Shown piece after piece: positions 1-64,000 of a stretch of DNA of 64,000 nt; the stretch's first letter is position 1, and each line of letters starts with the position of its first letter. The notes beneath the pieces are model-generated. The model saw only the letters and a list, made by a program, of their open reading frames with translations. It was not told the DNA's origin and ran no database searches. Origin of the DNA: Sphingomonas sp. SUN039 (GTDB lineage Bacteria; Pseudomonadota; Alphaproteobacteria; Sphingomonadales; Sphingomonadaceae); contig NZ_CP096972.1 of the NCBI RefSeq assembly GCF_024758725.1, positions 912,001-976,000 on the forward strand. The letters are read 5' to 3'. Both the position numbers and the translations under genes were made by a program.

Positions 1-1
1 A

Positions 2-325
2 CTGACCGATCCGGTCGCTGTCGAGCCCGATCCCGAGCCCGAACCGATGGTGCTTGCCGTGAAACCCAAAGCAAAGGCCGAAGCCGTGCCCGCCGACCCG
101 AAGCCGACATTGGTGTCGACCTCCACAGCCGAAGCGAGCCGCACATCGCTTGCCGCGCTGTCGGCGTTGATCGTCAAGCCTGAGATGACCGGCAGCGACA
201 CGCTGGAGGGATTGGTCCGCGAAATGCTCAAGCCCATGCTCGCCGACTGGCTCGACGCGAAACTGCCCGAAATCGTTGAGCGTCAGGTCGCCCAGGAAAT
301 CGCGCGGATTTCGGCGCGGGGTTGA
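2..325 (+). CDS. PopZ-like DUF2497 protein, C-terminal part (5' truncated)
   Basis: The reading frame is open from the first bases of the window, so the start lies to the left. The visible 107 residues have a Pro/Glu/Ala-rich linker followed by a compact helical tail (LEGLVREMLKPMLADWLD, then PEIVERQVAQEIARI). That tail is the hallmark of DUF2497, the C-terminal oligomerisation region of the polar organizing protein PopZ of alphaproteobacteria, which anchors chromosome centromeres and signalling proteins at the cell pole. An acidic, proline-rich linker ahead of it is also typical. In many alphaproteobacteria this gene lies just upstream of valS, as here, which supports the call. The N-terminal partner-binding helix cannot be seen. 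Confidence 0.82.
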   Translation: MTDPVAVEPDPEPEPMVLAVKPKAKAEAVPADPKPTLVSTSTAEASRTSLAALSALIVKPEMTGSDTLEGLVREMLKPMLADWLDAKLPEIVERQVAQEIARISARG

Positions 326-356
326 ATAGCTGCGTTTGACGCCTAAGGTTGTCGTT

Positions 357-566
357 ATGGCATCCCGCGCAACTACCATTCGTCCGAGCGACCTTCCCAC
401 CAAGCGGGTGCGTGCGCCCGATGGGACGATCGTGCGGATGAAAGTCGTGCAGTCAGACAGTCCGACACTTGAGTACGACTTGCTGGCGGCGTTTCGTTCG
501 AACGTCCGACGCATCAAGGCGCAACGAAAGAAGGCGGGTGCAGTCGCCGAATCCGCGGAGGCCTGA
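357..566 (+). CDS. Small hypothetical protein overlapping a zeta-like kinase (possible antitoxin)
   Basis: This is a 69-residue basic protein of no family I recognise. I start it at ATG 357 rather than the in-frame TTG at 336, which is a weaker start. Its C-terminal third is Lys/Arg-rich (RSNVRRIKAQRKKAG) and the N-terminal part has a short segment around RAPDGTIVRMKV. Its end overlaps the next gene by 29 bases, so the two are probably translated together. That layout is common for toxin-antitoxin pairs, so an antitoxin or chaperone role is an inference from position only. It does not resemble the three-helix epsilon antitoxin. Confidence 0.5.
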   Translation: MASRATTIRPSDLPTKRVRAPDGTIVRMKVVQSDSPTLEYDLLAAFRSNVRRIKAQRKKAGAVAESAEA

Positions 567-1164
567 ACGGCCGATTTTCTGGATCGTCGGAGGTCCGAAC
601 GGGAGCGGAAAAAGCTCGTTCTACAACCTCACGAATATCGAGGGATGGGGTGGATCTGTTTGGATCATCAATCCCGACCTCCTGACCGCAAAAATCGAAC
701 AGAGCGAAGGTCTTTCGCTGATTGAGGCAAATCTCGCTGCTGTGCAGCGGGTCGAGAAATGGCTCGAATCGTCCATCGAAGCCTATCAGACCATCGGCGT
801 GGAAACCGTTCTGTCGTCGCCGAAATATCGCCGTTTGGTCGACCTTGCCAAGGCGCGTGGCTTCGAAGTTCGCATGATTTATGCTGTACTCGATAGCGCA
901 GAGCTACAGCTGGAGCGGATAAGGGTCCGCGTAGCGGAGGGTGGCCATGACGTGCCGCCGGACAAGGTGCGCGACCGACGGCTGCGGTCATTTGCCGAGT
1001 TCGCGTGGTTCGCCCGGCATGTAGATCGATGTTTCGTCTTCAACAATTCAGGTGGCGAACCCGAACTTGCGGCGATCAATGCGGGCGGGCAATTTGTCGT
1101 TCTCGAACCGCTGCCTGCTGACATGGCCGAGGTACTGGTGCGCGAAGGCATGGACCTCCGTTGA
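538..1164 (+). CDS. Zeta-toxin-like P-loop kinase
   Basis: A 208-residue protein beginning, by my choice, at GTG 538, which has a GAAGG-type ribosome site just upstream; an earlier in-frame ATG at 469 would overlap the previous gene much more. A Walker A motif (GGPNGSGKSS) lies near residue 15. It is followed by INPDLL, an ETVLSS segment and an arginine-rich lid, RVAEGGHDVPPDKVRDRR. This order matches zeta-toxin-type kinases, which phosphorylate UDP-amino sugars or other small molecules, and related AAA_33 kinases. A C-terminal FVFNN strand is also typical. The substrate cannot be read from sequence. The gene may be a toxin or a domesticated kinase. Confidence 0.72.
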   Translation: MQSPNPRRPERPIFWIVGGPNGSGKSSFYNLTNIEGWGGSVWIINPDLLTAKIEQSEGLSLIEANLAAVQRVEKWLESSIEAYQTIGVETVLSSPKYRRLVDLAKARGFEVRMIYAVLDSAELQLERIRVRVAEGGHDVPPDKVRDRRLRSFAEFAWFARHVDRCFVFNNSGGEPELAAINAGGQFVVLEPLPADMAEVLVREGMDLR

Positions 1165-1212
1165 GAACGACCTTGGTTTTCTGATGCTCGCACGGCTAAA
1201 GCCGCGCCCGAC

Positions 1213-4026
1213 ATGACCGAACTCCCCAAAACCTTCGATCCCGCCGCTATCGAGGCGAAATGGTACGCGCATTGGGAGGAGAGCAACGCTTTCCGCCCCG
1301 AGCGGCCCGACGCGCCGCCGTTTACCATCGTGATGCCGCCGCCCAATGTCACGGGCAGCCTGCATATCGGCCATGCGCTCGACATCACCTTGCAGGATGT
1401 GCTCGTCCGCCACGCGCGGCTGTGCGGCAAGGACGCGCTGTGGGTTGCGGGAACCGACCATGCCGGCATCGCGACGCAAATGGTCGTCGAGCGGCAGATG
1501 ATGGAACGGCAGGACAAGCGCACCAATTATTCGCGCGACGATTTCGTCCAGAAAGTGTGGGACTGGAAGGCCGAGAGCGGCGGCACCATCACGCGCCAGC
1601 TCCGGCGGCTCGGCGCAAGCTGCGACTGGGCGAACGAACGCTTCACGATGGACGAGGGCTTTTCGAAGGCCGTCATCAAGGTGTTCGTCGATCTGTATAA
1701 CCAGGGTCTGCTCTATCGCGACAAGCGGCTGGTGAACTGGGATCCCGAGCTGAAGACCGCGATTTCCGATCTCGAGGTCGAGACGCGCGAAGTGCAGGGG
1801 CATATGTGGCACTTCAAATACCCGCTCGCGGGCGGTGAGACCTACACCTATGTCGAGCGCGACGCGGACGGGCAGGTCGTGTTTCAGGAAGAGCGCGACT
1901 ACATCTCGATCGCCACCACACGCCCCGAAACGATGCTCGGCGACGGCGCGGTCGCGGTCCACCCCGATGACGCGCGCTATGCGCCAATCGTCGGCAAGCT
2001 CTGCGAAATCCCGGTGGGGCCGAAGGCGCAGCGGCGGCTGATCCCGATCATTACCGACGACTATCCCGATCCCGACTTCGGGTCGGGCGCGGTCAAGATC
2101 ACCGGCGCGCACGACCAGAACGACTATGGCGTGGCGCAACGCAATGGCATCCCGATGTACCGGCTGATGGACGAGGGGGCGTATCTGCGGGCCGATGGCG
2201 CGCCCTATGCCGAGGCTGCCGCGCGGGCGAAGGCGATTGCGGCGGGCGGCGTGGCATCGGCAGCCGATATCGATGCGCTCAATCTCGTGCCCGACGCCTA
2301 TCGCGGTCTCGACCGCTATGCCGCGCGCAAGCAGGTGGTGGCGGACATCGACGCCGAAGGGTTGATGCTCCGCGTCGAGGACAAGACGATTATGCAGCCG
2401 TTCGGCGACCGCTCGGGCGTCGTGATCGAGCCGATGCTGACCGACCAATGGTATGTCGATGCCAAGACGCTCGCCCAGCCCGCCATCGAGGCGGTGCGCT
2501 CGGGCGCGATCAAGGTCGTGCCGCAGAGCTGGGAGAAAACCTGGTTCCAGTGGCTGGAGAATATCCAGCCGTGGTGCGTCTCGCGGCAGTTGTGGTGGGG
2601 GCACCGGATTCCGGCGTGGTTCGATGCCGAGGGCAATCACTATGTCGCCGAAGACGCGGCTGGCGCGCAGGCGCTGGCGGGCGAGGGCGTGGCACTGACG
2701 CAGGACGAGGACGTCCTCGATACCTGGTTCTCGTCTGCGCTGTGGCCGTTCGGGACGCTGGGGTGGCCGGATGCGGACGCCAAGCTCGCCAAACATTACC
2801 CCAATGACGTGCTGATCTCCGGCTTCGACATCCTGTTCTTCTGGGATGCCCGTATGGCGATGCAGGGTTTGCACTTCATGAAAGAAGTGCCGTGGAAGAC
2901 CCTGTATCTCCACGGTCTCGTCCGCGCCCCCGATGGCTCGAAAATGTCGAAGTCGAAGGGGAATACCGTCGATCCGCTCGGCCTGATCGACAAATACGGC
3001 GCGGACGCGTTGCGCTTCACGCTGGCGGCGATGGAAAGCCAGGGGCGCGACATCAAACTCGATGAGAAGCGCGTCGAGGGATACCGCAACTTCGCGACCA
3101 AGCTGTGGAACGCCGCACGGTTTTTGCAGGGCAACGGGGTCGGGGCGTCGACCTCGATCAAGGCTCCGGAGGCGACCCTCGCGGTCAACAAATGGATCAT
3201 CGGCGAGGTCGTCGAGACGCTGGCCAAGCTCGACGCGGCATTCGCCGACCTGCGCTACGACGCAATGGCCGATGCGGTGTACCACTTCGCCTGGGGCACC
3301 TTCTGCGACTGGTATATCGAGCTGGTGAAGGGCGCATTCGACGACGAAACCCGCGCGGTCGCGGGCTGGGCGTTCGACCAGATTCTGGTGATGCTGCACC
3401 CATTCATGCCGTTTATCACGGAGGAATTGTGGGGCGATAGGACGACGAGACTTATCCACGCAAGTTGGCCAGTTCCGACGGCTACGATTGATCTGGACGC
3501 AAAAGCTGAAATTGCGTGGGTACAGCAACTTGTCGAAGCGCTGCGGCAGGCGCGAAGCGAAAACTCAATTTCGCCAACCCAGAAAAACAATTGTTACATT
3601 CGCGGCCTGTCACCAAAAAATCGCGAGCGGCTTTTGAGTCATGCTGATTTTATAGGTCGGCAAGCGCGGTTTAGTGCTGTTCAAATTGACGAAAGCGATC
3701 ACATCGGTGCGCTGGGACCAAACCAACGGCCCGAGCATGCTCCACTCCAGCTTGAAGTCCTATTCGAAGGAATTCAGGTGCCGTTCGATGAGGCTGTCTT
3801 CATTCTAAATGTTGACGAGCCAATTGATCGCGAAGCAGATCGCGCCCGCCTCACCAAATCGGCTGAAGCCGCCGAGAAGGAAGCGGTGTCGCTCGCGGGT
3901 CGGCTCAACAATCCCGCCTTCGTCGAAAAGGCCAAGCCCGAGGCAGTCGAGAAGGCGCGGGCGGATCATGCGGAAAAGTCGGCCGAGGCCGAGCGGTTGC
4001 GGGCGGCATTGGCGCGGTTGGGGTGA
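1213..4026 (+). CDS. valS: Valine--tRNA ligase
   Basis: A 937-residue class I aminoacyl-tRNA synthetase, the usual length for ValRS, charging tRNA-Val in the cytoplasm. The HIGH-type signature appears as [15 protein letters not shown] near residue 40, and the KMSKS loop as [16 protein letters not shown] near residue 580. Between them lies the editing domain ([20 protein letters not shown]). The C-terminus ends in the coiled-coil arm ([22 protein letters not shown] onward) that distinguishes ValRS from IleRS and LeuRS. Bases from about 3440 to 3850, coding for the anticodon-binding region, are clearly less GC-rich and use AT-ending codons, unlike the rest of the gene, although the frame is intact. 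Confidence 0.97.
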
Positions 4027-4033
4027 CCTTCTT

Positions 4034-4173
4034 CCCTCTCCCTCTGGGGAGAGGGCGACACGCGCCCTCTATGCGCGGCGGGGTGAGGGATGAGTGATGC
4101 TTCAATTGAAGCATGGGACTGCCCTCACCCTCCCGCGCTGGAGCGCGAGGACCCTCTCCCCAGAGGGAGAGGG
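4034..4173. repeat. Long intergenic inverted repeat (cruciform-forming, valS terminator region)
   Basis: The outer arms, 4034-4055 and 4152-4173, are exact 22-base reverse complements built of CCCTCTCC/GGAGAGGG blocks. Further in, GGGTGAGGG near 4081 faces CCCTCACCC near 4122. The centre is a perfect 18-base palindrome, ATGCTTCAATTGAAGCAT, at 4097-4114. The whole piece can fold as one long hairpin between the convergent ends of valS and the diacylglycerol-kinase-like gene. It looks like a member of a dispersed palindromic repeat family that also acts as a shared terminator; the terminator role is inference. Confidence 0.8.
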
Positions 4174-4178
4174 AAAAG

Positions 4179-5087
4179 CTAACGAGGCAACGCCATCTCG
4201 ATGGCCTTCGCCGCCACCCGCGCCGTCACCGGCGTGTGCGCCAGAACCTCGCCGTCGATGGAGATCGGTAGCGGCGGGATCGTTTCGATCCGCAGTTCGC
4301 GGCCATGAAAATCGCGGGTCGTGGCATGGCGGTGCGGCAGGCGGAGCACCGAGGCGATCCAGGACCACATCAGGCCGAAACGCGTGCTGCCCCGCACCGC
4401 TTGCACGACGATCTCGCCCGATTGGGGGTCAGCGTCGTCGATCAGCTCGGTACCGCCCTGAAACCGGCCGTTGGCGATGCGGACTTCGGTCGCCTCCATC
4501 GCTTCGCCGTTTACGACCAGCGTGAACGCGCGGAACCGGAACAGCGAGACCGCCACCCAGCTGAGATAGCCGATGCGCCCGAGCCAGCGCTTAAGTCCAT
4601 GCGGAATCGTCTCGGCGATCAGCGGCGCAAGGCCGATTGCCGCCACGTTGCAGAAATAGTCGAGGTCGATCATCCCGAGATCGACGCGGGCGCGCCGTCC
4701 GTCGGCGATCACATCGACCGCCGCTTCGAGGTCGAGCGGAATCCCGGTCGACCGGGCAAAGCTGTTCGCGGTGCCGAGCGGCAGCAACGCGAACACGACA
4801 TCCTTGCCGACGAGCAGATCGACTGCGGACGACAGCGTTCCGTCGCCGCCGCCGATCACCACCATTTTCGTGCCGCCCGCGACTGCCGCCTTGACGGTCG
4901 GGACCAGCCTGTCGGGCTTGTCGAGGGCGTGCGCTGCGTCGAGCGTGATGCCGCGCGCCTCGATCAGCGATTTGGCCTGGTCGAACAGGTCGCGTCCGCG
5001 CCGCGACTGAGCATTGACGATCAGGGTTGCCGATCTGGGCAGGGAAGTCGGAAGGGGTGGCGCGGCGCGCGAGGAGAGTTCGTTCAT
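4179..5087 (-). CDS. Diacylglycerol/sphingosine kinase-like lipid kinase
   Basis: A 302-residue protein of the DAGK catalytic family (PF00781), which phosphorylates lipid hydroxyl groups with ATP. The nucleotide-binding motif VVIGGGDGTLSSA and the following LPLGTANSFAR are both intact. The C-terminal beta domain holds GLAPLIAETIPHGLKRWLG and the conserved ISIDGEVL. I start at ATG 5087 (MNELSSRAA); an upstream ATG at 5129 would add fourteen residues and would leave only about 30 bases to the divergent MATE gene. The lipid substrate is unknown; in sphingomonads it could be diacylglycerol or a sphingoid lipid. Confidence 0.85.
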   Translation of the reverse strand: MNELSSRAAPPLPTSLPRSATLIVNAQSRRGRDLFDQAKSLIEARGITLDAAHALDKPDRLVPTVKAAVAGGTKMVVIGGGDGTLSSAVDLLVGKDVVFALLPLGTANSFARSTGIPLDLEAAVDVIADGRRARVDLGMIDLDYFCNVAAIGLAPLIAETIPHGLKRWLGRIGYLSWVAVSLFRFRAFTLVVNGEAMEATEVRIANGRFQGGTELIDDADPQSGEIVVQAVRGSTRFGLMWSWIASVLRLPHRHATTRDFHGRELRIETIPPLPISIDGEVLAHTPVTARVAAKAIEMALPR

Positions 5088-5158
5088 AGAGTCGTTAAAC
5101 GAACGAAACGGTTTTTTGGTTGCGCGCATTTGTTGCGCCGCCGCGTTAGGGGATGTGG

Positions 5159-6598
5159 ATGGCCGATTCGGAAACACCTGCGCCGCCGCCCGGTTCACCG
5201 CAGCGCCGCGACCTGACGACGGGTCCGGTCTTTGCGACCCTGTTCGCGTTCGCGCTGCCCTCACTCGGCGTCAACATCCTCCAGTCGATCAACGGCTCGA
5301 TCAATTCCATCTGGATCGGCCATTCGCTGGGCGAGGCCGCGCTGGCGGCAGCGTCGAACGCGTCGCAGGTGATGTTCCTGATGTTCGGCACGCTGTTCGG
5401 TTTCGCGATGGCGACGACGGTGCTGATCGGCCAGCATATGGGGCGGCGCGATATCGAGGCGGTGCGGCGGACCCTGGGCAGTGCGCTCGCGCTGTTCGCA
5501 ATCGCCGGGGTTGCGACCGCGACGCTGGGCTGGGTTTTCGCGCCGCAACTGTTGCATGCGCTCGCGACGCCGCGTGACGCCTATCCGCTGGCGCTGTCGT
5601 ATTTGCGCGTCATTTTCCTCGGTATGCCGTTCACCTTCGTGATGATCCTGCTGACCTCGTCGCTGCGCGGGGTGGGGGATTCGATCACGCCGCTGTGGAA
5701 TGCGATCCTCAACGTCTCGCTCGACATCGTGCTCAATCCGATTCTGATCCTCGGGCTGGGGCCGATCCCGGCAATGGGGATTGCCGGCTCGGCACTGGCG
5801 ACGCTGATCGCGGGGCTGGTGAGTGTGACGGTGCTTGTCTACCGCATCTATGCCAAGGATTTACCGATCAGGCTGCGCGGGGCCGAACTCGCCTGGCTCA
5901 AGCCGCATGCGGATGTCGCGAAAACCATCCTCGCCATCGGTTTCCCGATGGGTGCGTCGATGATCGTCATGTCAGGGTCGATGCTGGTGCTGATCGGGCT
6001 GGTCAACCGCGAGGGTGTCGATACGACTGCGGCGTTCGGCGTGATGAACCAGCTGTGGAGCTATGTCTCGATGCCTGCCGTCGCGGTCGGCAGCGCGGTC
6101 AGCGCGATGGCCGCGCAGAATATCGGCGCGGAGAAGTGGGACCGGCTGTCGAAGATCACCTGGGCGGGGATCGGGATCAACACGCTGATGAGCTTTGTTC
6201 TGATCGTCGCCATCACCGTGTTCGCGCGCCCGTTGATGCAGTTGTTCCTGCCCGCCGACAGCCCGGCGATCCCGATCGGCATCCACATGAACAGTATCGT
6301 CGCGTGGATCTATCTGATGATGGGGGTGTCGATGATCGTCACCTCGGTCGTCCGCGCGAACGGCGCGGTGGTGGTGCCGTTCGTGATGCTGGTGATCTCG
6401 GCAGTGGTCGTACGCTTCAGCTTTGCGTTCGGCCTGTATCCGACATGGCGTGCCGAGGCGATCTGGTGGTCGTCGGTGGCAAGCGCCCTGACGTCGATGG
6501 TGCTGAGCTTTGCCTATTATTTCCACGGCGGCTGGCGCAAGAAACGGCTGGTGGCGGGCGGCGCCCCGGTCGGCACACCTGTGGGGGAGGCAGTATGA
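5159..6598 (+). CDS. MATE family efflux transporter
   Basis: A 479-residue membrane protein with about twelve predicted helices in two related halves, as in NorM-type Na+ or H+ coupled multidrug exporters. Typical sequences are ATTVLIGQHMGRRD in the first half and SAVSAMAAQNIGAEKWDR in the second, which correspond to the repeated G-Q-x-x-G-A elements. ATG 5159 has AGGGG seven bases upstream, so I prefer it over the ATG at 5153, which is too close to that site. The stop overlaps the start of hemB (ATGA), so the two are translationally coupled, and the gene is divergent from the lipid kinase. Confidence 0.92.
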   Translation: MADSETPAPPPGSPQRRDLTTGPVFATLFAFALPSLGVNILQSINGSINSIWIGHSLGEAALAAASNASQVMFLMFGTLFGFAMATTVLIGQHMGRRDIEAVRRTLGSALALFAIAGVATATLGWVFAPQLLHALATPRDAYPLALSYLRVIFLGMPFTFVMILLTSSLRGVGDSITPLWNAILNVSLDIVLNPILILGLGPIPAMGIAGSALATLIAGLVSVTVLVYRIYAKDLPIRLRGAELAWLKPHADVAKTILAIGFPMGASMIVMSGSMLVLIGLVNREGVDTTAAFGVMNQLWSYVSMPAVAVGSAVSAMAAQNIGAEKWDRLSKITWAGIGINTLMSFVLIVAITVFARPLMQLFLPADSPAIPIGIHMNSIVAWIYLMMGVSMIVTSVVRANGAVVVPFVMLVISAVVVRFSFAFGLYPTWRAEAIWWSSVASALTSMVLSFAYYFHGGWRKKRLVAGGAPVGTPVGEAV

Positions 6599-7587
6599 GC
6601 ATGTATCCAGCGCTGCGGTTGCGGCGCACGCGATCGACGGCATGGAGCCGCACGCTGGTCCGCGAAACGCATCTGGCGCCCGCGCACCTCATCTGGCCGC
6701 TGTTCGTGACGAGCGGGCAGGGGGTCGAGGAGCCGATTGCGAGCCTGCCCGGCGTGTCGCGCTGGTCGGTCGACGGCATCGTGGCACGGGCGAAGGAGGC
6801 GAAGGCGCTCGGTATCGGGGTCGTCGCTCTGTTCCCCAACACCCCTCGCGAGCTGCGGACCGAGCGCGGCGAGGAGGCGCTCAACCCCGACAATCTGATG
6901 TGCCGCGCAGTGAAGGCGATCAAGGACGCGCTCGGCGACGATATCGGCGTGCTGACCGACGTCGCGCTCGATCCCTATACGGCGCACGGGCACGACGGGC
7001 TGGTCGATGGCGGCGGTTATGTGCTCAACGACGCCACATCGGAGGTTCTGGTCGCGCAGGCGCTCAATCAGGCAGCGGCGGGCGCGGACATCATCGCGCC
7101 CAGCGACATGATGGACGGGCGCGTCGGCGCGATCCGCGACGCGCTGGAGGAAGGCGGGCACGTCAACGTCCAGATCATGGCCTATGCCGCCAAATACGCC
7201 TCGGCCTTTTACGGCCCGTTTCGCGACGCGGTCGGCTCGGGCGGGCTGCTGAAAGGGGACAAGAAAACCTACCAGATGGACCCCGCCAATACCGAGGAGG
7301 CGCTGCGCGAAGTCGAACTCGACCTCGCCGAAGGAGCCGACAGCGTCATGGTCAAGCCAGGTTTGCCCTATCTCGACATTGTTCGCGCTGTAAAAGAACG
7401 CTTCGAAGTCCCTGTATTCGCTTATCAAGTATCGGGCGAATATGCGATGATCGAGGCGGCGGCGGCCGCCGGGGCGGGCGACCGCGATGCGCTTGTTCTC
7501 GAAACACTTCTGGCGTTCCGGCGCGCGGGGTGTTCGGGCGTGCTGAGCTATCACGCGGCCCATGCGGCCCGGCTGATGAACGGATGA
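6595..7587 (+). CDS. hemB: Delta-aminolevulinic acid dehydratase (porphobilinogen synthase)
   Basis: A 330-residue enzyme joining two 5-aminolevulinate molecules into porphobilinogen in haem synthesis. The start ATG 6595 overlaps the MATE stop and follows GGGGGAGG. Family landmarks are VALFPNTP, TDVALDPYTAHGHDG, the IIAPSDMMDGRV segment, the AKYASAFYGPFRDAV stretch and the two active-site lysine regions (around KGDKKTYQMDP and VMVKPGLPYLD). The metal region has DPYTAHGHDG in place of the cysteine triplet, which points to the Mg2+/K+-dependent type found in alphaproteobacteria. A short stretch around 7365-7440 is less GC-rich than the rest. Confidence 0.96.
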   Translation: MSMYPALRLRRTRSTAWSRTLVRETHLAPAHLIWPLFVTSGQGVEEPIASLPGVSRWSVDGIVARAKEAKALGIGVVALFPNTPRELRTERGEEALNPDNLMCRAVKAIKDALGDDIGVLTDVALDPYTAHGHDGLVDGGGYVLNDATSEVLVAQALNQAAAGADIIAPSDMMDGRVGAIRDALEEGGHVNVQIMAYAAKYASAFYGPFRDAVGSGGLLKGDKKTYQMDPANTEEALREVELDLAEGADSVMVKPGLPYLDIVRAVKERFEVPVFAYQVSGEYAMIEAAAAAGAGDRDALVLETLLAFRRAGCSGVLSYHAAHAARLMNG

Positions 7588-8120
7588 TCGAAACTGCGCG
7601 GCTGACCCTGCGCCCCTGGCAAAACGCCGATATTGCCCCCTTCATGACAGCGACGAACACGCTCGCCGTCAGCCGCTGGCTCGGCGGACTGCAGGACGCG
7701 TCGCATTATGCCGACATGGCCTCACGCATGCAGGCGGAACAGTCGGCACACGGACACTGTTTCTGGATTGTCGAACGTCGCGACGATCGGAAGGTTCTGG
7801 GACTTTGCGGTCTGCGCCGCGCGGGACATCCCGGCACGCCGGTACACGGCAAGCTCGAAATCGGTTGGCGGCTCAGCGAAACGGTGTGGGGGCAGGGCCT
7901 TGCAAAGGAAGCCGCGCTGGCATGCATTTCCTGGGGGTGGGACGAGCTGCGCGATGATGAGCAAGTCGCCTACACCGTTCCCGGCAATTCAGCCTCTTGG
8001 GGATTGATGGAGCGGCTCGGCATGACGCGACGGTCGGATCTCGATTTCGACCACCCGATGTTTCCTGCCGGGCACGAACTCTGCCGCCACATCGTCTATT
8101 CGATTGCCCGTCCCCTTTAA
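7584..8120 (+). CDS. GNAT family N-acetyltransferase
   Basis: A 178-residue protein starting at ATG 7584, which overlaps the hemB stop as ATGA. It opens with MIETARLTLRPW, the usual start of RimJ/RimL-type acetyltransferases, and contains the acetyl-CoA-binding strand-loop IGWRLSETVWGQGLAKEAA followed by NSASWGLMERLGM. These proteins move an acetyl group from acetyl-CoA to an amine. The acceptor cannot be told from sequence. It is the last gene of the MATE-hemB run. Confidence 0.9.
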   Translation: MIETARLTLRPWQNADIAPFMTATNTLAVSRWLGGLQDASHYADMASRMQAEQSAHGHCFWIVERRDDRKVLGLCGLRRAGHPGTPVHGKLEIGWRLSETVWGQGLAKEAALACISWGWDELRDDEQVAYTVPGNSASWGLMERLGMTRRSDLDFDHPMFPAGHELCRHIVYSIARPL

Positions 8121-8181
8121 GCCGCGTTAACCATGTGTCAGGGCTTGGCGGCTAGGCCGGACGGCGATCAGGGAGACCGCA

Positions 8182-10410
8182 ATGGCGAGCGCCGCAATTC
8201 CGACGACTAACGCTTCAGCGAAATGGCGGTTCACGCTAGCCATCCTGGCAGGCTCGTTCCTGCTGTTCCTCGTCCAGCCGATGATCGCGCGCATGGCGCT
8301 GCCGCGCCTCGGCGGCGCGCCCGCGGTGTGGAATTCAGCGATGCTCGTTTATCAGGCGTTGCTGCTCGGCGGCTATGCCTATGCCCATTTCATCGGGCGG
8401 TTCGCGCCCCGTGTACAGGCGGGGGTTCATCTGTTCCTGCTGGCCGCAGCCGCGCTGATGCTGCCGATCGGGCTGATTGCGGCCGAGCCGTCGGCGACCG
8501 CCAATCCGGCGCTGTGGACGCCGTGGTTCCTTGCTGCCTCGATCGGACCGTTGTTCTTCGTGATTGCCGCGCAAGCCCCGCTGCTCCAGCGCTGGTTCGC
8601 AATTTCGGGCGGGGGCGATCCCTATCCGCTCTATGCCGCTTCGAACCTGGGCAGTTTTGCCGGGCTGATCGCCTATCCGCTGCTGGTCGAGCCGTTGCTG
8701 CCGATTGCGGGGCAGAGCCTGTTGTGGAGCACTGGCTATGTGCTCGTCGGTGTGCTGGTGGCCGCCTGCGCGCTGCTGCTGCCGCGTGGGGCTGCGGCGG
8801 TTGAGGCAGTGCCTGTCGCGACCGCGCCGATCCCGCTGCGCCGCATCGTCCACTGGATCGCGCTCGCGGCGGTTCCTTCGGGTATGATGCTGTCGACGAC
8901 GACCTATCTCACCACCGATATCGTGGCGATGCCGCTGCTCTGGGTCGTCCCGCTCGGGCTGTACTTGCTCAGCTTCAGCGTCGCCTTCGCCGACAACCGG
9001 CGGCTTGCCGACGGGATCGTGCAGGTCACGCTGTTGGTCGTGCTGCTCGGCGGCGGTGTCGCCTTCGCGCAAAACCCGCAATTCCCGTGGTTGTTCGCGC
9101 CGCTAGGGCTGGTGCTGCTGTTCTGCTTTGCCGTTGCGCTCCACAGCGAGCTCTTCCGGACGCGGCCCGAACCCGCGCAACTCACCAAATTCTACCTGAT
9201 CATGTCGTTCGGCGGTGTGCTGGGCGGGGCGTTTTGTGCACTGGTTGCGCCGCTCGCCTTCGACTGGGCCTATGAGCACCCGATCCTGATTTTGCTTGGT
9301 GCCGCGCTGCTTACCGCACCGCCGGTGTTCGCATGGGGCGAAAAATTGTGGGGCGGGTCGTGGCGACGCGCGTTCATCTATGGCGCCATGGTCTTGATCG
9401 CGTCGACGGTGCCGGTCGGCCTGTTCCCCGGCATGACAGTGCCGGTGCCGGTGTGGATCAAGATCGCGGGTATTCTCGTCATCATCAACTTCGCGGTGCT
9501 GGCGATCGGCAGCCGGCTTGCGTTTACGATGTGTCTTGCCGCGATGATGCTCGCGCTCGGCGGCTGGAGCGTATTGGCGCTATCCATCGACGGCGGGATG
9601 CGGGTGCGGAGCTACTTCGGCATCTATTCCTTCAGCGAAACCGCGACGACGCGCACATTGGTCCATGGCACCACGGTGCATGGCATCCAGTCGAAGGTGG
9701 CGGGTCGCGAGAACGAGCCGCTGAGCTACTACGCGCCCGAATCGGGAGTCGGACTCGCGATGCGCGATCTTGCCGCGCGCAAGGGCAATGGCCGCGTCGG
9801 TGTCGTCGGCCTCGGGGCGGGAACGCTCGCCTGCTACAAACAGCCCGGACAGGACTGGCGCTTCTACGAGATCGATCCTGCCATCGAAAAAATCGCGCGC
9901 GATCCGCAGCGTTTCACTTTCCTCGCGAAATGCGCGCCAGATGCTCTGGTTGAAATCGGCGATGCGCGGCTGGTGCTGGGCCGTGAAGTACGCGGCAATG
10001 CGGCTCCGCTCGATGTGCTGGTCGTCGATGCCTTTTCTTCGGACGCGGTGCCGATGCACCTGCTCACTCGCGATGCGCTCGACATCTACCAGCGCCGCCT
10101 GGCTCCCGACGGTATCCTGATGATGCACGTGTCGAACCGGTTCCTCGAACTGGAACCGGTGCTGGCGGCGGCGCAGGGCTGGGGCTGGCAACTTGCCAAG
10201 CGCGACTATGCCCCCGATGCCGAGGGGCGCAAGCGCGCCTATTCGGACTCGCACTGGATCGTTCTCGCACGCGACCCGGCCGTCTTCGCCGCTTTCATCG
10301 ACCGCACCGGTGCATCAAAATGGGTAGCGACAAAACGTCGCGCCGGGTTCAACGGCTGGACCGACGATTTCGCCAGTATCCTGCCGGTCATCAAATGGAC
10401 GAAGCATTGA
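8182..10410 (+). CDS. Fused membrane transporter-like / spermidine synthase-like protein
   Basis: A 742-residue protein with two parts. Roughly residues 1-470 form many hydrophobic helices (for example FTLAILAGSFLLFLVQPMIA and MPLLWVVPLGLYLLSFSVAF). Residues 480-742 form a soluble Rossmann-fold domain like polyamine aminopropyltransferases: VGVVGLGAGTLACY is the S-adenosyl binding loop, FYEIDPAIEKIA follows, and VLVVDAFSSDAVPMHL carries the catalytic-loop aspartate region. Such fusions are annotated as fused MFS/spermidine synthase. True aminopropyltransferase activity is not established. The stop lies inside the next gene by 16 bases, suggesting co-translation. Confidence 0.85.
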   Translation: MASAAIPTTNASAKWRFTLAILAGSFLLFLVQPMIARMALPRLGGAPAVWNSAMLVYQALLLGGYAYAHFIGRFAPRVQAGVHLFLLAAAALMLPIGLIAAEPSATANPALWTPWFLAASIGPLFFVIAAQAPLLQRWFAISGGGDPYPLYAASNLGSFAGLIAYPLLVEPLLPIAGQSLLWSTGYVLVGVLVAACALLLPRGAAAVEAVPVATAPIPLRRIVHWIALAAVPSGMMLSTTTYLTTDIVAMPLLWVVPLGLYLLSFSVAFADNRRLADGIVQVTLLVVLLGGGVAFAQNPQFPWLFAPLGLVLLFCFAVALHSELFRTRPEPAQLTKFYLIMSFGGVLGGAFCALVAPLAFDWAYEHPILILLGAALLTAPPVFAWGEKLWGGSWRRAFIYGAMVLIASTVPVGLFPGMTVPVPVWIKIAGILVIINFAVLAIGSRLAFTMCLAAMMLALGGWSVLALSIDGGMRVRSYFGIYSFSETATTRTLVHGTTVHGIQSKVAGRENEPLSYYAPESGVGLAMRDLAARKGNGRVGVVGLGAGTLACYKQPGQDWRFYEIDPAIEKIARDPQRFTFLAKCAPDALVEIGDARLVLGREVRGNAAPLDVLVVDAFSSDAVPMHLLTRDALDIYQRRLAPDGILMMHVSNRFLELEPVLAAAQGWGWQLAKRDYAPDAEGRKRAYSDSHWIVLARDPAVFAAFIDRTGASKWVATKRRAGFNGWTDDFASILPVIKWTKH

Positions 10411-10949
10411 ACACGATCATCCCTTTTCAGGGCAAGACACCGAAGATCGACCCAAGCGCGTTCATTGCGCCGGGCGCGCGGATCATCGGCGATGTCGAGA
10501 TCGGGCCGAATTCGAGCATCTGGTACAATTGCGTGCTGCGCGGGGACGTCAACGCGATCCGCATCGGCGCGCGCACCAATGTGCAGGACGGCACGGTCAT
10601 CCACTGCGATTCGCCCAAGCCCGGCAACCCGGCGGGCCTGCCAACGATCATCGGCGACGATGTGCTGATCGGGCATATGGTGATGCTGCACGGCTCGATT
10701 TTGCACGACCGCGCCTTTGTCGGGCTGTCGAGCACCGTGATGGACGGCTGCACGATCGAATCGGACGGGATGCTCGCAGCAGGGGCGTTGCTTAGTCCGG
10801 GCAAGATCATCCGCGCGGGCGAACTATGGATCGGGCGACCGGCGAAAATGCTTCGCATATTGTCAGCCGAAGAAATCGCCGCAAACCAGCTCGGCGCGGC
10901 GCATTACGCCCACCTTGCCGCGCTCCATGCCGAGGCGGTCAGCGGATAA
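10395..10949 (+). CDS. Gamma-carbonic anhydrase family protein
   Basis: A 184-residue left-handed beta-helix protein. The hexapeptide repeat pattern is plain from IDPSAFIAPGARIIGDVEIG onward, and the metal-binding histidines are present in GTVIHCD and in LIGHMVMLHGS. This is the family of PaaY, YrdA and CaiE, which bind zinc or iron and in some cases hydrate CO2 or act on thioesters. ATG 10395 lies 16 bases inside the previous gene, so translation is likely coupled. The end overlaps by 11 bases with the convergent lipoprotein gene. Confidence 0.9.
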   Translation: MDEALNTIIPFQGKTPKIDPSAFIAPGARIIGDVEIGPNSSIWYNCVLRGDVNAIRIGARTNVQDGTVIHCDSPKPGNPAGLPTIIGDDVLIGHMVMLHGSILHDRAFVGLSSTVMDGCTIESDGMLAAGALLSPGKIIRAGELWIGRPAKMLRILSAEEIAANQLGAAHYAHLAALHAEAVSG

Positions 10950-11394
10950 GCGCGTCGAGCTTCGCGCCCTGCCGGTCGTAGATCGCCTGCACCTCGGTAC
11001 GGGCAGCGGTAAGCGCGGTGGTATCCTGTCCCTTGTCGATGGCCTCGCCGATCGCAACATCCAGCGCTGACAGCGCGTCGAGCGTGGGCCCCCGCGCGAC
11101 ATCGACTGCCGAACGCGCATTTTGCGCGGCGATCCAAGCTTCGCTCTGTGGTGGGGCGTTCGTCGATGCTGCGGGTAATGCTCTTTCGAAGGCGACATTG
11201 CTTTGCTTCGCCTGATCTATCAGCCGCACGATAAGGGCCGCTTGTCCCGCATCGGTCGCCACCGGCCGCACGGGCGGTGGGGCAGGTGCATCGATGTCGG
11301 CGTTTTCTGCAGTGCGCGGGAGTAGTGAGGGGGCATCGACCACTCCTGCACAGGCCGAGATCAAAATGAATGGAAGCACCGCTGCAATTTTCAT
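10939..11394 (-). CDS. Hypothetical lipoprotein
   Basis: A 151-residue protein starting at ATG 11394 with a short signal sequence, MKIAAVLPFILISACAG, in which ISAC is a lipobox, so it is probably lipid-anchored. After a proline-rich linker (APAPPPVRPV) comes a helical, alanine-rich region with two long amphipathic stretches. I recognise no domain. An alternative start 19 codons upstream would hide the signal sequence and is rejected. The 3' end overlaps the carbonic-anhydrase-like gene by 11 bases on the other strand. Confidence 0.65.
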   Translation of the reverse strand: MKIAAVLPFILISACAGVVDAPSLLPRTAENADIDAPAPPPVRPVATDAGQAALIVRLIDQAKQSNVAFERALPAASTNAPPQSEAWIAAQNARSAVDVARGPTLDALSALDVAIGEAIDKGQDTTALTAARTEVQAIYDRQGAKLDALIR

Positions 11395-11475
11395 GGGTCT
11401 TGCCCTAGGCGCTGCATTTCCCGGCCGCAACGGGGTTGCGCCGCGCCCCACAATCGCTATGTGCAGCGCCTCTGC

Positions 11476-11552
11476 GCGCCCGTAGCTCAGCTGGATAGAG
11501 CATCAGACTACGAATCTGAGGGTCGGACGTTCGAATCGTTCCGGGCGCGCCA
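11476..11552 (+). tRNA. tRNA-Arg (anticodon ACG)
   Basis: A full 77-base cloverleaf with CCA encoded. The acceptor stem GCGCCCG pairs with CGGGCGC; the D arm is GCTC/GAGC, the anticodon arm TCAGA/TCTGA with loop CTACGAA, and the T arm has TTCGAAT. The anticodon ACG, with A34 probably edited to inosine by TadA, reads CGU, CGC and CGA. Confidence 0.97.
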
Positions 11553-11558
11553 ATTTTT

Positions 11559-11807
11559 CTAAGCTGGATCGACAGAAGCCGAACGTTCGCGCTCGTAGCG
11601 CAGCGCGTCGAGGATCTTTGCCCCCGCCAGCATCACCGATCCGCTGCATGCCCAGAACAGCAACCAGCCGCCGGTGCCGGGATATTCGCCCAGATAGCCC
11701 TTGCCGCGCTCCATCGCGCCGACGGCAAGCGCGAAGATAATCAGATACGCCTCGACCCGGGTTTTGATGACGAACAGGCGAGCGATTTTGCGAAGCATGG
11801 GTTTCAT
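11559..11807 (-). CDS. Small membrane protein of unknown function
   Basis: An 82-residue protein with a basic N-terminus (KPMLRKIARLFVIKTR) and one or two hydrophobic helices, EAYLIIFALAVGAMERG and GGWLLFWACSGSVMLAGA. It begins only seven bases from the 3' end of tRNA-Arg on the opposite strand. No strong ribosome site marks the start; ATG 11807, ATG 11798 and the upstream ATG 11861 are all possible. I know of no function for it. Confidence 0.55.
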   Translation of the reverse strand: MKPMLRKIARLFVIKTRVEAYLIIFALAVGAMERGKGYLGEYPGTGGWLLFWACSGSVMLAGAKILDALRYERERSASVDPA

Positions 11808-11888
11808 GCAGCAAGGACTAGGCCAACCGATGTTTTGCGTAAATAACCGGTTAGCGTTCATGGTTACCTGTCAGTTAATCCGACAGTC

Positions 11889-13133
11889 CTAGATCGGGAT
11901 GCCCAAGGCGGAGACGAGCGCTTGCCGTGCGCGACCGATATCGGCGATCAGCGCGCCGCTCGCCAGATCGATGGGCGCAATCGCTTCGGGCCAGTGCGCC
12001 GCCACGATGCCTGCAACCATGTCGAGCTTTCTCTCGTCCACGATAAACCGGGCATCGACCGTGGCGGGATCTGCGACAACGCGCAGCCGTAGACACGCCG
12101 GTCCGCCCCCATTTGCCATCGACTCGCGGACATCGACGGGGATCAGGCGGCGGATGGGGCCGTTGCCCGCGACCAGCGTCTCGAGCCAGCCCCAGACGCG
12201 CGGGTTGGCCTGCGCCTCGGTCGGCAGGATCAGGGCCATACCGCCGCCTTGCGGCAGCGTGACCAACTGCGCGTTGAACAGATACGACTGAATCGCGTCA
12301 GCGAGCGACACCACCGACGCGGGCACCTCGACGATCTCGACCTCGGGCAGCAACCGGTGAAGCTCGGCATAAAACGTGGCTTTATCGGCGAATGCCTGTT
12401 CGTGCGCGAACAGCACGCGCTCGTTGGCGACCGCCACCACATCGTTGTGGAATGCGCCTGCCGCAATCGCTTCCTCGGATTGCTCGACGTAAAGCGCATT
12501 GGCGACCCCGTGCAGCCGCGCCACCGCTTTCGACGCCTCGATATGCTGGCGCGCCGGAAAGGCACCGCCGCGTACGCCATAGACGAACACCTCCACCCCG
12601 GGCGCGCCGTGATGCGCGCAGAGTCGCATGTGGTTCGCCGCGCCTTCGTCGCCGAACGGGGCGGGGACGGGGGCGTGCACGGTGAAAATGTTTCCGGGAA
12701 AGGCGATGGACAGCTGCTCATGCGTGCCCTGCCATTCGTGCGCGCGGTGCGGCATGGTCATCAGATTGGCGACCGTCAGGTGGCAGCGCCCGTCGTGTGT
12801 GTCAGGCGCAGGCGAGACGGTTGCGGCATTCGCGGCCCACATCGACGAGGCCGACATGGCGGCTGCACGGATATGCGGCTCGATGCCGTGTTCGTCATGG
12901 TGGCCGAGCGATTGCAGCCAGTTCGTGTCCGGACGCACCTGCGGCAAGAAGAAGCCCTGCGCGAGGCCAAGGCGCAGGTTCGTCCGCATCTTCTCGATAC
13001 CTTGCAGCGCCGCCGCGCGCGGCCGCGATACGGCACCGGCATTCTTCGACGAGGCGAGGTTGCCCGTACTCAGCCCCGCGTAGTTGTGGCTCGGTCCGAC
13101 GATGCCGTCGAAGTTGATCTCGACCAGGGTCAT
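11889..13133 (-). CDS. astB: N-succinylarginine dihydrolase
   Basis: A 414-residue enzyme of the arginine succinyltransferase pathway, turning N2-succinylarginine into N2-succinylornithine, CO2 and two ammonia. The start MTLVEINFDGIVGPSHNYAG is the family's N-terminal signature, and later motifs include FHNDVVAVANERVLFAHE and NGGGPACLRLRVV, which carry the guanidino-modifying catalytic His and Cys. The start codon overlaps the end of astA, so it is the last gene of a three-gene operon read right to left. Confidence 0.95.
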   Translation of the reverse strand: MTLVEINFDGIVGPSHNYAGLSTGNLASSKNAGAVSRPRAAALQGIEKMRTNLRLGLAQGFFLPQVRPDTNWLQSLGHHDEHGIEPHIRAAAMSASSMWAANAATVSPAPDTHDGRCHLTVANLMTMPHRAHEWQGTHEQLSIAFPGNIFTVHAPVPAPFGDEGAANHMRLCAHHGAPGVEVFVYGVRGGAFPARQHIEASKAVARLHGVANALYVEQSEEAIAAGAFHNDVVAVANERVLFAHEQAFADKATFYAELHRLLPEVEIVEVPASVVSLADAIQSYLFNAQLVTLPQGGGMALILPTEAQANPRVWGWLETLVAGNGPIRRLIPVDVRESMANGGGPACLRLRVVADPATVDARFIVDERKLDMVAGIVAAHWPEAIAPIDLASGALIADIGRARQALVSALGIPI

Positions 13134-14131
13134 TGCGGCGCGACCAGCACGGTCTGTCCCGGCTCGATCTCGAGCGCCGCCGCCGATTCGGGATCGATAG
13201 TGTCGCCGTCGACCTGTCCCCAGGCCGCAACGAAACCGGTCAAGCTGCCGTGCGAGACGATGGTTCGTGGTGCCATATTGTCGGCGATGCGGGCAATCGT
13301 CACTTCGCGCGCATCGGCGACCGAGCGGATCCGGCTTGTTGTAGCGCACATCGTCGGGCCGCCGTCGAAGATATCGATATAGCCGTCGTGGTTGAACCCT
13401 TCGCCTTCCAGCATCCGCATCGCGGCGCGGCCCGAGGGGTGGGGCAGGCCGATGGCCGCGCGTGCGGCGTCGGTCAGCATCGCGATGTAAACCGGTGTCT
13501 TGGGCATCAAATCGGCAATGAACTGGTGCCCGTTGATCGCGTTGAATTCGTCGGCGTCCTGGAAGTTCATGCCGAAGAAGCGACCGGCCAGCCCGTCCCA
13601 GAATGGCGAGCCGCCGCCCTCGTCGATCAGCCCGCGCAACTCGGCAATCATGCGGTCGGCAAAGCGGGCACGGTGCTGTCGAACGAACAGATAGCGGCTG
13701 CGCGCGATGAGCATGCCCAGCCCTCCGGCGCGTTCGCGGGGATGCAGGAACAGCCCGCCGACTTCGCTCGATCCCTCAAGGTCGGTCGACAGGGTCAGCA
13801 TATCGGCCCTGAACGTCCTTCCCAGCTCCTTCGAATGCTGGGTCAGCGTGCCGATGCGATAGCTGTAAAAGGGCGCGGTCAGTCCGATCTGGCTGAACAT
13901 CTGGCAGGTGCCCCGCACCTGACCCGTCGCGGTATTTTCGAGCACAAGCACGAACAGGTCATCGGCGATGCTGTCGTCCGTGCGGGCGAACGCGGCACCC
14001 GACCGGTCGAGCTTGGCGGTCAGCGACTTGCGGTCGGCAGGCAGGTTGGTGAACCCGCCGCCGGTCAGCTTCGCCATCTCGTAAAGCGCAGCGAGGTCGT
14101 CGGCGCGCGCAGCACGCATCCTGAAAGTCAT
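13130..14131 (-). CDS. astA: Arginine N-succinyltransferase
   Basis: A 333-residue protein that transfers succinyl from succinyl-CoA to arginine, the entry step of the AST pathway. Family motifs include SEVGGLFLHPRERAGGLGML, FWDGLAGRFFGMNFQDAD and GRAAMRMLEGEGF. The start ATG 14131 overlaps the TGA of the M20 hydrolase gene by one base, and its own TGA overlaps the astB start, so all three are translated as a coupled unit. One gene encodes the single subunit, as in enterobacteria, not the paired aruF/aruG of pseudomonads. Confidence 0.95.
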   Translation of the reverse strand: MTFRMRAARADDLAALYEMAKLTGGGFTNLPADRKSLTAKLDRSGAAFARTDDSIADDLFVLVLENTATGQVRGTCQMFSQIGLTAPFYSYRIGTLTQHSKELGRTFRADMLTLSTDLEGSSEVGGLFLHPRERAGGLGMLIARSRYLFVRQHRARFADRMIAELRGLIDEGGGSPFWDGLAGRFFGMNFQDADEFNAINGHQFIADLMPKTPVYIAMLTDAARAAIGLPHPSGRAAMRMLEGEGFNHDGYIDIFDGGPTMCATTSRIRSVADAREVTIARIADNMAPRTIVSHGSLTGFVAAWGQVDGDTIDPESAAALEIEPGQTVLVAPQ

Positions 14132-15336
14132 CAAATGGCCCCATTCGCCAGCCGGTAAAGAGTGAGCGCGGACAAGGCCGCGCGCTCCGCCAGCGATTCG
14201 ACGATCAAATACTCTTGATCCGAATGGATGGCACCCCCGCGCACGCCCATCGTATCGACGACGGGCACACCGCAGGCGGCAATATTGTTGCCGTCGCACA
14301 CGCCGCCGGTCGCCTTCCACGCAATGCTCTGCCCGAGGTCCGCGCCGCAATCTCTGACGAGGCCGAACAGCTTCTCCGCAGGCGGGTCGAGCGGCTTTGG
14401 TGGTCGGCCGAAGCCGCCGTGCGGGTGGACGCTGACGTCATGACGGCGCGCGACGTCCGCGACGATTTCCGCAAGCGCCGCTTTCGCTTCGGCCTCGAGC
14501 TCGGGGGTCAGCGGACGCAGGTTGACGCGCAGCACTGCATGATCGGGCACGACATTGTTCGGCCCGCCACCATCGATCTTCGCCGGATTGACGCTCAACC
14601 CTTCACGTCGCAGTGCCGCCAGCCGCAGCGCGAGGTCGGCAGCCGCGATCACCGCATTGCGGCCGTCGTCCGGATTGCGTCCCGCGTGCGCGGACTTTCC
14701 AGTCACGACAAAGCTGAAATTGCCGCTGCCAGGGCGGGCACCCGCCAGAGTTCCGTCGGGGAGTGCAGCGGGTTCATAGGTCAGTGCCGCAATCTTGCCG
14801 CGCGCCAGCTCGGCAATCAGCCCCGCCGACGATGCCGAGCCGGTTTCCTCGTCGCTGTTGAGGAGCACATCATAACCGAGCGCAGAGGCCGCATCGCTGC
14901 CCTCGAACGCCGCCAGCGCCGCAAGCATCACGGCAATGCCGCCCTTCATATCGGCAACGCCGGGGCCGTTGATCACGCCGGGTTCGATCTCGCGCAGCAT
15001 CTGGAACGGATGATCGGCGGGGAACACCGTGTCCATATGACCGGTCAGCAGGATGCGCCGGTTGGCGCCCGGCCGGACCGCGAGGTGGATATGCTGCCCG
15101 CGCTGCGTCGTCCGGACGTGTCCATCGGACGAAATACTTTCCTCCGGCGCTTGATCGACCAAGCAGATGTCGCCCGGCAGCACGGCAAACTGTTCGGCGA
15201 GCAGGCCCGCGACCTCAGCCAGCCCCGCCAGATTGCCCGTCCCGCTGTTGATTGCCGCCCAGCGCTCAACCTGCGCCCGCATCGGTGCGGCATAGGCGCG
15301 CGCGATCAGCGCATTTTCCTGTTGGGTGAGTGCCAT
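14131..15336 (-). CDS. M20 family metallohydrolase in the ast operon
   Basis: A 401-residue protein of the M20 peptidase/deacylase family. Metal-binding elements are visible: [26 protein letters not shown] with the bridging Asp, NSDEETGS with the catalytic Glu pair, and [11 protein letters not shown] near the C-terminus. The dimerisation domain lies around [17 protein letters not shown]. Related proteins split amide bonds of acylated amino acids, such as glutamate carboxypeptidase and succinyl-diaminopimelate desuccinylase. Being first in a tight operon with astA and astB suggests it acts on a succinylated intermediate and may stand in for AstE, which is of a different fold. That role is inference. 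Confidence 0.85.
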
Positions 15337-15458
15337 CGACGTCCTCTACAACGGGCGTCATCCCCGCGAAAGCGGCGCTTGTCCTGCCGCCGTTCGGACG
15401 GCATAGGCGCTCGCACCTCCTCCCCGGGGCCGTACCTTCGTCTGACTGGGAGTCCTGC

Positions 15459-17558
15459 ATGTCCTATATCCCCCGCGCTAGCCTGAGCGTTGCGCCGGTC
15501 CTCGCCGAATTCGTCGAGCAGGAAGCGCTGCCGGGAACGGGCGTGACCGCCGACGCGCTATGGGCGGGATTGGCCGACATCCTCGCGCGCTTCGTGCCGG
15601 TCAATCGTGCACTGCTCGCCAGGCGCGACGACCTTCAGGTGCAGATCGATGCGTGGCACAGCGCGCGGGCAGGGCAGGCGTGGGATACCACCGCGTATCA
15701 GGCGTTCCTGACCCAAATCGGTTACCTCGTCCCCAAACCTGCGCCGTTCGCCATCGATACAGCCAATGTCGATGCCGAGGTTGCCACGATGGCGGGGCCG
15801 CAGCTCGTCGTGCCCGCGCTCAACACCCGTTTCGCGCTCAATGCAGCCAATGCGCGCTGGGGCAGCCTTTACGACGCCTTCTACGGCACCGATGCGCTCG
15901 ATGCCCCGCCCGCGAAGCCCGGCGGCTATGATGCCGAGCGTGGCGCTGCAGTGATCGCACGGGCAAAGGGTTTTCTCGACCAAGTATTGCCGTTTATCAA
16001 TCAGTCATGGAGCGATGTGGCCGCGAGTTCCGTCGCCGAGCTTGAAGATCAAATAATTGTCTTCGGGGCCGATGGTGGCGAAAGTCTTGTGGGCAGGACA
16101 GAGCGCTCGCTCCTTCTTCAGCACAACGGACTTCATATCGAAATAGTCGTGGATCGAGTGCACCCTATCGGGAAAAATGATCCGGCTGGCATCGCGGACG
16201 TCATCCTCGAATCAGCCTTGTCGACGATCATCGACCTCGAGGATTCGGTCGCTGCGGTCGATGCTGACGACAAGGTGCAGGGTTATCGCACGTGGCTCGG
16301 CCTGATGAAAGGCGACCTGACCGCGACCTTCGACAAGGGCGGGCGCAGCATGACCCGGGCGTTGGAGGACGACCGGCAATGGCATGGACCGGACGGCGCG
16401 TTCACGCTGCATGGCCGCAGCCTGCTCTTCGTCCGCAACGTCGGGCATCTGATGACCAATCCCGCGCTCTTGCTGCCCGATGGACCCGAAGTCCCCGAGG
16501 GTATTCTCGACGCCGTACTGACCAGCCTTATCGCCATGCACGACAAGGGCGGCAACTCGCGCACCGGCAGTATCTATATCGTGAAGCCCAAGATGCACGG
16601 GCCAGAGGAAGCCGCCTTCACCAACGACCTGTTCGATGCGACCGAAGATATGCTCGGCTTGGCTCGCCACACGATCAAGGTCGGCGTCATGGACGAGGAG
16701 CGCCGCACGTCGGCCAATCTCGCCGCGACGATCCATGCAGTCCGCCACCGTATTGCGTTCATCAATACTGGCTTCCTCGACCGCACCGGCGACGAAATCC
16801 ACACGTCGATGCGCGCGGGGCCAATGGTGCCCAAGGGCGAAATGAAGACCAGCGCCTGGATTAAGGCCTATGAGGCGCGCAACGTCGCCATCGGCCTTGC
16901 TTGCGGCCTGAGCGGCAAGGCGCAGATCGGCAAAGGCATGTGGGCCGCGCCCGACAAGATGGCGGATATGCTCGCGCAGAAGATCGGCCATCCGACCGCA
17001 GGTGCGAACACCGCCTGGGTGCCGTCGCCTACCGCCGCGACATTGCACGCGATGCATTATCACCAGCTCAACGTGTTCGCGCGGCAGAAGGAATTGACGG
17101 CAATCCCGCCGCTTGCCGACTTGCTGAGTGTGCCGCTGGCAACGGGTCGTAACTGGAGCGCCGCCGAGATCGAGCGCGAACTCGACAACAACGCTCAAGG
17201 CATCCTCGGCTATGTTGTCCGCTGGATCGATCAGGGCGTGGGGTGCTCCAAAGTGCCCGACATCGACGATGTCGGCTTGATGGAGGACCGCGCGACCTTG
17301 CGTATTGCCTCGCAGGCGCTGGCTAACTGGTTGTTGCACGGGGTCTGCACCCGCGAACAGGTCGAAGCGGCGTTCACGCGGATGGCCGCGAAGGTCGACG
17401 GGCAGAACGCAGGCGACCCGCTGTACCGCAAGCTGTCCCCTGACAGCATCGCGATGCAGGCGGCGCGCGCGCTGGTGTTCGAGGGCGTGACTCAGCCCAA
17501 TGGCTATACCGAGCCGTTGCTGCACAAGTTCCGGCTCGACGTGAAAGCGGCAGGGTAG
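15459..17558 (+). CDS. glcB: Malate synthase G
   Basis: A 699-residue enzyme condensing glyoxylate and acetyl-CoA to malate in the glyoxylate shunt and glycolate use. Recognisable parts are [37 protein letters not shown], the [15 protein letters not shown] segment, [10 protein letters not shown] and the catalytic [17 protein letters not shown] 15459 follows a CTGGGAG site. Bases 15960 to about 16200 have a lower GC content and different codon use than the flanks while keeping the frame. No isocitrate lyase gene is present in this window. Confidence 0.96.
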
Positions 17559-17564
17559 GAACGG

Positions 17565-17978
17565 ATGGTCCGGCAAGCCGTCCTTTACGGTCTTGCCCTC
17601 GCGGCCGTCGCGCTGCTGCTCGACTGGCTCGACTACAGCCATGCGATGCGGCTGCATTCGACCGAATTCTATGTGCTGTGCATCGCAGTGCTGTTCGTGG
17701 CGCTCGGCATCTGGGTCGGTCACCGGCTGACGCCGTCGCCGAGGTCCGCGATGTTCGTGCCCAACGCTGCCGCGCTCCAGTCGCTCGGCATCAGTGCGCG
17801 CGAAGCCGAAGTCCTGACCCTGATTGCGGCGGGCCATTCCAACAAGGTCATCGCTCGGCAACTCGCCATTTCGCCTAACACGGTGAAAACACACGTCTCG
17901 CATGTGTTTGAAAAGCTGGAGGTTGCGAGCCGCACGCAGGCGGTCGACCGCGCGCGTTCGTTCGATATCTTGCCGTAA
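17565..17978 (+). CDS. Membrane-anchored LuxR-type helix-turn-helix regulator
   Basis: A 137-residue protein with two hydrophobic helices (about residues 5-22, [17 protein letters not shown], and 34-53, [18 protein letters not shown]), then a linker and a classic LuxR/FixJ DNA-binding domain (about 74-131: [19 protein letters not shown], then [19 protein letters not shown]-like helices). No receiver or ligand-binding domain is present, so the membrane part must sense a signal or just tether the protein. It is followed 93 bases later by a DUF4199 membrane protein on the same strand, which is a likely partner. It lies seven bases after glcB. Confidence 0.85.
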
Positions 17979-18071
17979 ATTCGGGCGGGAAACGCCGAAT
18001 CACCCGTTCGGGCGATAGACTTGGGAACGCATCTGTCGTGAAGTGCCCGCATAGTTTGCAGGGGAAGCGTC

Positions 18072-18608
18072 ATGGGACGGATCATCGCGGTTTACGGCAT
18101 CATCGGCGGCATCGTTGTTGCGCTCGGCATGCAGCTCAGCATCCGGTTCGTGAGCGATCACGGGACGCTCGGGATGGTCGTCGGCTATCTGACCATGCTC
18201 GTCGCGCTGTCGATGGTGTTCGTCGGGGTGAAAAGATACCGCGACACGGTGCACGGCGGCGTCATCCGCTTCTGGCCCGCGCTGGGTGTCGGCCTCGGCA
18301 TCGCGGGCGTGGCGGGGCTGTGCTACGTCATCGGCTGGGAAGCGTATATGTACGCGACCGACTACGGGTTCATGGACGTATATGCGAAACAGGCGATTGC
18401 CGAGAAGATGGCGTCGGGCGCATCTGCGGCTGAAATCGTCAAGTTCGGTGCCGAGATGGAGGCGTTCAAGTTACAGTACGCCAACCCGCTGTTCCGCATG
18501 CCGATGACCTTTGCAGAGATCGCCCCCGTTGGCGTCCTAGTGGCACTGGCCTCCGCCGCCATCCTTCGCAACAGCCGTGCGTTTCCGGCGGTGGCGGCGC
18601 GGAGCTGA
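18072..18608 (+). CDS. DUF4199 family membrane protein
   Basis: A 178-residue protein with four hydrophobic helices: GRIIAVYGIIGGIVVALGM, VVGYLTMLVALSMVFVGVKR, WPALGVGLGIAGVAGLCYVI and AEIAPVGVLVALASAAIL. Between helices three and four is a charged loop of about 60 residues (YAKQAIAEKMASGAS and onward). This arrangement, with VGVKRYRD after the second helix, matches DUF4199. Its function is unknown. The position next to a membrane-bound LuxR-type protein suggests the two form a small sensory unit, which is inference. ATG 18072 is preceded by GGGGAAGCG. Confidence 0.75.
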   Translation: MGRIIAVYGIIGGIVVALGMQLSIRFVSDHGTLGMVVGYLTMLVALSMVFVGVKRYRDTVHGGVIRFWPALGVGLGIAGVAGLCYVIGWEAYMYATDYGFMDVYAKQAIAEKMASGASAAEIVKFGAEMEAFKLQYANPLFRMPMTFAEIAPVGVLVALASAAILRNSRAFPAVAARS

Positions 18609-18612
18609 CGGC

Positions 18613-18987
18613 CTACACCGGTGGCGGCACCAGTCCGATCAGGCGCATGATGATTGCCTGCAGGACCATCGCGGCAAGCCAATAGCCGCCGTCGACACCG
18701 ATCGTTCGCCACGATTGTCCGCGCAACCGGTAGCTCGCGGTTAGCGTGGGCGCGACGAATCCGGCCCAGATAACGACCGCGCTGCCGATGGTCATGGTCC
18801 ATAAGCCACCTTTGGGCGGCGCAAGAATCAGTGCCCCGGCCAATATCGCCGCCAGCCACGCCTGTGCCAGAAACACGACCGCAAGCGTCGCGGGGGCGGC
18901 CTTGCGGCCATAGATCAGGCCCGCCAGCGCGACGCTTGCAAGCGCCGCGACAATGATGGGCAGGATGTTGATCCAGATGTAGATCAT
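18613..18987 (-). CDS. Four-helix membrane protein of unknown function
   Basis: A 124-residue protein with four predicted membrane helices, beginning MIYIWINILPIIVAALASVA and ending LAAMVLQAIIMRLIGLV. The layout of two hairpins of helices resembles small DUF1761-like proteins, but I cannot assign it firmly. The start codon overlaps the rppH stop as ATGA, so it is the last gene in the esterase-rppH operon. It converges on the DUF4199 gene with only four bases between the two. Confidence 0.6.
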   Translation of the reverse strand: MIYIWINILPIIVAALASVALAGLIYGRKAAPATLAVVFLAQAWLAAILAGALILAPPKGGLWTMTIGSAVVIWAGFVAPTLTASYRLRGQSWRTIGVDGGYWLAAMVLQAIIMRLIGLVPPPV

Positions 18988-19463
18988 GTCGTCCTCGGCG
19001 GCAGATGCGCGGCGAATTCGTCCAGCACCGCTTCGTATAACGGCTTTTTGAAGGCGACGATCAATTCGGGCAGCCGCCAGGGATCGACCCATTGGAAGTT
19101 GCGGAACTCGGGGTGTTCGGTGTCGAGGTTCACGTCCACGTCGCTCCCCAGAAAGCGCATCAGGAACCAGCTCTGCCGCTGGCCCGCATAGCGTCCCTTC
19201 CACAGTTTTCCGGCCAATTCGGGAGGGAGGTCGTAAAGCAATTCGCGCGACGACTGCGCGATCACCTCGACCAGATGCGTGCCGATGCCCGTTTCCTCTT
19301 CCAGTTCGCGTAGCGCCCCTGTCCGCGCGTCCTCACCGGGATCGAGTCCGCCCTGTGGCATCTGCCAGGCGTCGAGACTCGAATCGATCCGTTGCGCCAC
19401 GAACACCTTGTCGTCGGCATTGAGCAGCATCACCGCTGCGGCAGGACGGTATTCGAGCGTCAC
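18984..19463 (-). CDS. rppH: RNA pyrophosphohydrolase (Nudix)
   Basis: A 159-residue Nudix hydrolase. The full Nudix box is visible: GGLDPGEDARTGALRELEEE followed by TGI. The surrounding sequence, YRPAAAVMLLNADDKVFVAQR, WQMPQGGLDPGE, LAGKLWKGRYAGQRQSWFL and FRNFQWVDPWRLPELIVAFK, is typical of RppH, which removes pyrophosphate from the 5' end of mRNA to begin decay. It starts with GTG, overlapping the stop of the esterase gene as GTGA. Confidence 0.94.
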   Translation of the reverse strand: MTLEYRPAAAVMLLNADDKVFVAQRIDSSLDAWQMPQGGLDPGEDARTGALRELEEETGIGTHLVEVIAQSSRELLYDLPPELAGKLWKGRYAGQRQSWFLMRFLGSDVDVNLDTEHPEFRNFQWVDPWRLPELIVAFKKPLYEAVLDEFAAHLPPRTT

Positions 19464-20431
19464 GCCGCCTTTGCCGCCTGCGTCTGATTTCCGACGGCCT
19501 CGTCGATCATCGGTTTGAGCACCGCAAGGAACCCGGCGATATCACCCTTCGACGAGGGGATGCCTTTCCGCAGGCAGATAAAGCCGTGGATGTTGCCCAC
19601 CGCCTCGCGATAAGTCACCGGCACGCCGGCCTTTGCCAGTTCGCCGACATAGGCGCGGCCCTGATCGCGCAAGGGGTCGAGACCTGCCGTCACCACCAAT
19701 GTCGGCGGCATGCCCGTGTGATCGTGACGCAGCGGGAATGCGCGCACGTGGCCCAGCTCGGCGGCATAGGCGTCGGTGAAATACTGCATCGAATCCTGCG
19801 TGAGCAGCTTGCCCTGGTTGTGCTCGGCGAACGAAGGCCAGTCCTCGGTATCGTCGACGACCGGATAGATCGGGAACTGGACGATCACCGGCACGGCGGC
19901 CGGCTTGTCGCGCAGCGCCATGGTCGTGACCACCGCGAGATTGCCGCCTGCACTGTCGCCCGAGGTAATCAGACCCGTCACCGTGCGCCCGAGTTCGGAC
20001 GGACTGCCCGCGATCCAGCGCGTGGCCGCCTCGCAATCGTCGGGAGCCGCTGGCCAGGGGTATTCGGGTGCAAGCCGGTAATCGACCGCGATGACCGGAA
20101 TGTCGAGGACACGGGCGACCTCCGCGCAATAGGGCTCGTGCGTGTCGAGGTTGCCGATGACGAATCCGCCGCCGTGGTAGAACACCATCACCGGCCCCGG
20201 GTCGCGCGACGTCCGTGCATCGTAGAGCCGCCCGAAAATCATGCCGGCAGGTGTCGGGATTTCGAGGTTTTTGATCACCGCGAGCGGCCCGACCTCGGCA
20301 TCGGCCACCGCACGCATCGCAACCATGGTCAGCCGCGCGGTCGCCGCAGGCAACTCATGCATCTTGGGTCCGGGCACGGCGTTGAGGAACGTTAGAAAGG
20401 CGTTGACGTCGGGGCGGTCGCTATAGGTCAT
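19460..20431 (-). CDS. Alpha/beta hydrolase (hormone-sensitive lipase family esterase)
   Basis: A 323-residue esterase. The oxyanion-hole motif VFYHGGGFVIGN, the YRLAPEYPWPAAPDD segment and the nucleophile elbow GDSAGGNLAV place it in the bacterial HSL (family IV) group. The acid residue is in TAGLDPLRDQG and the His in NIHGFICL. It likely hydrolyses short acyl esters; the natural substrate is unknown. It is the first gene of a coupled run with rppH, and its upstream side holds a palindromic repeat. Confidence 0.93.
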   Translation of the reverse strand: MTYSDRPDVNAFLTFLNAVPGPKMHELPAATARLTMVAMRAVADAEVGPLAVIKNLEIPTPAGMIFGRLYDARTSRDPGPVMVFYHGGGFVIGNLDTHEPYCAEVARVLDIPVIAVDYRLAPEYPWPAAPDDCEAATRWIAGSPSELGRTVTGLITSGDSAGGNLAVVTTMALRDKPAAVPVIVQFPIYPVVDDTEDWPSFAEHNQGKLLTQDSMQYFTDAYAAELGHVRAFPLRHDHTGMPPTLVVTAGLDPLRDQGRAYVGELAKAGVPVTYREAVGNIHGFICLRKGIPSSKGDIAGFLAVLKPMIDEAVGNQTQAAKAA

Positions 20432-20484
20432 GTGCGGTATCTCTCCGTTTTCGCCTTACGCTAACGTAAGCCGGTGGAGAGGTG

Positions 20485-20528
20485 AACCCAATTCCTCCCC
20501 AGCGCTGGGCTGGGGAGGAATTGGGGTT
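20485..20528. repeat. Intergenic palindromic repeat
   Basis: An almost perfect inverted repeat: AATTCCTCCCCAGC faces GCTGGGGAGGAATT, with AACCC and GGGGTT extending both arms. It sits between the divergent esterase and histone-deacetylase-like genes. Its TTCCTCCCC/GGGGAGGAA arms are shared with the element at 24481-24602, so both probably belong to one dispersed family. Confidence 0.75.
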
Positions 20529-20561
20529 CTCGATTCCACCCTGACGGTGGATGATGCGTCC

Positions 20562-21455
20562 ATGCTCCACGTCGTCCACCACCCCGATTATGTCGTGACC
20601 GCGCGCGGGGGCGCGCACCAGTTCAGCAAATACGGCGCGGTGATGGATGTGCTGCGCGAGAGCGGCGACTTGGCTGAATACCGCCCCGATCCGATGCCGC
20701 GCGCATGGCTGGAGGCCGCTCACGACCCCGCCTATGTCGAGGCGGTGCTTGCGGCGCAGGTCGCGCCCGCGATCGAACGCCGCATCGGCTTTCCCGTCAC
20801 GCGCGAAGTCGCGCGTCGCGCACAAGTCAGCCCCGGCGGCACCTGGTTGGCGGCGAAGCTGGCGCTGCAACACGGCTATACCGCGAACGCAGCGGGGGGC
20901 AGCCACCATGCGCTGCCCGACAGCGGCGCAGGGTTTTGCGTATTCAACGACCTCGCCATCGCGGCGCTGCGGCTGGCGGGGGAGGGCGATGCAACCCGCA
21001 TCCTGATCGTCGATTGCGACGTCCATCAGGGCGACGGGACCGCCGTCATCCTCTCCGGACGGCCCGACATCGCGACACTCTCGGTGCACAGCGAGAAGAA
21101 TTTTCCGGCGCGAAAGGCCCGCTCGACACTGGACGTGGCACTGCCCGACGGGACCGGCGACGACGACTATCTCGCGGCATTGCGGCCCGCGCTTGCCGCC
21201 ATGATCGACCGCGTGCGGCCCGACCTGATCCTTTATCAGGCGGGCGTCGACGTCCATGCCGACGATAGGTTGGGGCGGCTGGCGCTCTCGGATGCGGGAA
21301 TTGCCGCGCGCGATACGCATGTCGCCAGCACTGCCCGCGCCCTCGGCATTCCGCTCGCCAGCGCCATGGGCGGCGGGTATGGCGATGACGTTTTGGCGGT
21401 CACCCGCCGCCACGCCGCCGCGATGCGAAGCTGCGCTGCCGCCTATTTCGATTGA
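20562..21455 (+). CDS. Histone deacetylase-family zinc amidohydrolase
   Basis: A 297-residue protein of the arginase/deacetylase fold. Active-site elements are GGSHHALPDSGAGFCVFND (the paired histidines), VDCDVHQGDGTA (metal-binding Asp and His), YQAGVDVHADDRLG (second metal Asp) and MGGGYGDD. Bacterial members deacetylate acetylpolyamines, acetylated small molecules or acetyl-lysine. The target is unknown here. ATG 20562 is the most likely start; a GTG at 20547 is an option. No histone-like substrate gene is nearby. Confidence 0.9.
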   Translation: MLHVVHHPDYVVTARGGAHQFSKYGAVMDVLRESGDLAEYRPDPMPRAWLEAAHDPAYVEAVLAAQVAPAIERRIGFPVTREVARRAQVSPGGTWLAAKLALQHGYTANAAGGSHHALPDSGAGFCVFNDLAIAALRLAGEGDATRILIVDCDVHQGDGTAVILSGRPDIATLSVHSEKNFPARKARSTLDVALPDGTGDDDYLAALRPALAAMIDRVRPDLILYQAGVDVHADDRLGRLALSDAGIAARDTHVASTARALGIPLASAMGGGYGDDVLAVTRRHAAAMRSCAAAYFD

Positions 21456-21533
21456 TTGCCCCCCAAGTTTTACTAAGTGGCGACAACGCAATCCGCGTCC
21501 TACAGGCGGCGCGACGTTAAAACTGGAAGATGC

Positions 21534-23408
21534 ATGGCCTCCGCCGTTCACGAACTCACCCGCGAAGAAGCGGAAGCGCACCCCAACCCCGAAAGCATCG
21601 TCGTTCGTTTTGCCGGCGATTCCGGCGACGGGATGCAGCTGACCGGCGGGCAGTTCACGCTGTCGACCGCGCTCGCGGGCAATGATCTCGCCACTTTCCC
21701 CGACTTCCCCGCCGAAATCCGCGCACCGCAGGGGACGCTGTTCGGCGTGTCGGCGTTCCAGATCAATTTCGGCTCGACCCAGATCGAAACCGCGGGCGAC
21801 GCGCCCGATGTGCTCGTCGCGATGAACCCGGCGGCGCTCAAGACCAATGTCGGGTCGCTGAAACCCGGTGGCCTCATCATCGCCGATGAAGGCGAATTCG
21901 GCGTCCGCAACCTCGCCAAGGCGCAGTACGACGTCTCGCCGCTGACCGACGGCAGCCTCGCGCAATGGCAGCTGATCGCGTTCAACATCTCGCAGCTGAC
22001 GCTCGACGCGGTGAAGCCGTTCGGCCTCGGCAACAAGGAAGCGCTGCGTTGCAAGAATATGTGGACGCTGGGGTTGGCGCTCTGGATGTTCGATCGCGAC
22101 CGCGAACCGCTGATCGATTGGCTGCGTGAGAAATTTGCGAAGAACCCGGTGCTGGCGGATGCCAATATCGCGGCGCTGAACGCGGGCCACGCCTATGGAG
22201 AGACCGCTGAGCTCGGGCCGTCGGTGCGCCAGCACAGCGTCGCTGCCGCGCCTGCCGAGCCGGGGCTTTATCGCACGGTGACGGGGGCGGAGTCGCTGGC
22301 GATGGGTCTTGTCGCGGGCGCGCAACTCGCGGGGCTGAAGATGTTCTTCGGCGGCTATCCGATCACGCCCGCCTCGGCGATCCTGCATTATCTGTCGCGC
22401 CTGAAGGAATTCGGCGTCACGACGTTTCAGGCCGAGGACGAGATTGCGGCCATCGCGTCAGCCATCGGCGCTTCCTATGCGGGGCAGCTAGGCGTTACCT
22501 CGTCGTCGGGTCCGGGCATCGCGTTGAAGGGCGAGGCGATGGGCTTGGCGATCATGACCGAATTGCCGCTGGTCATCGTCAATTCGCAGCGTGGCGGCCC
22601 CTCGACGGGCCTCCCGACCAAGACCGAACAGTCCGACCTGTACCAGGCAGTTTACGGCCGCAACGGCGACGCGCCGATGCCGGTGATCGCTGCGCGCAGC
22701 CCTGCCGATGCGTTCGAATGCGCGATCGAAGCGGTGCGGATCGCGACACAATTTATGACGCCGGTGATGCTGCTGACCGACGGCTATATCGCCAACGCCG
22801 CCGAGCCATGGAAAGTGCCCGACACGACGGCGCTCGAACCGTTCCCGGTGACATTCACCGCTGAAGTCCCCGAAGGCGGTTTCAAGCCCTATGCCCGCGA
22901 CGCCAAGCTCGCGCGACCGTGGGTCAAGCCCGGCACCCCCGGCCTGCTCCACCGCATCGGCGGCATCGAGAAACAGGTCGATACCGGTCATATCAATTAC
23001 GAAGCCGCCAACCACCAGACGATGACCGACTTGCGGCAAGCCAAGGTTGCCGGGATTGCAGACCATATTCCCGAACAGGCGGTCGAACTTGGGACAACAT
23101 CGGGCAAGCTTGCTGTCGTCGGCTGGGGTTCGACCTATGGTCCGATCCACCAGGCGGTGCGCCGCGCACGGGCAAAGGGGCAGGACGTCCACCACATCCA
23201 TCTGCGCCACATCTGGCCGATGCCGCGCAACCTTGGTGCATTGTTAAAGGGTTACGAGCATATCCTCGTACCCGAGATGAACACCGGCCAGCTCAAGACC
23301 GTGCTGCGCGACCAGTATCTCGTCGATGCCAAACCGCTCAACAAGGTTAGTGGGCAACCCTTCCGCATCGCCGAGATCGAAGACGCTATAAACCGGCGTT
23401 TGGCGTAA
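21534..23408 (+). CDS. korA: 2-oxoacid:acceptor oxidoreductase, fused gamma-alpha subunit (KorA)
   Basis: A 624-residue protein. The N-terminal third is the gamma domain (VRFAGDSGDGMQLTGGQFT, FPAEIRAPQGTLFGVSAFQ), and the rest is the alpha domain with the TPP-proximal FFGGYPITPASAILHYLS, SSSGPGIALKGEAMGLA and SQRGGPSTGLPTKTEQSDL. This fusion is usual in 2-oxoglutarate:ferredoxin oxidoreductases of aerobic bacteria, which oxidise 2-oxoglutarate to succinyl-CoA with ferredoxin as the electron acceptor. I start at ATG 21534 (MASAVHELTREE). korB follows 36 bases later and completes the enzyme. Confidence 0.93.
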   Translation: MASAVHELTREEAEAHPNPESIVVRFAGDSGDGMQLTGGQFTLSTALAGNDLATFPDFPAEIRAPQGTLFGVSAFQINFGSTQIETAGDAPDVLVAMNPAALKTNVGSLKPGGLIIADEGEFGVRNLAKAQYDVSPLTDGSLAQWQLIAFNISQLTLDAVKPFGLGNKEALRCKNMWTLGLALWMFDRDREPLIDWLREKFAKNPVLADANIAALNAGHAYGETAELGPSVRQHSVAAAPAEPGLYRTVTGAESLAMGLVAGAQLAGLKMFFGGYPITPASAILHYLSRLKEFGVTTFQAEDEIAAIASAIGASYAGQLGVTSSSGPGIALKGEAMGLAIMTELPLVIVNSQRGGPSTGLPTKTEQSDLYQAVYGRNGDAPMPVIAARSPADAFECAIEAVRIATQFMTPVMLLTDGYIANAAEPWKVPDTTALEPFPVTFTAEVPEGGFKPYARDAKLARPWVKPGTPGLLHRIGGIEKQVDTGHINYEAANHQTMTDLRQAKVAGIADHIPEQAVELGTTSGKLAVVGWGSTYGPIHQAVRRARAKGQDVHHIHLRHIWPMPRNLGALLKGYEHILVPEMNTGQLKTVLRDQYLVDAKPLNKVSGQPFRIAEIEDAINRRLA

Positions 23409-23444
23409 CCTTTACTAACCTTTCGCTTCAATTAGGCTCCCCGC

Positions 23445-24479
23445 ATGAACGCCATCACCTCCATCCGCGCCTCGGCCCCCAAGGACTGGGAGACCGATCA
23501 GGAAGTCCGCTGGTGCCCCGGCTGCGGCGACTATGCCGTGCTGAAGGCGGTGCAGCGCACCATGCCCGAGATCGGCGCGGACCCGGCAAAGACGGTGTTC
23601 GTCAGCGGCATCGGCTGCTCGTCGCGTTTCCCCTATTACATGGAAACCTATGGCTTCCACACGATCCACGGCCGCGCACCGGCAGTCGCGACGGGGGTGA
23701 AGCTCGCCAATCCCGAGCTCGATGTGTGGATCATCACCGGCGACGGCGACGCGCTGTCGATCGGCGGCAACCACACTATGCACCTGTTGCGGCGTAACCT
23801 CGACTGCCAGGTGCTGCTGTTCAACAACGAGATCTACGGTCTGACCAAGGGGCAATATTCGCCGACGTCGCGGGTGGGGACGCGCAGCCCCTCGACCCCG
23901 TTTGGCTCGGTCGACCGTCCGGCCAGTCCCTGCGCGTTTGCGCTGGGCGCGGGCGCACGCTTCATCGCGCGCGGCATCGACGTCCACAAACGCCTGCCCG
24001 AAGTGCTCAAGGCCGCGCACGCGCACAAGGGCACGGCCTTTGTCGAAATCTACCAGAACTGCATCGTCTATAACGACGACGTGTTCGCGCCGTTCACCGA
24101 CAAGGCGAATGCTGCGACCGGCCAGCTGTGGCTGTCGCATGGCGAGCCGATGCTGTTCGACGGCGGCACCAAGGGGCTGCGGCTGAACCGCGACACCCTG
24201 TCGTTCGAGATCGTCGATGTGGTCGATGGCGACTGGGCGGCGGCGGGCGTGCAGGTCCATGACGTCATGAACCGGATGCTCGCGCATCTGCTCGTCGAAC
24301 TGCCGCTCGGCAGTTTTCCCGTCGCGCTCGGCGTCATCTACGACAGCCCCGCGCCGACTTTCGAAAGCGCCGTCGTCGCGCAGAACGCGGCAGCGGCCAA
24401 AGGCAAGACCCCCGACCTCGCCGCGTTGATCGCCAAGGGGCAGACATGGCAGGTGGACAAGGAAGAGCATGTCATCTGA
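23445..24479 (+). CDS. korB: 2-oxoacid:acceptor oxidoreductase, beta subunit (KorB)
   Basis: A 344-residue beta subunit that binds thiamine diphosphate and one Fe-S cluster. The TPP motif is WIITGDGDALSIGGNH ending in NNEIYGLTKGQ. Candidate cluster cysteines are in WCPGCGDY, GIGCSSRF and ASPCAFALG. It pairs with the gamma-alpha subunit directly upstream. Such enzymes can supplement or replace the 2-oxoglutarate dehydrogenase complex in the TCA cycle. A palindromic repeat begins two bases after its stop and may end the transcript. Confidence 0.94.
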   Translation: MNAITSIRASAPKDWETDQEVRWCPGCGDYAVLKAVQRTMPEIGADPAKTVFVSGIGCSSRFPYYMETYGFHTIHGRAPAVATGVKLANPELDVWIITGDGDALSIGGNHTMHLLRRNLDCQVLLFNNEIYGLTKGQYSPTSRVGTRSPSTPFGSVDRPASPCAFALGAGARFIARGIDVHKRLPEVLKAAHAHKGTAFVEIYQNCIVYNDDVFAPFTDKANAATGQLWLSHGEPMLFDGGTKGLRLNRDTLSFEIVDVVDGDWAAAGVQVHDVMNRMLAHLLVELPLGSFPVALGVIYDSPAPTFESAVVAQNAAAAKGKTPDLAALIAKGQTWQVDKEEHVI

Positions 24480-24480
24480 A

Positions 24481-24602
24481 TTCCTCCCCGGAACGGGGAG
24501 GGGGACCACGAAGTGGTGGAGGGGGCTCGCCACACTTGGTTCGCTGCACGTCGAGAACCCCCTCCGTCAGCTTCGCTGCCACCTCCCCGTGCCGGGGAGG
24601 AA
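24481..24602. repeat. Long intergenic inverted repeat after korB
   Basis: Arms at 24481-24501 and 24582-24602 are reverse complements with one mismatch, each itself a small hairpin of the type TTCCTCCCCGG..CGGGGAGG. Between them CCCCCTCC and GGAGGGGG pieces can extend the pairing. It fills the whole gap between korB and the photolyase gene, reaching to within five bases of the latter's start. It probably belongs to the same family as the element at 20485. Confidence 0.78.
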
Positions 24603-24606
24603 CTAG

Positions 24607-25947
24607 ATGACCGCCATCCTCTGGTTCCGCCAAGACCTCCGCCTCGCCGACAATCCCGCGCTCACCGCAGCGGTTGCGGCGGGCAAGATCGTTCCGCTCT
24701 ACATCCTCGATGACACCACCCCCGGCGATAACGCCATCGGCGGCGCGCAACGGTGGTGGCTGCATCACAGCCTGACTGCGCTCGACGCGAGCCTCGGCGG
24801 CAAGCTGGTGCTGCGCCGCGGCGACAGCCTTGCCGTCCTCGAAGCGGTCATGGCCGAAACCGGCGCGATGCACATCCACGCTACGCGCGCCTATGAGCCA
24901 TGGTGGCAGCGGACCGACAGCGAACTCGGGGAGCGGCTGACGCTTCACGACGGCAATTACCTCGCGCACCCGGACAGCATCCGCACCGGCGGGGGCGGGC
25001 GTTACAAAATCTTCACGCCCTATTGGCGCGCGCTGCTCGACCGGATGCCGCCCGCGAAGCCCTTGCCCGTCCCTGAAAGAATCGAGACGGTAACGGCGGA
25101 GAGCGACAAGCTCGACGACTGGCACTTGCTCCCGGTCGAACCCGATTGGGCGACCGGCTTCGATGTCTGGACGCCGGGCGAGGACGGCGCAAAGGCCGCG
25201 TTCCGCACCTTCCTCGACGTCGTCGGTGACTATGACCGCGCGCGCAACATGCCATCGGAGGCGGGCACCTCGCGCCTGTCGCCGCACCTGCACTTCGGCG
25301 AAATCTCGCCCGCGACGGTGTGGCATCATGTTGCGAAAAAGGTCGGCGCGAAGGGCGAGCCTTATCTGCGCGAGATCGGTTGGCGCGACTATGCCGCCAA
25401 CACCATCGACCAGTTCCCAGATTACGGCACGAAGAGTGCGCGCGACGACATCGGCCGGATCGCGTGGCGGCGCAGCGACAAGGACTTTGCGGCCTGGACC
25501 AAGGGCCAGACCGGCTACCCCATCGTCGATGCGGGCATGCGCGAACTCTGGGCGACGGGATGGATGCACAACCGCGTCCGTATGATCGCCGCGTCGTTCC
25601 TCGTGAAGCACCTGCTGATCGACTGGCGGCGCGGCGAGCGCTGGTTCTGGGACACGCTCGTGGACGCGGATTACGGATCGAACGCGGTCAACTGGCAGTG
25701 GACAGCGGGGTCGGGCGTCGATTCGAACATGTTCGTCCGCATCATGGCGCCGCTCAGCCAGTCGGAAAAGTTCGACGCGGGCGATTACATCCGCAAATGG
25801 GTGCCAGAGCTTGCTAAGCTGCCCGATGCGACGATCCACGATCCGCACGGCGCTGGTGTTGCCCCTGCCACTTATGCCAAACCGCTAGTCGGACATCGCG
25901 AAGGACGCGAGCGCGCCCTGGAGGCGTACCGGGAGAGCAAGGCATGA
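24607..25947 (+). CDS. phr: Deoxyribodipyrimidine photolyase (cryptochrome/photolyase family)
   Basis: A 446-residue flavoprotein that uses blue light to reverse cyclobutane pyrimidine dimers. The N-terminal antenna-binding Rossmann domain starts ILWFRQDLRLADNPAL. The FAD domain has GTSRLSPHLHFGEISP, FWDTLVDADYGSNAVNWQW and MHNRVRMIAASFLVKHLL, all strongly conserved in class I CPD photolyases. The length is normal. The start follows AGGAACTAG, so the right arm of the repeat supplies part of the ribosome site. The stop overlaps the next gene as ATGA. Confidence 0.95.
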   Translation: MTAILWFRQDLRLADNPALTAAVAAGKIVPLYILDDTTPGDNAIGGAQRWWLHHSLTALDASLGGKLVLRRGDSLAVLEAVMAETGAMHIHATRAYEPWWQRTDSELGERLTLHDGNYLAHPDSIRTGGGGRYKIFTPYWRALLDRMPPAKPLPVPERIETVTAESDKLDDWHLLPVEPDWATGFDVWTPGEDGAKAAFRTFLDVVGDYDRARNMPSEAGTSRLSPHLHFGEISPATVWHHVAKKVGAKGEPYLREIGWRDYAANTIDQFPDYGTKSARDDIGRIAWRRSDKDFAAWTKGQTGYPIVDAGMRELWATGWMHNRVRMIAASFLVKHLLIDWRRGERWFWDTLVDADYGSNAVNWQWTAGSGVDSNMFVRIMAPLSQSEKFDAGDYIRKWVPELAKLPDATIHDPHGAGVAPATYAKPLVGHREGRERALEAYRESKA

Positions 25948-27089
25948 GGCGGTTCGGACTGGCGATACTCGGCGCGGCAATGCTGCTCGGCGCGTGCGAT
26001 ACGATCAAACTCTACAGCGACCTGCCGAAGGACAAGAATGTGCTCTTCTGGACGCAAGACCAGCGCGATAACGGCTTTCGCGCGCTCGAAAAGCTGGCAA
26101 CCGTGCGCGGCATCCCCGCTGGCGGGTCGATCCTTGCTTTTGGCCAAGGGGTGCCGCTGAAACTGCCGATCGACATCGACGCTTACATGAAAAGCCAGCG
26201 TTCAGCGGGACTGATCGTCATTCAGGACAACAAGATACGCTTCGAAAAATACGCGCTCGGTTATAGCCCGCAGGGGCGCTGGACGAGTTTTTCGGTCGCG
26301 AAATCCTTCACGTCTACGCTGGTCGGTGCAGCGGTGAAGGATGGCTATATCAAGAGCCTCGACGACAAGGTGACGCAGTACATCCCGACCCTGCGCGGTT
26401 CCGTGTATGACGACGTAACGGTCAAACAGCTGCTGACCATGACGTCGGGCGTGAAATGGAACGAGGATTACGCCGACCCGAAATCCGACGTCGCGCAATT
26501 CGCGCTGCAAAAGCCGGTGCCCGGCGAGGATATCACCGTAAGCTATATGAAAAAGCTGACCCGCGAGGCGCCTGCGGGTACGAAATGGGTCTACAAAACC
26601 GGCGAGACCAATTTGATCGGCGTGCTCGTGTCGAGCGCAACGGGGAAGTCGCTGAGCGCCTATCTGTCCGATAAGGTGTGGAAGCCGTTTGGCATGGAGG
26701 CCGACGCCTTCTGGATTTTGGGCGATACAGGCCATGAGATCAGCGGCTGCTGTCTCTCGGCGCGACTGCGCGATTATGCGCGTTTCGGCCAGTTCGTTCT
26801 CGAAGGCGGGCCGGGCACGGTGCCCGACGGCTGGTTCGCGGCGGCGACCACCAAGCAGGCCGACATCGGCCAACCGGGACGCGGTTACGGCTATCAATGG
26901 TGGACGAACGACGATGGCAGCTTTGCCGCGCAGGGCATTTTCGGGCAGGGGATTTTCATCGACCCGAAGCGCAAGCTCGTTATCGCGTCGAACGGAAACT
27001 GGCCCAAGGCGACCGACCCCGATACGGTCGGGGCCGAGCGCGAGCGGTTCTACAAGGCCGTACAGGCAGCGGTCGACGCAGGGCGGTAA
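25944..27089 (+). CDS. Serine beta-lactamase-fold hydrolase, lipoprotein
   Basis: A 381-residue protein with a lipoprotein signal (MRRFGLAILGAAMLLGAC, lipobox LLGAC). The S-x-x-K nucleophile motif is in WTSFSVAKSFTSTLVG, and the second motif lies in YKTGETNLIG. A third segment near the C-terminus, RGYGYQWWTNDDG, resembles class C-like and NylB-type hydrolases. Enzymes of this family include esterases, amidases and peptidases; true beta-lactamase activity is not implied. It is coupled to phr by a four-base overlap. Confidence 0.86.
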   Translation: MRRFGLAILGAAMLLGACDTIKLYSDLPKDKNVLFWTQDQRDNGFRALEKLATVRGIPAGGSILAFGQGVPLKLPIDIDAYMKSQRSAGLIVIQDNKIRFEKYALGYSPQGRWTSFSVAKSFTSTLVGAAVKDGYIKSLDDKVTQYIPTLRGSVYDDVTVKQLLTMTSGVKWNEDYADPKSDVAQFALQKPVPGEDITVSYMKKLTREAPAGTKWVYKTGETNLIGVLVSSATGKSLSAYLSDKVWKPFGMEADAFWILGDTGHEISGCCLSARLRDYARFGQFVLEGGPGTVPDGWFAAATTKQADIGQPGRGYGYQWWTNDDGSFAAQGIFGQGIFIDPKRKLVIASNGNWPKATDPDTVGAERERFYKAVQAAVDAGR

Positions 27090-27092
27090 CGC

Positions 27093-27416
27093 TTAGCGCG
27101 CGTTGATAATCGAATCGAACACCGCCGGGTTGAGCAGGTTCGCGAACGCGCAGCCGACGACCTGGCCGTCGTTCCACACGACTTCGGCCTGAAGCCCCTT
27201 GAACGGGCCGATGGTCAGCCAGCAGAGACTCCCCGCGCGCATCCCTGTTACCGCCTGGGCGGCAAACCCGCCGATCGACAGGTCGATCAAATTGGTCGGA
27301 AAAGCGCTCGACCCCGACGGGCGCAGCATCGCCGGGATGTTGAGCACGATGCGCGGCGCGCAGCGATCCTCTTGCGCTGCCTGAGTGTAGCTGTCGTTTA
27401 CGAGAGACAAGGTCAT
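27093..27416 (-). CDS. PilZ domain protein
   Basis: A 107-residue protein with a single PilZ-like beta barrel: an arginine-containing strip (EDRCAPRIVLNIPAMLR), then the conserved NLIDLSIGGFAAQAV and, later, AEVVWNDGQVVGCAF. Canonical c-di-GMP binding needs R-x-x-x-R and D/N-x-S-x-x-G; the second motif is present (DLSIGG), while the first is irregular (R-C-A-P-R), which still fits R-x-x-x-R. It may bind c-di-GMP. ATG 27416 is favoured over the upstream ATG at 27461. Confidence 0.8.
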   Translation of the reverse strand: MTLSLVNDSYTQAAQEDRCAPRIVLNIPAMLRPSGSSAFPTNLIDLSIGGFAAQAVTGMRAGSLCWLTIGPFKGLQAEVVWNDGQVVGCAFANLLNPAVFDSIINAR

Positions 27417-27473
27417 GCCGTTTTTCCCCTTCGATCTCAGCTTCGACCCTGCGCCCCGCAAGTTACGCGAATC

Positions 27474-28175
27474 TTACCCGGTCTGGTTAACGACAATCCG
27501 TTCGCCGCTTTCGAACCCGTCGCGCAACAGCCCGACAAGGCGCGCCGCGACGACTTCCGGACCTTTCAGCGTCGCCGGGTCTTCACCGGGATAGGCGCGT
27601 GCACGCATCGCCGTGCGGGTCGCACCGGGGTCGAGGATGGCGACCTTGACCCGCCCGCTGGTTTCGTCGGCATAGCTGCCGAGCAGCGTGTCGAACGCGG
27701 CCTTGGACGCTCCATAGGCACCCCAATAGGCACGCGGCGTCGCTCCGACGCTGGACGTCACGCCTATAACCCGGGCATCCTTCGACGCCCGCAGCATGGA
27801 ATCGAACGCGGCGATCATCGTCGCCTGGGCGGTGACATTCAGCGTCATCACCCGCGAAAACTCCTTGGGGTCGATATGCGGTACCGGCGTCAGCGTCCCG
27901 AGCATCGCGGCGTTGAGGACGAGTGCGTCGAGCGCACCCCAGCGACCCGCAATTGCCGTCGCCAGACGCCCGATCGAGTCGCCGTCGGTCAGGTCCATCG
28001 GCGCAATCGTCGCGCTACCGCCGGCGTCGTGGATGCGGTTCTCGACCTCTTCGAGACCTGCCGCTGTGCGGGCGGTCAGCACGACATGATAGCCGTTCGC
28101 CGCCAATGCCTCTGCTGTTGCCGCACCGATTCCGCGTGAAGCACCCGTGACGAGCGCCAGTTTCCCCTCGCTCAA
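27474..28175 (-). CDS. Short-chain dehydrogenase/reductase
   Basis: A 233-residue NAD(P)-dependent oxidoreductase. TGASRGIG is the cofactor glycine motif, VLNAAML stands for the NNAG motif, and the catalytic Ser-Tyr-Lys are in GVTSSVG and YGASKAAF. I take TTG 28175 as the start because it overlaps the purF stop (TTGA) and follows GGAGCGGG; an upstream ATG at 28274 lies deep inside purF. Coupling to purF is positional and does not by itself tell the substrate. Confidence 0.88.
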
Positions 28176-29641
28176 ACCACCCGCTCCGCCAGCATTTCGA
28201 ACTGGTCCTCCACCGCGCTGTCGTCCTGATCGGTCAGCCGCGTCGGATAGTCGCCGGTAAAGCAGGCATCGCAATATTGCGGACGGATGTCAGCGCGCTG
28301 CGTCTCGCCGAGCGCACGGTACAGGCCGTCAATGCTGATGAAACCAAGCGAATCGGCATGGATGAAATCCTGCATCCCGCCGACGTCGAGCTTGTGCGCC
28401 AGCAGCTTGGTCCGCTCGGGTGTATCGACCCCGTAGAAACAACTGTGCCGGGTCGGCGGCGACGCGATTCGCAGATGGACCTCGCTTGCGCCCGCATCGC
28501 GCATCATCTGGACGATCTTCAGGCTCGTCGTGCCGCGTACGATGCTGTCATCGACCAGCACCACCCGCTTACCCGCTATCAGCGCACGGTTGGCATTGTG
28601 CTTCAGCTTGACACCGAGGTGGCGGACCTGATCGCCCGGCTGGATGAAGGTGCGCCCGACGTAATGCGAGCGGATGATGCCGAGTTCGAACGGAATACCC
28701 GATTGCTGGGCATAGCCGATGGCGGCAGGCGTTCCCGAATCCGGCACCGGCACGACCAGATCTGCTTCGACCGGGTTCTCGATGGCGAGCTGCGCGCCGA
28801 TCGCCTTTCGCACATCATAGACGCTCAGGCCCTGTGCCGAATCGGCGACGATCGAGTCGGGACGACTGAAATAGACATGTTCGAAAATGCAGGGGCGGGC
28901 ATGCGCGGCGGGGAAGGGCTTGACCGAACGCACGCCCGATGCGGTCACGATCACCAGTTCGCCGGGCTCGACGGTGCGGACATAGGTCGCACCGACGACA
29001 TCGAGCGCTACCGTCTCCGACGCGAAAATCGTCGCGCCGTTCAGCTCGCCCATCACCAGCGGCCGGATGCCGAGCGGGTCGCGGCACGCGACCATCCCCT
29101 CGGTCGTCATGCAGACCAGCGAATAGGCCCCTTCGACCTGCTTCAGCGCGTCAACGAACTTGTCGAGCAGGGTACGATAGGTGCTGGTCGCGACGAGGTG
29201 GATGAACACCTCGGTGTCGCTGGTCGACTGGAAGATCGACCCGCGCCGGACCAGTTCGCGCTTGATCGCCATGGCGTTCGAGACATTGCCGTTGTGCGCG
29301 ATGGCGAACCCGCCCGAGGCGAGGTCGGCATAGAGCGGCTGGACGTTGCGCAGCGCTGTCTCGCCCGTGGTTGCATAGCGGACATGGCCGCACGCCATGC
29401 TGCCCGGCAGCGCGCGGATAATGTCGTCGCGGTCGAAATTACCCGCGACATGACCCATCGCGCGGTGGGTATGAAACTGGTGCCCGTCCCACGAGCTGAT
29501 CCCGGCTGCTTCCTGTCCGCGATGCTGGAGCGCGTGAAGGCCGAGCGCAACCAGCGCGGAAGCCGATTCGGACCCCCAAACGCCGAATACGCCGCATTCC
29601 TCGCGGAGCTTGTCGTCCTCGAACGGGTTCGTTGTCAGCAC
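28172..29641 (-). CDS. purF: Amidophosphoribosyltransferase
   Basis: A 489-residue enzyme making 5-phosphoribosylamine from PRPP and glutamine, the first committed step of purine synthesis. The glutaminase catalytic Cys follows a short leader in [12 protein letters not shown], as expected for an N-terminal nucleophile that is exposed after leader removal. The PRPP site is [14 protein letters not shown], and [17 protein letters not shown] lies before it. The only well-placed start is GTG 29641; the frame runs open further upstream to 30028, but that would add an unrelated arginine-rich extension over hisI. hisI is divergent. Confidence 0.95.
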
Positions 29642-29728
29642 TGGCGTGGGTCCGTTGTCGGGGTCGGATGGCGGGCCTATAGGGACAAGCGCGCCCGCTG
29701 TCTCGCTTTTGTAACAGGAAAATTTGCC

Positions 29729-30088
29729 GTGGCCGATCCGCGAGAAACCGGAACTGTGCTCGACCCCAAATGGGACGCGAACGGCCTTGTGACCGGTGTC
29801 GTCACCGATGCCACGACCGGCGACCTGCTGATGGTCGCGCACCTGAACGCCGAAGCGCTGGCGCTGACCCAGTCGACCGGCGAAGCGCATTTCTGGTCGC
29901 GCAGCCGGGAGCGGTTGTGGCGCAAGGGCGAGGAATCGGGAAATGTCCTCCGGGTTGTCGAACTCCGCATCGATTGCGACCAGGACGCGCTGTGGATCAA
30001 GGCGGAGTCCGCAGGGCCGGCGTGTCACACGGGGGAGCGGAGTTGTTTCTATCGCAAGATCGAACGGGGCAGCCTCGTTTCCGGTTGA
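29729..30088 (+). CDS. hisI: Phosphoribosyl-AMP cyclohydrolase
   Basis: A 119-residue enzyme of histidine synthesis that opens the adenine ring of phosphoribosyl-AMP. The signature [38 protein letters not shown], the metal-binding D-C-D of [10 protein letters not shown] and the [11 protein letters not shown] end are all present. GTG 29729 with AGGAAAA upstream is the likely start. It is a stand-alone HisI without the HisE domain. It stands divergent from purF and convergent with the next gene. Confidence 0.95.
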
Positions 30089-30604
30089 TCAGGTTCCCGC
30101 AGGTTTCGGATAAAAGGTTTCGACGGCTGCGCTGCCCGATTTCAGGATAAGTACCGCACCGTGCAGCGCCGGAATGCTGCCGAGAACGCCGGATTTTTCG
30201 ATCAGGTCGAGGGCATCGGCACCGGTCTTGATCGTTGCAATTGTAATCGCCCGCGTATCGCTCTTGTCGATGGCATGCGCGAGTGCCAGGCCGTTTGCCA
30301 TCAGAGCGATGACGGCACCGCCCTTCGCCATGCCGTCCGCGACGTCAGGTTGGTAAAATGCCGCCAAGTCCAATCCCGATGACAGCAGGTTCGCCGCCGA
30401 TCCGATCCGCTCTGAATTGTCGAGCAGGATATGGTTGAACCGCTGCACATCTCCGTTGTGCTTTTCGGGGTTGCTGTCGAGGCGAAGTCCGGCGCCGACG
30501 AGATTGCCGTCGGCGTCGAGCGCAGCCACAGGCGTTCCCGGCAGCGTGCGCAACGCGGGTTTCAGATTTGCGCTTGTCTGGATTAGCATTGCCGACACTT
30601 TCAC
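30089..30604 (-). CDS. Hypothetical protein
   Basis: A 171-residue protein that I do not recognise. It has an N-terminal PVAALDADGNLVGAGLRLDS segment, a central alanine/glycine-rich region AKGGAVIALMANGLALAHAI and a C-terminal HGAVLILKSGSAAVETFYP. No signal peptide or strong membrane helix is clear. The start may be GTG 30604 or ATG 30589; neither has a strong ribosome site. It is divergent from the MerR-type regulator, so the operator at 30669 may also control it. Confidence 0.5.
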   Translation of the reverse strand: MKVSAMLIQTSANLKPALRTLPGTPVAALDADGNLVGAGLRLDSNPEKHNGDVQRFNHILLDNSERIGSAANLLSSGLDLAAFYQPDVADGMAKGGAVIALMANGLALAHAIDKSDTRAITIATIKTGADALDLIEKSGVLGSIPALHGAVLILKSGSAAVETFYPKPAGT

Positions 30605-30668
30605 GGGAGTGGCACGGTATCGGTCGAGGTATCAGATGCCGTGAGGATCGCAACGCTGTCGCTTGCAC

Positions 30669-30684
30669 TTTACGTTTACGTCAA
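30669..30684. promoter_or_regulatory. Probable LiuR-type (MerR family) operator
   Basis: TTTACGTTTACGTCAA is a near-perfect dyad (half sites TTTACGT and TTGACGT) with a two-base centre. This form closely resembles known operators of LiuR-like MerR regulators of fatty- and branched-chain acyl-CoA catabolism in proteobacteria. It ends 14 bases ahead of the MerR gene start, fitting autoregulation and control of the following acyl-CoA dehydrogenase. Confidence 0.65.
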
Positions 30685-30698
30685 CTAGCATTCCACAC

Positions 30699-31124
30699 AT
30701 GGACCAGACCGGATCGCACGCGACCATCGAAACGCCGGATTTCCGCGACCGGCACCAATATTCGATTTCCGACCTGTCGGAGGAATTCGGGGTCACCGCG
30801 CGCGCGCTGCGCTTCTATGAAGACGAGGGACTGATCGCACCCGTCCGGCGCGGAACCACGCGCATTTATACCAAGCGCGATCGGGCGCGGCTGGCGTGGA
30901 TCTTGCGGGCGAAACGCGTCGGGTTCAGCCTTGCCGATATCCGCGAGATGATCGACCTCTACGATGTCGGCGACGGGCGGGCGACACAGCGTCACGTTAC
31001 CATCGAAAAATGCCTGTCGCGGATCGACCTGCTCAAACGTCAGCGCAACGACATCGACGCGCATATGGATGAACTCAACCGCTTCGTAAAAATGGTCCAG
31101 GCGGCCGAACACGACGCGCACTGA
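30699..31124 (+). CDS. MerR family regulator, LiuR-like
   Basis: A 141-residue regulator. The MerR winged helix is at residues 17-85 ([55 protein letters not shown]), followed by a long dimerisation helix. No C-terminal cysteines for metal are present. This short form fits the LiuR group that governs leucine/isovalerate or fatty acid breakdown and responds to an acyl-CoA. The acyl-CoA dehydrogenase gene begins 20 bases after the stop, supporting this. I chose ATG 30699; an ATG at 30663 would overlap the operator. Confidence 0.83.
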
Positions 31125-31144
31125 ACGGATTTAAGGACGCAACG

Positions 31145-32947
31145 ATGCCCCAATACACCGCCCCCGTGCGCGACACGCGCTTTATTCTCGACCATGTCAT
31201 CGGGCTCGACCGCTATTCGAATCTGCCCGGTTTCGAGAACGCGACGCCCGACACTGTCGAGGCCGTGCTCGAACAAGGCGGCAAGTTCGTCGCGGAGGTG
31301 CTGTTCCCGCTCAACCTGTCGGGCGATCAGGAAGGGTGCACAAGGCATCCCGACGGATCGGTGACGACGCCAAAGGGGTTCAAGGAAGCCTATAAGCAAT
31401 ATGCCGAAAACGGCTGGGGCACATTGTCGATGCCCGAGGAATTTGGCGGGCAGGGGCTACCGCATGTCGTCTCGACGGCGTTCACCGAGTTCCTGAGTTC
31501 GGCGAACATGGCGTTTGGCATGTATCCAGGCCTGACAGCGGGTGCGATCAGTTCGATCCTCGCCAAGGGCAGCGACGCACAAAAGGCGACCTACGTCCCC
31601 AAGATGGTCGCGGGCGAATGGGGCGGGACGATGAACCTGACCGAGCCGCAGTGCGGCACCGATCTGGGCCTCATCAAGACGCGCGCCGAGCCGGATGCCG
31701 GCGGGAACTGGTCGATCACCGGCACCAAGATTTTCATCTCGTCGGGCGAACACGACCTGACCGAGAACATCATCCATCTGGTGCTGGCAAAAACTCCCGG
31801 CGCGCCCGACAGCGTCAAGGGGATCAGCTTGTTTATTGTACCCAAGTTCCTCGTCAACGACGACGGCAGCCTGGGCGCGCGCAACGGCGTCAGTTGCGGG
31901 TCGATCGAACACAAAATGGGCATCCACGCCAATTCGACCTGCGTCATGAATTTTGACGGAGCGACCGGCTATCTGGTCGGGGAAGAGATGAAGGGCTTGC
32001 AGGCTATGTTCATCATGATGAACCACGCGCGCCTCGGCGTCGGCCTTCAAGGCCTCGGCATTGCCGAAGTCGCGCGGCAAAACGCGGTCCAATATGCCAA
32101 GGACCGGCGTCAGGGCCGCGCGCTGACCGGCACGCAGGAACCCGGCGAAAAGGCCGACACGCTGTTCGTCCATCCCGACGTCCGCCGGATGCTTATGGAA
32201 GCCAAGGCGCTGACCGAGGGGTTGCGCGCGCTCGTCCTGTGGGGCGGGTTGCAGGGCGACCTCATCCACGCCGCGCAGACAGAGGAGGAGCGCCAGCACG
32301 CCGACGATCTGCTGTCGCTGCTGACGCCCGTCATCAAGGGCTATGGCACCGACAAGGGTTACGAGATCGCGACGACCAGCCAGCAGGTCTATGGCGGTCA
32401 CGGTTATATCGCCGAATGGGGCATGGAGCAGTACGTCCGCGATGCCCGGATTGCGATGATCTACGAAGGCACCAACGGCATTCAGGCGCTCGATCTGGTC
32501 GGCCGCAAGCTCGCCAAGGACGGCGGGCGCGGGGTGCAGTTGTTCTTCGCCACACTCGCGCAGGAAATCGCGGTCGCCAAGGAAGTGCCCGAACTCGCCG
32601 ACTTTGCCGGACGGCTCGAAAAGGCGACCGGCGACCTTCAGGCCTCGACGATGTGGCTGATGCAGAACGGGCTTGCCAACCCCGACAATGCCGGCGCGGC
32701 GTCGGTGCCGTACATGCACCTGATGGGCATTGTCGCCGTCGGCCTGATGTGGCTGCGGATGGCGAGCGCGGCACAGCGGCTGCTGGCAGCCGGCGAGGGC
32801 GACTCAGCGTTCCTGAACGCGAAGCTGTTAACCGCGCGATTCTATGCCGAACGGATCATGCCCGATACCGGCGCGCTGCGCCGCAAGCTGGAGGCAGGGG
32901 CCGAAAGCATGATGTCGATGCCGGTCGAGATGTTCGAGGCGACTTAA
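31145..32947 (+). CDS. Long-form acyl-CoA dehydrogenase
   Basis: A 600-residue flavoprotein dehydrogenating acyl-CoA to enoyl-CoA. Features are [20 protein letters not shown] and [14 protein letters not shown] in the FAD region, [17 protein letters not shown], and the base-containing region [19 protein letters not shown] followed by [19 protein letters not shown]. The extra C-terminal domain, making it about 600 residues instead of 380, is typical of the group containing DmdC (methylmercaptopropionyl-CoA dehydrogenase) and fatty acyl dehydrogenases. The chain-length preference is unknown. It is likely cotranscribed with the MerR gene. Confidence 0.92.
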
Positions 32948-33816
32948 CGCCCCGGCAGATATTTGACCGGATCGACCGGCACCCGCGCGCGGCGGAGTTC
33001 GAAATGGAGCGGCTCGCCGCCCGATTTGCCGAGCATCTGTCCGGCGCGGACGGTATCGCCCTTGGCCACGCCCGCGCCCGCAATCCGGCCATAGGCGCTG
33101 ATCCAGCCGCCGTCGTGGCGAAGGAGGATGAGGCCGCCATAGCCGGGGACGCCGGTCCCGACATAGGCGACCGTGCCTGCCGAGGCGGCGCGGACGCCTG
33201 CGCCCGGCGCGGCACCGATATCGATGCCCTGGTTGACGCGGCCGCTGCCCTGCGGGCCAAAGCGGCTGATGATCGTGCCGGTCAGCGGCCAGAGAAATTG
33301 CGTCGACGATGCCGTCTGGACCGGCGCGGGGCGAACGGCGGGTGCCGTCGCGACGCGTGCCGGTTCGCTGCCGGTAACGAGATCGTCGATACCGATCTGG
33401 AAGGCGGCGGCGCGGGCTTCGGGCGACATCGCGGCGGTCGCGGCGGCATCGCCGGGGAGAAGCAGCCGTTGCCCGACGCGAAGGACGAAGGGTTCGGCGA
33501 GCGCATTGGCTTCGACAATGCGGGGCCAGGGCAGGCCATAGGCGCGCGCGATGGCAATGCCCGTCTCGCCCGCCGCCACGACATGCACGCGTTTCCCGTT
33601 TTCGGTGACGGCGCGCGCGGTGACGGGGCGCATTTCCCAGATCGGACGTTCGTCCTTCAACTGGCTGAGGTCGAGATCGAGGCGCGGGCTATCGGGGCGC
33701 GTCTGTGCGACCGGGGGCGGCGGCGGCGCGGCGGGGGCGACGGTGCCCGGCGGGATACACCCGCCCAGCGCCATCGTCGCGGCAAGAACCGCCAGCTGTG
33801 TTCGACCCCCGCTCAC
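32944..33816 (-). CDS. LysM/M23 murein hydrolase-like lipoprotein
   Basis: A 290-residue exported protein. A lipoprotein-type signal is [16 protein letters not shown] proline-rich linker leads to a LysM domain ([18 protein letters not shown]) and then a LytM/M23 domain ([42 protein letters not shown]). The gene sits beside surE, as nlpD does in enterobacteria, so it is probably NlpD-like: an activator of amidases in cell division. The M23 catalytic residues look partly degenerate (NQGIDI rather than HxGxD), consistent with an inactive activator. GTG 33816 is my chosen start. Its stop overlaps that of the acyl-CoA dehydrogenase gene. Confidence 0.88.
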
Positions 33817-33826
33817 GAGAGAGAGC

Positions 33827-34597
33827 CTAGCAGCCCGAAAGCGCTTCGGTAAGGGTCGGAATGGAGCCATAATGGGTAAGGTCGAGGTGCAGCGGAGTGA
33901 CCGTGATAAACCCCTCGGCAATCGCTTCCAGATCGGTGGCGTGCCCCGGTGTCTCCTGCGTCGCGCCCAGCCCGAACCAGTAATAGGGATAGCCGCGCGG
34001 ATCAGTGCCCTTCACGATCCGCGCGCGCCCGTAATCGTGGAATCCCTGTTCGACCACCTTCACGCCGTGCACAGCCTCGGGGGCGAGCGCAGGAAAGTTG
34101 ACGTTGACTAGAGTGCGCGGCGGCATGTCGGCGGCGATCAGCGGACGCAGCACGCGTTCGCCCCACGCCTCGGCAGCGGCGAAGGGCACGGTGTCGCCCA
34201 TCCCCTCGCGCGCATAAACCTGGCTGAGCGCAATCGAGCGATAGCCCGCCAGCGTGCCTTCCATTGCCGCGCTGACCGTGCCCGAATAGGTGACGTCCTC
34301 GGCCAGGTTCGCGCCGCGATTGACGCCCGACAGGATCAAATCGGGCTTGGCCTCTCCCATCACGACCCCCAGCGCCATCATGACCGCATCGGTCGGCGTG
34401 CCGCTGACGGAGTACCGGCGCTCGTCATGCTTGCGGACCCGCACCGGGCGGCTGAGCGTCAGCGAGTGCCCCGCACCCGATTGCTCCTCCTGCGGGGCAA
34501 CGATCCAGATGTCGTCGCTTAGCGTGCGGGCAATCGCCTCCAGCACCGCCAGCCCCGGCGCGTGGATGCCGTCGTCGTTGGTCAGCAATATCCGCAT
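33827..34597 (-). CDS. surE: 5'/3'-nucleotidase SurE
   Basis: A 256-residue nucleotide phosphatase. It opens [16 protein letters not shown], the metal-binding ND-D signature, and continues with VAPQEEQSGAGHSLTLS, ILSGVNRGANLAEDVTYSGT and NVNFPAL, all diagnostic. SurE dephosphorylates nucleoside monophosphates and short polyphosphate, with a role in stationary phase. The start ATG 34597 overlaps the stop of serS by one base, so the two are coupled. Confidence 0.97.
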   Translation of the reverse strand: MRILLTNDDGIHAPGLAVLEAIARTLSDDIWIVAPQEEQSGAGHSLTLSRPVRVRKHDERRYSVSGTPTDAVMMALGVVMGEAKPDLILSGVNRGANLAEDVTYSGTVSAAMEGTLAGYRSIALSQVYAREGMGDTVPFAAAEAWGERVLRPLIAADMPPRTLVNVNFPALAPEAVHGVKVVEQGFHDYGRARIVKGTDPRGYPYYWFGLGATQETPGHATDLEAIAEGFITVTPLHLDLTHYGSIPTLTEALSGC

Positions 34598-35898
34598 CAG
34601 GGCACCAGCCGCGTCGCGCCGCCCATGTACGGGATCAACACTTCGGGCACATGCACGGCGCCGCCGTCCTGCTGGTAATTCTCCAGCACCGCGACCAGCG
34701 CGCGCCCAACCGCGACACCCGATCCGTTGAGCGTATGGACGAAGCGCGTGCCTTTCTCGCCGGTAACCCGATAGCGCGCGTTCATCCGCCGTGCCTGGAA
34801 GTCGCCGCAGTTCGAACAGGACGAAATCTCGCGATAGGCGTTCTGCCCGGGCAGCCAGACTTCGAGGTCGTAGGTCTTCTTCGCCGTGAATCCCATATCC
34901 CCCGCGCACAGCAGCATCCGGCGATAGGGCAGGTCGAGGCGGTCGAGGATCGCCTCGGCCGCCAGCGTCATGCGTTCATGTTCGGCAACGGACTCTTCTG
35001 GCGTCGTGATCGACACCAGTTCGACTTTCTCGAATTGGTGCTGGCGGATCAGCCCGCGCGTGTCGCGGCCTGCCGACCCCGCTTCTGATCGAAAGCATTG
35101 CGTCAGCGCGGTGAACCGCATCGGCAGGTCCGCGTCGGAAAGGATGCGCTCGCGCACCTGATTGGTCAGGCTGACCTCGGACGTCGGAATCAGCCAGCGC
35201 CCGTCGGTCGTCTGAAACGAATCCTCGCGGAATTTGGGCAATTGCCCCGTCCCGAACATCGCCTCGTCGCGGACCAGCACCGGCGGCGCGACTTCCTCAT
35301 AGCCGAAGTCGCGCGTGTGCACGTCGAGCATGAACTGCCCCAGCGCCCGCGACAACCGTGCAGCGGGGCCGCGCAGATAGGCAAAACGCGCACCGGAGAC
35401 CGTCTGTGCCGTCTCGAAATCGAGGCCCAGCGCCGGACCGAAGTCGAAATGCTCGCGCGGCGCAAAGGCAAAGGCCGCACGTCGTCCCTCCTCACTGACA
35501 ACGACATTGCCCGCCTCGTCCGCGCCATCGGGAACTTCGGCATCGGGCAGGTTCGGCAGGGCAGCAAGCATAGCGTCCAGTTGCGCACCGGTGTCCGCCG
35601 CTTCGCGCTCCAGTCGTTCGATCTCGGCCTTGTCGCCCAGCTTCGCCTTCAATGCCTCGATTTCGGCAGCAAGGGCAGGGCGGCCGGCATCGCTCGCCGC
35701 TTTCATCCGGCCCGTCAGCGGCCCGATCGCGGTCGAGATGCGATTGCGCTCGGCAACGGCCTGTTCGGCCATCGTCATGCGCGCGCGGCGGATCGTATCG
35801 AGCTGGAGGAGCGTTTCCGACGCGGCGGCGACCCCGCGGCGCGCGAGCGCTGCGTCGAAGGCGGCAGGGTCTTCGCGGATCAGGCGGATGTCATGCAT
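34597..35898 (-). CDS. serS: Serine--tRNA ligase
   Basis: A 433-residue class II synthetase. The N-terminal long coiled coil (residues about 30-100) recognises the long variable arm of tRNA-Ser. Motif 2 is in [21 protein letters not shown], motif 3 in [17 protein letters not shown], and serine-binding TSEVSLTNQ is present. Length is normal. It is the first gene of the serS-surE-nlpD-like operon, which is a common order in proteobacteria. Confidence 0.97.
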
Positions 35899-35950
35899 GG
35901 CCCGGCGCTATGGCGTCGGGCCAGCACGCTTGCAACCTCCGGTCGCTGGT

Positions 35951-37036
35951 TCAGGCGGTCTTGCGCTTGGCGAAGCGGCTGCGGGCGACGAGACCCGCTG
36001 CGCCCAAACCGAACAGCACGACCATCGGCGGTGCAGGCACCGGGTTCGGACCACCCGGATCTCCACTCGTGCCGCTGCTCGTGATGCCTGACGAGGTGCT
36101 GCCGCTCGTCGAGGACGAGGTGCTGCTGCTGGTCGAGGTGCTCGACGTCACATTCCCGCTCGATGCGCTTGAGGTACTCGACGTCACATTGCCGCTCGAC
36201 GAGCTGCTGGTCGAGGAACTCGTGCTGACGTTGCCTGAGGACGACGAAGAGACATTGCCCGACGACGAGGAAGAAACATTGCCGCTCGACGAAGACCCGC
36301 CGGTGGAGCTGGTCGTGGTCGATGACAGACCGCCGGTCGACGTCGAACTCGACGTCGATCCGCCGCTCGTCGAGGACGACCCGCCGCTGGTGGACGATGT
36401 GCTCGAAACACCGCCAGTAGTACTCGACACGCCACCGGTTGAGGTCGAAGTCGATCCTCCGGTGGTTGAGAGACCGCCAGTCGATGTCGAACTACCGCCC
36501 GAACCGCCGCTCGATGTCGAGGACGATCCGCCGGTCGTGGTCGATACGACAACACTGCCGCCGCCCCCGCCCGAACCGCCGAAGAAGCCACCTGCAAAGA
36601 AGCCGCCGCCGAAACCGCCGCCGCCCGAACCGCCGACAACGATCGGGACTGCGCCACCGCCGCCACCGGCAAAGGCCGCTTCACGCGGTGCCATCGGGGG
36701 CATCGGCATCCCGCCGCCGGTCACTGTCGTGGTGACCGTGCGCGTCGTGCCGCACGGTACGCGCGTCATGACCATGCGGCGCTTGCCGCCGATAACTTGC
36801 GAGGTCCGCATCGCGCATCCCGAGGAGGCCATCACAACGCGGCGAACGCGCTTGACGATGCGTGTCGGCTTGACGTGATGGACGCGCGCTACGCGGACGG
36901 CGCTGCCCTTTTTCGTCTTGTAGACGCTCGCCGGGCGCGCATCGGGCTGGCTGGCGACATGCATCGCACCACCGCCGACAATCGCACCGCCGCAGGCCGC
37001 GACGCACAGTTTGGCAAGAGCCATCTTCACCGACAT
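35951..37036 (-). CDS. Ser/Thr/Gly-rich secreted protein with PEP-CTERM-like anchor
   Basis: A 361-residue low-complexity protein. A likely N-terminal export segment (MALAKLCVAACGGAIVGGG) is followed by a basic region, a Gly-rich region (GGSGGGGFGGGFFAGGFF) and about 160 residues of Ser/Thr/Gly with repeated SSSSSGNV units. The C-terminus, NPVPAPPMVVLFGLGAAGL then VARSRFAKRK, has the three-part shape of a PEP-CTERM signal: a P-x-P motif, a hydrophobic helix and a basic tail. Such proteins are cut by an exosortase and often form extracellular matrix or floc material and can be heavily glycosylated. No exosortase gene is visible in this window. The repeat-rich DNA makes the opposite strand look coding too. 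Confidence 0.75.
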   Translation of the reverse strand: MSVKMALAKLCVAACGGAIVGGGAMHVASQPDARPASVYKTKKGSAVRVARVHHVKPTRIVKRVRRVVMASSGCAMRTSQVIGGKRRMVMTRVPCGTTRTVTTTVTGGGMPMPPMAPREAAFAGGGGGAVPIVVGGSGGGGFGGGFFAGGFFGGSGGGGGSVVVSTTTGGSSSTSSGGSGGSSTSTGGLSTTGGSTSTSTGGVSSTTGGVSSTSSTSGGSSSTSGGSTSSSTSTGGLSSTTTSSTGGSSSSGNVSSSSSGNVSSSSSGNVSTSSSTSSSSSGNVTSSTSSASSGNVTSSTSTSSSTSSSTSGSTSSGITSSGTSGDPGGPNPVPAPPMVVLFGLGAAGLVARSRFAKRKTA

Positions 37037-37374
37037 AATATCGTCCTGTTCATCAAAGGCTGTTCCGGCGACAACATGTGTGACCGGGACTGTCCAGAAG
37101 GCGAGGAGTGCGGCGATAATTCACAGTCCGCAACCCGGTTAACCCATATTCGGCACCCGATTAGCGCCTTTTCCCACATCTTGCGCCAACGATCACGGTT
37201 AATGTTTCATTTAGGGGCTGTTTTGCCCCTCAAACCTTGTTTTCGTAACCTAAATTTTCATTTCGGGTCGCGTGCTTGTGCCGCCTCGGGCCGCTGTCTA
37301 TAGGCCGCGCCAACGAACGGGTCTGCATCCGAACGCCGGTTACGGGCGGGACGGGACCGTCAATGGAGATCGGG
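37037..37374. other. Divergent intergenic region between the PEP-CTERM-like gene and dksA
   Basis: A 338-base stretch without a gene that is more AT-rich than its surroundings (37130-37265). It must hold the promoters of the two divergent genes. It contains a perfect short hairpin, AGGGGC..GCCCCT, at 37213-37230, and two GGTTAA elements near 37136 and 37197. No certain -35/-10 pair could be picked. The hairpin lies too far from either gene to be called a terminator with confidence. Confidence 0.6.
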
Positions 37375-37845
37375 ATGGCGACGGCATTGGACACGTCGGG
37401 ATTCGGACAGCAATCGGGTGGGCATGTGAGCGCGAACGCAAACGACACGCACTACCGCCCCTCGGCGGACGAACCCTTTATGAACGACAAGCAGCTTGCC
37501 TATTTCAGGGCAAAGCTGATCGACTGGAAAGAAGCGATCCTGCGCGAATCGCTCGATACGCTGGCGACGTTGCAGAACGAGCCGCTGCGCGAGCCCGATG
37601 TCACCGACCGCGCATCTAGCGAGACCGACTGGTCGATCGAGCTTCGGACCCGCGACCGGCAGCGCAAGCTGATTTCCAAGATCGACGCCGCGCTGCGCCG
37701 GATCGAAGAGGGCGAATACGGCTATTGCGAAGTCACCGGCGAGGCGATTTCGCTGGGTCGGCTGGAGGCGCGCCCGATTGCGACAATGACCGTCGAGGCC
37801 CAGGAACGCCACGAGCGCAATGAAAAGGTCTCGCGCGACGAATAG
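37375..37845 (+). CDS. dksA: DksA family RNA polymerase-binding regulator
   Basis: A 156-residue protein of the TraR/DksA family, which binds the RNA polymerase secondary channel and works with ppGpp. The coiled coil runs from about KQLAYFRAKLIDWKEAIL through RKLISKIDAALRRIEEGEYG. The zinc-finger region is YGYCEVTGEAISLGRLEARP, in which only one Cys of the usual four survives, as in other alphaproteobacterial DksA proteins. ATG 37375 follows GGAGATCGGG and is preferred over ATG 37363. The upstream region is AT-rich. Confidence 0.93.
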   Translation: MATALDTSGFGQQSGGHVSANANDTHYRPSADEPFMNDKQLAYFRAKLIDWKEAILRESLDTLATLQNEPLREPDVTDRASSETDWSIELRTRDRQRKLISKIDAALRRIEEGEYGYCEVTGEAISLGRLEARPIATMTVEAQERHERNEKVSRDE

Positions 37846-37937
37846 TCGTTCGAGCAGCTGCAGCACCCCTGTTTACAATTTGGCGACAATTCGGCCCTAC
37901 ACCCTTGTCAAAGTGCATAAAGGGATAGCTCGGGTCG

Positions 37938-38297
37938 ATGATGGTGGATAGCGAACAGGGCCAGCGGCAGGAAAAGCGCGATAGCCTTTTCCTCAGCGCG
38001 ACCGTGACGATCGAGAGCGGTAAGCCGTTTTCGACGCGCGTCCGCAATTTGTCGGCTGGCGGCATGATGATCGACGTCGCCAACGATCCTGTTCCCGGGA
38101 CGCCCGTGGTGGCTGAATTGCGCGGTATCGGCGAGATCGACGGGCGGATCGCCTGGGCGTCGCCGGGACGCGCCGGCGTCGCCTTCGACGAGGATATCGA
38201 CCCGCGTCTGGCCCGCGCCACGACATCGACGAAAATCGACCTGCCCGACTATCTGAAAGCACCGGTCGGACGCCGCCCGGGACTGGCGATCCGCTGA
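37938..38297 (+). CDS. PilZ domain protein
   Basis: A 119-residue, single PilZ domain. It carries R-x-x-x-R in GQRQEKRDSLF and the D/N-x-S-x-x-G motif in RVRNLSAGGMMID, so c-di-GMP binding is plausible. AWASPGRAGVAFDE matches the last barrel strands. It follows dksA by 92 bases and is separate from the first PilZ gene at 27093. It may regulate motility, matrix production or the cell cycle, but the target is unknown. Confidence 0.86.
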   Translation: MMVDSEQGQRQEKRDSLFLSATVTIESGKPFSTRVRNLSAGGMMIDVANDPVPGTPVVAELRGIGEIDGRIAWASPGRAGVAFDEDIDPRLARATTSTKIDLPDYLKAPVGRRPGLAIR

Positions 38298-38310
38298 AGC
38301 GTAGGCCGGT

Positions 38311-38466
38311 TCAACCGGTCGAAATCGCTTCCTTCAGCCGCAGCTTCTGTTTCTTCAACAACGCGATCAGCACGGTGTCGGGGCGCGGACGGCGTTGCTC
38401 GTCGTCGAGGCGCGCTTCGATATCGGCGTGCTTGGCGGTCAGGGAAGAAACATGCGCGGTGGCCAT
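38311..38466 (-). CDS. DUF465 (YdcH) family small protein
   Basis: A 51-residue helical protein, starting at ATG 38466 eight bases after AGGAG. It has the pattern of DUF465: a long helix (LTAKHADIEARLDDEQRR) followed by DTVLIALLKKQKLRLKEAI. The K-K-x-K-L-x-L-K-E ending is the family's hallmark. Function is unknown. It is convergent with the PilZ gene, and a second DUF465 gene lies 150 bases away on the other strand. Confidence 0.85.
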   Translation of the reverse strand: MATAHVSSLTAKHADIEARLDDEQRRPRPDTVLIALLKKQKLRLKEAISTG

Positions 38467-38620
38467 GGCCCGTGTCTCCTTCGGCTTGGGATCGACATAC
38501 AATCATGGACGCGGGCGTTTGTCTCGTAAAAATCGCATCTTGAACGACGAACGATTGCTCGCACGCTATCAAGCGATTTGACCGTTGAGGGACGCCACCC
38601 GGCAATGTAGCGTCGCGCCG

Positions 38621-38818
38621 GTGAACGACCGCGACCTGATCGAACGCCTCGACGCGTTGAAGCTCGAACATCGCGATCTCGACGAAGCGATTGCCGCGCT
38701 GCGCGATGCGGGTGCACCCGACCAGCTGCGGCTAGCGCGCCTCAAAAAGCGCAAACTGCGCCTGCGCGACGAAATCGCATCGTTCGAATCGCGGCTGATC
38801 CCGGATATCATCGCCTGA
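38621..38818 (+). CDS. DUF465 (YdcH) family small protein, second copy
   Basis: A 65-residue protein from GTG 38621, with the same build as its neighbour: ALKLEHRDLDEAIAALRDAG followed by RLARLKKRKLRLRDEIAS. The longer frame begins TTG 38585, without a useful ribosome site. Two DUF465 proteins in divergent arrangement are common in sphingomonads. Function is unknown; small charged helical proteins like these may bind other proteins or RNA. Confidence 0.82.
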   Translation: MNDRDLIERLDALKLEHRDLDEAIAALRDAGAPDQLRLARLKKRKLRLRDEIASFESRLIPDIIA

Positions 38819-38886
38819 GCTTTGCATCCGCCGTTTACCCTGAATAGCAATTTTACCGCAGCGCCGCCTGTGGCATGGGGAGCGCA

Positions 38887-39324
38887 ATGCTTGCCAACCG
38901 CCTGATCGACGGCCTGTATACAGAGGCCATGCTGCTCGCCGACGAAGTGCGTGCGTATTTCGACGATATCGGGCGCGATACCCGCGATTCGCTCGATCCG
39001 ATGGACCGGGTGCTGTTCAGCTGCGAATCGCTGAAGGTGACGACGCGCCTGATGCACGTCATTGCCTGGCTGCTGACCCAGCGCGCAGTCGAGGTGGGCG
39101 AACTGTCGGCGGACGGCGCGCGCGAGCCATCGCGACGGCTGGGCGGGGCGGTGGACAGCGATGCCGAAACGCTTGCCCGGCTGCCTGCCGAGGCACGGCG
39201 CTTCGTCGATGCCAGCATTGCGCTTTATACCCGCGTGGCGCGGCTCGAATCGGGTCTCGATGACGATTTGCCGGCGGCCAGCCCCGCACGCCAGCTATAC
39301 AGCCGCCTGCAGCAGTCGTTCTGA
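38887..39324 (+). CDS. rcdA: RcdA-like DUF1465 protein
   Basis: A 145-residue helical protein of DUF1465. In Caulobacter the family member RcdA is an adaptor that helps ClpXP degrade the cell-cycle regulator CtrA. Visible family sequence includes LYTEAMLLADEVRAYFD, CESLKVTTRLMHVIAWLL and PAEARRFVDASIALYTRVAR. ATG 38887 follows GGGGAG at the right distance, better than ATG 38875. Its presence with the PopZ-like protein points to a Caulobacter-type cell-cycle system. Confidence 0.85.
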   Translation: MLANRLIDGLYTEAMLLADEVRAYFDDIGRDTRDSLDPMDRVLFSCESLKVTTRLMHVIAWLLTQRAVEVGELSADGAREPSRRLGGAVDSDAETLARLPAEARRFVDASIALYTRVARLESGLDDDLPAASPARQLYSRLQQSF

Positions 39325-39334
39325 TGGGGGCGAA

Positions 39335-39847
39335 GTGACAGGCGCGGGCTTTACGTCGCTCGATATGATGGTGCTGGTATCGCTGTCGGTCGCGGGTGGG
39401 TTCGGCGCGATGCGGGGTTTTGTCGGCGAAGTGTTCTCGCTGGCGGCCTGGATTGCCGGTATCGTCGCCGTGAAACTGCTTCACGGAATGGCCATGCCGA
39501 TGTTGGTCAAACCCGTCGGTAGCGAAGGTGGAGCCTCGATCCTCGCGGTGGCGCTGGTCTTCGGACTGGCCTTTCTCGCCGTCAAGCTGTTGGGGAGCCG
39601 GTTGGGCCACTCGGCGCGGAGTTCGTTGCTCGGGCTCTTCGACCGGGTGTTGGGTCTGGGCTTCGGCATGGTCAAGGGGTTGCTGGCGGCGACGTTGGCG
39701 TTTCTGCTGATGGGGCAGGTCTATGACATCCTCAACGGTCGCAACGCTGCGCGTCCCGACTGGATGGTGAAATCGCGGACCTACGACTTGCTTCGCGCGA
39801 GCAGCGCGGCGCTGATCGGGGCCGTCGAGGCGGGGCGCGCGCGATGA
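39335..39847 (+). CDS. CvpA family membrane protein
   Basis: A 170-residue protein with four predicted helices and the CvpA family opening FTSLDMMVLVSLSVAGGFGA followed by MRGFVGEVFSL. Further segments are LLGSRLGHSARSSLLGLFDR and LGFGMVKGLLAATLAFLLMG. In E. coli CvpA affects colicin V production and envelope stress; its biochemical role is open. It starts at GTG 39335 and its end overlaps the next gene as ATGA. In many bacteria cvpA precedes purF, but here purF is ten kilobases away. Confidence 0.88.
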   Translation: MTGAGFTSLDMMVLVSLSVAGGFGAMRGFVGEVFSLAAWIAGIVAVKLLHGMAMPMLVKPVGSEGGASILAVALVFGLAFLAVKLLGSRLGHSARSSLLGLFDRVLGLGFGMVKGLLAATLAFLLMGQVYDILNGRNAARPDWMVKSRTYDLLRASSAALIGAVEAGRAR

Positions 39848-40269
39848 GCGCGCCGCTCTACACGCTCGATGTCCTGCGGCTTGCGGCTGCAACGGGCGAT
39901 TTCCCGCCGCTTGTATCGCCTGACGCGACCGCCGAACGCCGCGCAACGACGTGCGGTAGCAGGGTCACGGTCGGACTGACGTTCGACGCCGACGGGCGCG
40001 TCGATACCTATGGCCATTCGGTAAATGCCTGTGCGCTGGGGCAGGCCGCCGCCACGATTTTCGGGCGTGGCGTCGCCGGGCGGCACGGCGCGGCACTCGT
40101 CGCCGCGCGCGATGCATTTGCACTCTGGCTCATCGAACCGGATGCCCCGGCACCCGATTGGCCGGGCATCGAAGTGCTGGCACCTGCCCGGGCCTATCCC
40201 GCACGCCATGGCGCGATGCGGCTGCCGTTCGAGGCGGCAGCGGACGCAGCCGCTAAGGTAACGGCATGA
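39844..40269 (+). CDS. Iron-sulfur cluster scaffold-like (NifU/IscU-type) protein
   Basis: A 141-residue protein. It has the NifU_N/SufU-like shape with Cys in RATTCGSRVTV and in HSVNACALGQAAATIF, two of the three expected cluster ligands; the first Cys near the N-terminus is missing. It probably binds or passes on Fe-S clusters or is a degenerate relative. ATG 39844 overlaps the cvpA stop, and its TGA lies beyond the start of the antiporter gene, so the three are coupled. Confidence 0.72.
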   Translation: MSAPLYTLDVLRLAAATGDFPPLVSPDATAERRATTCGSRVTVGLTFDADGRVDTYGHSVNACALGQAAATIFGRGVAGRHGAALVAARDAFALWLIEPDAPAPDWPGIEVLAPARAYPARHGAMRLPFEAAADAAAKVTA

Positions 40270-42044
40270 ACGGCTCCCTGCTCGGCGAAGCGGTGATTCT
40301 GCTTGGTGCGGGGTTGGTCTTCGTGCTGCTGTTCCGCAAATTCGGCCTTGGTGCCGTGCTCGGTTTCCTGGTTGCGGGCGCGCTGATCGGCCCTCAGGGG
40401 CTGGGCCTGGTCGGCAGTGTCGAATCGAAGCTGGGCGTGGCCGAACTTGGTATTGCGCTGCTGCTGTTTCTCGTGGGTCTCGAACTCAATCCGACGCGAC
40501 TGTGGCGGCTGAAGGAGGATATTTTCGGCCTCGGTCTCGCCCAGGTGGCGCTGTGCGGTGCGGCTGTCAGTGCCATCGTCTGGCTTGTCGTGGGCTTTTC
40601 CCCCTCGGCAGCCATCGCGCTCGGCCTGCCGCTCGCGCTCAGTTCGACCGCGCAGGTGTTGCCGATGCTGCGATCGGCGGGGCGGATGCGGACCCCGTTC
40701 GGCGAGCGCGCTTTTTCGATCCTGTTGTTCCAGGATCTGTCGATCGTCCCGCTCATCGCCATTGTCGCTGCAATGAGCCGCAACCCGGCGGACGCGGGCG
40801 GACCGCCGGGGTGGTTGCTATTCCTGTCCACCGTCGGCGCGGTGATCGGGCTGGTGCTGGCGGGCCGGTTCATCCTGCGCCCGCTGTTCCGCCTGATCGG
40901 CAATCTGGGCGAACGCGAGATGTTCGTTTTCGCGGGGCTGTTCACCGTCATCGCAAGCGCCGCACTGATGGAGTCCTTGCATCTGTCGACGGCGCTCGGG
41001 GCCTTCGTCGCAGGCGTGATGCTCGCAGATTCGCCCTATCGCCACGAGCTCGAAGCCGATGTCGAGCCGTTCCGCACCATCCTCATCGGGCTGTTCTTCC
41101 TGTCGGTCGGCATGATGCTCGACCTGCACGCGATCGCCGAACGCCCGCTTTTCGTTGTCGGCATGGCGCTGGCGCTGATCGCGACCAAGGCGGCGATCAT
41201 CACCGGGCTCGCCATGGCGTTCCGCATGGCGTGGCGGCCTGCGCTGGCGCTGGGCCTTTTGCTCAGCCAGGGTGGCGAATTCGGTTTCGTGCTGTTTACG
41301 CAGGCGCAGAACGCGCAACTGATAGCGCCCGAGGCCGCCAGCCTGTTCGGCGCGGTCGTGACCCTGTCGATGGCGACCACACCGTTCCTGATGATGGTGA
41401 CGAGCCGGTTTCGCGCCGAACCGGTCGATCCTCAGGAGCGCGACGGCCCGGTTGCCGACGGATCGAGCGCGCTGATCATCGGCTATGGGCGGTTCGGCCA
41501 GACGGTCGGCCAGATGCTGATCGCGCAGGGCATCGCGGTTACGCTCGTCGACACCGATATCGAGATGATCGATGTCGCGGGGCAATTCGGCGCGAAAGTC
41601 TATTACGGCGACGGCACGCGGCTCGACCTGTTGCGTCAGGCAGGGGCGGCGGAGGCCGAACTTATCATGTTCTGCACCGACGGCGACCAGATCGGCCCCC
41701 AACTCGTCGAGGCGGTGCACGAGTCGTTTCCCAAGGCTGCGATCTTCGTGCGCGCCTATGACCGGCGTGCACTGCTTAAGCTCAAAGACGCGCCGGTCGC
41801 GGGTGTCGTGCGCGAAGTGCTCGATTCGGCGGTCCGGATGGCGCGACAGGCGATGGAAGCCGTCGGCGTCGAAGGCGAGGAAATCGACCGCACCGAAGAC
41901 CTGTACCGCAAGCGCGACCGCGAGCGGCTGAAAATCCAGCTCGAAGCAGGCGACCTGCGCGCGTCGCGGCCCGAGGTGATCGCGCAGACCGGCGGCTGGG
42001 CGGTTGTGCCGCGACCCGACGGGGAAGGGGAGACGTCGCTGTGA
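40266..42044 (+). CDS. Kef-type cation:proton antiporter (CPA2 family) with TrkA-N domain
   Basis: A 592-residue protein. About twelve helices (residues 1-385) hold the CPA2 exchanger, including VGLELNPTRLWRLKEDIFG and LSQGGEFGFVLFTQAQ. The cytosolic part begins ALIIGYGRFGQTVGQML, an NAD-binding RCK/TrkA-N domain with VDTDIEMID, like KefB/KefC of E. coli, which release K+ under glutathione-adduct control. The regulation by glutathione here is inferred from homology. It is coupled at both ends: ATGA with the scaffold-like gene and GTGA with DUF423. Confidence 0.93.
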   Translation: MNGSLLGEAVILLGAGLVFVLLFRKFGLGAVLGFLVAGALIGPQGLGLVGSVESKLGVAELGIALLLFLVGLELNPTRLWRLKEDIFGLGLAQVALCGAAVSAIVWLVVGFSPSAAIALGLPLALSSTAQVLPMLRSAGRMRTPFGERAFSILLFQDLSIVPLIAIVAAMSRNPADAGGPPGWLLFLSTVGAVIGLVLAGRFILRPLFRLIGNLGEREMFVFAGLFTVIASAALMESLHLSTALGAFVAGVMLADSPYRHELEADVEPFRTILIGLFFLSVGMMLDLHAIAERPLFVVGMALALIATKAAIITGLAMAFRMAWRPALALGLLLSQGGEFGFVLFTQAQNAQLIAPEAASLFGAVVTLSMATTPFLMMVTSRFRAEPVDPQERDGPVADGSSALIIGYGRFGQTVGQMLIAQGIAVTLVDTDIEMIDVAGQFGAKVYYGDGTRLDLLRQAGAAEAELIMFCTDGDQIGPQLVEAVHESFPKAAIFVRAYDRRALLKLKDAPVAGVVREVLDSAVRMARQAMEAVGVEGEEIDRTEDLYRKRDRERLKIQLEAGDLRASRPEVIAQTGGWAVVPRPDGEGETSL

Positions 42045-42376
42045 GCGCTGCTCGCATCGTCCGCGTTGCGGCACTGTCGGCCGCTATAGCCATCGCGGCA
42101 GGCGCTTTCGGCGCGCACGGGGCGGGTGATCAGGCGAAAGAATGGCTTCGCACCGGGGCGACCTACCAATTACCCCACGCCATTGCTGCCATCGCCTTGG
42201 CGCGGCTCGACCCGCGCGTTTCATGGGTGCTGCTCGGCAGCGCGGCGGTGTTCGCTTTCAGCCTGTACGCGATGGCACTCGGCGCCCCTCGCTGGTTCGG
42301 CGCGATCGCGCCCCTCGGCGGCGCGGCGATGATCGGCGGGTGGCTATGGCTAGCCTATGGTGCAAGGCTCAGATGA
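42041..42376 (+). CDS. DUF423 family membrane protein
   Basis: A 111-residue membrane protein with the family opening of a helix followed by AAGAFGAHG, then WLRTGATYQLPHAIAAIALA, a second and third helix, and PLGGAAMIGGWLWLAY at the end. This is DUF423 (YgdD-like) and has no known function. GTG 42041 overlaps the antiporter stop, and its own TGA overlaps the next ORF's ATG. Confidence 0.9.
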   Translation: MSAARIVRVAALSAAIAIAAGAFGAHGAGDQAKEWLRTGATYQLPHAIAAIALARLDPRVSWVLLGSAAVFAFSLYAMALGAPRWFGAIAPLGGAAMIGGWLWLAYGARLR

Positions 42377-42645
42377 AACGCCTCGATACCCGCATGGTCT
42401 TGGCCTGCCTCGCCGTCCTTATCGTAATGATATTCTCGCCTTGGATTTATTTAGCATTTCCGAGTGCAAACCCGCACTTCGTTGCGCTACCCTTTGCGGT
42501 CGGCGCAGCAACCGCCTTCGCCTTAATGCCGAAGGGCAAAAAGGAGGCCGCAATCGCTTTGGCCGTAGCTGCACTTTTGGTGGTGCCGACGAACATCGCC
42601 GGACACTCCTTGGCACATGTTTGGAAAGTAGGATGTTACGATTGA
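42373..42645 (+). CDS. Small hypothetical membrane protein
   Basis: A 90-residue protein of three predicted helices ([57 protein letters not shown]) with a His/Cys-containing tail. ATG 42373 overlaps the DUF423 stop (ATGA). Codon use is more AT-rich than in its neighbours, for example around 42410-42480. The end overlaps the DUF2256 gene on the other strand by ten bases. I recognise no family. Confidence 0.6.
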
Positions 42646-42791
42646 CGGGTCGCCCTGTTTTCCCGGCACTTGTCCGAACAATAGACGACTGAATCCCAGT
42701 CGCGCACCCATTTCTTGCGCCAAGTGAAGGGGCGGTCGCAGGCAGGACACATCTTGGTCGGCAGGTCGCGCTTGGCGACGCCGTTCGGCAT
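42636..42791 (-). CDS. DUF2256 small zinc-ribbon protein
   Basis: A 51-residue protein that is easily missed because of its size. It has two CxxC-type pairs: [15 protein letters not shown] and [12 protein letters not shown], with the family's conserved WRKKW and W-x-x-V-x-Y-C between. This is DUF2256, probably zinc-binding, of unknown function and often near photolyase-like or shikimate genes. ATG 42791 overlaps the aroB stop by one base, so it is translated with aroK-aroB. Confidence 0.88.
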
Positions 42792-43900
42792 CAGGCGTCA
42801 TCCGCGTTGAGGAACGCTGCGACCTCGGACAAGTCGATCCCCTTGGCCAGGAAGGTCTGCCCGATCCCGCGCGCCAGCAGAAGCGGCACATCGCCCCCTT
42901 CGCGCTTCTTGTCATGCGCCATATGTGCGGCGAGCGTCTCGCCGCTTGCGTTGGTCGCGGGGCGGGCACCGGTGGGAAGCCCGACTTCGGCAAGATGGGC
43001 AGATACCCGCTCGCTGTCCGTCGCCGCACACAACCCGCGCGACACAGAAAAACGGAACGCCAGCGCCATGCCGGCTGCCACGCCCTCGCCGTGGAGCAAC
43101 CGGTCGGAGAACCCTGTTTCGGCTTCGAGTGCATGACCGAAAGTGTGTCCGAGGTTGAGCAGCGCCCGCGTCCCCGTCGTCTCGCGCTCGTCGGCGGCGA
43201 CAATGCGCGCCTTGGCGGCAACGCTGGTCGCAATTGCATGAACCCGCGCCGCCATATCGCCATTCAGCAGCGCCGCCCCGTTCGCTTCGCACCAGTCGAA
43301 GAAAGCGGGATCGTCGATCAATCCATATTTGACGACTTCGGCATAGCCCGCGCGCAACTCGCGCGGGGGCAGGGTGTCGAGCACCTCAGGGTCGATCAGC
43401 ACCAGCTCCGGCTGGTAAAACGCCCCGATCAAATTCTTCCCCGCCGCCGTATTGATCGCGGTCTTGCCACCGACCGATGAATCGACCTGTGCGAGCAGAG
43501 TCGTCGGCACCTGCACGAATTTGCATCCGCGCTTGACGATAGCCGCCGCAAAACCGGTCAGGTCGCCGATCACCCCGCCGCCGAGCGCGACAATCGCTTC
43601 GCCGCGTTCGATTTCGAGCGCGAGCAGCCGGTCCGTCAGCGCTTCCAGCTGCCGCCAGTTCTTGCTCGCCTCTCCGGAAGGGACCACGATGGGCTCGACG
43701 CGCAAGCCTTCCGCTTCCAGCGACCCCGTCAGCGTCGCCAGATGCGGCGCGACGACATTGGCGTCGGCGATCACCACGATCCGCCCGTTGCGTGCCAGCG
43801 GTGCCAGATAGTCGGCGGCGCGACCCAGCACACCGCCCTCGATCACGACGTCATAGGGGCGTCCGGTTTCGACGTGGACGATTTGGTACAAGGGGGTCAT
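42791..43900 (-). CDS. aroB: 3-dehydroquinate synthase
   Basis: A 369-residue NAD- and metal-dependent enzyme turning DAHP into 3-dehydroquinate, second step of the shikimate pathway. Conserved parts: [56 protein letters not shown], and the metal site in [18 protein letters not shown] 43900 overlaps the aroK stop as ATGA. The aroK-aroB order is the standard one. Confidence 0.97.
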
Positions 43901-44439
43901 GCGGGCAGCTTGTTCATGATGGCGTCGACAGTTTCCTCATGCGGGGCGGGATGCGACATCACATGGACGGGTGCGAGCGCGTAGACCGGGTTCCGCACCG
44001 CCGCCAGATCGCGCAACACCGTTCGCGCGTCGCGTCCGGCGAGCAGCGGCCGGTCGCTGCGTCGTCCCACCCGCTCGGCCAGCGTGTCGATATCCGAATC
44101 GAGCCAGATCGCGGTTGCTTGTTCGAGAATCAGCGCGCGGGTGTCGGCATTCATGAACGCGCCGCCGCCGGTGGCGATCACCCGCGGTGCGCCGTCGATC
44201 AGGCGGGCGATCACCCGCCGCTCACCATCGCGGAAATGGGCCTCGCCGAACCGCTCGAAAATTTCGCTGATCGTCATGCCCGCTGCCGTCTCGATTTCGT
44301 GGTCGGCATCGACGAACGGCACATCGAGCCGCTTGGCCAGCCGCCGCCCGATCGTCGTCTTGCCCACGCCCATCAGGCCGACCAGCACGACCGGTCGTGC
44401 GATCGCGAAAGGGCGATTGGGGGAGTGTTGGCCGCTCAT
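43897..44439 (-). CDS. aroK: Shikimate kinase
   Basis: A 180-residue P-loop kinase phosphorylating shikimate. The Walker A loop is LVGLMGVGKTTIGRRLA, followed by FVDADHEIETAAGMTISEIF (shikimate-binding Asp and the D-x-D motif) and VIATGGGAFMN. LID-domain RSDRPLLAG is present. It opens an operon with aroB and the DUF2256 gene. The opposite-strand small ORF at 44519 is divergent, with 79 bases between. Confidence 0.96.
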   Translation of the reverse strand: MSGQHSPNRPFAIARPVVLVGLMGVGKTTIGRRLAKRLDVPFVDADHEIETAAGMTISEIFERFGEAHFRDGERRVIARLIDGAPRVIATGGGAFMNADTRALILEQATAIWLDSDIDTLAERVGRRSDRPLLAGRDARTVLRDLAAVRNPVYALAPVHVMSHPAPHEETVDAIMNKLPA

Positions 44440-44518
44440 GACGGCGGGGCTATACAGAGGCGGGTCGCGTCGGGCAAAGAGCGCGTCCCGAGCCCGAAAT
44501 ATTGCAGAGTTTTTGTCG

Positions 44519-44659
44519 ATGCGTCGTCCGCCCTACCTCCTCCTAGTGCTGGTTTTTGCTGTTATCGTGGCAGCGCTGGTGGGCCTGTCGCTCGTCGATG
44601 CAACCAAGACCCAGAAGCGCGTCGAAAAACCGGTCTCCGAAAATGCGCTGGCGAAATAG
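44519..44659 (+). CDS. Small single-helix protein
   Basis: A 46-residue protein with one predicted membrane or signal helix (PPYLLLVLVFAVIVAALVGL) and a polar tail SLVDATKTQKRVEKPVS. It lies directly ahead of the large secreted protein and overlaps its start by 17 bases, so the two are probably coupled. I know of no family. The fit of an N-terminal anchor and short periplasmic tail suggests a small membrane partner of the protein that follows. Confidence 0.6.
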   Translation: MRRPPYLLLVLVFAVIVAALVGLSLVDATKTQKRVEKPVSENALAK

Positions 44660-46442
44660 CCTCCCCGCCGCGCTGCTGGTCGCGGCGAGCGCCGTCGCTC
44701 TGTGGCCGGCGGTCGCTCAGCGCAGCCCCGAATCGATCCTGCCGCCCGGCTTCGGCGAACCCGAACCGGCAAACTCCGCGCGTCCTGCGCCCGAACGGCC
44801 GCAGCGTCCCACGACCGATCTTGTCCCCGATGTCCGCCTCAACGTCCCCGGCGCACCAGCGCAGACCGGCACGCCGACCGACGTCATCGGCGACCTGATC
44901 GAGGACACATCGAATAACTCGACTGCCGTCGTCACGGCCCCGATGGACCTGCCGCCCCAGGCCCGCCGCTCGCTCGACCGCGTCGGCGTCGCCGATGCCG
45001 ACGAGACCGGCTTTGCGCTGAACGCCTATGCATCGACCGACGGTCGTTTCCTCGGCACCATGATGCAGCGGATGAACGCGCCCATCGCCTCGCGCTGGCT
45101 GTCGATCCTGCTGCGCCGGTCGCTGCTCTCCCAATCGGATATTCCGCCCGGCATCGGCGGTGCGGACTGGGTCGCCGAACGTGCATGGCTGCTGCTGCGG
45201 ATGGGCGAGGCCGATATGGCCCGTGCCCTGGTGGCGCGAGTCGACGCAGAGAATTTCACGCCGAAGCTCTACGCCGTTGCGATGCAGGCGGCGCTGGCAA
45301 CCGGCGACCCCGCCTCGCTGTGCCCGATTGCCAATGCGGCGGCGAGTGTCAGCGACGAACCGTCATGGCCGCTGGCACAGGCGATGTGCGCGGGGCTGTC
45401 GGGCGAATCCGGCACAGCCAGCGCGCTGGTCGACAAGGTTCGCGACGCGGGCGACGCGCGCGGCATCGACGTGCTGCTTGCCGAAAAGGTCGTGGGTGCT
45501 GCCACCAACACGCGGCGTTCGGTCAGCATCCAGTGGGACGGTGTCGACAAACTGACGTCATGGCGTTTCGGGCTCGCGACGGCGACAGGGGTAGCGATCC
45601 CGCCGAAGCTGTTTGCGACGGTCGGGCCGCAGGTTCAGGCGTGGCAGGCACGCGCGCCGCTGGCGGCTCCCGCAGCGCGCGTGGCTTTTGCCGAACGCGC
45701 TGCGGCGATGGGCGTGTTTTCGAGTGAGGCACTGGTCGATTTCTTCGGAACCGTCTGGGACGCGACCGACCCTGCCGAGCGTGGCAGCAGTGTCGGGGAG
45801 ACGTTGCGGGCCGCCTATTCGGGCGATGAGTCCGCGCGGTTGGGCGCCATGCGAACCTTGTGGTCGGCAACGGGTGCCGACCCCTATGCGCGTCAGGTCT
45901 TGACCGCCCGTGCGGCGGCGATGCTGTCGCCGGGGTCGGGTGCGTCGGGCGACGATCTCGACCGGGCGGTCGGCTCGATGCTGTCGGCGGGCCTCGATAT
46001 TCAGGCCGCCCGCTGGGGCTCGGCGGCGCAGCGCGGTTCGCTCGCCTGGGCGTTGCTTGCTGTTGGCGCGCCGCGCGCGATCCAGGGACTCGATGCGTCC
46101 GCCGTGCGTGCCATCGACGGCGGCGAAGAGGACCGGCGGGCGAAATTCATGCTTGCGGCGCTCGCAGGGCTCGGCCGGATTTCCGCCGACGATGCGAGCA
46201 GCCTTGCCGAAAGCTATGCCGTACCTCTCGGTCGGCAGACCAAGTGGACACAGGCGCTCGACCGCGCGGCAAAGTCAGGGCAGGCCGGCACCGTCGTGTT
46301 GATTGCGGCGGCGGGGATGCAGACGCGCGAATGGCAATATGTCCCGCCCGAATCGCTCTACCACATCGTCGTCGCCTTCCGGCGGGTCGGCCTCGAACCC
46401 GAGGCACGGATGATCGCTGCCGAGGCGCTGACCCGCGCTTGA
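44643..46442 (+). CDS. Secreted alpha-helical protein of unknown function
   Basis: A 599-residue protein with a signal peptide (SLPAALLVAASAVALWPAVA, cut after AVAQ). After a proline-rich linker comes a long, alanine-rich helical region with repeat-like units (ERAWLLLRMGEADMARALVA, LYAVAMQAALATGDPASLC), resembling superhelical repeats such as TPR/SEL1, but I find no clear motif. It likely acts in the periplasm. Its TGA overlaps the TTG start of xerD. The function is unknown; the conserved position between aroK and xerD in related genomes would be worth testing. Confidence 0.75.
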   Translation: MRWRNSLPAALLVAASAVALWPAVAQRSPESILPPGFGEPEPANSARPAPERPQRPTTDLVPDVRLNVPGAPAQTGTPTDVIGDLIEDTSNNSTAVVTAPMDLPPQARRSLDRVGVADADETGFALNAYASTDGRFLGTMMQRMNAPIASRWLSILLRRSLLSQSDIPPGIGGADWVAERAWLLLRMGEADMARALVARVDAENFTPKLYAVAMQAALATGDPASLCPIANAAASVSDEPSWPLAQAMCAGLSGESGTASALVDKVRDAGDARGIDVLLAEKVVGAATNTRRSVSIQWDGVDKLTSWRFGLATATGVAIPPKLFATVGPQVQAWQARAPLAAPAARVAFAERAAAMGVFSSEALVDFFGTVWDATDPAERGSSVGETLRAAYSGDESARLGAMRTLWSATGADPYARQVLTARAAAMLSPGSGASGDDLDRAVGSMLSAGLDIQAARWGSAAQRGSLAWALLAVGAPRAIQGLDASAVRAIDGGEEDRRAKFMLAALAGLGRISADDASSLAESYAVPLGRQTKWTQALDRAAKSGQAGTVVLIAAAGMQTREWQYVPPESLYHIVVAFRRVGLEPEARMIAAEALTRA

Positions 46443-47344
46443 ACGTCCCCGACGACGGCGCTGCGATTGCGGCCTTTCTGTCGGCGCTGGCCGCCGAGGC
46501 CGGGGCCGCGCGCAACACCTTGATGGCGTACCGGTCGGACCTCGAACTGGCGTCCGACGCGCTGTCGGGACGGCTGGGGCGCGCGCAGCCGACCGACCTC
46601 AACCGGCTTGCCGATGGCTGGGCGACGCTGGCGCGGTCCACCGTTGCCCGCAAATCAGCCGCACTGCGACGCTTTTTCGGGTTTTTGCTCGACGAAGGAT
46701 TGCGCGCCGACGATCCGTCGAGTGCCTTGCCGCGCCCCGGGGGAATGCAGCGACGTCTGCCACGCGTCCTCGACCACATCGATATCGACCGGCTGTTCTC
46801 CGTGCTCGCCGCGCGTCTGGCCGCCAGCAAAGATGCCTCCGCCGATCTCCGCCTGCTAGCGTTGGTGGAATTGCTCTACGGCTCGGGTCTGCGCGCGACC
46901 GAACTGGTCTCGCTGGAGGTCCGCGCAATCTCGCCCGACCGGCCTTACGCGATTCTCAAAGGGAAGGGCGGACGCGAACGCCTTGTGCCTGTCTCCGACC
47001 GCGCCCGCGCTGCCGTGACGGCTTGGAAAGCAGTGCGCGGCGATGCGCCCGGTTATCTTTTCCCGTCCGGTGCCAAGCACTTGAGCCGCGTTCGCCTGTT
47101 CCAGCTGCTTCGGACGCTGGCGGCCGAGGCGGGCATCCCGCCCGACCGGATCAGCCCGCACGTGCTGCGCCATGCTTTTGCCACCCACCTTCTCGAGGGG
47201 GGCGCAGACTTGCGCGCGCTTCAGACTATGCTCGGCCACGCCGATATCGCGACCACAGAAATTTACACCCATGTCGAAACGGCGCGGCTTGTCGAGTTGG
47301 TCACGACGCGGCATCCTTTGGCCGACAAAGGGAGAGAGACATGA
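46439..47344 (+). CDS. xerD: Tyrosine recombinase XerD
   Basis: A 301-residue site-specific recombinase that resolves chromosome dimers at dif. The N-terminal SAM-like domain is followed by the catalytic part with R in LLYGSGLRATELVSL, K in ILKGKGGRERLVP, H-x-x-R in ISPHVLRHAFATHLL, and LGHADIATTEIYTHV with the nucleophile Tyr. The start is TTG 46439, overlapping the upstream stop; the longer frame to the left is a shadow of the preceding gene. XerD is chosen over XerC from sequence order and is slightly uncertain. Confidence 0.92.
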   Translation: MNVPDDGAAIAAFLSALAAEAGAARNTLMAYRSDLELASDALSGRLGRAQPTDLNRLADGWATLARSTVARKSAALRRFFGFLLDEGLRADDPSSALPRPGGMQRRLPRVLDHIDIDRLFSVLAARLAASKDASADLRLLALVELLYGSGLRATELVSLEVRAISPDRPYAILKGKGGRERLVPVSDRARAAVTAWKAVRGDAPGYLFPSGAKHLSRVRLFQLLRTLAAEAGIPPDRISPHVLRHAFATHLLEGGADLRALQTMLGHADIATTEIYTHVETARLVELVTTRHPLADKGRET

Positions 47345-48789
47345 CCATGCGAACCTGGGGCATTGCCGCCGCGATCGCCGTTGCTGCACTGCCGGCGCAG
47401 CCCTTGCTCGCACAGAGCGCGTCGTCGATTTCGGCGCAGGACAAGGCGCAAGGCGCAGAAGCGCATCCGCAGCTGCTGCGCGAATACGGCGGTGCCTATG
47501 TGGGACCGCAAGCCGATTACGTGCGGCGCGTCGGGCAGAAAATTGCCGTCCAGTCGGGTCTGTCGAACGCGCAGAGCGACTTCACCGTGTCTCTGCTCAA
47601 CTCGCCGGTCGACAACGCTTTCGCGATCCCCGGCGGCTATGTCTACGTCACCCGCAACCTGCTTGCGCTGATGAACGACGAGGCCGAACTGGCCTCGGTC
47701 ATGGGCCATGAAGTCGGTCACGTTGCGGCGCGCCATTCGCGCGCCCGCAACAATACCTCGACCGCTGTCGGCATCGGCACGTCGCTGCTGGGCGCATTGC
47801 TCGGCAATTCTGCGCTGGGACAGCTTGCAACGCGCGGTGTCGGGACCGTGGCTCAACTCGGCGTACTCAGCTATTCGCGCGGGCAGGAAACCCAAGCCGA
47901 CAGCCTCGGCGTGCAGTATCTCGTCAAGGCGGGGTATGATCCCCTTGCTGCCTCGTCGATGCTCGGCGATCTGGCGGCACAGAACACGCTCGATGCCCGG
48001 ATCGGTGGCAAAAGCGGCGGGACGCCAACGATTTTCAGTACCCACCCCGATCCCTTGGGGCGCGTCGCCCGCACCCGGCAGGAAGCGACCGCGACCGGTT
48101 TTACCAAGGGAGTCCGCAACCGCGACGCATTTCTCGCGGCGATCGACGGCATGATCTATGGCGACGACCCCGCGCAGGGTATCGTCGACGGGCAGACCTT
48201 CCGTCATCCCGGCCTGAAACTCGCCTTCACGGCACCGACGGGCTTTGCCATGGCGAACGGGACCGATGCTGTCACGATGACCGGGCAAGGCGGGCAGGCC
48301 AGCTTTTCGGGTGGTGCCTATACCGGCGACCTCGATACCTATATCCGCAGTGTTTTCAAGGCACTGGCTCCGAACAGCAATCTCGATGCAGCTGCGGCGC
48401 GGCGGTTTCAGGTGGGCGGTATGGATGCCGCGAGCGCAACCGTCGGCGCGACCACCCAGTCAGGACCGGTCGATGTGACGGTCGTCGCCTACGCCGCTGA
48501 AGCCAAAGCGGCTTATCATTTCGTGCTGATCACCGCGCAGGGGTCGGGGATCGGGCCGTTCCAGTCGCTGGTGAATTCGGTTCGCCGCCTGTCCGCGAGC
48601 GAATCCGCAGCGATCAAGCCGCGACGGATCAAGGTAGTGACGGTCGGGCGCACCGATACGGTGGCGACCCTCGCGGCGCGCATGGCCTATCCGGCGATGC
48701 AGGCGGAGCGGTTTCGCGTCCTCAACGGACTTGCGGCAGATGCGGTCGTCCGGCCGGGGCAAAAGGTCAAACTGGTCGTCATCGGATGA
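47341..48789 (+). CDS. M48 family metalloprotease with C-terminal LysM-like domain
   Basis: A 482-residue secreted protease. Signal peptide: MTMRTWGIAAAIAVAALPAQ. The zinc motif H-E-x-x-H is in VMGHEVGHVAARHSR, and the third ligand Glu in RGQETQADSLGVQYL. Around residue 290-420 is an unassigned beta-rich region, and the end, VTVGRTDTVATLAARM and RPGQKVKLVV, is LysM-like. Similar periplasmic proteases (BepA/YfgC type) help with outer-membrane protein quality control; the cell-wall-binding end suggests the same compartment. The start overlaps the xerD stop. Confidence 0.9.
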   Translation: MTMRTWGIAAAIAVAALPAQPLLAQSASSISAQDKAQGAEAHPQLLREYGGAYVGPQADYVRRVGQKIAVQSGLSNAQSDFTVSLLNSPVDNAFAIPGGYVYVTRNLLALMNDEAELASVMGHEVGHVAARHSRARNNTSTAVGIGTSLLGALLGNSALGQLATRGVGTVAQLGVLSYSRGQETQADSLGVQYLVKAGYDPLAASSMLGDLAAQNTLDARIGGKSGGTPTIFSTHPDPLGRVARTRQEATATGFTKGVRNRDAFLAAIDGMIYGDDPAQGIVDGQTFRHPGLKLAFTAPTGFAMANGTDAVTMTGQGGQASFSGGAYTGDLDTYIRSVFKALAPNSNLDAAAARRFQVGGMDAASATVGATTQSGPVDVTVVAYAAEAKAAYHFVLITAQGSGIGPFQSLVNSVRRLSASESAAIKPRRIKVVTVGRTDTVATLAARMAYPAMQAERFRVLNGLAADAVVRPGQKVKLVVIG

Positions 48790-48809
48790 CGACCAGTCCG
48801 TGACAGTAA

Positions 48810-48989
48810 TCAGCCCTTCGACATCGTTGTCGAGGAGTTGTTGAACGTCTTTTTCAACTGCGTCCCCATGCCCGACATTGCGCCGACGGCGGCAACGGCG
48901 ATCAGGGCGGCAATCAGGCCATATTCGATGGCGGTCGCTCCACGGTTGTGCGTGGCGACCATGCGAAGGGCGTGAAGGAAGTTAACCAT
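48810..48989 (-). CDS. Flp/Fap type IVb pilin
   Basis: A 59-residue prepilin. After a short leader (VNFLHALRMVATHNRG) comes the cleavage site G-A/ATAIEYGLIAALIAVAAV. The mature part ends KTFNNSSTTMSKG. The E+5 and Y+6 typical of Flp pilins (IEYGLIA) are present. ATG 48989 follows GGAG at a correct distance. It is nearly the same as the next pilin. These subunits form tad (Flp) pili for tight adherence; the assembly genes are not in the window. Confidence 0.93.
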   Translation of the reverse strand: MVNFLHALRMVATHNRGATAIEYGLIAALIAVAAVGAMSGMGTQLKKTFNNSSTTMSKG

Positions 48990-49012
48990 CTTCTTGCTCC
49001 ACTTATGAAAAT

Positions 49013-49038
49013 GGGCGGGAAACCGAAATTTCCCGCCC
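49013..49038 (-). terminator. Hairpin in the pilin spacer (first)
   Basis: A perfect inverted repeat, GGGCGGGAAA against TTTCCCGCCC, with a six-base loop. It lies between the two near-identical pilin genes, just upstream of the ribosome site of the one at 48810. It may end or weaken transcription from the pilin at 49085, or protect the mRNA end. There is no long T-run. Confidence 0.5.
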
Positions 49039-49052
49039 ACTTTCGAACTTCG

Positions 49053-49084
49053 TTTGTTGCCCGCCGCGAACGGCGGGCGACAAA
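49053..49084 (-). terminator. Hairpin at the 3' end of the second pilin gene
   Basis: TTTGTTGCCCGCCG pairs with CGGCGGGCGACAAA around a CGAA tetraloop, with only one G-T wobble. It begins directly at the stop codon of the pilin at 49085. Two hairpins in a row in this spacer suggest mRNA processing that would give more of the upstream pilin transcript. The T-run of a classical terminator is weak. Confidence 0.55.
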
Positions 49085-49252
49085 TCAGCCCTTCGACATC
49101 GTGGTCGACGAGTTGTTGAAGGTCTTGCTGATCTGCGAACCGAGGCCCGACATCGCGCCAACGGCAGCGACGGCGATCAGAGCGGCGATCAGGCCGTACT
49201 CGATGGCGGTGGCACCCTTCTTGTCGGCGAACATTTTGCGAATCATTTTCAT
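49085..49252 (-). CDS. Flp/Fap type IVb pilin, second copy
   Basis: A 55-residue prepilin: leader MKMIRKMFADKKG, then ATAIEYGLIAALIAVAAVGA and QISKTFNNSSTTMSKG. Over the mature part it differs from the first copy at only a few places (GLGSQIS against GMGTQLK). ATG 49252 has AGGAG seven bases upstream. The upstream 130 bases hold the promoter region, but no certain box could be identified. The pair looks like a recent tandem duplication. Confidence 0.93.
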   Translation of the reverse strand: MKMIRKMFADKKGATAIEYGLIAALIAVAAVGAMSGLGSQISKTFNNSSTTMSKG

Positions 49253-49385
49253 TTCCGGTCTCCTGTTGGGGTTAATCCCAGTGTTCAACTACCCGACTGT
49301 CCCGCTTGAATTAGTGAGCCAGTGATTTGGAAGTTAGGGTGGGGAAGTTTCCAAAAACTTAATGCCGGAACGACTTTTTTGCGGG

Positions 49386-49556
49386 TCAGCTCTTGGCGAC
49401 GGTGTTCGACACATTGTTCCACATATTCACGGATGTGGTGGCGAAGTTCTTGATCCCAAGAAACGCGCCCAACACCACGAGCGCGGCGATCAGGCCGTAC
49501 TCGATGGCAGTGGCACCGCGCTTGTCGCGCAACAATTTGCTTAGTCCCGATCTCAT
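49386..49556 (-). CDS. Flp/Fap type IVb pilin, divergent copy
   Basis: A 56-residue prepilin with leader MRSGLSKLLRDKRG and core ATAIEYGLIAALVVLGAFLG followed by NMWNNVSNTVAKS. It shares the prepilin cleavage site and IEYGLIAAL with the other two, but the C-terminal half is different. It may be a minor pilin or another major form. ATG 49556 follows GGGGA. The upstream neighbour, mutT, is divergent. Confidence 0.9.
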   Translation of the reverse strand: MRSGLSKLLRDKRGATAIEYGLIAALVVLGAFLGIKNFATTSVNMWNNVSNTVAKS

Positions 49557-49630
49557 CGACAGTCCCCGGTCGAGCCGTCGTCCCATTACGGCAGGTTGGA
49601 ATTAGGGGCGGAGCGGTTAAGAAAGTCTTG

Positions 49631-50044
49631 ATGGGGCAAGTCTCGACATTGTGGGTAGTGGCGGCGGCGCTCGTCGATGGCGACGGCCGCGTGCTCGTTC
49701 AGCAGCGCCCGGCGGGCAAGTCGATGGCCGGGCTGTGGGAATTTCCCGGCGGCAAAGTCGAATCCGGCGAAACGCCGGAAGCGGCGCTCGTTCGCGAACT
49801 CCGTGAGGAATTGGGGATCGAGGTCGATCCGGACGATCTCGTGGCGGGCCCGTTCGCGAGCGAACCGCTCGGCGACCGGCACCTGGTCATGCTGCTCTAC
49901 ACCTGCCACCGCTGGCAGGGCGAAGCCGAAGCGCGAGAGGCCGCGGCTATCGGCTGGCATTTTCCGGCCGATTTGCACATTCTGCCGATGCCGCCCGCCG
50001 ACGGGCCGCTGGTCGCGTTTCTGGAAAATCGGTTGTCGATCTAG
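49631..50044 (+). CDS. mutT: 8-oxo-dGTP diphosphatase (MutT-like Nudix)
   Basis: A 137-residue Nudix enzyme removing oxidised dGTP from the nucleotide pool. The box is present as GGKVESGETPEAALVRELRE followed by ELGI, with LVQQRPAGKSMAGLWEFPGG before it, as in MutT. I start at ATG 49631 (MGQVSTLWVVAAALV); a TTG three bases earlier is possible. Its stop overlaps that of the convergent methyltransferase gene by one to three bases. Confidence 0.93.
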   Translation: MGQVSTLWVVAAALVDGDGRVLVQQRPAGKSMAGLWEFPGGKVESGETPEAALVRELREELGIEVDPDDLVAGPFASEPLGDRHLVMLLYTCHRWQGEAEAREAAAIGWHFPADLHILPMPPADGPLVAFLENRLSI

Positions 50045-50829
50045 GTTTTGGCAGCCGCTGCCCAGCCTGTCAGAATCAGCAACGTCACCGTTTCGATCGC
50101 CCGTCCGTCGGCACCTCCAGACCGTTCGAATGCCGCGCGTGCCGCCGCCAGCCATCCCGGCGAGACTCCGCGACGCTCGGCCAGCACATTGCCCAATCCT
50201 GCTGCGCGGATATCGCCGACCAGCCGGTCGAACGACGGATAGGACAGCCGCAGCGTCTCCGCATCGGCCACTGGCAGCGCAAATCCTGCACGCACGAGCA
50301 GATCGCCCGCCGCCCGCACGTCGATCTGCGGATGCAGCCGCGCCACGGCGCGCCCCTGCGCCGCATCGACAGCACTCGCTACATCGCGCAGCACCGGCAG
50401 GCTTGGCGACCCGATCAGACAGGCAAGGAACAGCCCGTCGTCGCGCAGCGCCCGCCGCGCCGCGATCAGCGCACCGGGCACATCGTCGACGGTGTCGAGC
50501 CCCGACGGCATGACGACGAGGTCGTAAAGCCCTGATGCCACGTCCAGCCGGTCCTCGTCGCAAAAATTTCCCGATGCGGCCGCCGCATATACGACGCCAT
50601 GGTCGGTCTCAGTGACCGCGATGCCGCGCTCGCGCAGTGCCGTCGCCACGATACGCGGGCCCGTGTTGATGACCAACGCAGTCGCAAAGGGCCGGGTGAC
50701 CGCATCCAGTCGTTCGAGCAACTCCCGCGCGATTCCCGCCTCCAGCGGCGACGGCTCGCTACACGCCACCCGGTCGCGGCGCAGTCGGCGCGCGACGCGG
50801 TCGAAAATAACGGGCGGCGGCGACGTCAT
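50041..50829 (-). CDS. SAM-dependent methyltransferase-like protein (NDUFAF5/BioC type)
   Basis: A 262-residue protein. It begins IFDRVARRLRRDRVA, as NDUFAF5-type proteins do, with the expected cofactor region around ATALVINTGPRIVATALRE and DHGVVYA. The next elements, YDLVVMPSGLDTVDDVPGAL and ARRALRDDGLFLACLIG, match class I methyltransferases. Relatives hydroxylate or methylate complex I subunits or make biotin precursors. The glycine-rich loop is partly degenerate, so activity is uncertain. Divergent from comF, with 42 bases between the starts. Confidence 0.82.
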   Translation of the reverse strand: MTSPPPVIFDRVARRLRRDRVACSEPSPLEAGIARELLERLDAVTRPFATALVINTGPRIVATALRERGIAVTETDHGVVYAAAASGNFCDEDRLDVASGLYDLVVMPSGLDTVDDVPGALIAARRALRDDGLFLACLIGSPSLPVLRDVASAVDAAQGRAVARLHPQIDVRAAGDLLVRAGFALPVADAETLRLSYPSFDRLVGDIRAAGLGNVLAERRGVSPGWLAAARAAFERSGGADGRAIETVTLLILTGWAAAAKT

Positions 50830-50871
50830 GACCGGCTTGTGCCGCCGCCCGTGCGGCGCGACAACCGTGCA

Positions 50872-51573
50872 ATGCAGATGGCATGGCCGATCAAGCAGAT
50901 TGTCGATTTCGCGCTGCCCCCGCGCTGCGGCGGGTGCGGGACGATTGTCGAGGCCGATCATCGATTCTGTACGCCTTGCTGGACCTCGCTCGATTTCCTG
51001 ACCGGCGACGGCTGTGCGCTGTGCAACCTGCCCATGGCAGCCGTTTCAGGAACGATCTGCGGCCCTTGCCTCGCCGCGCCGCCGCGTCATGACGGCGTGC
51101 GCGCAGCCGTCGCTTACGGACCGGTTGCCCGCGACATCGCGCTTCGGCTCAAATACGGGCGGCGCACGGGCCTCGCGCGCACCATGGCGTCGGTCATGGA
51201 GCATCACGCCGACGCGCCGGGGATCGTCGTGCCAGTGCCGTTGCACCGCTGGCGGATCTGGTCGCGCGGATTCAATCAGGCAGCGGCAGTCGCACACGCC
51301 ATTGCCGAAGCCCGAGCGCTCGATCTGCACACCGGCCTGCTCGTCCGTAAACGCGCGACGCCGTCGCTGCGCGGCCTATCGGGACGCAAACGGGCCGATG
51401 CCGTGCGGGGAGCCTTTCGGACGACCGCGCGGATCGAGGGCGGTACTGTCTGGCTGGTGGATGACGTCTATACCAGCGGGGCAACGGCCAATGCCTGTGC
51501 CGCTGCGCTCAAACGTGCCGGGGCCGACCGTGTCTTCGTCCTCGTCTGGGCGCGTGTCCTGCGCGAGGATTGA
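50872..51573 (+). CDS. ComF family phosphoribosyltransferase-like protein
   Basis: A 233-residue protein with an N-terminal zinc-finger-like region (PPRCGGCG, FCTPCW, CALCNLPM, CGPC: four CxxC pairs) and a C-terminal PRTase-like fold, including VPVPLHRWRIWSRGFNQAA and the PRPP loop VWLVDDVYTSGATANAC. ComF-type proteins are needed for DNA uptake in competent bacteria; the function here is inferred. ATG 50872 is used; ATG 50878 is also possible. The gene leads a coupled run through glutaredoxin to DUF1178. Confidence 0.92.
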   Translation: MQMAWPIKQIVDFALPPRCGGCGTIVEADHRFCTPCWTSLDFLTGDGCALCNLPMAAVSGTICGPCLAAPPRHDGVRAAVAYGPVARDIALRLKYGRRTGLARTMASVMEHHADAPGIVVPVPLHRWRIWSRGFNQAAAVAHAIAEARALDLHTGLLVRKRATPSLRGLSGRKRADAVRGAFRTTARIEGGTVWLVDDVYTSGATANACAAALKRAGADRVFVLVWARVLRED

Positions 51574-51617
51574 CAAGCGCCGACCCTGTCCGCACGTCTC
51601 ACGGGGAAAGGAACGCC

Positions 51618-51878
51618 ATGCCGCGCGTCGAAATCTATACCAAGGCGTTTTGCCCGTTCTGCTCGCGGGCGCTGTCGCTGCTCGGCGGCAAGGGGGTTGC
51701 TTACGAGGAGTACGACATCACAATGGGCGGTCCGAAGCGCGCCGAAATGGTCGAACGTTCCGGTGGACGCCTCACCGTGCCGCAGATATTTGTCGGCGGC
51801 ACACATATCGGTGGGTCGGACGATCTCGCTGCCGCCGAGCAGAGCGGCGAACTCGACCGCTTGCTGGCGATGTCGTGA
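51618..51878 (+). CDS. grxC: Glutaredoxin 3
   Basis: An 86-residue dithiol glutaredoxin, reducing protein and ribonucleotide-reductase disulfides with glutathione. The active site is CPFC in YTKAFCPFCSRALSLL; TVPQIFVGGTHIGGSDDL is the glutathione-binding cis-Pro segment. ATG 51618 has AAAGGAA upstream. The stop overlaps the next gene's GTG start. Confidence 0.97.
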   Translation: MPRVEIYTKAFCPFCSRALSLLGGKGVAYEEYDITMGGPKRAEMVERSGGRLTVPQIFVGGTHIGGSDDLAAAEQSGELDRLLAMS

Positions 51879-52696
51879 AGATCGCGCTGCTCCAGATGAC
51901 ATCGGGGATCGATCCCGATGTCAATGCCGCGACCCTCGAAACGGCAATTGCCGATGCGGCGGGGCAAGGCGCAGCGATGCTGTTTACGCCCGAAATGTCG
52001 GGTCTGCTCGATTCGAACGGCGCGCGTGCGGCGACGCAGGTGACCGACGAGGTACATGACCGCGTGCTGGCCCGGGTCCGCGCAGCGGCTGCCCGTGAGG
52101 GTGTTTGGGTCCATCTCGGCTCGCTGGCAGTAGAGGGCGACGAGGGCGACCCGCGCTGGGCCAACCGCGCCTTCGTAATCGACGCGGATGGCGAAATCGC
52201 CGCGCGCTACGACAAGGTACATCTGTTCGATGTCGACCTACCGACGGGCGAGAGCTGGCGCGAATCGTCGCGATACGTGCCGGGGCAAGACACGGCCTTG
52301 GTCAATACCCCCGTCGGTAAGCTAGGCTTGTCGATCTGTTACGATATGCGCTTCCCCGCGCTGTTTCAGGCGTTGAGCGGAGCAGGAGCGACGATCCTGT
52401 CGGTCCCGGCGGCCTTTACTGTCCCGACTGGACAGGCGCACTGGCACACCTTGTTGCGTGCCCGCGCCATCGAGAATGCCTGTTGGCTCGTCGCGGCGGC
52501 CCAGACCGGCACGCACGAGGACGGGCGTAGCACTTACGGGCATTCGCTCGTGGTCGATCCGTGGGGCAAAGTAGTGCTCGATATGGAGACGACGGCAGGC
52601 CTGGCCGTCTGCGAGATCGACCCTGCCGCCGTCGACGATGTTCGCAGCCGCGTCCCGGTCATTGCTCATCGCCGTGCCATTCCGGTCCCAGCATGA
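51875..52696 (+). CDS. Carbon-nitrogen hydrolase (Nit/omega-amidase type)
   Basis: A 273-residue nitrilase-superfamily amidase. The catalytic triad is seen as Glu40 in LFTPEMSG, Lys in RYDKVHLFDV, and Cys in LSICYDMRFP. The closest eukaryotic match is Nit1/Nit2-type deaminated glutathione amidase or omega-amidase, which fits a gene right after glutaredoxin. GTG 51875 overlaps the grxC stop. Its own TGA overlaps the DUF1178 start. Confidence 0.93.
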   Translation: MKIALLQMTSGIDPDVNAATLETAIADAAGQGAAMLFTPEMSGLLDSNGARAATQVTDEVHDRVLARVRAAAAREGVWVHLGSLAVEGDEGDPRWANRAFVIDADGEIAARYDKVHLFDVDLPTGESWRESSRYVPGQDTALVNTPVGKLGLSICYDMRFPALFQALSGAGATILSVPAAFTVPTGQAHWHTLLRARAIENACWLVAAAQTGTHEDGRSTYGHSLVVDPWGKVVLDMETTAGLAVCEIDPAAVDDVRSRVPVIAHRRAIPVPA

Positions 52697-53103
52697 TCGT
52701 TTTCGACCTGAAATGTGCGCAGGGCCACGGGTTCGAGGGCTGGTTCGCCGACAGCGATTCCTTTGCGGACCAGCGCGACGGCGGGCAGATTCCCTGTCCC
52801 TATTGCGGCAGTACGGCGGTCGAACGTGCGCTGTCGGTGCCGCGGATAGGCGCGAAGGGGAACCGCAGCGAACCGGCCGAACTCGTCCAGAAGCTCGCCG
52901 GGCTACAAGCCGAAATGCTCAAAGACTCCAAATGGGTCGGCGACGATTTCGCCCGGCAAGCGCGCGCGATGGCCGATGGCGACACACCGCAAGCCACGAT
53001 CCATGGCCAAGCGACGATCGGCCAAGCGAAGGAGTTGCACGACGACGGGATCACGGTGATGCCGCTGCCGTTTGCCGTCGTCCCGCCCGAACAACAGAAT
53101 TGA
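52693..53103 (+). CDS. DUF1178 family zinc-ribbon protein
   Basis: A 136-residue protein beginning MIVFDLKCAQGHGFEGWFAD, followed by IPCPYCGSTAVERALSVPRI. The C-x-x-x-H (CAQGH) and CxxC pair make a zinc ribbon. The family's conserved WVGDDFARQARAM region is also present. DUF1178 often accompanies nitrilase genes, as here. The function is unknown. It ends 34 bases before tRNA-Arg. Confidence 0.92.
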   Translation: MIVFDLKCAQGHGFEGWFADSDSFADQRDGGQIPCPYCGSTAVERALSVPRIGAKGNRSEPAELVQKLAGLQAEMLKDSKWVGDDFARQARAMADGDTPQATIHGQATIGQAKELHDDGITVMPLPFAVVPPEQQN

Positions 53104-53137
53104 CCGGCACGGCCCCGCACGGCTAGCAGACCCCCGT

Positions 53138-53214
53138 GTCCCGGTAGCTCAGCAGGACAGAGCAACGGTTTCCTAAACCGCAGGTCGGGAGTTCGAGTCT
53201 CTCTCGGGACACCA
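53138..53214 (+). tRNA. tRNA-Arg (anticodon CCT)
   Basis: A 77-base tRNA with encoded CCA. Acceptor GTCCCGG/TCGGGAC (one G-T), D arm GCTC/GAGC, anticodon loop TTCCTAA with CCT at 34-36, and T arm GGGAG/CTCTC around TTCGAGT. It reads the rare codon AGG. The outer anticodon-stem pair, A27 with C43, is a mismatch. Confidence 0.95.
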
Positions 53215-53240
53215 TTTGCCGCTGCATCGTTCTCCAACAC

Positions 53241-53498
53241 ATGAACGACACTGTGCTAACCGCGATGCAATATTATGGAGCCGCTACAGGCGTGATCGCT
53301 GCGCTCGTGGTATCGCTCGACCTCGGTCGTCGCCCCACGGGGTGGGCCTTCGTCCTGTTCGTCACGTCATCGGCCGCGCTGATTGCCTGGGGGTTCCTGC
53401 AAGAGGACAGCGAGGGGATCGGCTGGCAGAACGCCATTCTGCTCGTGATCAACCTGATCGGTGTTTACCGATATCTGATCCGCAAAAAGGTACCCTAG
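53241..53498 (+). CDS. Small membrane protein of unknown function
   Basis: An 85-residue protein with three hydrophobic stretches: YYGAATGVIAALVVSLDLGR, WAFVLFVTSSAALIAWGFL and NAILLVINLIGVYRYLI. Ending R-K-K-V-P suggests a cytosolic C-terminus. No family assigned. It lies 26 bases after tRNA-Arg and its stop overlaps that of the Rieske oxygenase gene on the other strand by four bases. Confidence 0.7.
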   Translation: MNDTVLTAMQYYGAATGVIAALVVSLDLGRRPTGWAFVLFVTSSAALIAWGFLQEDSEGIGWQNAILLVINLIGVYRYLIRKKVP

Positions 53499-54865
53499 CG
53501 CGCCAAATAGGCATCGAGCGTCGCATGGAAATGTCGGAGGCGGCTCTCCTGATAGCGGGCGAAGGTCACCCCCGGTTTGCGCGAAGTTTTCAAACCCTTC
53601 TGGATGCGGCGCAAATTGTCGGTGTCCTGATCGGCGACCATCGCCGCCGAGCCGAGTTCGGACGCGTCGATCCAGTTCTGGTCCGGCCCCAGCATGTTCA
53701 TCCTGGCGGGCGGCGGGTGCGATCCGTCGGGCGCTTTGGCGAACAGGAACATGATTTCCATGATGTGCGTGTCGGGGTCGTCGCCATTGGGGCGGAACCG
53801 ATAGACGATGGGCAGCGCCTGCCCGCCCCAGGGGACCATATTGGGGAAGAGCAGATATTCTATCAGGTCGAGCGCTTCGCTGTCGGACAACCCCGACATA
53901 TCGGTACCGGACGAACGCGAAATCTTCTCGCGTGCGCGTTCGGCAAGTTTCCCGCGCGCGGTTTCGCCGGGACCGACCTCGATGGGTTTGCCCGCATAGA
54001 AGGGCGCATCGCGGCGAAGGTCGGCGACGGTGACCTCGGGCGCGACATGCTTCATCGCGGGCGAGGGCACGCCCTGCACGCTCAACATGCGCGATACATG
54101 TCGCACGCCCGGCCAGACGTCGTACTGCGTGTTGCTGTCGCCGTAATAGGTCACGACTTGCGGGTGCGCGGCGGGCACATGGTACGCCTCGATGAATGCC
54201 TCCATGCCCAGCTTCCAGTTACAGGGCATGATCTTGGCGACGTGCGCGGCCTTGTAGCGCTTCTCCAGCTCGAACGCCTCGAAATGCGCGGGCAGGTTTT
54301 CGAGGTAGCTCTCGAACGATTCGCAATCCTTGTCGAAGTTCACGAACACGAACCCGCCCCATTGGCCGACCTGCGCCTCGGGCAGACACATCTTGCCCTT
54401 GTCGACATGCGGGAAATCCCATTGGCCGGGGATAACCTTCAGCTTGCCGTCCAAGTCCCATGTCCAGCCGTGGAAGGGGCAGCGGATTTGCTTGGCATTG
54501 CCCGCCTCGGTGCGGAGCAACGTGCCACGGTGCAGGCATGAATTGATATACGCTTTCACCGTATTCGGTGCCGTCCGCACGACCACCAGAGAGTCATTGA
54601 CGATGTCATAGACGATCTGGTCGCCGACCTCGGGGATCTCCTCGATCCGGCACGCCAGCTGCCATGTCTTGCGCCAGATTTTCTCGACCTCGCGCTCGTG
54701 CCAGTCGCGCGAATAATAGCGTTCGGCAGAGACGTCCTCGCTGCTCTGTCCCTCAGGCGGCGATTCACTGCGGAGCACGGCGGGCGGCGCGATGAAATCG
54801 GTGTCGAACACCTCCTGCACCGACGGCCCGGGCCGCCGCGCGATGATGTCGCTATCGTCCGCCAT
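53495..54865 (-). CDS. Rieske aromatic ring-hydroxylating oxygenase, alpha subunit
   Basis: A 456-residue oxygenase large subunit. The Rieske cluster is bound by CLH in NSCLHRGTLLRT and CPFH in IRCPFHGWTWDLDGK. The non-haem iron site is in EAYHVPAAHPQ, with the bridging Asp nearby. It starts at ATG 54865 following GGGAGCAGGAC. No beta subunit, ferredoxin or reductase gene is adjacent, so either they lie elsewhere or it works with general electron carriers. In sphingomonads such enzymes often attack aromatic or steroid compounds; the substrate here is not known. DUF3237 is divergent, 49 bases away. Confidence 0.92.
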   Translation of the reverse strand: MADDSDIIARRPGPSVQEVFDTDFIAPPAVLRSESPPEGQSSEDVSAERYYSRDWHEREVEKIWRKTWQLACRIEEIPEVGDQIVYDIVNDSLVVVRTAPNTVKAYINSCLHRGTLLRTEAGNAKQIRCPFHGWTWDLDGKLKVIPGQWDFPHVDKGKMCLPEAQVGQWGGFVFVNFDKDCESFESYLENLPAHFEAFELEKRYKAAHVAKIMPCNWKLGMEAFIEAYHVPAAHPQVVTYYGDSNTQYDVWPGVRHVSRMLSVQGVPSPAMKHVAPEVTVADLRRDAPFYAGKPIEVGPGETARGKLAERAREKISRSSGTDMSGLSDSEALDLIEYLLFPNMVPWGGQALPIVYRFRPNGDDPDTHIMEIMFLFAKAPDGSHPPPARMNMLGPDQNWIDASELGSAAMVADQDTDNLRRIQKGLKTSRKPGVTFARYQESRLRHFHATLDAYLAR

Positions 54866-54914
54866 GTCCTGCTCCCGTTTTGCCACAGCTTGCCGCCATG
54901 CTAGCGGTCGCGCA

Positions 54915-55379
54915 ATGGATATGCTCGCCCATCGTCACCTGACGACCCTCGCCCTCGACGTCGATTTTGCCGCTGTCGTGCCCATTGGTGCGATCCCCGC
55001 CGGTCATCGCGGGATTGCGCCGGTGACGGGTGGACGGTGCACGGGGGAAAGATTGAGCGGCACCGTCTTGCCGGGACATGACTGGTTCGTGACGCGCGCC
55101 GACGGTGTGCTGGTCATCGACGTACGGCTGACGCTGAAGACGGGCGATGGTGCGACCATCTATATTGCTTATACCGGACGCATGGTCGGGCGGGGCGACG
55201 CAATGGCGCGCTTTCGCAAAGGCGAGAGACTGGCGGCGGAGGATTACAGCCTGATCATCGTCGCGAAATTCGAATGCGGCGATCCGCGTTATGCTTGGCT
55301 TAATGACGCGATCGTCGTCGGCACGGGCGCACAGACCGTGACGGGTCCTATCTATACCCTGTTCGAGATCGGACGTTGA
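54915..55379 (+). CDS. DUF3237 family protein
   Basis: A 154-residue protein. The family features are the N-terminal VPIGAIPAGHRGIAPVTGGR-type segment with the conserved G-x-R-x-I-x-P-V-x-G-G, GHDWFVTRADGVLVIDVRL, and YAWLNDAIVVGTG near the end. DUF3237 proteins are beta-barrel-like and often linked to aromatic or terpenoid metabolism, with unknown activity. The divergent Rieske gene implies a shared promoter region and role. A terminator follows at 55402. Confidence 0.86.
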   Translation: MDMLAHRHLTTLALDVDFAAVVPIGAIPAGHRGIAPVTGGRCTGERLSGTVLPGHDWFVTRADGVLVIDVRLTLKTGDGATIYIAYTGRMVGRGDAMARFRKGERLAAEDYSLIIVAKFECGDPRYAWLNDAIVVGTGAQTVTGPIYTLFEIGR

Positions 55380-55401
55380 CCCTTATTTGCCGGTACTAGG
55401 A

Positions 55402-55450
55402 CAAAAAAAGGGGCGCGGAACTTGCGGTCCCGCGCCCCCCTATTTTGTTT
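55402..55450. terminator. Bidirectional terminator between DUF3237 and the TonB receptor
   Basis: Stem GGGGCGCGG (55410-55418) with CCGCGCCCC (55430-55438), flanked on the left by eight A's and on the right by TATTTTGTTT. It can therefore end transcripts from both directions, serving DUF3237 (rightward) and the TonB-dependent receptor (leftward). Confidence 0.88.
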
Positions 55451-55458
55451 CAGCCCGA

Positions 55459-58065
55459 TCAGAACTTGAAGCGGGCGCTTACACCATAGGTCTTCGGCGG
55501 GCTGGGATAGCCCGACAGCGTGCCCGACTGGGCGACGCCGGGGAAGATCACCGGGTTGAACTTCGGCTCGGTCAGGTTGCGACCCCATGCGGTCAGTTCG
55601 AGACCGTTCATCATTGCGAGCGTCACCGACGCGTTGAGCGTTTCCGGGCTGGCCTTGTACAACTGGCCCTGAGCCGGTCCTGCGGCCTGCTCCGACGTCA
55701 GACCCTGTGCAATGAAGAATGCGCTCGAATGGTCGTAATCGACATGGAAGATCGCCTTCATGCTGTCGCTGAGCGCGGCAGTGTAGGTCGCGCCAACGGC
55801 GATCGAATATTCCGACTGACCACTAGGACGCAGGCCGGTCAAATTCGCCGGGCCGGTGTTGCGCGTGGCCGGATTGAACGCGGTGCCAGCGGGGAAATCG
55901 TCGAACTTCGGATCGAGATAGGTCATCGAGAAGGTGAAGTTCAGGTTGCGGACCGGAGTCAGTGACGCATCGAATTCCAGACCTTGCGTCGATTGCTTCG
56001 GTGCATTGCCGAGCACGAAGCCGGTACCGACGAAGACATTGCTCTGGAAGCCCTTCAGGATCTGCTTGAAGACCGCCAGATTGAAGCCGAAGCCCGGCCA
56101 GTTGCCCTTCAGGCCAATTTCGTAAACCTGCGCTTTTTCCGGCGCGGCAAACCGCGTGCCGCTCGTCAGGTTGTTGACCGCAAGGCCCGCCGTCCGAATG
56201 GCGGAAGCGCCCGGTGCTGGCACCTGAAACGGCGATCCGGGGATGAAATCGGATGCGAACGGGCGGCTGTCTCTCGTCAGGTTGAAGGACGTGGCCTTGA
56301 AGCCCGTGCCATAGGTTGCATACGCGCTGATATTCCGGTTGAACTTGTACGCCAACCGGACGGTGTACGACAGATTGTCATCCTTGGTACGACCACTTTC
56401 CACGGCATTCGGGAAATTCAGGAACCCGGGCAGGAACTGCAGTGCCGACAGCCCGAGGAAAGGGTTGCAGGTACCGGCAGGCGCAGTGTTAGGGCTCGGG
56501 CAGGCCGTCGTGCGCGGAAACAGCGCGGCGGTCTGACCGGGGAAGGTGCCCGCCGGGATGGTGCCCGGAATGCCCGCGTTCGCCGCCGACTGGACGAGAT
56601 CGATCGTCGAGAACGTGTCGGTCGTGCTGTTATTCGTCGCCACGCGCTTGCGATCGACGGTGTAGTTTGCACCTCCAGACAGAGTTAGCTTGTCGGTGAT
56701 CTCGAAATCGATGTTGCCGAAAATCGAAAACGATTCATTGCTGTAGTCGTAATTCTCGAAAACCCCGAGACCTTGCGACCCGAAGGCCGGGACCGTGGCC
56801 GCGATGCCGTTCACGGCACGCAGGGTAGGTTCGGCTGCAGCATAGCCACCGCCGCTCAACAGGTTCGCGTAATTGCGGAAGTCACGTCCGAACAGCAGCT
56901 GCGACGAACTTTTGATCTTTTCGTTGAAATAATAGCCACCGAACAGGAAGTTGATCGGGCCGTCGAAATCCGAGAGCAGGCGCAGTTCCTGCGTGAAGGT
57001 ATCGATCTTGGTGTTCGCACGGTTATCGCCGATCAGGTCGGCGCTCGTGAAGTCCGAATCCTGATTGGTAAAGATTTTCACGCCGCGATAGGCGGTGATG
57101 CTAACCAGTGAAAGCGTGTCGGAAACGCGCGCGTCGATCTGTGCTGAAACACCGTAATTGTCGATCTTGTTAACCGACGGAATGTTCGCATAGCTGTCGT
57201 ACGAATAGCGGTTGTTCGAATTGATCTGCCCGCCGAGCGCGCGGATTGCACCGCCGGTCGGCCCGTCGAAGATGTTGACGACAGTGCAGCAGACTTCGTC
57301 GATCTTGTCGTAGTCACCGATGATGCGGAGTTTGAAGTCCGACGACGGCTGCCACAGGATCTGGCCACGGATGCCGTAGCGGTTGCGGTTGTTCCCCTGC
57401 TGGTTGAGGTTGAGGTAGCGGGCATAGCCGTCGCGACGGTTGTAATTGCCGGCCAGGCTCACCGCGAGCGTCTCGGAAATCGGCCCTGTCACGCTGCCCT
57501 TGACGACGACGGCGTTGTAATTGCCATAGGAAGCCTCGAGCTGTCCGCCGAATTCGAATTTCGGCTCGGCGGTGACAATGCTGATGATACCGGCGCTCGC
57601 GTTCTTGCCGAACAGGGTCGACTGCGGGCCGCGCAGCACTTCGACGCGCTCGATGTTGGGCAGATCGCCGATCTGCGCCGCCGAACGCGAGCGATAGACG
57701 CCGTCGATGAACACGCCGACCGACGGTTCGATACCGGCGTTGTTCGCACCGTTGCCGAAGCCGCGGATGATGAAGTTGGTGTTGGCCGAACTCTGCAACT
57801 GCCCGACCTTGAGCGAGGGGACCAGTGTCTGAAGGTCGATAAGGTCGCGGATGTTCGATTGCTCGATCTGCTGCGCGCTGGCGACTGCCACCGAAATCGG
57901 GGTGTCTTGCAACGTCTGGGCGCGCTTCGATGCGGTCACGATGATGTCGGCGCTGGTGTCCTCGGCCTCGGCTGCTTGCGGCGCGGGCGCGGTTCCCTGC
58001 GCGAACGACGGGGTGGCGATGGCGAGCGCCAGCAGCGACGCGCCGGCGAATTGGATGCGGTTCAT
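55459..58065 (-). CDS. TonB-dependent receptor
   Basis: An 868-residue outer-membrane receptor. A signal peptide (MNRIQFAGASLLALAIATPS, cut near SFAQ) is followed by a TonB-box-like region and the plug (DIIVTASKRAQTLQDTPISV, NFIIRGFGNGANNAGIEPSV, RVEVLRGPQSTLFGKNASAG). The barrel ends with the aromatic KTYGVSARFKF. This is the sphingomonad large-family type, taking up a substrate such as an aromatic, steroid or siderophore compound. ATG 58065 follows AGGGGAGA. No TonB or regulator gene is next to it. It lies 80 bases from DUF3237. Confidence 0.95.
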   Translation of the reverse strand: MNRIQFAGASLLALAIATPSFAQGTAPAPQAAEAEDTSADIIVTASKRAQTLQDTPISVAVASAQQIEQSNIRDLIDLQTLVPSLKVGQLQSSANTNFIIRGFGNGANNAGIEPSVGVFIDGVYRSRSAAQIGDLPNIERVEVLRGPQSTLFGKNASAGIISIVTAEPKFEFGGQLEASYGNYNAVVVKGSVTGPISETLAVSLAGNYNRRDGYARYLNLNQQGNNRNRYGIRGQILWQPSSDFKLRIIGDYDKIDEVCCTVVNIFDGPTGGAIRALGGQINSNNRYSYDSYANIPSVNKIDNYGVSAQIDARVSDTLSLVSITAYRGVKIFTNQDSDFTSADLIGDNRANTKIDTFTQELRLLSDFDGPINFLFGGYYFNEKIKSSSQLLFGRDFRNYANLLSGGGYAAAEPTLRAVNGIAATVPAFGSQGLGVFENYDYSNESFSIFGNIDFEITDKLTLSGGANYTVDRKRVATNNSTTDTFSTIDLVQSAANAGIPGTIPAGTFPGQTAALFPRTTACPSPNTAPAGTCNPFLGLSALQFLPGFLNFPNAVESGRTKDDNLSYTVRLAYKFNRNISAYATYGTGFKATSFNLTRDSRPFASDFIPGSPFQVPAPGASAIRTAGLAVNNLTSGTRFAAPEKAQVYEIGLKGNWPGFGFNLAVFKQILKGFQSNVFVGTGFVLGNAPKQSTQGLEFDASLTPVRNLNFTFSMTYLDPKFDDFPAGTAFNPATRNTGPANLTGLRPSGQSEYSIAVGATYTAALSDSMKAIFHVDYDHSSAFFIAQGLTSEQAAGPAQGQLYKASPETLNASVTLAMMNGLELTAWGRNLTEPKFNPVIFPGVAQSGTLSGYPSPPKTYGVSARFKF

Positions 58066-58110
58066 TGGAATGTCTCCCCTGCGAAAAAGCGACGCTCGTC
58101 GGCGTCTTCG

Positions 58111-58124
58111 GCGACCTAGGTCGC
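58111..58124. promoter_or_regulatory. Perfect palindrome upstream of the TonB receptor
   Basis: GCGACCTAGGTCGC is a perfect 14-base palindrome, 46 bases ahead of the receptor's start codon and between it and folE. It has the size of a dimeric repressor site. It could also be chance; no known regulator is matched. Confidence 0.4.
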
Positions 58125-58270
58125 GCAACCTTACGCGCGCGTCAATGGCGGAATTGAGACAATCGCGATGGGTTTCAACGCGCTACCTATCTTCTCCCAC
58201 GCAGCGATGGATGCCGTAGCGTCAGGGCGTCGGGTGTTGCGCTCGGGCAGCAAGCGTCTATTCGGGGCTT

Positions 58271-58888
58271 ATGTCCGATTATGACGATGGCCCGCTGAGG
58301 GGCGACGAAATCGAAGCGGCGAAGCTGCCTGTGCCCGAGCCTGTGCAGGAGGCGATCCGCACGCTGATCCGCTGGGCGGGCGATGATCCGACGCGCGAAG
58401 GGCTGCTCGACACGCCCAAACGCGTGGCGCGGGCATGGCGCGAATATTGCGCGGGCATGGAGGAAGATCCGGCGATCCACCTCTCGCGCACCTTCGACGA
58501 GGTCGGCGGTTATGACGAACTCGTGCTGCTCAAGGACATTCCGTTCCAGTCGCACTGCGAACACCATATGGCCCCCATCACCGGCAAGGCGTCGATTGCC
58601 TATATGCCCGACAAGCGCGTGGTCGGCATTTCGAAGCTGGCGCGCGTGCTCAACGGCTTTTCGCGTCGCCTCCAAATCCAGGAGCGCCTGACCGCACAGG
58701 TCGCGGAATGCATCTGGAGCAACCTCCACCCGCAAGGCGTCGCGGTGGTTATCGAGGCGCAGCATGGCTGCATGACGGGGCGCGGCGTGCGGACGCCCGG
58801 CGTGGGGATGACGACGTCGCGGTTGCTGGGATGTTTTCTCGAAGACCACCGGAGTCGCAGCGAAGTACTCAGGCTGATGGGCTACTAA
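58271..58888 (+). CDS. folE: GTP cyclohydrolase I
   Basis: A 205-residue enzyme making dihydroneopterin triphosphate from GTP, the entry to folate and queuosine synthesis. Zinc ligands: Cys and His in QSHCEHHMAPITGKASIAYM and Cys in AQHGCMTGRGV. The KLARVLNGFSRRLQIQERLT segment is highly conserved. ATG 58271 is the natural start. Type I (FolE1), normal length. Confidence 0.97.
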   Translation: MSDYDDGPLRGDEIEAAKLPVPEPVQEAIRTLIRWAGDDPTREGLLDTPKRVARAWREYCAGMEEDPAIHLSRTFDEVGGYDELVLLKDIPFQSHCEHHMAPITGKASIAYMPDKRVVGISKLARVLNGFSRRLQIQERLTAQVAECIWSNLHPQGVAVVIEAQHGCMTGRGVRTPGVGMTTSRLLGCFLEDHRSRSEVLRLMGY

Positions 58889-58972
58889 GGTTCCGGTTGT
58901 TTCGGGCTTAACGATGTTTTCGCCTCATTCGGGCTAGGCGGGGCACATAGGGGTTAGCTGGCGGGAGGTGTC

Positions 58973-60121
58973 GTGGACGAAAAGCAGATCAACGCCTTTT
59001 TCGGCGACGACGCGCCCAAGGGTTTTGGCACCGGCTGGTGGAGCGGTGTTCTGGCTGCATTCTTCGGTCTGCTCGCTTTGGGCGCCGTGCTTTGCCTGCA
59101 CTTCCCGCAATATCTGACTGCGCCCGAACTGCGCGCTTTCTACCCGATGGATGTCATGCGCTGGGGCATCAAGGGGCTGATCGTTGCAGCACTCGTCTTC
59201 GGCGTTGTCGCAGCGTTACTGCGGCAGAAAAAGGCACTCGCGCTGACCGGCCTGATCGCGGCGTTCCTGGCGACGCTGCTCGGCGGGTCGAGCGTCGTCA
59301 TCGATGCCACGTTGCACAACGGTCCCGCGATCGGCTTTGACTGGTTCCTGCTCGACATGCTGCTGATGGCGGCGATCTATGTGCCCATCGAGCGGCTATG
59401 GCCCTATTACGTCGACCAGGGGACGTTCCGCGACCAATGGGCGCTCGACGTGATCTACTTCGCTTCGACCCATCTGCCGATCCAGATCATGTCGTTCATG
59501 ATCATGCTGCCCGCGACACAGGCAACCAAATATCTTGCAATCCCCTCGGTTGCCGGCGCGATTGCCGACCTGCCGCTGGTAGTGCAGTTCTTCCTTGCGG
59601 TTGTCGTCGCCGATATTGCCGAATGGGCGATCCATTTCACGATGCACAAGGTGCCGTTCCTGTGGCGCTTCCACTCGATCCATCATTCGTCGAAGGCGCT
59701 CGACTGGATCGCGGGATCGCGCGCGCATTTTGTCGAGGATTTCGTTGTGCGCGGGTTCATCCTCGTGCCGATGATGCTCGCCTTCTCGCAAGGGATCATC
59801 ATGGCTTATCTGGTGTTCGTGACGCTCCATGCCACCTGGACGCACTGCAACACGCGCATGAACGTGAAGTGGCTCGAGCCGTTCCTCGTAATGCCGCGCT
59901 ACCACCACTGGCATCACGCCTCGCAAAAGGAAGCGATCGACGTGAATTTCGCGATCCATTTCCCGTGGATCGACCGGCTGTTCGGGACGTACTATTATCC
60001 AAAGCACTGGCCCACAAAATACGGGCTGGACGAGGAGGAGATCGGGTCCGGCTTTATCCGCCAGACGTGGGAACCGTTCGTCCGGCCCAACAGGCGGATA
60101 TCAGAATCCCAGCCGCTGTAA
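58973..60121 (+). CDS. Sterol desaturase/fatty acid hydroxylase family protein
   Basis: A 382-residue membrane protein with about six helices. The di-iron histidine clusters are HFTMHKVPFLWRFHSIHHSS, TLHATWTHCNTRMN and YHHWHHASQKEAIDVNFAIH. This is the FA_hydroxylase family, which hydroxylates or desaturates lipids such as sphingolipids, sterols or carotenoids. Sphingomonads hydroxylate their sphingoid fatty acids, so a lipid substrate is plausible. The start GTG 58973 follows GGGAGGTGTC. Its stop overlaps the convergent desaturase gene by 21 bases. Confidence 0.9.
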   Translation: MDEKQINAFFGDDAPKGFGTGWWSGVLAAFFGLLALGAVLCLHFPQYLTAPELRAFYPMDVMRWGIKGLIVAALVFGVVAALLRQKKALALTGLIAAFLATLLGGSSVVIDATLHNGPAIGFDWFLLDMLLMAAIYVPIERLWPYYVDQGTFRDQWALDVIYFASTHLPIQIMSFMIMLPATQATKYLAIPSVAGAIADLPLVVQFFLAVVVADIAEWAIHFTMHKVPFLWRFHSIHHSSKALDWIAGSRAHFVEDFVVRGFILVPMMLAFSQGIIMAYLVFVTLHATWTHCNTRMNVKWLEPFLVMPRYHHWHHASQKEAIDVNFAIHFPWIDRLFGTYYYPKHWPTKYGLDEEEIGSGFIRQTWEPFVRPNRRISESQPL

Positions 60122-60958
60122 CGGGGCCTCGGCGGGGATTTGCGTCCCCCGCACCGTCGATTTGACGACACCCAGCGCCTTCATCCAGCGAATCGTCTTG
60201 AAGCCGAAATCATACTCGCTCTCGTCATGGCTCAGGCGCAGGACGTTGGGCGAATGATGGTGGTTGTTCTGGAGGCAGGCGCTGAAAGTGGCGGTCACCG
60301 GCAGCCATTCACCGATGTTCATCGCATTGTCGTGATCGTCGTCGTAGCGGCGGTAGCCATAGCTTCGCGTGTGCGTCCAGTAATTCTGGATCATGTTGAC
60401 CCATAAAGCGAAGACGCGCAGTCCGATCCACATCGCGGCAGCAAACGCCCAGCTGCCCGTCAGCCACGCCAGCAACGCATAATTCAGGACCGTTGCCGCG
60501 ATGCCGAATTCCCAGCGCGCGGTCAGGCGGAATACCCAGCTTTTCAGAATGTCGTCGTTCGCGACATTCGCATTGGTCGGATAGGGAAACAGGCACAGCC
60601 ACAATGTCTTCCAGAACCCGTCGTCGGCCAGCTTGTTGGGGTCGCCCTCGTGGTCCGAATGGCGGTGGTGCAGCCGGTGGCGGTTCACCCAGCCGATAGG
60701 ATCGACATAGACGCCGAACACGTTGTTGATGAGCGTGACTGCCTTAATGAACGCGGGCGAGAAATCGAGCGAGCGGTGCGCGATGCCAAGGTGCAATACG
60801 TCGGCGAGATAGGTTCCCGCCAGATACCAGAAGGTCAGCAGGTATGCCGTGCCGATCAGCAAACCCCACCACGGGCCGATCGGGGCAGGCGCGAGCAGCA
60901 TACAGGCCGCAGCATAGGCAACAATGATGGCATAGCCGATCGCATTGTAGGATTTCAT
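60101..60958 (-). CDS. Acyl-CoA / fatty acid desaturase
   Basis: A 285-residue integral membrane desaturase. The three histidine boxes are HLGIAHRSLDF, HRLHHRHSDHE and NNHHHSPN, spaced as in stearoyl-CoA delta-9 type enzymes. Hydrophobic helices lie at the N-terminus (NAIGYAIIVAYAAACMLLAP) and centre. It introduces a double bond in membrane acyl chains with electrons from a ferredoxin or cytochrome b5-type donor. It is convergent with the sterol-desaturase-like gene. Confidence 0.92.
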   Translation of the reverse strand: MKSYNAIGYAIIVAYAAACMLLAPAPIGPWWGLLIGTAYLLTFWYLAGTYLADVLHLGIAHRSLDFSPAFIKAVTLINNVFGVYVDPIGWVNRHRLHHRHSDHEGDPNKLADDGFWKTLWLCLFPYPTNANVANDDILKSWVFRLTARWEFGIAATVLNYALLAWLTGSWAFAAAMWIGLRVFALWVNMIQNYWTHTRSYGYRRYDDDHDNAMNIGEWLPVTATFSACLQNNHHHSPNVLRLSHDESEYDFGFKTIRWMKALGVVKSTVRGTQIPAEAPLQRLGF

Positions 60959-61023
60959 AGTGCTCCCCTTAGGCTTTCGGGGTCACACGCTATCGGCTGT
61001 GCCGGACGGCGGCAAGACGCACG

Positions 61024-61055
61024 AAAAAGGCCCGGCAGGTTGCGCTGCCGGACCT
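61024..61055 (-). terminator. Terminator of the ribosomal protein operon
   Basis: On the minus strand, GGTCCGGCAG pairs with CTGCCGGGCC (one U-G) around CGCAAC and is followed by five T's. It lies 23 bases after the rplI stop and ends rpsF-rpsR-rplI. A T-run also exists for the other direction, but stem pairing is worse there. Confidence 0.85.
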
Positions 61056-61077
61056 TTTTTGTCGAATTGCAGACGTT

Positions 61078-61674
61078 TTAGGCTGCGGACTCTTCGGTCG
61101 CAGCCAGTGCTTCGACCGCAATTTCGCCGGGTTCCGCGTTCGGATCGTAATCCTCGGTGAATCCGGCTTCGTCCTTTTCGAACATCGCGGCCATGACGTC
61201 GACGCCCTGCGCCTGCAGGTCGGCTTCCTCAGGGGACCGGGCCACGTTGACCTTGACGCTGACGGCGACTTCGGGGTGCAGCTGGACGCGCACCTCGTAG
61301 AGGCCGATCGCCTTGATGGGCTTGTCGAGGACCACCTGGTTCTTCTGAACCTTCGCGCCTTCGGCTTCGAGCGCCTCGACGATGTCGCGCACCGCGACCG
61401 AGCCGTACAGCTGGCCTGTGTTCGACGCCTGACGGATCAGGGTCACCGACTTGCCGTCGACGTCCTTCGACGCCGTTTCGGCCTCGCCCTTGCGGGCTTC
61501 ATTGTCGGCGACGATCCTGGCCTTGTTGGCCTCGAACACCTTGCGGTTGGCGTTGTTCGACCGCAGCGCCTTTTTGTTGGGCAGCAGGAAATTGCGCGCG
61601 AAGCCGTCCTTCACGGTGACGACGTCACCGATAGACCCAAGCTTTTCGACGCGCTCAAGGAGAATGATTTCCAT
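61078..61674 (-). CDS. rplI: 50S ribosomal protein L9
   Basis: A 198-residue protein. The N-terminal signature MEIILLERVEKLGSIGDVVT followed by VKDGFARNFLLPNKKAL is diagnostic; a long helix follows and then the C-terminal globular domain (SNTGQLYGSVAVRDIVEAL). Most L9 proteins have about 150 residues; this one has an extra acidic tail of about 50 (EDYDPNAEPGEIAVEALAAT), common in sphingomonads. Last in the rpsF-rpsR-rplI operon. Confidence 0.97.
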   Translation of the reverse strand: MEIILLERVEKLGSIGDVVTVKDGFARNFLLPNKKALRSNNANRKVFEANKARIVADNEARKGEAETASKDVDGKSVTLIRQASNTGQLYGSVAVRDIVEALEAEGAKVQKNQVVLDKPIKAIGLYEVRVQLHPEVAVSVKVNVARSPEEADLQAQGVDVMAAMFEKDEAGFTEDYDPNAEPGEIAVEALAATEESAA

Positions 61675-61682
61675 CGTTCAGC

Positions 61683-61907
61683 TCACTTCACGACATAGGG
61701 GAGGAGGCCGATGTGCCGCGCGCGCTTGATCGCCTGGGCGAGTTCGCGCTGCTTGGGGGCACTGACGGCGGTGATGCGCGACGGCACGATCTTGCCGCGC
61801 TCGGACACGAAGCCCTGCAACAGGCGCACGTCCTTGTAATCGATCTGCGGGGCATCCTTCACCGAGAACGGGCAGGTCTTGCGACGGCGGAAAAACGGGC
61901 GAGCCAT
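61683..61907 (-). CDS. rpsR: 30S ribosomal protein S18
   Basis: A 74-residue protein, [20 protein letters not shown] then [20 protein letters not shown] and a lysine-arginine end. The pattern is typical of alphaproteobacterial S18, which binds S6 on the small subunit platform. Eight bases separate it from rplI and twelve from rpsF. Confidence 0.98.
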
Positions 61908-61919
61908 TTCAAATTCTCC

Positions 61920-62333
61920 TTAAGCCGCTTCGGCGTCGTCACGGCGCGGACGACGGTCGTCGTCGCGGCGCGGGCGATCGCCATCTTCGCGGCGGGGGCG
62001 GTCGTCACGGTCGCGCTTGCGCATCATCGCCGACGGACCGGCTTCGTGCGCGTCGACGCGCAGCGTCATGTAGCGGACGACGTCTTCGTTGATCTGGGTC
62101 TGGCGTTCGAGTTCGACCACAACATTGCCGGGCGCTTCGAACTCGAGCATGACGTAATGCGCCTTGCGGTTCTTGGCGATCCGGTAAGCAAGGGTGCGAA
62201 GGCCCCAGCTCTCGGTCTTGACGATCTTGCCGCCATGGTCGGTGATGATTTTGGTTGCGGTTTCCGCGAGCGCATCGACCTGGCTCTGGGCCACGTCCTG
62301 ACGCACGAGAAACACATGCTCGTAAAGAGCCAT
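61920..62333 (-). CDS. rpsF: 30S ribosomal protein S6
   Basis: A 137-residue protein. The start [20 protein letters not shown] and [20 protein letters not shown] are S6 signatures. After the fold comes a 35-residue charged tail of repeated R-R-x-D-x-x-R-P ([20 protein letters not shown]), longer than in enterobacterial S6, where a glutamate tail is added by RimK. It leads the operon. The promoter must lie in the following intergenic stretch. Confidence 0.97.
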
Positions 62334-62644
62334 GCGGTCTGTACCTTTCCTGCCGATCGCTGACGCCGCACCATGCGGAACGCCCCTCCGGCTTTCTTGA
62401 GAGCGCGCCTATGGCGGGGTCCGGGCGAAAAGGCAAGTGTGGCGCACGCCGCAGGCTATCATTGGTTCACACGATGCTCACGAAGGCTCGAAGAAGGAAA
62501 GGAAGAAAAGGAAGGGGCGAATTTTTCTTTTCTTCTTCCTTTGTGCCTTTGTGAGCTTCGTCTGAACCCATACCCTGCCGCAACGCGGGTTATGGTTGCG
62601 CCTGCGGCGCGGTATCGCCTACCGGAAATACAAAGGGAGAGATC
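62334..62644. other. Divergent intergenic region between rpsF and fabD
   Basis: A 311-base stretch without a gene, holding the promoters of both genes. The first 120 bases are the likely rpsF leader and promoter. The middle part (62464-62568) is an AG/CT-rich inverted repeat described separately. The last 75 bases, ending AAAGGGAGAGATC before the fabD start, hold its ribosome site. I see no certain -35/-10 boxes. Confidence 0.6.
62464..62568. repeat. AG/CT-rich imperfect long inverted repeat
   Basis: The left arm starts GGTTCACACGATGCTCACGA and continues in purine-rich AAGGAAAGGAAGAAAAGGAA; the right arm is its imperfect reverse complement, ending TGTGAGCTTCGTCTGAACC. Both end in the terminal GGTTC/GAACC. 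It is a 105-base hairpin of lower GC than its surroundings, resembling the GTTCAC-type intergenic repeats common in sphingomonads, and could be a miniature mobile element. No target duplication is evident. Confidence 0.7.
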
Positions 62645-63580
62645 ATGCGCGCTTTCGTTTTTCCGGGGCAGGGCAGCCAAGCCGTTGGCATGGGGCGCGA
62701 GTTGGCGGCAGCAAGTGCCGCCGCGCGCGCCGTGTTCCAAGAGGTCGACGATACGCTGGGGCAGGCGCTGTTCAGGCTGATGACCGACGGGCCGGAGGAC
62801 GCGCTGACGCTGACCGCAAACGCGCAACCCGCGATCATGGCGAATGCGATCGCGACGTTGCGCGTGCTGACCCACGAAGGCGGCGTGCGGCTGGCGGACA
62901 AGGCGGCTTTCGTCGCGGGGCATTCGCTGGGCGAGTATTCCGCCCTGTGCGCGGCGGAAAGCTTCGACTTGCCGACGACGACGCTACTGCTCCGTATGCG
63001 TGGCGACGCAATGCAGGCGGCTGTTCCGGTCGGAACGGGCGCGATGGCGGTGCTGCTCGGGCTCGATTTCGAAGCAGCGGCAGCGGTCGCGGCGGATGCG
63101 GCGCAGGGCGAGATCTGCCAAGCCGCGAACGACAATGGCGGTGGACAAGTCGTTATCTCCGGCCATGCCGCTGCCGTCGAACGTGCGATGGAACTGGCCA
63201 AGGAGCGCGGGGCAAAGCGCGCCCTGCCGCTTGCCGTGTCGGCCCCCTTTCATTGCGCGCTGATGGCCCCGGCGGCGGAAGTCATGTCGATGGCGCTCGG
63301 CGAAGCGAAGGTTCAGGCACCGCTTGTGCCGCTTTACGCCAATGTGACCGCCGCGCCGGTCGCCGACCCCGATACGATCCGCGAGCTGCTCGTCCGGCAG
63401 GTCACCGGCACCGTCCGCTGGCGCGAGAGTGTCGAGGCGATGGTCGCGGCAGGCGTGACCGAGTTTGTCGAATTCGGTGGCAAGGTACTCGGCCCGATGA
63501 TCAAGCGCATATCGCCCGATGCCACGACGCGAAGCGTCGTGACAATGGCGGATATCGAAGCTGTGGCGAAGGATTTGTGA
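62645..63580 (+). CDS. fabD: Malonyl-CoA-acyl carrier protein transacylase
   Basis: A 311-residue enzyme loading malonyl onto ACP for fatty acid synthesis. The FPGQGSQ motif is in MRAFVFPGQGSQAVGMGREL, the active-site serine in AGHSLGEYSALC, and the catalytic His in VSAPFHCALM. ATG 62645 has GGGAGA upstream. The stop overlaps the fabG start (TGATG), which is the standard order. Confidence 0.97.
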   Translation: MRAFVFPGQGSQAVGMGRELAAASAAARAVFQEVDDTLGQALFRLMTDGPEDALTLTANAQPAIMANAIATLRVLTHEGGVRLADKAAFVAGHSLGEYSALCAAESFDLPTTTLLLRMRGDAMQAAVPVGTGAMAVLLGLDFEAAAAVAADAAQGEICQAANDNGGGQVVISGHAAAVERAMELAKERGAKRALPLAVSAPFHCALMAPAAEVMSMALGEAKVQAPLVPLYANVTAAPVADPDTIRELLVRQVTGTVRWRESVEAMVAAGVTEFVEFGGKVLGPMIKRISPDATTRSVVTMADIEAVAKDL

Positions 63581-64000
63581 TGTTCGACCTTAATGGAATG
63601 ACCGCGCTCGTGACCGGTGCTTCGGGCGGAATCGGCTCTGCCGTCGCAAAGGCGCTGGCGGCACAAGGGGCGACGGTCGCATTGTCGGGCACGCGTGAGG
63701 ACGCGTTGAAGGCTGTCGCGGCGGATATTCCCGGCGCCGTTATCTTGCCATGCAACCTGTCCGATGCCGAAGCCGTCGACGGCCTTGTCCCCCGCGCCGT
63801 CGAAGCACTCGGCGGCAAGCTCGACATCCTCGTCAATAACGCCGGTGTCACACGCGACAACCTCGTCATGCGGATGAAGGACGAGGAATGGGACGCGGTG
63901 ATCCGTGTCAATCTCGAAGCCGCCTTCCGCCTCATCCGCGCGGCTGCAAAACCGATGATGAAGGCGCGTTTCGGCCGCATCGTCTCGGTGACCAGTGTCG
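63580..64000 (+). CDS. fabG: 3-oxoacyl-[acyl-carrier-protein] reductase, N-terminal part (3' truncated)
   Basis: The window ends inside this gene; about 140 residues are visible. MFDLNGMTALVTGASGGIGS has the NADPH-binding TG-x-x-x-GIG, and LVNNAGVTRDNLVMRMKDEE with the NNAG motif follows. It reduces 3-oxoacyl-ACP in fatty acid elongation. The ATG shares a base with the fabD TGA. The catalytic Tyr-Lys lie to the right of the window. Confidence 0.96.
   Translation, partial: MFDLNGMTALVTGASGGIGSAVAKALAAQGATVALSGTREDALKAVAADIPGAVILPCNLSDAEAVDGLVPRAVEALGGKLDILVNNAGVTRDNLVMRMKDEEWDAVIRVNLEAAFRLIRAAAKPMMKARFGRIVSVTSV

Follow-up and report, generated by a model that had tools for sequence, protein, structure and literature searches.

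Exosortases and PEP-CTERM proteins have been linked to flocs and to polysaccharide adhesion, as described in excerpts of two reports (PMC9850573, PMC12188702). A cyanobacterium whose exosortase had been deleted was reported to be no longer motile and to have lost its biofilm and its adhesion to a polysaccharide (PMC12188702), and the protein PepA of Aquincola was assigned a role in flocs but not in biofilm, with pepA being RpoN dependent (PMC9850573). From composition, Haft 2006 (PMC1569441) proposed in the accessible part of the text that PEP-CTERM proteins carry O- or N-linked sugar on Ser, Thr, and Asn residues and have a role in the matrix. The same source places sigma-54 sites in front of 99 of 167 proteobacterial PEP-CTERM genes, and such a site is therefore not strictly defining for them. 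In species with an exosortase, sets of at least twenty PEP-CTERM proteins are frequent (PMC3237569, in excerpt), which makes the purpose of the enzyme hard to name. In a Sphingomonas strain, an exosortase-associated amidotransferase was listed among transposon hits for colony morphology (PMC11340318, likewise in excerpt). Our search of the open-licence literature found no paper joining exosortase and PEP-CTERM with Sphingomonas, none on PEP-CTERM together with Sphingomonadaceae or Novosphingobium, none on exosortase together with Erythrobacter, and none joining exosortase, PEP-CTERM, and serine-rich proteins.

The window analyzed here is a stretch of 64,000 nucleotides from Sphingomonas sp. 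SUN039, whose genome consists of one contig of 3,528,835 bases (3.53 Mb). The original prediction placed within it a Ser/Thr/Gly-rich protein with a PEP-CTERM-like sorting signal, and the open reading frame was indeed confirmed, with an ATG start (Table 1; C1:947951-949036 in contig coordinates). Its leader is conserved and basic-hydrophobic, with 12 invariant columns within the first 24 residues of alignment A2, which comprises 23 chosen sequences out of 30 leaders. Its residue 9 is a Lys and its hydrophobic run is short, so that it is no textbook signal peptide. Spaced glycines were also seen in this near-invariant segment, both here and in the relatives. A lipoprotein reading was dropped since L011 and L035 have no cysteines in their leaders. 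The leader profile yielded no match to solved structures at E ≤0.1, the protein had no match in PHROGs, and the whole protein matched no NCBIfam model at E ≤5. AlphaFold2 returned a mean pLDDT of 34 for the single sequence, which, being made without an alignment, is weak evidence for disorder.

Table 1. Features of the locus, in positions of the window
Feature	Position	Strand	Basis
Whole gene, candidate XrtA client	35951..37036	-	361 aa; ORF list and relatives
Leader, residues 1-29 (MSVKMALAKLCVAACGGAIVGGGAMHVAS), putative signal peptide or signal anchor	36950..37036	-	Strong conservation in alignment
Basic segment, then Thr/Val- and Pro-rich linker, residues 30-122	36671..36949	-	Alignment A2
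Gly/Phe block (GGSGGGGFGGGFFAGGFFGG), residues 123-160	36557..36670	-	Sequence and relatives
Ser/Thr/Gly stretch, residues 161-325; length and sequence vary in relatives	36062..36556	-	Comparison, TRF, composition
SSSSGNV/SSSSSGNV units, inside the Ser/Thr/Gly stretch	36137..36295	-	Sequence
Tripartite C-terminal tail, VPAPP + hydrophobic + basic, residues 330-361	35954..36049	-	Tail profile A1
serS, next gene downstream, same strand, 52 bases away	34597..35898	-	TIGR00414, 475.7 bits
dksA, divergent upstream neighbor; start codon provisional	37276..37845	+	TIGR02420, 136.6 bits

A search of the genome for an exosortase, the check proposed with the original prediction, identified a single one by PF09721 (E ≤0.001), namely XrtA (C1:778562-779338), which scored 326.8 bits with TIGR03109 against a cut-off of 208. 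The xrtA gene does not lie beside the gene studied here but approximately 169 kb away. The gene set of an XrtA system was found as well, as 9 of the 11 other proteins of the XrtA cluster exceeded their NCBIfam cut-offs. These 11 comprise the XrtA acyl-CoA ligase, decarboxylase, export protein, chain-length determinant, kinase, and outer-membrane protein, together with an ATPase, a deacetylase, a FemAB-like protein, a glycosyltransferase, and an amidotransferase. The models exceeded, apart from TIGR03109 itself, were TIGR03098, 03099, 03027, 03007, 03015, 03006, 03019, 03087, and 03108; the kinase fell narrowly under its cut-off (TIGR03018, 212.9 versus 230.65) and the outer-membrane protein clearly so (TIGR03016, 46.4 versus 90.85). 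The response regulator PrsR is encoded elsewhere in the genome (683.7 bits, cut-off 502.6).

The explanation we prefer, and hold to be highly probable, is that the protein is a client of XrtA. The conserved N-terminal leader would export the protein, the VPAPP-hydrophobic-basic tail would hold it in the inner membrane, and XrtA would process it there. The processed protein would then be released or transferred to the outer surface, where the long disordered body of Gly/Phe and Ser/Thr/Gly segments would help to keep exopolysaccharide from the XrtA cluster attached to the cell. For export, for membrane retention through the tail, for processing, and for surface delivery we rely on analogy with work on exosortases, and we infer these steps here, as we do the surface location, the contact with exopolysaccharide, and any sugar decoration. 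The effect of PepA on flocs but not on biofilm was counted against this explanation, and so were the distance between the gene and xrtA and the atypical leader.

The body of the protein agrees with what had been foreseen for it. About half of the protein was said to be repeats, and the Ser/Thr/Gly stretch accounts for 165 of the 361 residues (46%), with S, T, and G making up 90% of the richest 150-aa stretch. The named SSSSSGNV unit occurs in three exact copies and once with four serines (SSSSGNV). Tandem Repeats Finder (TRF) reported eight short arrays of 2.0 to 3.8 copies each over positions 35900-37100, and a long tandem array at the DNA level was not seen in this interval. All six Ser codons are used (TCG 36, AGC 20, TCC 8, AGT 7, TCA 6, and TCT 3), which, together with the shortness of the arrays, suggests that composition has been retained and argues against recent duplication. 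It had also been suggested that the repeat number may vary between strains. Variation of the stretch is supported at the level compared, which is between species, the ends being fixed and the body length variable. Among 72 proteins, we found 276 pairs with a near-identical leader and tail, as judged on 30 aa of the leader and 24 aa of the tail, and the length from the start to VPAPP was equal in only 6 of these pairs, the median difference being 26 residues and the largest 116. The bodies of some relatives (L019, L029, and L030) are rich in Asn/Gln instead, which suggests disorder as the property retained.

This body would fit the sugar and matrix proposal of Haft 2006, and a sharper form of the preferred explanation makes it a covalent acceptor of the XrtA-cluster sugar, that is, the core of a proteoglycan. 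The glycosyltransferase, chain-length, export, and FemAB-like proteins of the cluster, as well as a body that retains its composition while changing in sequence and length, speak for such a core, as does the suggestion of O- or N-linked sugar in the accessible text of Haft 2006 (PMC1569441). However, some bodies are Asn/Gln-rich with little Ser/Thr (L029: S 11%, T 5%), and in 8 of 72 relatives the body contains no N-x-S/T sequon, by which N-glycosylation was ruled out as a fixed feature. On balance, we consider a proteoglycan core unlikely.

The C terminus (PNPVPAPPMVVLFGLGAAGLVARSRFAKRKTA) has the predicted order of a P-x-P motif, a hydrophobic segment, and a basic cluster, and the same tripartite build was found in all of the 25 tails of alignment A1, chosen out of 28 closed tails with three near-duplicates omitted. 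Across these tails P-A-P-P is invariant and the Val in front of it changes once, so that the P-E-P signature of PEP-CTERM proteins is replaced by P-A-P in all 25. Of the two refutations set out with the original prediction, a genome with no exosortase did not apply, while a C terminus outside the PEP-CTERM profiles did so formally, as the tail alone stayed under both cut-offs, with 14.7 bits for TIGR02595 (cut-off 16) and 20.4 bits for PF07589 (cut-off 20.7; whole protein, 13.9). In a six-frame search of the genome with PF07589, the tail was still the best hit (18.8 bits against the cut-off of 20.7), followed by one of 12.9 bits. We attribute this near miss to the Ala in place of the Glu of P-E-P, and judge that the co-occurrence with XrtA described below, in total as well as within genera, outweighs the missed cut-offs, which leaves the original prediction supported. 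Profile A1 gave 61.9 bits for the gene's own tail, which is part of A1, and 14.8 bits for the next hit in the genome. Among 30 proteins scanned (the gene and 29 relatives; set A4 holds 29 of 71 relatives and the window protein), matches at E ≤0.1 numbered 6 for TIGR02595 and 17 for PF07589, with best E values of 0.006 and 0.008, respectively. NF038119, the model of the MHFG family PEP-CTERM protein, matched 10 of the 30 weakly (best E value of 0.00088).

The region upstream of the gene comprises approximately 240 non-coding bases, up to the dksA ORF as listed. Measured by the −24/−12 consensus and by single-letter shuffles, none of 76 upstream regions of the gene family contained a sigma-54 site scoring at least 10 of 12, and the distribution of scores was near that of the shuffles. 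In contrast, such scores were reached by 5 of 14 other exosortase-tail genes of relatives, drawn from 12 genomes with starts guessed by script, two of the five (L160 and L162) coming from one genus. A CtrA-like box was present in only 1 of the 76 regions. Recurrent blocks were observed between dksA and the gene, at about −180 and −115 in the relatives; for example, TTTGGGAC occurred in 27 and GGTTAACG in 34 of the 76 regions. The blocks are neither a sigma-54 site nor a clear CtrA box.

These data bear on the possibility that the protein belongs, as a PEP-CTERM protein of the usual kind, to the PrsK/PrsR/sigma-54 regulon, comparable to the floc protein PepA. PrsR is available in the genome, the tail resembles PEP-CTERM tails, and the locus L158 of genome G201 bridges the two kinds of tail. 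This locus (G201:C1:628056-628448) is a 172-aa frame with a weak leader match (E value of 0.006), a Gly-rich body, and a VPEP tail, and is perhaps a divergent family member joining the VPAPP and VPEP kinds, in which case the gene family is wider than counted; weak leader matches of this kind were found in three further genomes of that genus. Nevertheless, the sigma-54 score, reached in none of the family regions but in 5 of the 14 other tail genes, and the signature, which is VPAPP and not VPEP, make membership of this regulon decidedly unlikely.

The link between the client candidate and XrtA was analyzed in 298 genomes of the bacterial family. The leader, counted at E ≤0.001, was present in 173 of them, and a strong XrtA match (E <1e-55) in 195, of which 194 exceed the cut-off. 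Both were found in 169 genomes, the leader only in 4, XrtA only in 26, and neither in 99. In a further group of 56 genomes, the XrtA model gave nothing better than a weaker match (E values of 1e-35 to 1e-48), which was taken as another exosortase, and none of these 56 had either the leader or the tail. Tail profile A1 matched in 189 of the 298 genomes, 184 with and 5 without XrtA, leaving 11 XrtA genomes without the tail and 98 genomes with neither; since A1 was built from tails of the gene family, its hits are not independent of that family. There was one A1 tail in 145 genomes, two in 39, and three in 5. Applied to 58 chosen genomes, leader profile A2 matched 12 of the 26 XrtA-only genomes and 1 of 32 others (G283). 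Eight of the 12 matches (E <1e-5) were counted and four (E values of 0.0005 to 0.006) were not, which changed the numbers to 177 with both, 4 with the leader only, 18 with XrtA only, and 99 with neither. As this rescue took in every one of the 26 XrtA-only genomes but no more than 32 of the remaining 103, the resulting table leans to co-occurrence, whereas the 169/4/26/99 table is free of this bias. Because the genomes are related, Fisher values on the leader and tail tables overstate independence.

The comparison within genera points in the same direction. In 12 genera with a mixed XrtA status, the gene family was found in 41 of 41 genomes with XrtA, two of which rest on the A2 profile search, and in 3 of 15 genomes without it. 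These genera were drawn from the genomes listed; outside that listing are 27 genomes, several of uncertain genus, in which the XrtA model had no match. In 8 of the 12 genera, all 11 XrtA-negative genomes are without leader and tail, which points to a dependence on XrtA; we infer that the gene was lost there. Two features of PEP-CTERM proteins, the phylogenetic co-occurrence with an exosortase and the exosortase in the same genome, are thus present. Co-occurrence is, nevertheless, no proof of cleavage.

Exceptions occur on both sides. Five genomes (G070, G117, G135, G172, and G235) carry the tail, and four genomes the leader, with no exosortase detected by PF09721. G070, G117, and G135 are drafts of 200 to 450 contigs, but little is missing from the assemblies of G172 (99% complete, in 3 contigs) and G235 (100% complete, in 50 contigs). 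Conversely, 18 of the 195 XrtA genomes are without a counted family member even after the A2 search, and 12 of the 18 have at least 15 matches to A3, a profile of 13 tails of the VPEP and VPAPG types (counts include the family member and are limited to 26 scored candidates per genome). It looks as if there were two regimes, with either one core client or many clients. One further genome, G012 (91% complete), has 18 PEP-type tail matches and no match to the XrtA model; perhaps the assembly lacks its exosortase, or a different enzyme takes this role.

A possible remnant of the gene was found in G283, a genome of one contig (99% complete) with no strong XrtA, whereas the other five sampled members of its genus have both. 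Between the genes that flank the intact gene in G006, which we take to be ruvB and acnA, G283 contains a stretch that resembles the leader and is cut off by a stop (E value of 1.0e-3 with the A2 profile), and the flanks of the two genomes share 81 to 83% DNA identity. A direct tblastn search of the G283 stretch with the G006 leader gave no significant match (E value of 4.9), so that the reading of this truncated stretch as a relic of the gene, which we favor, draws on profile and position.

As a rival reading, the protein could be a membrane protein that both of its ends anchor, that XrtA does not process, and that simply persists in the same lineages. Cleaved signal peptides are expected to be less conserved than this leader, the tail could be a plain anchor, and G172 and G235 keep the gene with no exosortase detected. 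On the other hand, the 11 XrtA-negative genomes of the eight mixed genera, all without leader and tail, are not what such a protein predicts, and the invariance of P-A-P-P in 25 tails would be superfluous for a plain anchor. We therefore regard the double anchor as very unlikely and retain the XrtA client as the preferred reading.

The place of the gene is largely conserved among relatives. dksA adjoins the gene in 28 of the 30 best matches. The named loci are the best 80 of 219, selected by pattern, and 76 of them were parsed at first. Of these, 75 extend at least 1 kb upstream, with dksA found in 71, and 71 extend at least 2 kb downstream, with serS found in 67. Other surroundings occur, however, as neither serS nor dksA was present within 7 kb around the gene in G006 and G172. 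In 77 named loci the end of the gene falls within the contig, and in 75 of these leader and tail lie in one open frame. The damaged copies are L098, with a frame shift in the Ser-rich part, and L140, with an early stop after residue 44; the damage is either real or an assembly error. One locus, L104 (QDFQ01000001.1), belongs to a record of Arthrobacter sp. TPD3018 and shows the Sphingomonas-type order dksA-gene-serS; the record is perhaps mislabelled.

The joint recurrence of leader and tail in relatives shows that the ORF is not due to chance. An antisense ORF (35652-36878, plus strand, 408 aa, rich in Asp/Glu/Pro) mirrors the Ser/Gly codons of the gene and was judged spurious. Although low-complexity sequence gives rise to long spurious ORFs and this antisense frame spans most of the gene, the protein-level conservation of leader and tail in this frame and the encoding of Ser by all six codons reduce to practically nil the chance that our ORF is such an artefact or that the antisense frame is the real gene.

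Proteins with VPEP or VPAPG tails were found in other genomes, and profile A3 was used to look for further candidate clients here. It scored 43.4 bits for the window protein and 20.5 bits (E value of 0.0019) for a second candidate, L182 (G000:C1:2675403-2675489, minus strand), while the next hits stayed at 15.6 bits or less; among the A3 hits of the genome, L182 to L184 were read, and the weak tail hits were read in part, the remainder lying below 16 bits. L182 encodes approximately 70 aa with the tail IPEPGDAALFVVAVVGLIIGRQ and consists of a signal-like leader joined to a PEP-CTERM tail and little else (IPEPGDAALFVVAVVGLIIGRQASRR). The sequence upstream of it holds no good sigma-54 site, the best one scoring 6 of 12. 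L182 is a weak but plausible second PEP-CTERM candidate. The reading of a single dedicated client was consequently dropped, and the family member stands as the main, but not the only, candidate client in the genome.

The protein is probably an overlooked XrtA client, acting as a surface or matrix protein. More tentatively, and with some doubt on our side, it may be a near-obligate core client of XrtA in the Sphingomonadaceae that curation has missed, silk- or mucin-like, with frozen ends and a free disordered body, outside the sigma-54 regulon, a main reason why XrtA and its exopolysaccharide cluster are kept in most of this family, and possibly the protein core that binds the polysaccharide. 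One recognizable gene that tracks XrtA across environmental bacteria would offer a tractable test of the role of exosortase A and of the binding between client and exopolysaccharide. The best E values among the 30 proteins scanned (0.00088 for NCBIfam and 0.008 for Pfam) suggest that the curated models miss a class of likely clients. Furthermore, a body whose composition is retained while its sequence and length turn over is a useful case of selection on disorder.

Compared with the known systems, the candidate is closest to the PEP-CTERM proteins (TIGR02595/PF07589), with which it shares the tripartite tail, an exosortase in the genome, a Ser/Thr-rich body, and the approximately 240 non-coding bases upstream, as far as these proteins are described in the accessible part of Haft 2006 (PMC1569441). 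It differs from them in VPAPP replacing P-E-P, in scores under both cut-offs, in the missing sigma-54 signature, and in the recurrence of the same gene with the same leader across the family. The MHFG family (NF038119) is weakly matched by some relatives but not by the window protein itself at the NCBIfam threshold given above. As for PepA of Aquincola (NF033554), the likeness lies in the exosortase-type tail, NF033554 ranking first in NCBIfam for the 32-aa tail taken alone, at 19.6 bits; this is far under the cut-off of 80 bits and covers only the last 23 positions of the model. In addition, pepA is RpoN dependent according to the excerpted report (PMC9850573), whereas no sigma-54 signature precedes the present genes. 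With the dedicated one-enzyme/one-target sorting systems (PMC3237569, in excerpt), the locus has in common that very few candidate targets exist in the genome. Unlike them, it has a second candidate target in L182, and the genes of target and enzyme lie approximately 169 kb apart, in contrast to the 16 of 21 single-target rhombosortase pairs described there as lying within one gene of each other. To judge from the sequence, the protein would work like a PEP-CTERM client of an exosortase, and by the cut-offs it stands outside the curated PEP-CTERM family. What is new here is a putative XrtA client that has no sigma-54 promoter signature, carries a VPAPP signature of its own, and is widely shared.
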